Source: Comamonas resistens
GTDB lineage: Bacteria; Pseudomonadota; Gammaproteobacteria; Burkholderiales; Burkholderiaceae_C
DNA length: 10,050 bases
Direction of reading: 5' to 3'
Assembly: GCF_030064165.1 (NCBI RefSeq)
Contig: NZ_CP125948.1
Span: 1 to 10,050 of the forward strand
Numbering within the stretch: position 1 is the stretch's first letter; the number at the start of each line of letters is the position of its first letter. Below the pieces are notes generated by a model. That model searched no databases. It was not told where the DNA came from and saw only the letters and a list, made by a program, of their open reading frames with translations. The position numbers were made by a program, and so were the translations under genes. This document shows, in pieces, positions 1 to 10,050 of the stretch.

Positions 1-13
1 CCAATACAACAGG

Positions 14-41
14 CACAAAAAAAGCACCGCGTAGGGTGCTT
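14..41 (-). terminator. Rho-independent terminator for a leftward transcript
   Basis: Read on the minus strand, a 7-bp perfect stem (AAGCACC / GGTGCTT, with a 6-nt loop) is followed by a run of seven T. No leftward protein gene lies to its right before rep, so the natural transcript to end here is the candidate antisense RNA of the rep leader. Confidence 0.7.
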
Positions 42-56
42 GGGATGCGCTGTCTG

Positions 57-85
57 TTGGTGTCCCTGTGACATGTGGGTAAACT
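57..85 (+). promoter_or_regulatory. Candidate rep promoter
   Basis: TTGGTG (57-62) and TAAACT (80-85) are separated by 17 bp and are moderate matches to sigma-70 boxes. Transcription would begin near 92, giving a leader of about 100 nt that includes the whole 102-137 hairpin. This is the arrangement needed for antisense control of rep. Confidence 0.35.
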
Positions 86-101
86 GAGCGCACAAAAGAA
101 A

Positions 102-137
102 ACACCTCCCTGAGCTTTGGACGGCAGCGGGAGGTGT
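102..137. repeat. Leader stem-loop, 9-bp perfect stem
   Basis: ACACCTCCC (102-110) pairs with GGGAGGTGT (129-137) around an 18-nt loop. It lies in the rep leader and, on the other strand, in the middle of the candidate antisense RNA, so both RNAs would display complementary loops. This is the expected site of first contact for copy-number control. Confidence 0.6.
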
Positions 138-190
138 GCAGCCACAGGGGGCCGTTGAGCTAAGTATAGCTGCGCGGCTGGAAAGTCACC

Positions 191-1123
191 ATGCTTGCGA
201 ACAATCAACAGCTAAATTTAGATCTATTTGAGGATGCCCAGCGGTGGCCACGTAAGCCGTACTGCAGCGCTGACAAGACGGCGAGCAGCATTCGCACACT
301 GCAGCACGCCCTCAAACATCCCTACATCCAAGCCAACCCACCGAACCTGCGCGTATGGTCTATTTTTGACGTAGACCAGCCCGCAGCCGCTCTGGCGTGG
401 GAACGGGGCAACCTTCCACCGCCCACCTGGGCCGCAGTGGATCGCCAAAGTACCAAGGGACATCTGGTGTGGGGTCTATCGGTTCCTGTGCTGGTAGACA
501 GCCCAGACATGCGGCAGCAGCCTATGCGCTATCTGTGCGCCGTAGAGGAAGCATTCAGGGCCAAGCTAGAGGCCGATAGTGGCTATGCAGGCTTGATGAC
601 CAAAAACCCCGCACATCCTCTTTGGCGTGTGCTGCGTGGCCCTCGACTGGCCTACGAGCTGGGAGAGCTGGCTGAGTGGGTCGATCTCCCCAAGCACCTA
701 CCCAAACGCAAGCCAGAGGAAATAGGCTTAGGACGCAATGTCACTGTGTTTGAGTGGCTCAGGCAGTACGCGTACCGCAAAGTCCGGCACTACAAGCAGG
801 ACGTGCGCAACTTTGTGCTTTGGCAATCCCATTTAAACAGCCGTGCCTTAGAGAGAAACGGTGACTTGAGGGTGCCATTGGCGGGTAATGAGGTTTGGCA
901 CATCGCCAAGAGTGTCAGCAAGTGGACATGGAACCGATTTGACCTAGAGGCCAGCGACAAGCGATTCAGTGAGTTGCAATCGTTCCGCGTAAAGCAACGC
1001 TGGGGCAACAATGAGGACAAGCAGGCCAGCGCACGCCTGATGGCAGCTACGGGCTTGAGCACTCGTGCCATTGCAGGTGAACTCGGTGTGAACCAGTCCA
1101 CCGTGGCCCGATGGTTGAAGTGA
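191..1123 (+). CDS. rep: ColE2-type plasmid replication initiator (Rep, replicase/primase)
   Basis: A 310-residue plasmid initiator of the ColE2 Rep type (Replicase family plus PriCT-like domain). Family members bind the origin and synthesise the primer that DNA polymerase I extends. The N-terminal half shows motifs of the archaeo-eukaryotic primase fold: IFDVD (58-62) with two acidic residues, and KGHLVWG with the conserved His (89-95). The middle (about 178-260) fits a PriCT-type domain. The C-terminus (about 284-310, LSTRAIAGELGVNQSTVARW) is a clear helix-turn-helix for origin binding. Start: GGAAAG lies 5 nt before the ATG. The stop codon lies inside the first origin repeat, so gene and origin are fused as in ColE2 plasmids. 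The leader hairpin and candidate antisense RNA probably set copy number. Length is normal for the family and the gene looks intact. Confidence 0.9.
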   Translation: MLANNQQLNLDLFEDAQRWPRKPYCSADKTASSIRTLQHALKHPYIQANPPNLRVWSIFDVDQPAAALAWERGNLPPPTWAAVDRQSTKGHLVWGLSVPVLVDSPDMRQQPMRYLCAVEEAFRAKLEADSGYAGLMTKNPAHPLWRVLRGPRLAYELGELAEWVDLPKHLPKRKPEEIGLGRNVTVFEWLRQYAYRKVRHYKQDVRNFVLWQSHLNSRALERNGDLRVPLAGNEVWHIAKSVSKWTWNRFDLEASDKRFSELQSFRVKQRWGNNEDKQASARLMAATGLSTRAIAGELGVNQSTVARWLK

Positions 1124-1212
1124 TGCATACCATAATCAGATAACAGCCCGCAGGGGGCTTTTCTGTTTTCACGCTGGCTCAGGTGATGCATACCATAATC
1201 AGATAACAGCCC
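1120..1212 (+). other. ColE2-type replication origin with two 30-bp direct repeats
   Basis: An identical 30-bp sequence occurs at 1120-1149 and 1183-1212, 63 bp apart. Each copy contains ATCAGATAACAGC, which from memory matches the core of the ColE2/ColE3 minimal origin located just downstream of rep. The first copy contains the rep stop codon and runs into a short hairpin (AGCCC 1145-1149 with GGGCT 1155-1159) followed by T-rich DNA. The second lacks a comparably good hairpin. Origin identity is well supported by position and core sequence; which copy is used is unknown. Confidence 0.75.
1145..1164 (+). terminator. Hairpin after rep, terminator-like or part of the origin
   Basis: AGCCC (1145-1149) and GGGCT (1155-1159) form a 5-bp stem with a 5-nt loop followed by TTTTC. 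It overlaps the first origin repeat. It may end rep transcription or be the structured right side of the origin, since ColE2 origins carry a similar small inverted repeat. Confidence 0.4.
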
Positions 1213-1294
1213 TCGGAAGGTTATTTTGGTTTTAATTTTTAAGTGGTGATTAGGTGGGCTGTCGATCAAATCGCAGCAGGCTGCTCGTGGGCAT

Positions 1295-1400
1295 GTGGTC
1301 AGCCTGGAGGGTTGTCCACCATGTCCACAGCCAGATTCATCATGCTCTTCGTGCTGGCTGCTCCCAGCAGGTACTAGCGCGGAGCTGTCGCGGGTAGTGA
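1295..1400. repeat. Diverged repeat, copy A (partner at 3210-3315)
   Basis: Aligned without gaps over 1321-1377 against 3237-3293, the two copies differ at 10 of 57 positions, and weaker similarity continues for about 20 bp on both sides. Differences are spread over all three codon positions, so there is no coding signature in the plus frame. Both carry TGTCCANNATGTCCACAGCC and CTTCGTGC. Confidence 0.65.
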
Positions 1401-1500
1401 GGGTCAAGTCAACGACTTGTCCCGAGCACCCTCTACCGCCCGGCGTTCAATGGCGCTATCGCGCCCAATCCCTGTTTTTTAGGGGTCGATAGAGAAAACG

Positions 1501-1707
1501 GGAAATAAAGCACGGTAAGACAGCGGCAGGCCATGCCATGCTTGGTCTTTCTGGAATGGTGTCCAGTTGAAGTACGCCTCAACCGGGCGTCAGGCACCCC
1601 ACCTATGTTGCGTCAGATTAGGATCGTTTTTCGCCTTTTCTGACGATCTGCGCTCGGCCTCTCAGGCTTCAACCTGACAGATCAACCGCTAGCGTGCTTT
1701 ATTTTCC
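1501..1707. repeat. Segment bounded by 12-bp inverted repeats, possible MITE relic
   Basis: AAATAAAGCACG at 1503-1514 is the exact reverse complement of CGTGCTTTATTT at 1693-1704. The enclosed stretch of about 180 bp has two further hairpins and no gene. No target-site duplication is visible outside it. It could be a decayed miniature element or a chance inverted repeat. Confidence 0.3.
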
Positions 1708-1873
1708 GAATTCTGAGACGACCCCTTTTAAGTCGCGCAGCACGCAAAGTGCTTATTCGTCCGTGTCCTAACGCGGCGTGCGACTGCGCGATCACCAAGG
1801 CACTCAAACAGCCGTCGCGCTTCGCTACGTGGGGCTGCAGCACCACACCCCGCCATTCATATGACCGCTCATC

Positions 1874-1950
1874 TATTTCGTAACGTATTCATAAATATAA
1901 ATATTACGTATTTCGTAAATATACGATACGATATGAAATATTAATACGAA
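1874..1950. promoter_or_regulatory. AT-rich operator region upstream of kfrA
   Basis: An abruptly AT-rich stretch has repeated motifs: TATTTCGTAA at 1874-1883 and 1909-1918 (35 bp apart), the perfect inverted repeat TTACG-5-CGTAA at 1904-1918, and ATACGATACGATA at 1921-1933. AATACGAAAGG at 1944-1954 holds the TTCGTATT motif in the other orientation and supplies the GAAAGG ribosome-binding site. KfrA of RK2 binds an operator overlapping its own promoter, so this is most likely the autoregulatory KfrA site together with the kfrA promoter. Confidence 0.65.
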
Positions 1951-1960
1951 AGGCTGTTAT

Positions 1961-2899
1961 ATGGCACGCACAGGGGTTACATTCGAGCAGGTTTCGGCGG
2001 CTGCAGATGCGCTTGCGGGCGAGGGTAAAACACCCAGCATCACCGCTGTGCGCGAGAAGCTGGGCACAGGTAGCCCCAATACCATTCATGCGCATTTGAA
2101 AACATGGCGCGAGGCTCGCCCTGTGGCCCGCGCAGAGGCCGTAGAGCTTCCTGCTGACTTGCGCAATGCCATCGCCCATGAAATGCAGAAAGCGGCGAGT
2201 GCTGCCCGTGCTGAGGTACAGGAGCTGCTTGTCCAGGCGCAGGCAGAAGCTGCAGAGCTGGCCCGTGCAGGTGAAGAGCTAGAGGTCGAGCGTGACCAGT
2301 TGGCTGAGCAGGTGCTCGCGCTGACCACCGAGAGGGACACGCTGCTTGGCAAGTCACATGAGCAAGCAACCGCATTGATGGATGCTGCACAGCGCATCGA
2401 GCGTGAGCAACAAGCAGCCGAAGCAGCTCGCATTGAGTTGGCGAAGGCTCAGCTCAAAATTGACCAGGCGAACGCCAACGAGGCCCGTTACAGCACCGAG
2501 ATTTCTGAACTAAAGACAGCGCTCAAGTCCGCAGAAAAAGAAGCCGTAGAAGCCACAAAAACAGGTGCAGTAGCCAACGCAAAATTAGAGGCTTCGAATG
2601 CTTCTCTCAGCGATGCTTTAGCACGCGCAGAACGTGCGGAAAAAGCATTGGCAGATGCTACCCAGCAAGCAGCCCTGCACATCGCAGAGGTTCGTGCAGA
2701 GAACGCCAAGCTAGCGAAAGAAATGGCGGCGCTGCAAGCTGCACATGCGCAAGCGCTGAAACACTCCAGCGACCATGCTACACAGCAGGCAGAGCGTGCA
2801 GCCCGTGCTGAGGGGAAGTTGGCCGCTTTTGAGGAAGCTGCTCAAAAGGCTGAAAAGCTGTCACAAAGCGATTCCAAAGGTGCCCCAAAGGCACGATAG
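1961..2899 (+). CDS. kfrA: KfrA-like plasmid DNA-binding coiled-coil protein
   Basis: A 312-residue protein of the KfrA family. The N-terminal 55 residues form the KfrA_N winged-helix DNA-binding domain, with TPSITAVREKLGTGSPNTIH (about 24-43) as the recognition region. From about residue 60 to 300 it is an almost unbroken alanine/glutamate-rich coiled coil with heptad character. It ends in a short Ser/Lys/Pro tail. In IncP and related plasmids KfrA autoregulates its promoter and forms filament-like assemblies that aid stable inheritance. The GAAAGG ribosome-binding site is 7 nt before the ATG, and the AT-rich operator cluster lies immediately upstream. It converges on a small minus-strand gene with a 4-bp gap. 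It looks complete; the parA operon lies elsewhere in the window, so it is not co-transcribed with it. Confidence 0.9.
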   Translation: MARTGVTFEQVSAAADALAGEGKTPSITAVREKLGTGSPNTIHAHLKTWREARPVARAEAVELPADLRNAIAHEMQKAASAARAEVQELLVQAQAEAAELARAGEELEVERDQLAEQVLALTTERDTLLGKSHEQATALMDAAQRIEREQQAAEAARIELAKAQLKIDQANANEARYSTEISELKTALKSAEKEAVEATKTGAVANAKLEASNASLSDALARAERAEKALADATQQAALHIAEVRAENAKLAKEMAALQAAHAQALKHSSDHATQQAERAARAEGKLAAFEEAAQKAEKLSQSDSKGAPKAR

Positions 2900-2903
2900 A
2901 GCA

Positions 2904-3140
2904 CTATTTTTCTTGCTGTTCAAGCCATGCAGCACCAGCTGCATGAGCCTCTTCTTGGGTGGCAAAACGTTCACCCAGAGCACAGTAAATGTTGCCTTGT
3001 TTGGTGTTGACTTCCCAACTTTTGGCATCCCACGTCTGACAGACCGCGAAGGCAAAAAACTGCCCTGTTGCTTTCATTTCATCGCAGGCTGCTTGCAGCT
3101 CGGGACGTATGGGCGGAATTTGGTAGTAGCCGTCTCTCAT
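2904..3140 (-). CDS. Small hypothetical plasmid protein (78 aa)
   Basis: A 78-residue protein of unknown function. It has no signal peptide or TM segment. The central part (about 26-55, GQFFAFAVCQTWDAKSWEVN and following) looks like a small beta-rich fold with several aromatic residues and two Cys. The C-terminus (58-78) is helical and acidic. It lies tail to tail with kfrA, 4 bp apart. Its ATG overlaps the stop of an upstream minus-strand frame (ATGA, 3137-3140), and no Shine-Dalgarno sequence precedes it, so translation may depend on coupling to that short frame. Coding character is moderate; I do not recognise the family. Confidence 0.55.
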   Translation of the reverse strand: MRDGYYQIPPIRPELQAACDEMKATGQFFAFAVCQTWDAKSWEVNTKQGNIYCALGERFATQEEAHAAGAAWLEQQEK

Positions 3141-3216
3141 TTGGCAAATTTTGAGGCCATCAGCGCATCACGACGCGCTTTCCATTCAGCCCGTTTTTCG
3201 GGACTTGTGTTGGCTC
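3138..3216 (-). pseudogene. Short upstream frame overlapping the 78-aa gene, probably a gene remnant
   Basis: Read on the minus strand, the frame ending in the ATGA overlap encodes the hydrophilic stretch SPEKRAEWKARRDALMASK, which has a natural amino-acid composition. It has no ATG at its left end, and an in-frame TGA stands only about 25 codons before its stop. The only internal ATG would give a 7-residue peptide. It may be the 3' end of a broken small gene that once translated into the 78-aa gene. Confidence 0.3.
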
Positions 3217-3315
3217 AACCTGAAGGGGTGTCCATTATGTCCACAGCCATATCAAGCATGGTCTTCGTGCGGGCCGCTTCCAGCAGTCACTAGTGCGCAG
3301 CTGCACCTTGTAGCG
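3210..3315. repeat. Diverged repeat, copy B (partner at 1295-1400)
   Basis: Aligned to copy A without gaps over 57 bp (10 mismatches) with flanking similarity. A third, weaker relic shares CGCTTCCAGCAGTC (3277-3290 here, 3907-3920 there) and GCTGCACC at the same distance downstream. Copies A and B bracket kfrA and the 78-aa gene in the same orientation. Confidence 0.6.
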
Positions 3316-3345
3316 ACGTACATGAGCCCGCCCCTCCAGGAGAAA

Positions 3346-3431
3346 AATTGCTTATGTTTTGCTGATCTTTTGCTTATGTTTTGCTGATACGTGAACCCGT
3401 TTGCTTATGTTTTGCTTATGTTTTGCTTATG
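3346..3431 (+). repeat. 11-bp tandem repeats, family 1 (TTTTGCTTATG), 7 units
   Basis: Four 11-bp units fill 3346-3389 and alternate between TTGCTTATG and TTTTGCTGAT forms. A 9-bp gap follows, then three nearly identical TTTTGCTTATG units at 3399-3431. The period equals about one helical turn, as in iterons or centromere repeats bound by a protein. No initiator or partition gene adjoins it, so the ligand is unknown. Confidence 0.85.
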
Positions 3432-3636
3432 CGGTCAGGCGACTAGACGCTGTAGGCATCTCTCCTGCTGCAACCTCTTTGAGTGGAACATAAAGCATGT
3501 GCTCCAGAGTAGGTCATTTTTCATCACTTTTCCCTTTGAAATCAGGGATCTAAGGTGTGGCACATGTTGGCTCAACTGTGCTCCATTTCGAGCACATGCA
3601 TGTTGATGCTTTCTTAGACAGTCAGGTGCAGTACAT
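3432..3636. other. Spacer between the two 11-bp repeat sets
   Basis: No gene is supported. A hairpin with a 7-bp stem, TGTGCTC (3577-3583) and GAGCACA (3590-3596), lies in a stretch where GCACATG or its complement recurs (around 3497, 3560 and 3592). It has the look of an intervening part of a structured locus. Confidence 0.4.
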
Positions 3637-3845
3637 CTGCTTTAGACCTGCTTTAGATTTGCTTTAGAGCTGCTTTAGAGCTGCTTTAGAGCTGCAGTGG
3701 GAGTGCAGTGGGAGTGCAGTGGGAGTGCAGTGGGAGTGCAGTGAGGGTGCAGTGAGGGTGCAGTGAGGGTGCAGTGAGGGTGCAGTGGGAGTGCAGTGGG
3801 AGTGCAGTGGGAGTGCAGTGGGAGTGCAGTGAGGGTGCAGTGGAG
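3637..3845 (+). repeat. 11-bp tandem repeats, families 2 and 3, 19 units in one phase
   Basis: Nineteen 11-bp units follow without a break (209 bp). Units 1-5 are CTGCTTTAGAN (3637-3691). Unit 6 (CTGCAGTGGGA) joins the start of family 2 to the rest of family 3. Then come three GTGCAGTGGGA, four GTGCAGTGAGG, four GTGCAGTGGGA, one GTGCAGTGAGG and one GTGCAGTGGAG. The 4+4+4 pattern suggests expansion by 44-bp blocks. Because 11 is not a multiple of 3, the translated frames read as Thr/His/Leu/Cys-rich repeats and are not genes. A protein-binding array (centromere or iteron set) or a slippage-prone minisatellite are the main options. Confidence 0.9.
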
Positions 3846-3979
3846 CTTAGGTAAATACAGGGTCGTCTGGGTACGCTTCCCAAGCATCAACCATGTTCCC
3901 TTGACCCGCTTCCAGCAGTCTGGGATGCCGCGCTGCACCGCACCCCGCTGCGCGGCAAGAAAAAGCACACCGGGTTGTA
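3846..3979. other. Non-coding stretch with a third diverged repeat relic
   Basis: It contains CGCTTCCAGCAGTC (3907-3920), shared with copy B at 3277-3290, and the same downstream GCTGCACC. A GC-rich palindrome lies at about 3945-3956 (CCGCTGCGCGGC). A minus-strand frame through it is open but has no start or ribosome-binding site I trust. Confidence 0.35.
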
Positions 3980-4008
3980 AGTAACGATAACTTTCTATTA
4001 TGGTGAGT
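3980..4008 (+). other. Candidate Xer (dif/cer-like) recombination site 1
   Basis: Two arms, AGTAACGATAA (3980-3990) and TTATGGTGAGT (3998-4008), flank a 7-bp core CTTTCTA. The right arm resembles the XerD-binding half of ColE1 cer (TTATGGTAAAT, from memory), and the left arm ends in the typical ATAA. The second site at 7813-7841 has the same right arm with the core reversed. The 7-bp core is unusual, since 6 or 8 is normal. Confidence 0.4.
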
Positions 4009-4010
4009 AG

Positions 4011-4038
4011 CAAAAAGCTCCTTAAAAGGCGCTTTTTT
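4011..4038. terminator. Bidirectional terminator-like stem, copy 1
   Basis: AAAAAGC-T-CCTT and AAGG-C-GCTTTTT form a stem with one mismatch and a tiny loop, with A- and T-runs on the two sides. It stands just past the antitoxin stop codon, and its identical twin at 7844-7871 would end the complete antitoxin operon. Confidence 0.6.
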
Positions 4039-4049
4039 GAATGTTCGAT

Positions 4050-4118
4050 CTAGACCGCTGCGAGGCGAGAAACCGTGTCGGGATACTTCTCCACCAGCCG
4101 GATCAGCAAGGCAGCTTG
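4050..4118 (-). pseudogene. Truncated 3' end of a HigA-2-like antitoxin gene
   Basis: The last 22 codons and stop of the antitoxin encoded at 7883-8197 (ending KYPDTVSRLAAV), identical at the DNA level. It is cut off at 4118/4119 by the left terminal repeat of the IS remnant. It lacks the helix-turn-helix and is non-functional. Confidence 0.85.
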
Positions 4119-4389
4119 TGTATTGACCCAGCGGTTTTTGCACAGGTCAGGCCGCTAATGCAAATGCTTGAGCGGGCGTTTTCATCTTCAGCGCCTGGTG
4201 GGGACGCTGATGGTTATAGAAGCTGATCCAGTCGCTGATGACACGGCTGGCATGCTGCAAGCTCTCGAAGCGGTGGCGGTGCACACATTTGCGCTTGGCT
4301 GTCCAGCGTTTAACTTCTTCTTGATCTTTCATCTATCAGGTCCTTTCTTCAAGTTTAGGACCTGTGCAGCTTTTTACTGGGTCAATACA
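4119..4389 (-). mobile_element. 271-bp internally deleted IS3-family element (MITE-like)
   Basis: It is bounded by 13-bp perfect terminal inverted repeats, TGTATTGACCCAG (4119-4131) and its complement (4377-4389). TGCACAGGTC matches again a little further in on both sides. Inside is one minus-strand frame made of the first residues of OrfA joined to the end of OrfB, so most of both genes is missing. The flanking bases (gcttg left, cgagg right) show no target-site duplication, so the outer sequences were changed by recombination or deletion after insertion. Full-length relatives elsewhere could supply transposase in trans. Confidence 0.85.
4147..4332 (-). pseudogene. IS3-family OrfA start fused to OrfB C-terminus
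   Basis: A 61-residue frame. Residues 1-15 (MKDQEEVKRWTAKRK) match the start of IS3-family OrfA. From about residue 16 it is the C-terminal end of the OrfB integrase core, with the hallmark ISDWISFYNHQRPHQALK (32-49) and PAQAF. The fusion is in frame, so a small protein could be made, but it lacks the OrfA helix-turn-helix and the first two catalytic acidic residues of the DDE triad, so it cannot be a transposase. The ATG has AGGA about 9 nt upstream, inherited from orfA. Confidence 0.85.
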
Positions 4390-4897
4390 CGAGGCGCTAC
4401 GGGAAAGCATCGTCAATATCGGTCGCAACGCACGTACGGTCAACGAGAGCGCTGCTGCAGGGGCTAGGGAGGCCGTAGAGCGTTCGATGCTGGGCGTAGC
4501 TGATCGAGCCTCAGAAACCTCGCGTAAGGCAGCAGAGCCACTGATTAAGCGTATGAGTGAGGTCACAGATGCCGCGTTTAAGGCCAGTGATGATCTTCAC
4601 GCTGGTGCAAACGCTATAGGTGGGCGCATGGTGCTTTATGCCGCAATGGGCGCTGTGGGCTTGATGGTTTCAGCAGCTGCTATTGGCTACGGCATTGGTG
4701 CCTGGACTGAAAGTGAAGTCGTGGAGCTACGCCTGGAGAGAGCAGCACTGCAAGCATCTGTTGCGGATTTTGAGAGAAGGGCAGGCCGTGCGCAGCTCAG
4801 TAGCTGTGACAAGCGACTGTGCGTGCGTATTGTTCCAGACAAAACTAACTACGGCGTACCGGGAAAAGAGGTGTACGCCATTATTCATGGATACTAG
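4364..4897 (+). CDS. 5'-truncated gene for a membrane protein, possibly plasmid-mobilisation associated
   Basis: The open frame runs through the right end of the IS remnant; native sequence begins at about 4390 (residue 10 from the GTG at 4364), so the true start has been lost. AGGA before that GTG could allow expression of a fused product. After the junction come an amphipathic helical region (about 15-75, GRNARTVNESAAAGAREA and following), one TM segment (about 90-112, LYAAMGAVGLMVSAAAIGYG), a short coiled coil (about 117-142), and a C-terminal part with SSCDKRLCVRI and a final IIHGY. This layout reminds me of accessory membrane proteins encoded near MOB relaxases, but no relaxase is present and the assignment is weak. 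It converges on the AT-rich operon with an 8-bp gap. Confidence 0.55.
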   Translation: MQLFTGSIHEALRESIVNIGRNARTVNESAAAGAREAVERSMLGVADRASETSRKAAEPLIKRMSEVTDAAFKASDDLHAGANAIGGRMVLYAAMGAVGLMVSAAAIGYGIGAWTESEVVELRLERAALQASVADFERRAGRAQLSSCDKRLCVRIVPDKTNYGVPGKEVYAIIHGY

Positions 4898-4905
4898 ATT
4901 TTTTA

Positions 4906-5526
4906 TTAGTCATCCAACTCTATTTCATCATCAAATGATTCTTCACTATTTTGGAAGCTAACTGAAATTATCCCTGTATTTTCTGGCTCTGCAAGATATA
5001 TACCTTCTTTATTAAGAAACTCATTAATATATGATGAATTTATTTTTTTTATATATTTGTCGTAATTCTCAGAGAAGTTTTTATTGAAATTTTGTTTGTC
5101 AATAATTATTGATGCTGAGGATTGAGCCGCAATGTTGTTTTCATGTGCAAAATTCATAAAATCATAACAAATTATTGATTTAAACAGATCCGAGATATCT
5201 TTTTCAGAATAGCCAAAATCTTTAAGCCTAGTTTTGTATATTCCTAATACTTCATTTTTCTTATTATTGTCAAGAGGTGATATTGAATTAATTATTTTTT
5301 CTATGTCATCGCTTTTGAAAAGCGCGTCGAATTTATCATAAATAGATTTTCTATGGACATGGACACAAAAACAGATGAAGGCTGTTAAAGCAATTGTCGG
5401 CCATGTGAATTCTATAAGCAAATATATATAGAATCCAATTATGGCTAATCCTAGAATAAAAGTTAATAAACTTTTAGCATAGGCTGCTATTATTAGCAGA
5501 AAAATTATACCAACTATAAAGCCCAT
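4906..5526 (-). CDS. Membrane protein of the AAA+ operon (206 aa), acidic C-terminal tail
   Basis: Last gene of the leftward operon. It has three probable N-terminal TM helices (about 2-16, 19-38 and 42-56) and a basic HVHRK edge. A cytoplasmic domain of about 145 residues follows, mostly helical and rich in Lys, Asn, Asp and Ser (motifs DIEKIIN 74-80 and GYSEKDISDLFKSIICYDFM 105-124). It ends in an acidic tail, SEESFDDEIELDD (194-206), that resembles the end of the 117-aa protein. It starts 1 nt after the stop of the 123-aa gene (TAAAATG) and has no Shine-Dalgarno sequence, so it should be translationally coupled. I do not recognise the family. By location it is a membrane partner or substrate of the AAA+ ATPase. 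Confidence 0.75.
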   Translation of the reverse strand: MGFIVGIIFLLIIAAYAKSLLTFILGLAIIGFYIYLLIEFTWPTIALTAFICFCVHVHRKSIYDKFDALFKSDDIEKIINSISPLDNNKKNEVLGIYKTRLKDFGYSEKDISDLFKSIICYDFMNFAHENNIAAQSSASIIIDKQNFNKNFSENYDKYIKKINSSYINEFLNKEGIYLAEPENTGIISVSFQNSEESFDDEIELDD

Positions 5527-5527
5527 T

Positions 5528-5899
5528 TTATTTGTTGTACTCGAATTTAATTATCTTTTCTGTTTTTATTCTATCGGTCGAATATTCATCTAAGTGATGA
5601 ATGTAATAGCTTGGTCTGCCTGATAAATTCTCCTTTAATAATTCTCCGTTCTTGTTTTTGAAATATAATTCTCCGACAAACCTGAATTCATTATCATTTA
5701 TGTACTCAACACCAACTTCTCCTGCAATAAATGATATTTCTTTGTCTTTCTCAGACTTTTCGACGAACTTGTCTAGTTTTTCAGATAAAGAACTCATATA
5801 ATCTTCTAAAGAAGACTGAGAGCTCTTTAGAATTAAATTATTTGCTTCCTCTGCTGCTGTAAAAATATCTTTTAAATTTAATGGCAATTCTTTTTTCAT
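5528..5899 (-). CDS. Small soluble protein of the AAA+ operon (123 aa)
   Basis: Third gene of the operon. Residues 8-52 are predicted helical and charged (NLKDIFTAAEEANNLILKSS, then LEDYMSSLSEKLDKFVEKSE), suited to coiled-coil contact. Residues 55-121 alternate hydrophobic and polar residues as in a small beta sheet (VGVEYINDNEFRFVGELYF). There is no TM segment or signal peptide. The ATG follows three tandem copies of a 5-bp unit and lacks a clear Shine-Dalgarno sequence, again suggesting coupling. Family unknown; it could be an adaptor between the ATPase and the membrane proteins. Confidence 0.75.
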   Translation of the reverse strand: MKKELPLNLKDIFTAAEEANNLILKSSQSSLEDYMSSLSEKLDKFVEKSEKDKEISFIAGEVGVEYINDNEFRFVGELYFKNKNGELLKENLSGRPSYYIHHLDEYSTDRIKTEKIIKFEYNK

Positions 5900-5918
5900 A
5901 ATTAGCTTAGCTTAGCTT
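5900..5918 (-). repeat. 5-bp tandem repeat (TAAGC) between two operon genes
   Basis: On the minus strand CTAAGCTAAGCTAAGCTAA links the 117-aa and 123-aa genes. The stop codon of the first gene lies in the first unit. Gain or loss of a unit would leave the protein unchanged but alter the spacing to the next ATG by 5 nt. Confidence 0.7.
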
Positions 5919-6265
5919 AGTTCAAGTTCCAGTTCGTCAGAGATATCTACTTGATTTCCTTGGCTTTTTTCAAGTTTTTTGCGAATTTTTTCAGGAAGCT
6001 GGTCTACTGTTATAGTTTTTGTTGTTACTGTTTCCTGCCATTGGCCTTGATCGTTTTTTGAGTAAAACTTATAAGCTGCCTTTATTCCTTCTCTCCAATC
6101 AAGACCTGATTTGATATAGGCAGTAAATCCAACAATTGCCGCTTTAACTACTTCCTTAACCTTCTGAACTGCTTTAGATAAGTAAAGTTTTATCTTATCC
6201 CAGAATGTTATGGCTATTGCTGCTGCACCAATAGCTAGACCTGCAATTAAAAGTAGAGGTATCAT
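5912..6265 (-). CDS. Small single-TM protein of the AAA+ operon (117 aa), acidic C-terminal tail
   Basis: Second gene of the operon. Residues 2-21 form one very hydrophobic N-terminal TM helix. A long Lys-rich amphipathic helix follows (23-52, DKIKLYLSKAVQKVKEVVKA), then a probable beta segment with FYSKNDQGQWQETVTTKTI (67-85). Next comes a charged PEKIRKKLEK helix. The end is acidic, VDISDELELELS (106-117). Few basic residues flank the TM on its N side, which suggests the bulk stays in the cytoplasm where the ATPase acts. AGGA 7 nt before the ATG is a good ribosome-binding site and overlaps the end of the ATPase gene (8-bp gap). Family unknown. Confidence 0.75.
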   Translation of the reverse strand: MIPLLLIAGLAIGAAAIAITFWDKIKLYLSKAVQKVKEVVKAAIVGFTAYIKSGLDWREGIKAAYKFYSKNDQGQWQETVTTKTITVDQLPEKIRKKLEKSQGNQVDISDELELELS

Positions 6266-6273
6266 TTATTTTC

Positions 6274-7185
6274 CTATTTAATAATCTGCGAAGCTTCTTC
6301 TTTGCTTAAAATCCGTGTAAAAGTTTCTGCGTTTGATAAATTTGCATTTTTGCTTTGCTTTATCTTTGATATTTCTGTAATGATAATGTCATTATTTATG
6401 GAGAAAGATTTACTCTCAACTGCTGAATATGCAGCTAATAGTGTGCTCTTTTTTATATCTGCGGGACTCATTCCTTCTGATTCAGCAGAAAGAGTTGAGA
6501 GTTCTATGCTTGAATGATATTTCTTCGGTATATATCGTTCGAACAATTTATGTCTAGCTTCTGAATCTGGTAGATCTATGTGAATATGTCTATTTATTCT
6601 TCTCATAAAGGCTGGATCGTAGTTGCTAACAAAGTTTGTTGCAAATATTAGATAGCCTTTGAAATCATTTAATATATTCAGCAAAACAGAACGTGTTTGA
6701 TTTACACTAGTATCAGTGGAGCTACTCATATTGGTAACTCTTTTGCTAAGCATTGCATCTGCTTCATCAAAAAATATTATGCAGTCGTCTGAATTTGATG
6801 CAAAGTCGAAAACTTTTTTTAGATTCTTTGGTGTTTCTCCAACATATTTACTCTCTATTTCAGAGTAATCCACTGATAATATTTTTTTTCCAAGTTTATT
6901 GGCTATTGCATGTGCAATAGATGTTTTTCCTGTTCCAGGAGGACCGTACAGATTTAATATAAAAGAGTCAGATAAGTCATGAGTCTCTTTGAAGCACATA
7001 TCCTCTGCAATAAATTTTAGGTTTTTTTGTAAATTTATTAGAGAGTTTATGTCATCTAACGAGTTTTTGCTTATTATTAATTCTGAAAAATTGAATTTTG
7101 GATCGGTTAAATGAAACTCTGGAGATTTTGATTTGTTTTTAGACTGATCTTCAGTTTTTTTTTCTATTTCTGAACCGATTGGCAT
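6274..7185 (-). CDS. AAA+ ATPase (classic AAA clade) heading a four-gene operon
   Basis: A 303-residue protein with one full AAA module. It shows Walker A GPPGTGKT (81-88), a pore-loop motif KYVGE (114-118 region) of the substrate-threading AAA group, Walker B IIFFDEAD (136-143) and sensor 1 ATN (182-184). It has a second region of homology with DPAFMRRINR (190-199; R195/R196 as arginine fingers) and a sensor-2-side GMSPADIKK (238-246). The first 45 residues are charged and disordered-looking, without a known recognition domain, so the substrate cannot be named. All catalytic residues are present. Such ATPases form hexamers that unfold or remodel proteins. Both membrane proteins downstream have acidic tails that could be recognised by it. 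The ATG has no strong Shine-Dalgarno sequence. Base composition is far more AT-rich than the backbone, a sign of transfer. Confidence 0.9.
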   Translation of the reverse strand: MPIGSEIEKKTEDQSKNKSKSPEFHLTDPKFNFSELIISKNSLDDINSLINLQKNLKFIAEDMCFKETHDLSDSFILNLYGPPGTGKTSIAHAIANKLGKKILSVDYSEIESKYVGETPKNLKKVFDFASNSDDCIIFFDEADAMLSKRVTNMSSSTDTSVNQTRSVLLNILNDFKGYLIFATNFVSNYDPAFMRRINRHIHIDLPDSEARHKLFERYIPKKYHSSIELSTLSAESEGMSPADIKKSTLLAAYSAVESKSFSINNDIIITEISKIKQSKNANLSNAETFTRILSKEEASQIIK

Positions 7186-7340
7186 GATGGATGATGTGAC
7201 GGTTATTTTTTGACTCTTCTTTGTAACACAAAAAACAAATCATTTTTTTGCATTTAAATTTAGCTTGTTATTACTTTTATTAATAAAGAGGTTTTAATTT
7301 TCTACGCCATTGCAACTGAATTTATGTGCTCCGATGTTCT
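7186..7340 (-). promoter_or_regulatory. AT-rich leader/promoter region of the AAA+ operon
   Basis: About 155 bp of AT-rich DNA upstream of the ATPase gene. It includes the perfect 12-bp palindrome TTTATTAATAAA (7276-7287), a possible operator, and long A/T runs. I see no convincing pair of -35/-10 boxes. The region ends where GC-rich backbone DNA (the toxin remnant) resumes, so it also holds the right edge of the inserted cassette. Confidence 0.4.
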
Positions 7341-7439
7341 GTGAAAAAAATACTAATGAACTTCATAGATACCGATAAATCGACTCAGCAACGCGACATA
7401 GAAAAAGCTCAAGCCATGGTGCAAGAGCTGAAAGGGTGA
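7341..7439 (+). pseudogene. 3' remnant of a HigB/RelE-type toxin gene
   Basis: The frame ends in DKSTQQRDIEKAQAMVQELK. This matches the C-terminal signature of HigB-type killer proteins (typically GGDKSTQ..DI..A), followed 4 nt later by its antitoxin gene. The first two thirds of the toxin, including the catalytic region, are absent and replaced by the AT-rich cassette. The GTG at 7341 and ATG at 7356 could only give a peptide of about 30 residues. The true junction is probably near 7360, where similarity to the toxin begins. Confidence 0.75.
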
Positions 7440-7443
7440 AGAG

Positions 7444-7764
7444 ATGAACTCTGCTGCTTTTGAAAAATTTGGCATCAAGGCCTTCGACGCTGCCGATTAC
7501 TTGCAATCTGATGAAGATTGCGCCGCATACCTTCAAGCCTGTCTGGAACAAGAACCGGGCAACGCTGCACTATTCACCAAAGCACTGGGAGACATTGCCC
7601 GTGCACGCGGGATGATGCAGCTTGCAAAAGACACTGGACTCACTCGCGAAGGGCTCTACAAGTCACTGAACGAGCAAGGCAACCCAAGCTTTTCAACCGT
7701 CATGAAAGTGATGAACGCCCTTGGACTGCAAATGAACATCGGCCCTCAGTTGTCAGCTGGATGA
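7444..7764 (+). CDS. higA: HigA-type antitoxin, orphaned from its toxin
   Basis: A 106-residue addiction-module antidote of the type paired with HigB-like killers. The C-terminal half holds the Cro/XRE-like helix-turn-helix: LAKDTGLTREGLYKSLNEQG (about 60-79), then NPSFSTVMKVMNALGLQM. In the intact pair it would bind the toxin and repress the operon. Here the toxin is truncated, so the protein may be a relic, a free repressor, or an anti-addiction factor against a related module in the host. It follows the toxin remnant by 4 nt and ends in a very strong terminator at 7778-7813. Length is normal for the family. Confidence 0.85.
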   Translation: MNSAAFEKFGIKAFDAADYLQSDEDCAAYLQACLEQEPGNAALFTKALGDIARARGMMQLAKDTGLTREGLYKSLNEQGNPSFSTVMKVMNALGLQMNIGPQLSAG

Positions 7765-7777
7765 AGTGAGTTCAAGT

Positions 7778-7813
7778 CAACAAAAAAGGCGCTTTGAAGC
7801 GCCTTTTTTGTTG
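7778..7813. terminator. Strong bidirectional terminator after higA
   Basis: A 17-bp perfect stem with a 2-nt loop; its core is AAAAAAGGCGCTT / AAGCGCCTTTTTT. The A- and T-runs make it work in both directions. It abuts the left arm of the Xer-like site 2. Confidence 0.9.
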
Positions 7814-7841
7814 CCAGAGATAATAGAAAGTTATGGTGAGT
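7813..7841 (+). other. Candidate Xer (dif/cer-like) recombination site 2
   Basis: GCCAGAGATAA (7813-7823), core TAGAAAG, TTATGGTGAGT (7831-7841). The right arm and its flank equal those of site 1; the left arm keeps only GATAA. The core is the exact reverse complement of site 1's CTTTCTA. It sits exactly between the terminators of two toxin-antitoxin modules, the position pdif sites take in modular plasmids. Confidence 0.4.
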
Positions 7842-7951
7842 AGCAAAAAGCTCCTTAAAAGGCGCTTTTTTGAATGTTCGATCTAGACCGCTGCGAGGCG
7901 AGAAACCGTGTCGGGATACTTCTCCACCAGCCGGATCAGCAAGGCAGCTTG
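7831..7951 (+). repeat. 121-bp perfect direct repeat, copy 2
   Basis: Identical to 3998-4118. Here the antitoxin gene continues intact beyond the repeat, so this is the parental context and copy 1 the truncated duplicate. Confidence 0.95.
7844..7871. terminator. Terminator of the minus-strand toxin-antitoxin operon
   Basis: Same imperfect stem with flanking A/T runs as at 4011-4038, located 12 bp past the antitoxin stop codon. Confidence 0.65.
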
Positions 7952-8197
7952 CGCATTCGGCGCAGCCCTGCCTTGCTCCCAATTCTCCAAGGTTCGGGTT
8001 TTTGTCCTCAGGTAGCTGGCGAAGACGGGCCTAGAAAGATTCAAACGTTCCCGAATCGACTTGAGTTCGGCAGAGGTGATGGTGACTTCAGGCTTCAGCT
8101 CCACCTCGTGGGTTCGCAGCGTGCGCTTTCCTGCACGTGCACTCGCTAGTGCATCAAAGCCTTCGCTGAGTTCTGCAAAGAGATCACGCTTGGTCAT
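7883..8197 (-). CDS. higA: HigA-2-like (NadS-type) XRE antitoxin
   Basis: A 104-residue antitoxin. The N-terminus (1-35, MTKRDLFAELSEGFDALASA and following) is the toxin-wrapping and self-regulating segment typical of HigA-2. TITSAELKSIRERLNLSRPV to TLENWEQG (about 39-75) is the XRE helix-turn-helix. It ends in a helix with KYPDTVSRLAAV. Start: GGAGG lies 7 nt before this ATG, and the ATGA overlap with the toxin stop (8194-8197) shows the usual toxin-then-antitoxin order. A longer frame upstream lies inside the toxin gene and is rejected as start. The protein should neutralise the toxin and repress the shared promoter. Confidence 0.9.
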   Translation of the reverse strand: MTKRDLFAELSEGFDALASARAGKRTLRTHEVELKPEVTITSAELKSIRERLNLSRPVFASYLRTKTRTLENWEQGRAAPNAQAALLIRLVEKYPDTVSRLAAV

Positions 8198-8532
8198 TTT
8201 CTGGCCTCCAATTCGGTTTTCAAAAGCTGCTTCAGGATCGCTTTCTGCTTTGGTGTCAGGTTCTCTAACTCGTCCTTGTCGTACAGAGTGAAGAGCCAAA
8301 ACTGCGGACCACCGCTCCACCAGTAGTAGATGACCCGTAACCCGCCGCGAGTTCCTTTGCCTCTGCGTGGATCACCATGGCGCACCTTGCGCAGCCCGCC
8401 GGTGCCTTCGATCATGTCGCCCGCTTCAGGGTTCTTGAGCAAGCGCTCTTGGAACTCCTTGAACTCGTCATCGTTGAGGTAGGTGGCTCTGTTTCGCTCG
8501 AAGGCAGGCAATTCAACGAAGACGGCTTTCAT
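8194..8532 (-). CDS. higB: HigB-2-like RelE-superfamily mRNA interferase toxin
   Basis: A 112-residue toxin resembling HigB-2 of Vibrio cholerae: MKAVFVELPAF start, GDMIEGTGGLRKVRHG (about 38-53), GTRGGLRVIYYWW (about 59-71), FTLYDKDELENLTPKQK (about 79-95). Toxins of this family cleave mRNA on the ribosome. The basic GLRKVR and GLRVIYY segments are conserved and present, so it looks active. The ATG at 8532 is preferred to an ATG 54 bp upstream because it gives the family's N-terminus and leaves the operator palindrome (8544-8558) outside the gene. There is no clear Shine-Dalgarno sequence; a TACAAT box lies so close to the ATG that the mRNA may be nearly leaderless. Confidence 0.9.
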   Translation of the reverse strand: MKAVFVELPAFERNRATYLNDDEFKEFQERLLKNPEAGDMIEGTGGLRKVRHGDPRRGKGTRGGLRVIYYWWSGGPQFWLFTLYDKDELENLTPKQKAILKQLLKTELEARK

Positions 8533-8543
8533 TTGGATTATTG

Positions 8544-8558
8544 TACGCAAGTTGCGTA
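8544..8558. promoter_or_regulatory. Operator palindrome of the higBA-like operon
   Basis: TACGCAAgTTGCGTA is a perfect 7-1-7 inverted repeat directly upstream of the toxin start. It overlaps the candidate -10 box (TACAAT on the minus strand). It is the expected binding site for the antitoxin's helix-turn-helix. Confidence 0.65.
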
Positions 8559-8559
8559 T

Positions 8560-8630
8560 CTTTTGAGGAGAAAGGCACCGAACCATTTTTTGAGCGCCTG
8601 CTAAAATTTGCGATACATGTATCTCAAAAG
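8560..8630. promoter_or_regulatory. Divergent promoter region between two toxin-antitoxin operons
   Basis: CTTTTGAG (8560-8567) and CTCAAAAG (8623-8630) form an 8-bp inverted pair around the region. GATACATGTATC (8612-8623) is a perfect palindrome just before the RHH antitoxin gene, with TAAAAT (8602-8607) as a candidate -10. The palindrome is the likely RHH operator. GTATC precedes both arms. Confidence 0.5.
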
Positions 8631-8638
8631 GTGGCGCT

Positions 8639-8866
8639 ATGGCCGTTTCACTACGTTTGCCTGAAGACCTGAGTCAGCGCCTGAGCAATTTGGCAGCGCA
8701 AACAGGCCGCTCCAAGACCTTCTACATGCTCGAAGCCATCAAGCAGCACATTGATGACCTGGAAGACTTGTACCTGGCAGAGCAGCGCTTGCTGGACGTG
8801 CGTGCTGGGCGCGCGGTGACGCATTCAATCGATGACGTGGAGCGCAGTCTTGGCTTGGCGCATTGA
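8639..8866 (+). CDS. relB: RHH (CopG/RelB-type) antitoxin
   Basis: A 75-residue ribbon-helix-helix protein. AVSLRLPEDLSQRLSNLAAQ (2-21) gives the beta strand and first helix, and TGRSKTFYMLEAIKQHID (22-39) the second helix. The C-terminal half (YLAEQRLLDVRAGRAVTHSI) is the toxin-binding tail. It should dimerise on the palindrome 8612-8623 and repress the operon. AAAGGTGG upstream of the ATG is a good ribosome-binding site. It overlaps the toxin gene by 17 bp (or 35 bp with the toxin's alternative start), the normal order for relBE-type pairs. Confidence 0.9.
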   Translation: MAVSLRLPEDLSQRLSNLAAQTGRSKTFYMLEAIKQHIDDLEDLYLAEQRLLDVRAGRAVTHSIDDVERSLGLAH

Positions 8867-9110
8867 GTTTGAAGACACCGCTCTCAAAGAGCTGGCTAAG
8901 CTGGACAAACAAGTAGCCCGACGCATCCTAGCCTTCCTGCGGGAGCGGGTGGCAGTGCTTGATGATCCGCCCAGCGTGGGGGAGGCTTTAAAGGGCTCAA
9001 CGCTGGGGGAGTTCTGGAAATACCGCATGGGCGGCTGCCGCATCATCACCAGCATCGAGGATGGTGTTATGCGGATTTTGGTGTTGAAGGTGGGCAACCA
9101 AAGTAAATGA
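8850..9110 (+). CDS. relE: RelE-type mRNA interferase toxin
   Basis: An 86-residue RelE/ParE-superfamily toxin: AWRIEFEDTALKELAKLDKQ (2-21), VARRILAFLRERV, then LGEFWKYRMGGCRIITSIED (about 53-72) and a final VLKVGNQSK. YRMGGCRII is the conserved arginine-containing strand of RelE proteins. The TTG at 8850 is chosen because GGAG lies 8 nt before it and family members start with (M)AWRIEF. An ATG at 8832 in the same frame adds six residues and is the alternative. Its stop codon lies within the palindrome shared with the convergent partition operon. Both genes of the pair look intact. Confidence 0.85.
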   Translation: MAWRIEFEDTALKELAKLDKQVARRILAFLRERVAVLDDPPSVGEALKGSTLGEFWKYRMGGCRIITSIEDGVMRILVLKVGNQSK

Positions 9111-9140
9111 TCTTTTACTCACATGAGTAAAAGATCATTT
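9105..9140. terminator. Shared palindrome between convergent relE and partition genes
   Basis: A 17-bp perfect stem (9105-9121 with 9124-9140) with a 2-nt loop contains both stop codons (relE 9108-9110; RHH partition gene 9135-9137). It reads nearly the same on both strands and should act as a terminator in both directions, though it lacks the usual U-tract. It includes ACTC (9117-9120) and GAGT (9125-9128). Confidence 0.7.
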
Positions 9141-9338
9141 GATGTGTGATTCCATCGCCTGCTGGATCAGCTCTTTGAGCGACAAGCCACGCTTGATGGC
9201 TTCCATGCGCCAGTGCTGCCGAGTCTCTTTTTCCACTTCAATATTCACGCGCACCAGCTCTGCGGGAGAGGGTTTGGAGACTTCTTTGACGGGCACGCTA
9301 CCGCGCACCTTGTTCAATGGTTTAACTGTTAAAGCCAT
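9135..9338 (-). CDS. RHH centromere-binding partition protein (ParG/type Ib ParB-like)
   Basis: A 67-residue protein. The first 25 residues are basic and flexible (VKPLNKVRGSVPVKEVSKPS), as in ParG, where this tail stimulates the ATPase. Residues 30-67 form a ribbon-helix-helix: VRVNIEVEKETRQHWRMEAI, then KRGLSLKELIQQAMES. It overlaps the parA end by 10 bp and has GGA 7 nt before the ATG, so it is translated from the parA mRNA. In type Ib systems this protein binds the centromere and represses the operon. An orphan RHH regulator is the alternative, made unlikely by the overlap. Confidence 0.85.
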   Translation of the reverse strand: MALTVKPLNKVRGSVPVKEVSKPSPAELVRVNIEVEKETRQHWRMEAIKRGLSLKELIQQAMESHIK

Positions 9339-9967
9339 TTTGCTTCCTTGAGTTCTTGAACGACTGCCTGCACCTCTTCTTTGGCTTTGGCATCGCTGTA
9401 GTCGAGCACGGATCGTCCATCGGTCATGGCGGTGGCAAACACCGCTCGATTGCCGATAGACGTCTCCAGCTTTTCAATTCCTTCGTATGTGTTCCATTCA
9501 CCGCTTTTGACCAGCTTGGAAAGCTTTGTTGCTCCGCTGGTTCGGTTGACCAGGAATGCTGCATCAATCTCTCCGCCCATATCTCGTTTGGCCTGAATGA
9601 GCTTGACGGCTGCGCCGCTGGCCCAGAGATCAGCCCCTGATGGCTGGATCACCAGCAGGGCAACATGCGAGGCCCGAACAATCGCAGCGCTCATAGACTC
9701 CGCTTTGGCCGGACTGTCGATGATGGCGATCTCTGCATTGATGCCACTGAGCGAAGAGGCCAGCATCTGAGGCCGATCGACGCCAAGCACCGGGGGAAGG
9801 TCTGCATCCTCGGGGCTTGCATCACGCCAGTCGCGTGCAGTGCCTTGTGGGTCACAGTCCAAGAGCACCACACGCTTGCCCTCTCGGTGTAAAGCTGTGG
9901 CCAAGTTGGTAGCCACCGTACTTTTGCCTGTCCCACCCTTTTCATTGAGCACAGAGATGATCTTCAT
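9329..9967 (-). CDS. parA: ParA-family partition ATPase (type Ib, ParF-like)
   Basis: A 212-residue deviant-Walker ATPase. It shows KGGTGKST (10-17) with the signature Lys10, Walker A' LLDCDPQGTA (35-44), Walker B IAIIDSPA (80-87), and LLVIQPSGADLWAS (104-117). There is no N-terminal helix-turn-helix, which defines the short type Ib class whose partner is a small RHH protein, here encoded directly downstream. It moves plasmid copies over the nucleoid by ATP-dependent DNA binding. The start matches the family (MKIISVLNEKGG). No strong Shine-Dalgarno sequence is visible. All catalytic motifs are intact. Confidence 0.95.
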   Translation of the reverse strand: MKIISVLNEKGGTGKSTVATNLATALHREGKRVVLLDCDPQGTARDWRDASPEDADLPPVLGVDRPQMLASSLSGINAEIAIIDSPAKAESMSAAIVRASHVALLVIQPSGADLWASGAAVKLIQAKRDMGGEIDAAFLVNRTSGATKLSKLVKSGEWNTYEGIEKLETSIGNRAVFATAMTDGRSVLDYSDAKAKEEVQAVVQELKEAKWL

Positions 9968-10050
9968 GATTTCAAGTGAGTAGATGAATGGCTAATCATA
10001 TACTTCAATACTCATTTGAACTAAGTATCATATGAGGCAATGTTGTGCAG
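9968..10050. promoter_or_regulatory. AT-rich upstream region of parA, candidate operator/centromere
   Basis: AT-rich DNA with short repeated elements: GAGT (9978-9981), ACTC (10010-10013), and several AAGT/ACTT tetramers with ATAC/GTAT neighbours. ParG of TP228 binds ACTC boxes separated by AT-rich spacers, and type Ib centromeres usually lie upstream of parA. The window ends here, so the site may be incomplete. Confidence 0.4.

Follow-up and report, generated by a model that had tools for sequence, protein, structure and literature searches.

What does a compact, AT-rich set of four genes, built around an AAA+ ATPase, do on a small Comamonas plasmid? The window analysed here, 10,050 bp in length, is the complete contig C2 of its genome, a Comamonas plasmid contig. 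Because its ends adjoin each other in three Comamonas records that share backbone stretches (NZ_CP063060.1, NZ_CP101748.1 and NZ_CP043574.1), the window most likely represents one circular Comamonas plasmid.

An AT-rich cassette on a plasmid contig

The cassette comprises four minus-strand ORFs, named A, B, C and D, with gaps of 8, 12 and 1 bp, and these coordinates agree with the four-gene layout of the original prediction. Its features, all on the minus strand, are:

6274..7185: A, single-domain AAA+ ATPase, 303 aa (Pfam AAA 2.6e-33; PDB profile matches)
6922..6945: Walker A of A, residues 81-88 (GPPGTGKT), conserved columns
6838..6849: pore loop 1 of A, residues 113-116 (KYVG), invariant or nearly so in 35 sequences
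6757..6780: Walker B of A, residues 136-143 (IIFFDEAD), conserved columns
6277..6339: C-terminal tail of A with a tag-like motif; R291 and S294 invariant in a set of 9
5912..6265: B, 117 aa, predicted N-terminal TM helix followed by helix, three strands and helix (family and model)
5969..6025: segment of B, TTKTITVDQLPEKIRKKLE, similar to A-type tails (alignment; the A-tail profile finds B-type proteins elsewhere)
5528..5899: C, 123 aa, predicted soluble, with a domain as in B (model and profile comparison)
4906..5526: D, 206-aa membrane protein with an N-terminal hydrophobic part (hydropathy, family)
4909..4926: C-terminal tail of D, EIELDD, invariant in 6 rows, one of which is the window's own cluster

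Hydropathy, the sole basis of our TM counts, gives one membrane segment in B, two in D and none in A or C, which bears out the predicted combination of two membrane proteins and a small soluble protein beside the ATPase. All four genes belong to real protein families. With the window's own clusters included, these count 3,169 proteins for A (E<=1e-40), 38 for B (E<=1e-3) and 5, all close relatives, for D (E<=1e-3); relatives of C were found by profile beside A in other loci. The GC content is 0.27-0.34 in 500-bp windows inside the cassette, and 0.319 over the A-to-C stretch versus 0.538 in the flanks, confirming the sharp contrast with the plasmid backbone (27-34% versus about 54%) on which the prediction drew.

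The cassette sits within an arc, from about 3215 to 8598, for which megablast gave no match in NZ_CP063060.1; that record carries mobilisation and other genes in its place. Among 72,556 plasmid records, from which those of very near genomes may have been left out, the cassette DNA was likewise unmatched by megablast. The features around it are:

3998..4124, no strand assigned: direct repeat, copy 1, 127 bp
7444-7764: antidote gene adjoining the cassette (Pfam 2.8e-30)
7831..7957, no strand assigned: direct repeat, copy 2, overlapping the 3' end of an HTH gene
7883-8586: RelE-like/HTH pair adjoining the cassette, both matches under Pfam cut-offs

The repeat copies are 98% identical and bracket the cassette. 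Together with the antidote gene and the RelE-like/HTH pair, they match the earlier description of a toxin-antitoxin-rich, recombination-scarred region.

A motor, two small partners and their recurrence

Within AAA+ proteins, the classical AAA clade is characterized by Walker A, Walker B, sensor 1, arginine fingers and a pore-loop aromatic residue. Besides its Pfam AAA match, A has these elements as conserved columns, including sensor 1 and two arginines, and they are kept in its relatives; pore loop 1 would serve as in AAA unfoldases. The best 60 of 245 PDB profile matches are led by p97/Cdc48, Afg2 and the proteasomal (26S) ATPases, and no protease domain appears among the 25 of 40 Pfam matches listed. 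By sequence and model, A is a complete threading-type AAA motor without a membrane anchor or protease of its own. The claim of a complete motor with a substrate-threading pore loop holds, the catalytic motifs and KYVG being present and conserved in relatives.

The AlphaFold model of C (mean pLDDT 85.5) shows two helices, three strands, a helix and a strand; that of B has a mean pLDDT of 75.6 and a pTM of 0.48. Comparison of the B and C family profiles gave a probability of 92.3% (pairwise E 5.4e-7). Taken with the models, this indicates that B and C are two versions of one helix-three-strand-helix domain, predicted to be membrane-anchored in B and soluble in C. Neither protein has a match above the family cut-off in Pfam or NCBIfam, and B, C and D have none in PADLOC-DB 2.0.0 (2023) even at E<=1. 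The PDB held no convincing match to the B/C domain, from which novelty of the fold does not follow.

An alignment of 35 A proteins was used to scan 84,980 species genomes; 512 stretches matched, 473 were confirmed and the best 80 were kept, the ORFs of unannotated loci being taken from a simple ORF caller. The sample is uneven, because 62 of the 80 loci are Selenomonadales by record title, many of them rumen MAGs whose labels may be wrong. In the window, a B-type and a C-type gene both come after A, and this arrangement is our definition of an A-B-C module. After omission of five loci too near a contig end, both types were present in the chain downstream of A in 56 of the 75 loci with at least 900 bp downstream, neither in 19, and one type alone in none; when A was dereplicated at 80% identity, B/C genes were present in 30 of 34. 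Of the 59 loci that have B/C genes, 50 place one directly beside A (median gap 3 bp), with a 4-bp overlap in 16 of the 50. The GC content of the A-to-C stretch is below that of its own flanks in 44 of 50 loci measured, with a mean difference of 3.8 points.

Records bearing the names Pseudomonas, Haemophilus, Moraxella, Selenomonadaceae, Ruminococcus, Treponema and Paenibacillus contain the set. They include a second plasmid as well as genome contigs whose labels span several phyla. The annotated genes of the Moraxella osloensis plasmid score 412 bits for A, 74 to 102 bits for B and 58 bits for C, and a 232-aa protein follows. It is very improbable that the cassette is a mere gathering of an ATPase and unrelated small genes by AT-rich insertion, as an AT-rich island with repeat scars might suggest: the recurrence of A-B-C from Pseudomonas to Paenibacillus refutes this for the three genes, and leaves it room only for D. 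The conservation of four genes on unrelated plasmids, named beforehand as support for a system, accordingly stands in part: A, B and C recur on the Moraxella plasmid and in genomes, but D has close relatives only.

ATPase homologues without the partners, part of what was named beforehand as evidence against a system, do exist. Beyond the 19 loci above, B/C genes were undetected in all seven distant relatives of A (L005, L006, L007, L090 and L116-L118, the last three about 3.6 kb each), and small TM proteins of other kinds lie near A in L006, L007 and L090. Because B/C genes are missing from 19 of 75 loci and D lacks conservation, the cassette is a three-gene core (A, B, C) with a variable slot (D), rather than a fixed four-gene set. 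When the window's own order (399 genomes) and class (369 genomes) were searched with the B profile, a single genome was found each time, the window's own, and 4 of the 399 have strong A matches. In these groups the cassette is accordingly an accessory acquisition.

We found no name or described function for the A-B-C set, and compared it with known systems. Among the solved structures listed, p97/Cdc48 and the proteasomal ATPases are closest to A in the AAA domain and share a threading-type pore loop. In contrast to p97/Cdc48, A has one AAA domain and no N domain, its adaptor-like proteins are of unassigned fold, and the setting is a bacterial membrane; recruitment through adaptors, as in p97/Cdc48, serves as our working model for A-B-C. 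IetA is the best PADLOC match (8.5e-41) and the best NCBIfam match of A, which scores 123.7 bits against a curated cut-off of 510. The partner in IetAS, IetS, is a subtilisin-type peptidase; no peptidase match was found in B, C or D (Pfam, PADLOC, NCBIfam) or in the four flanking ORFs of the window that were scanned. The match to IetA may reflect general AAA similarity. FtsH carries an M41 peptidase domain, whereas the 25 of 40 Pfam matches listed for A, a protein of 303 aa, include no peptidase family. CBASS with TRIP13 includes a HORMA protein and a nucleotide cyclase; the match of A to TRIP13 models is weak (2.7e-15), and B, C and D match no PADLOC model.

Two further comparisons draw on passages of published accounts. 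Msp1/ATAD1 is described there as a single AAA motor that extracts membrane proteins (PMC7018516, PMC9273213), and Msp1 as carrying its own membrane anchor (PMC12793716). A might act in a similar way, but hydropathy finds no anchor within the ATPase, and the anchor would be a separate protein, B; we therefore do not class A as of the Msp1/ATAD1 type. The MoxR-vWA and DO-GTPase conflict systems pair a MoxR ATPase with a vWA partner and GTPases with GAP1 (passages of PMC7159879). No vWA or GTPase family was found in B, C or D, nor for A among the 25 of 40 Pfam matches listed.

Shared tails and the variable slot

We hypothesize that A, B and C form a membrane-tethered AAA+ unfoldase (segregase) module. 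The membrane tether, the threading motor and the tails together point to this reading, to which we give an even chance. A physical link between the three proteins is probable, judging from their conserved order, a shared motif and the way B and C occur jointly. In this model, a hexamer of A would be kept at the inner membrane via B and C, which would act as adaptors that read short tails. A would thread the tail that a membrane client exposes to the cytosol (in the window, EIELDD of D), and thereby bring about extraction, opening or disassembly of the client. The client slot would be exchangeable, accepting multi-TM proteins and perhaps dynamin-like GTPases. Less certainly, the module might serve in stress or defence as an accessory device, with ATP-driven handling that activates or clears the client.

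The shared motif concerns the C-terminus of A. Most A proteins with B/C have a terminal tail like EKRVVSEEYVKEQ, and B proteins bear a stretch resembling it (TTRxIxESEVPxxIRxK). We made a score matrix from 39 tails chosen by pattern, of which a few are doubtful, and applied it to the remaining ORFs of the loci. At a score of at least 16 it found 12 non-A proteins, all within operons (10 of 133 other operon proteins, one B and one B/C), versus 0 of 994 background ORFs. At lower scores the operon and background counts were 16 versus 0 (score 14), 18 versus 2 (12), 26 versus 3 (10) and 36 versus 11 (8). Against the segregase model, background thus appears as the score falls, and the 12 matches amount to about five independent loci, because several come from close relatives (L012, L013, L016, L018).

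Tail length goes with the partners: among A proteins with tails of at least 17 residues, 47 have B/C and 4 do not, versus 8 with and 15 without among shorter tails (p = 6e-7; 6 of the 80 loci left out). The corresponding counts are 28/1 versus 1/3 after dereplication at 80% (p = 0.003) and 17/0 versus 1/1 at 70% (p = 0.11). The association appears to be real within the sample, yet mostly due to one Selenomonadaceae group of similar orphan A proteins. The eight short-tailed A proteins with B/C and the four long-tailed ones without, including L080, which misfits the tail rule, speak against the segregase model, as do the seven distant relatives without detectable B/C.

The C-terminal part of D is presumably cytosolic. 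The residues just ahead of its invariant EIELDD differ among the six D rows. A membrane protein often follows the core elsewhere, for example in Pseudomonas, Alistipes, Ruminococcus, Treponema, Selenomonas and Anaerovibrio. Compared with 12 such proteins, the window's D gave no match at E<=1e-3; the 12 contain four similar pairs (L031/L063, L050/L058, L075/L084 and L015/L017). Ten D-position proteins searched against Pfam gave no match at the curated cut-off. In Selenomonadaceae the occupant may be a CxxCxxCC protein (Pfam PF03692), which a profile detected in 15 loci, not always adjoining B/C, or a TM protein with an NTF2-like tail, so called from its sequence and without a Pfam match. A Haemophilus locus (L009) adds a DUF4230 protein and a Paenibacillus locus (L053) a DUF1232 protein.

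Multi-TM proteins, with two or more predicted TM segments, make up 13 of the 38 D-slot proteins, and 25 are of other kinds. A strict tail pattern (hydrophobic-x-hydrophobic-acid) fits 6 of the 13, versus 9 of 99 multi-TM background ORFs, and a looser one 6 of 13 versus 16 of 99. The pattern was written after the sequences had been seen, and over all D-slot proteins it fits 7 of 38 (strict) or 9 of 38 (loose), which weighs against the segregase model. Whether D is a client of A is, in our estimate, about evenly balanced, and the client may lie elsewhere than in the D slot, because just 13 of 38 occupants are multi-TM.

The slot also bears on a plasmid-stability function, in which D would be a toxic membrane protein held in check by A-B-C, and loss of the plasmid would kill or slow the cell. 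The 10-kb plasmid and the toxin-antitoxin genes around the cassette fit such a function. We nevertheless consider it improbable: there is no fixed D, most slot proteins are not multi-TM, and the A-B-C set is not confined to small plasmids, because genome contigs of 100 kb to 2.7 Mb carry relatives too.

Neighbouring genes and possible uses

Dynamin-like GTPases occur in 9 of the 80 loci, a raw, non-exhaustive count by similarity to three seeds that corresponds to about four independent groups. In L041 the gene immediately upstream of A encodes a dynamin-like protein (Dynamin_N 5.9e-15), with relatives of it in L029 and L021. L019/L020 have a C-type domain fused to a GTPase, and the arrays of L012, L016 and L018 end in long GTPases, that of L018 being a GTPase with a zinc ribbon by Pfam and the other two assigned by similarity. 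Two Paenibacillus loci and Planktothrix have HerA-type DUF87 proteins downstream of A. In Pseudomonas sp. 10-1B (L008), a LeoB-type protein is encoded some 5 kb upstream of A, on the opposite strand. The LeoABC bacterial dynamins thus resemble the system through this neighbour and through dynamin-like proteins that adjoin A in three rumen loci, but the association is occasional, and the window's cassette has no dynamin.

These GTPases fit the membrane-remodelling option of the original prediction. In such a role, A-B-C would extract or remodel membrane proteins during envelope stress, together with dynamin-like GTPases where these are present. The dynamin-like neighbours, the GTPase fusion, the long GTPases, LeoB and the Cdc48-type motor all favour quality control or remodelling. 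With no GTPase or protease in the window's cassette, and GTPases in so few independent groups, we regard this role as a possibility of somewhat less than even weight.

We place an anti-phage role at about the same level. Here A-B-C would sense infection and release or activate D as a membrane effector, leaving the cell depolarised or permeabilised (abortive defence). The sporadic accessory distribution described above, carriage on plasmids and the variable D slot are consistent with this, as is the location of A at the end of the prophage record Mcat5. WYL regulators lie upstream of A, on the same strand, at three places (L010, L088/L089 and L114/Moraxella phage Mcat5); WYL is a regulator type reported beside defence systems in passages of PMC9122601 and PMC9122588.

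Other observations count against an anti-phage role. Five Selenomonadales genomes, picked for their loci, have two to three copies of A apiece, internal stops being present in two of the 13 matches, and several loci adjoin housekeeping genes, as read from translations and Pfam families. We scanned 83 of 118 listed neighbour ORFs, from 15 loci and with D-slot proteins included. PADLOC matched 70 families at 1e-8, but among the 25 of 70 listed, each was found in 1 to 3 of the 83 proteins, and just two could be assigned to a locus, LeoB to L008 and a GajB-like helicase to L010. The IetA match of A, as noted, may be general AAA similarity. A defence-island setting, as originally suggested, was thus not seen as a general feature of the 15 loci. 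What stands of the proposed host-defence, membrane-remodelling or quality-control system is a compact accessory ATPase with membrane partners and no description found; a general defence-island setting, in these 15 loci, and the conservation of D did not hold up.

Defence and envelope maintenance are compatible with the segregase mechanism and with each other, and we hold each use to be possible, at similar, tentative strength. A wider reading would make A-B-C an undescribed modular machine. In it, a dedicated adaptor domain would tether a Cdc48-like segregase to the membrane, a short recognition tag would be common to the segregase and its partners, and multi-TM proteins, dynamin-like GTPases and HerA-type ATPases would be interchangeable membrane clients; plasmids and prophages would spread the machine as an immune system with swapped effectors. 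We consider this combination rather unlikely.

To our knowledge, bacterial ATPases that pull proteins from membranes are known mainly as proteases such as FtsH. The shared tag offers a direct handle, as tail deletions make the segregase model testable. If the defence reading is right, the cassette would represent a group whose B, C and D proteins go unmatched in PADLOC-DB 2.0.0 (2023). If the segregase model is true, the system would stand as a bacterial counterpart to Cdc48 or Msp1, free of a protease and equipped with its own adaptor domain and a swappable membrane client.

Arrangement of A, B/C-type and D-position genes in comparison loci

In four loci from Selenomonadales (L012, L013, L016 and L018), one gene for the AAA+ ATPase A is followed by several genes in tandem that code for relatives of B or C, the small-domain proteins, with 5 to 6 such B/C-type genes counted per locus. 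The variable slot after the A-B-C core, the D position, and other comparison records hold the following features:

L015 2823-4010, D-position membrane protein
L017 9022-10356, D-position membrane protein, similar to that of L015
L090 6644-7837, distant A relative, on a viral-collection contig
L090 9894-10994, transmembrane protein near this A relative
L120 (NZ_CP101748.1) 3699-5365, a pair of neighbouring genes, each with the annotation GTPase, in the accessory arc of a related Comamonas plasmid

The L015 and L017 proteins are 24% identical, and have in common a cysteine-rich, zinc-ribbon-like C-terminal part and a PPPG tail. In L090, KITTERIM lies close to the end of the A relative and KITTEKVL close to the start of the transmembrane protein, a pair that appears to be a variant, specific to this lineage, of the tag-like motif which the C-terminal tail of A shares with other operon proteins.

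Apparent mobile-element remnants and other features of the window

1480-1730, widespread segment
3336-3444 and 3627-3875, phased direct repeats of 11 bp in arrays (types TTTGCTTATGT, TGCTTTAGAGC and TGCAGTGGGAG)
4147-4332, transposase-like remnant
7353-7764, HI1420-type antidote gene (Pfam, 2.8e-30) with a short open piece before it

The widespread segment (~250 bp) matches many plasmids, mostly enterobacterial ones, with an identity of at least 99% in 1,801 of the 1,920 matching records. The matches listed fall on this segment, and in them the matched stretch is mostly unannotated; it appears to be what is left of a transposon or IS. The translated open reading frame at 4147-4332 resembles the C-terminal end of an IS3-type transposase.

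Only the short open piece precedes the antidote gene, and therefore its usual partner may be truncated. The repeat arrays, which lie downstream of the KfrA-like gene, are perhaps a partition or replication site.
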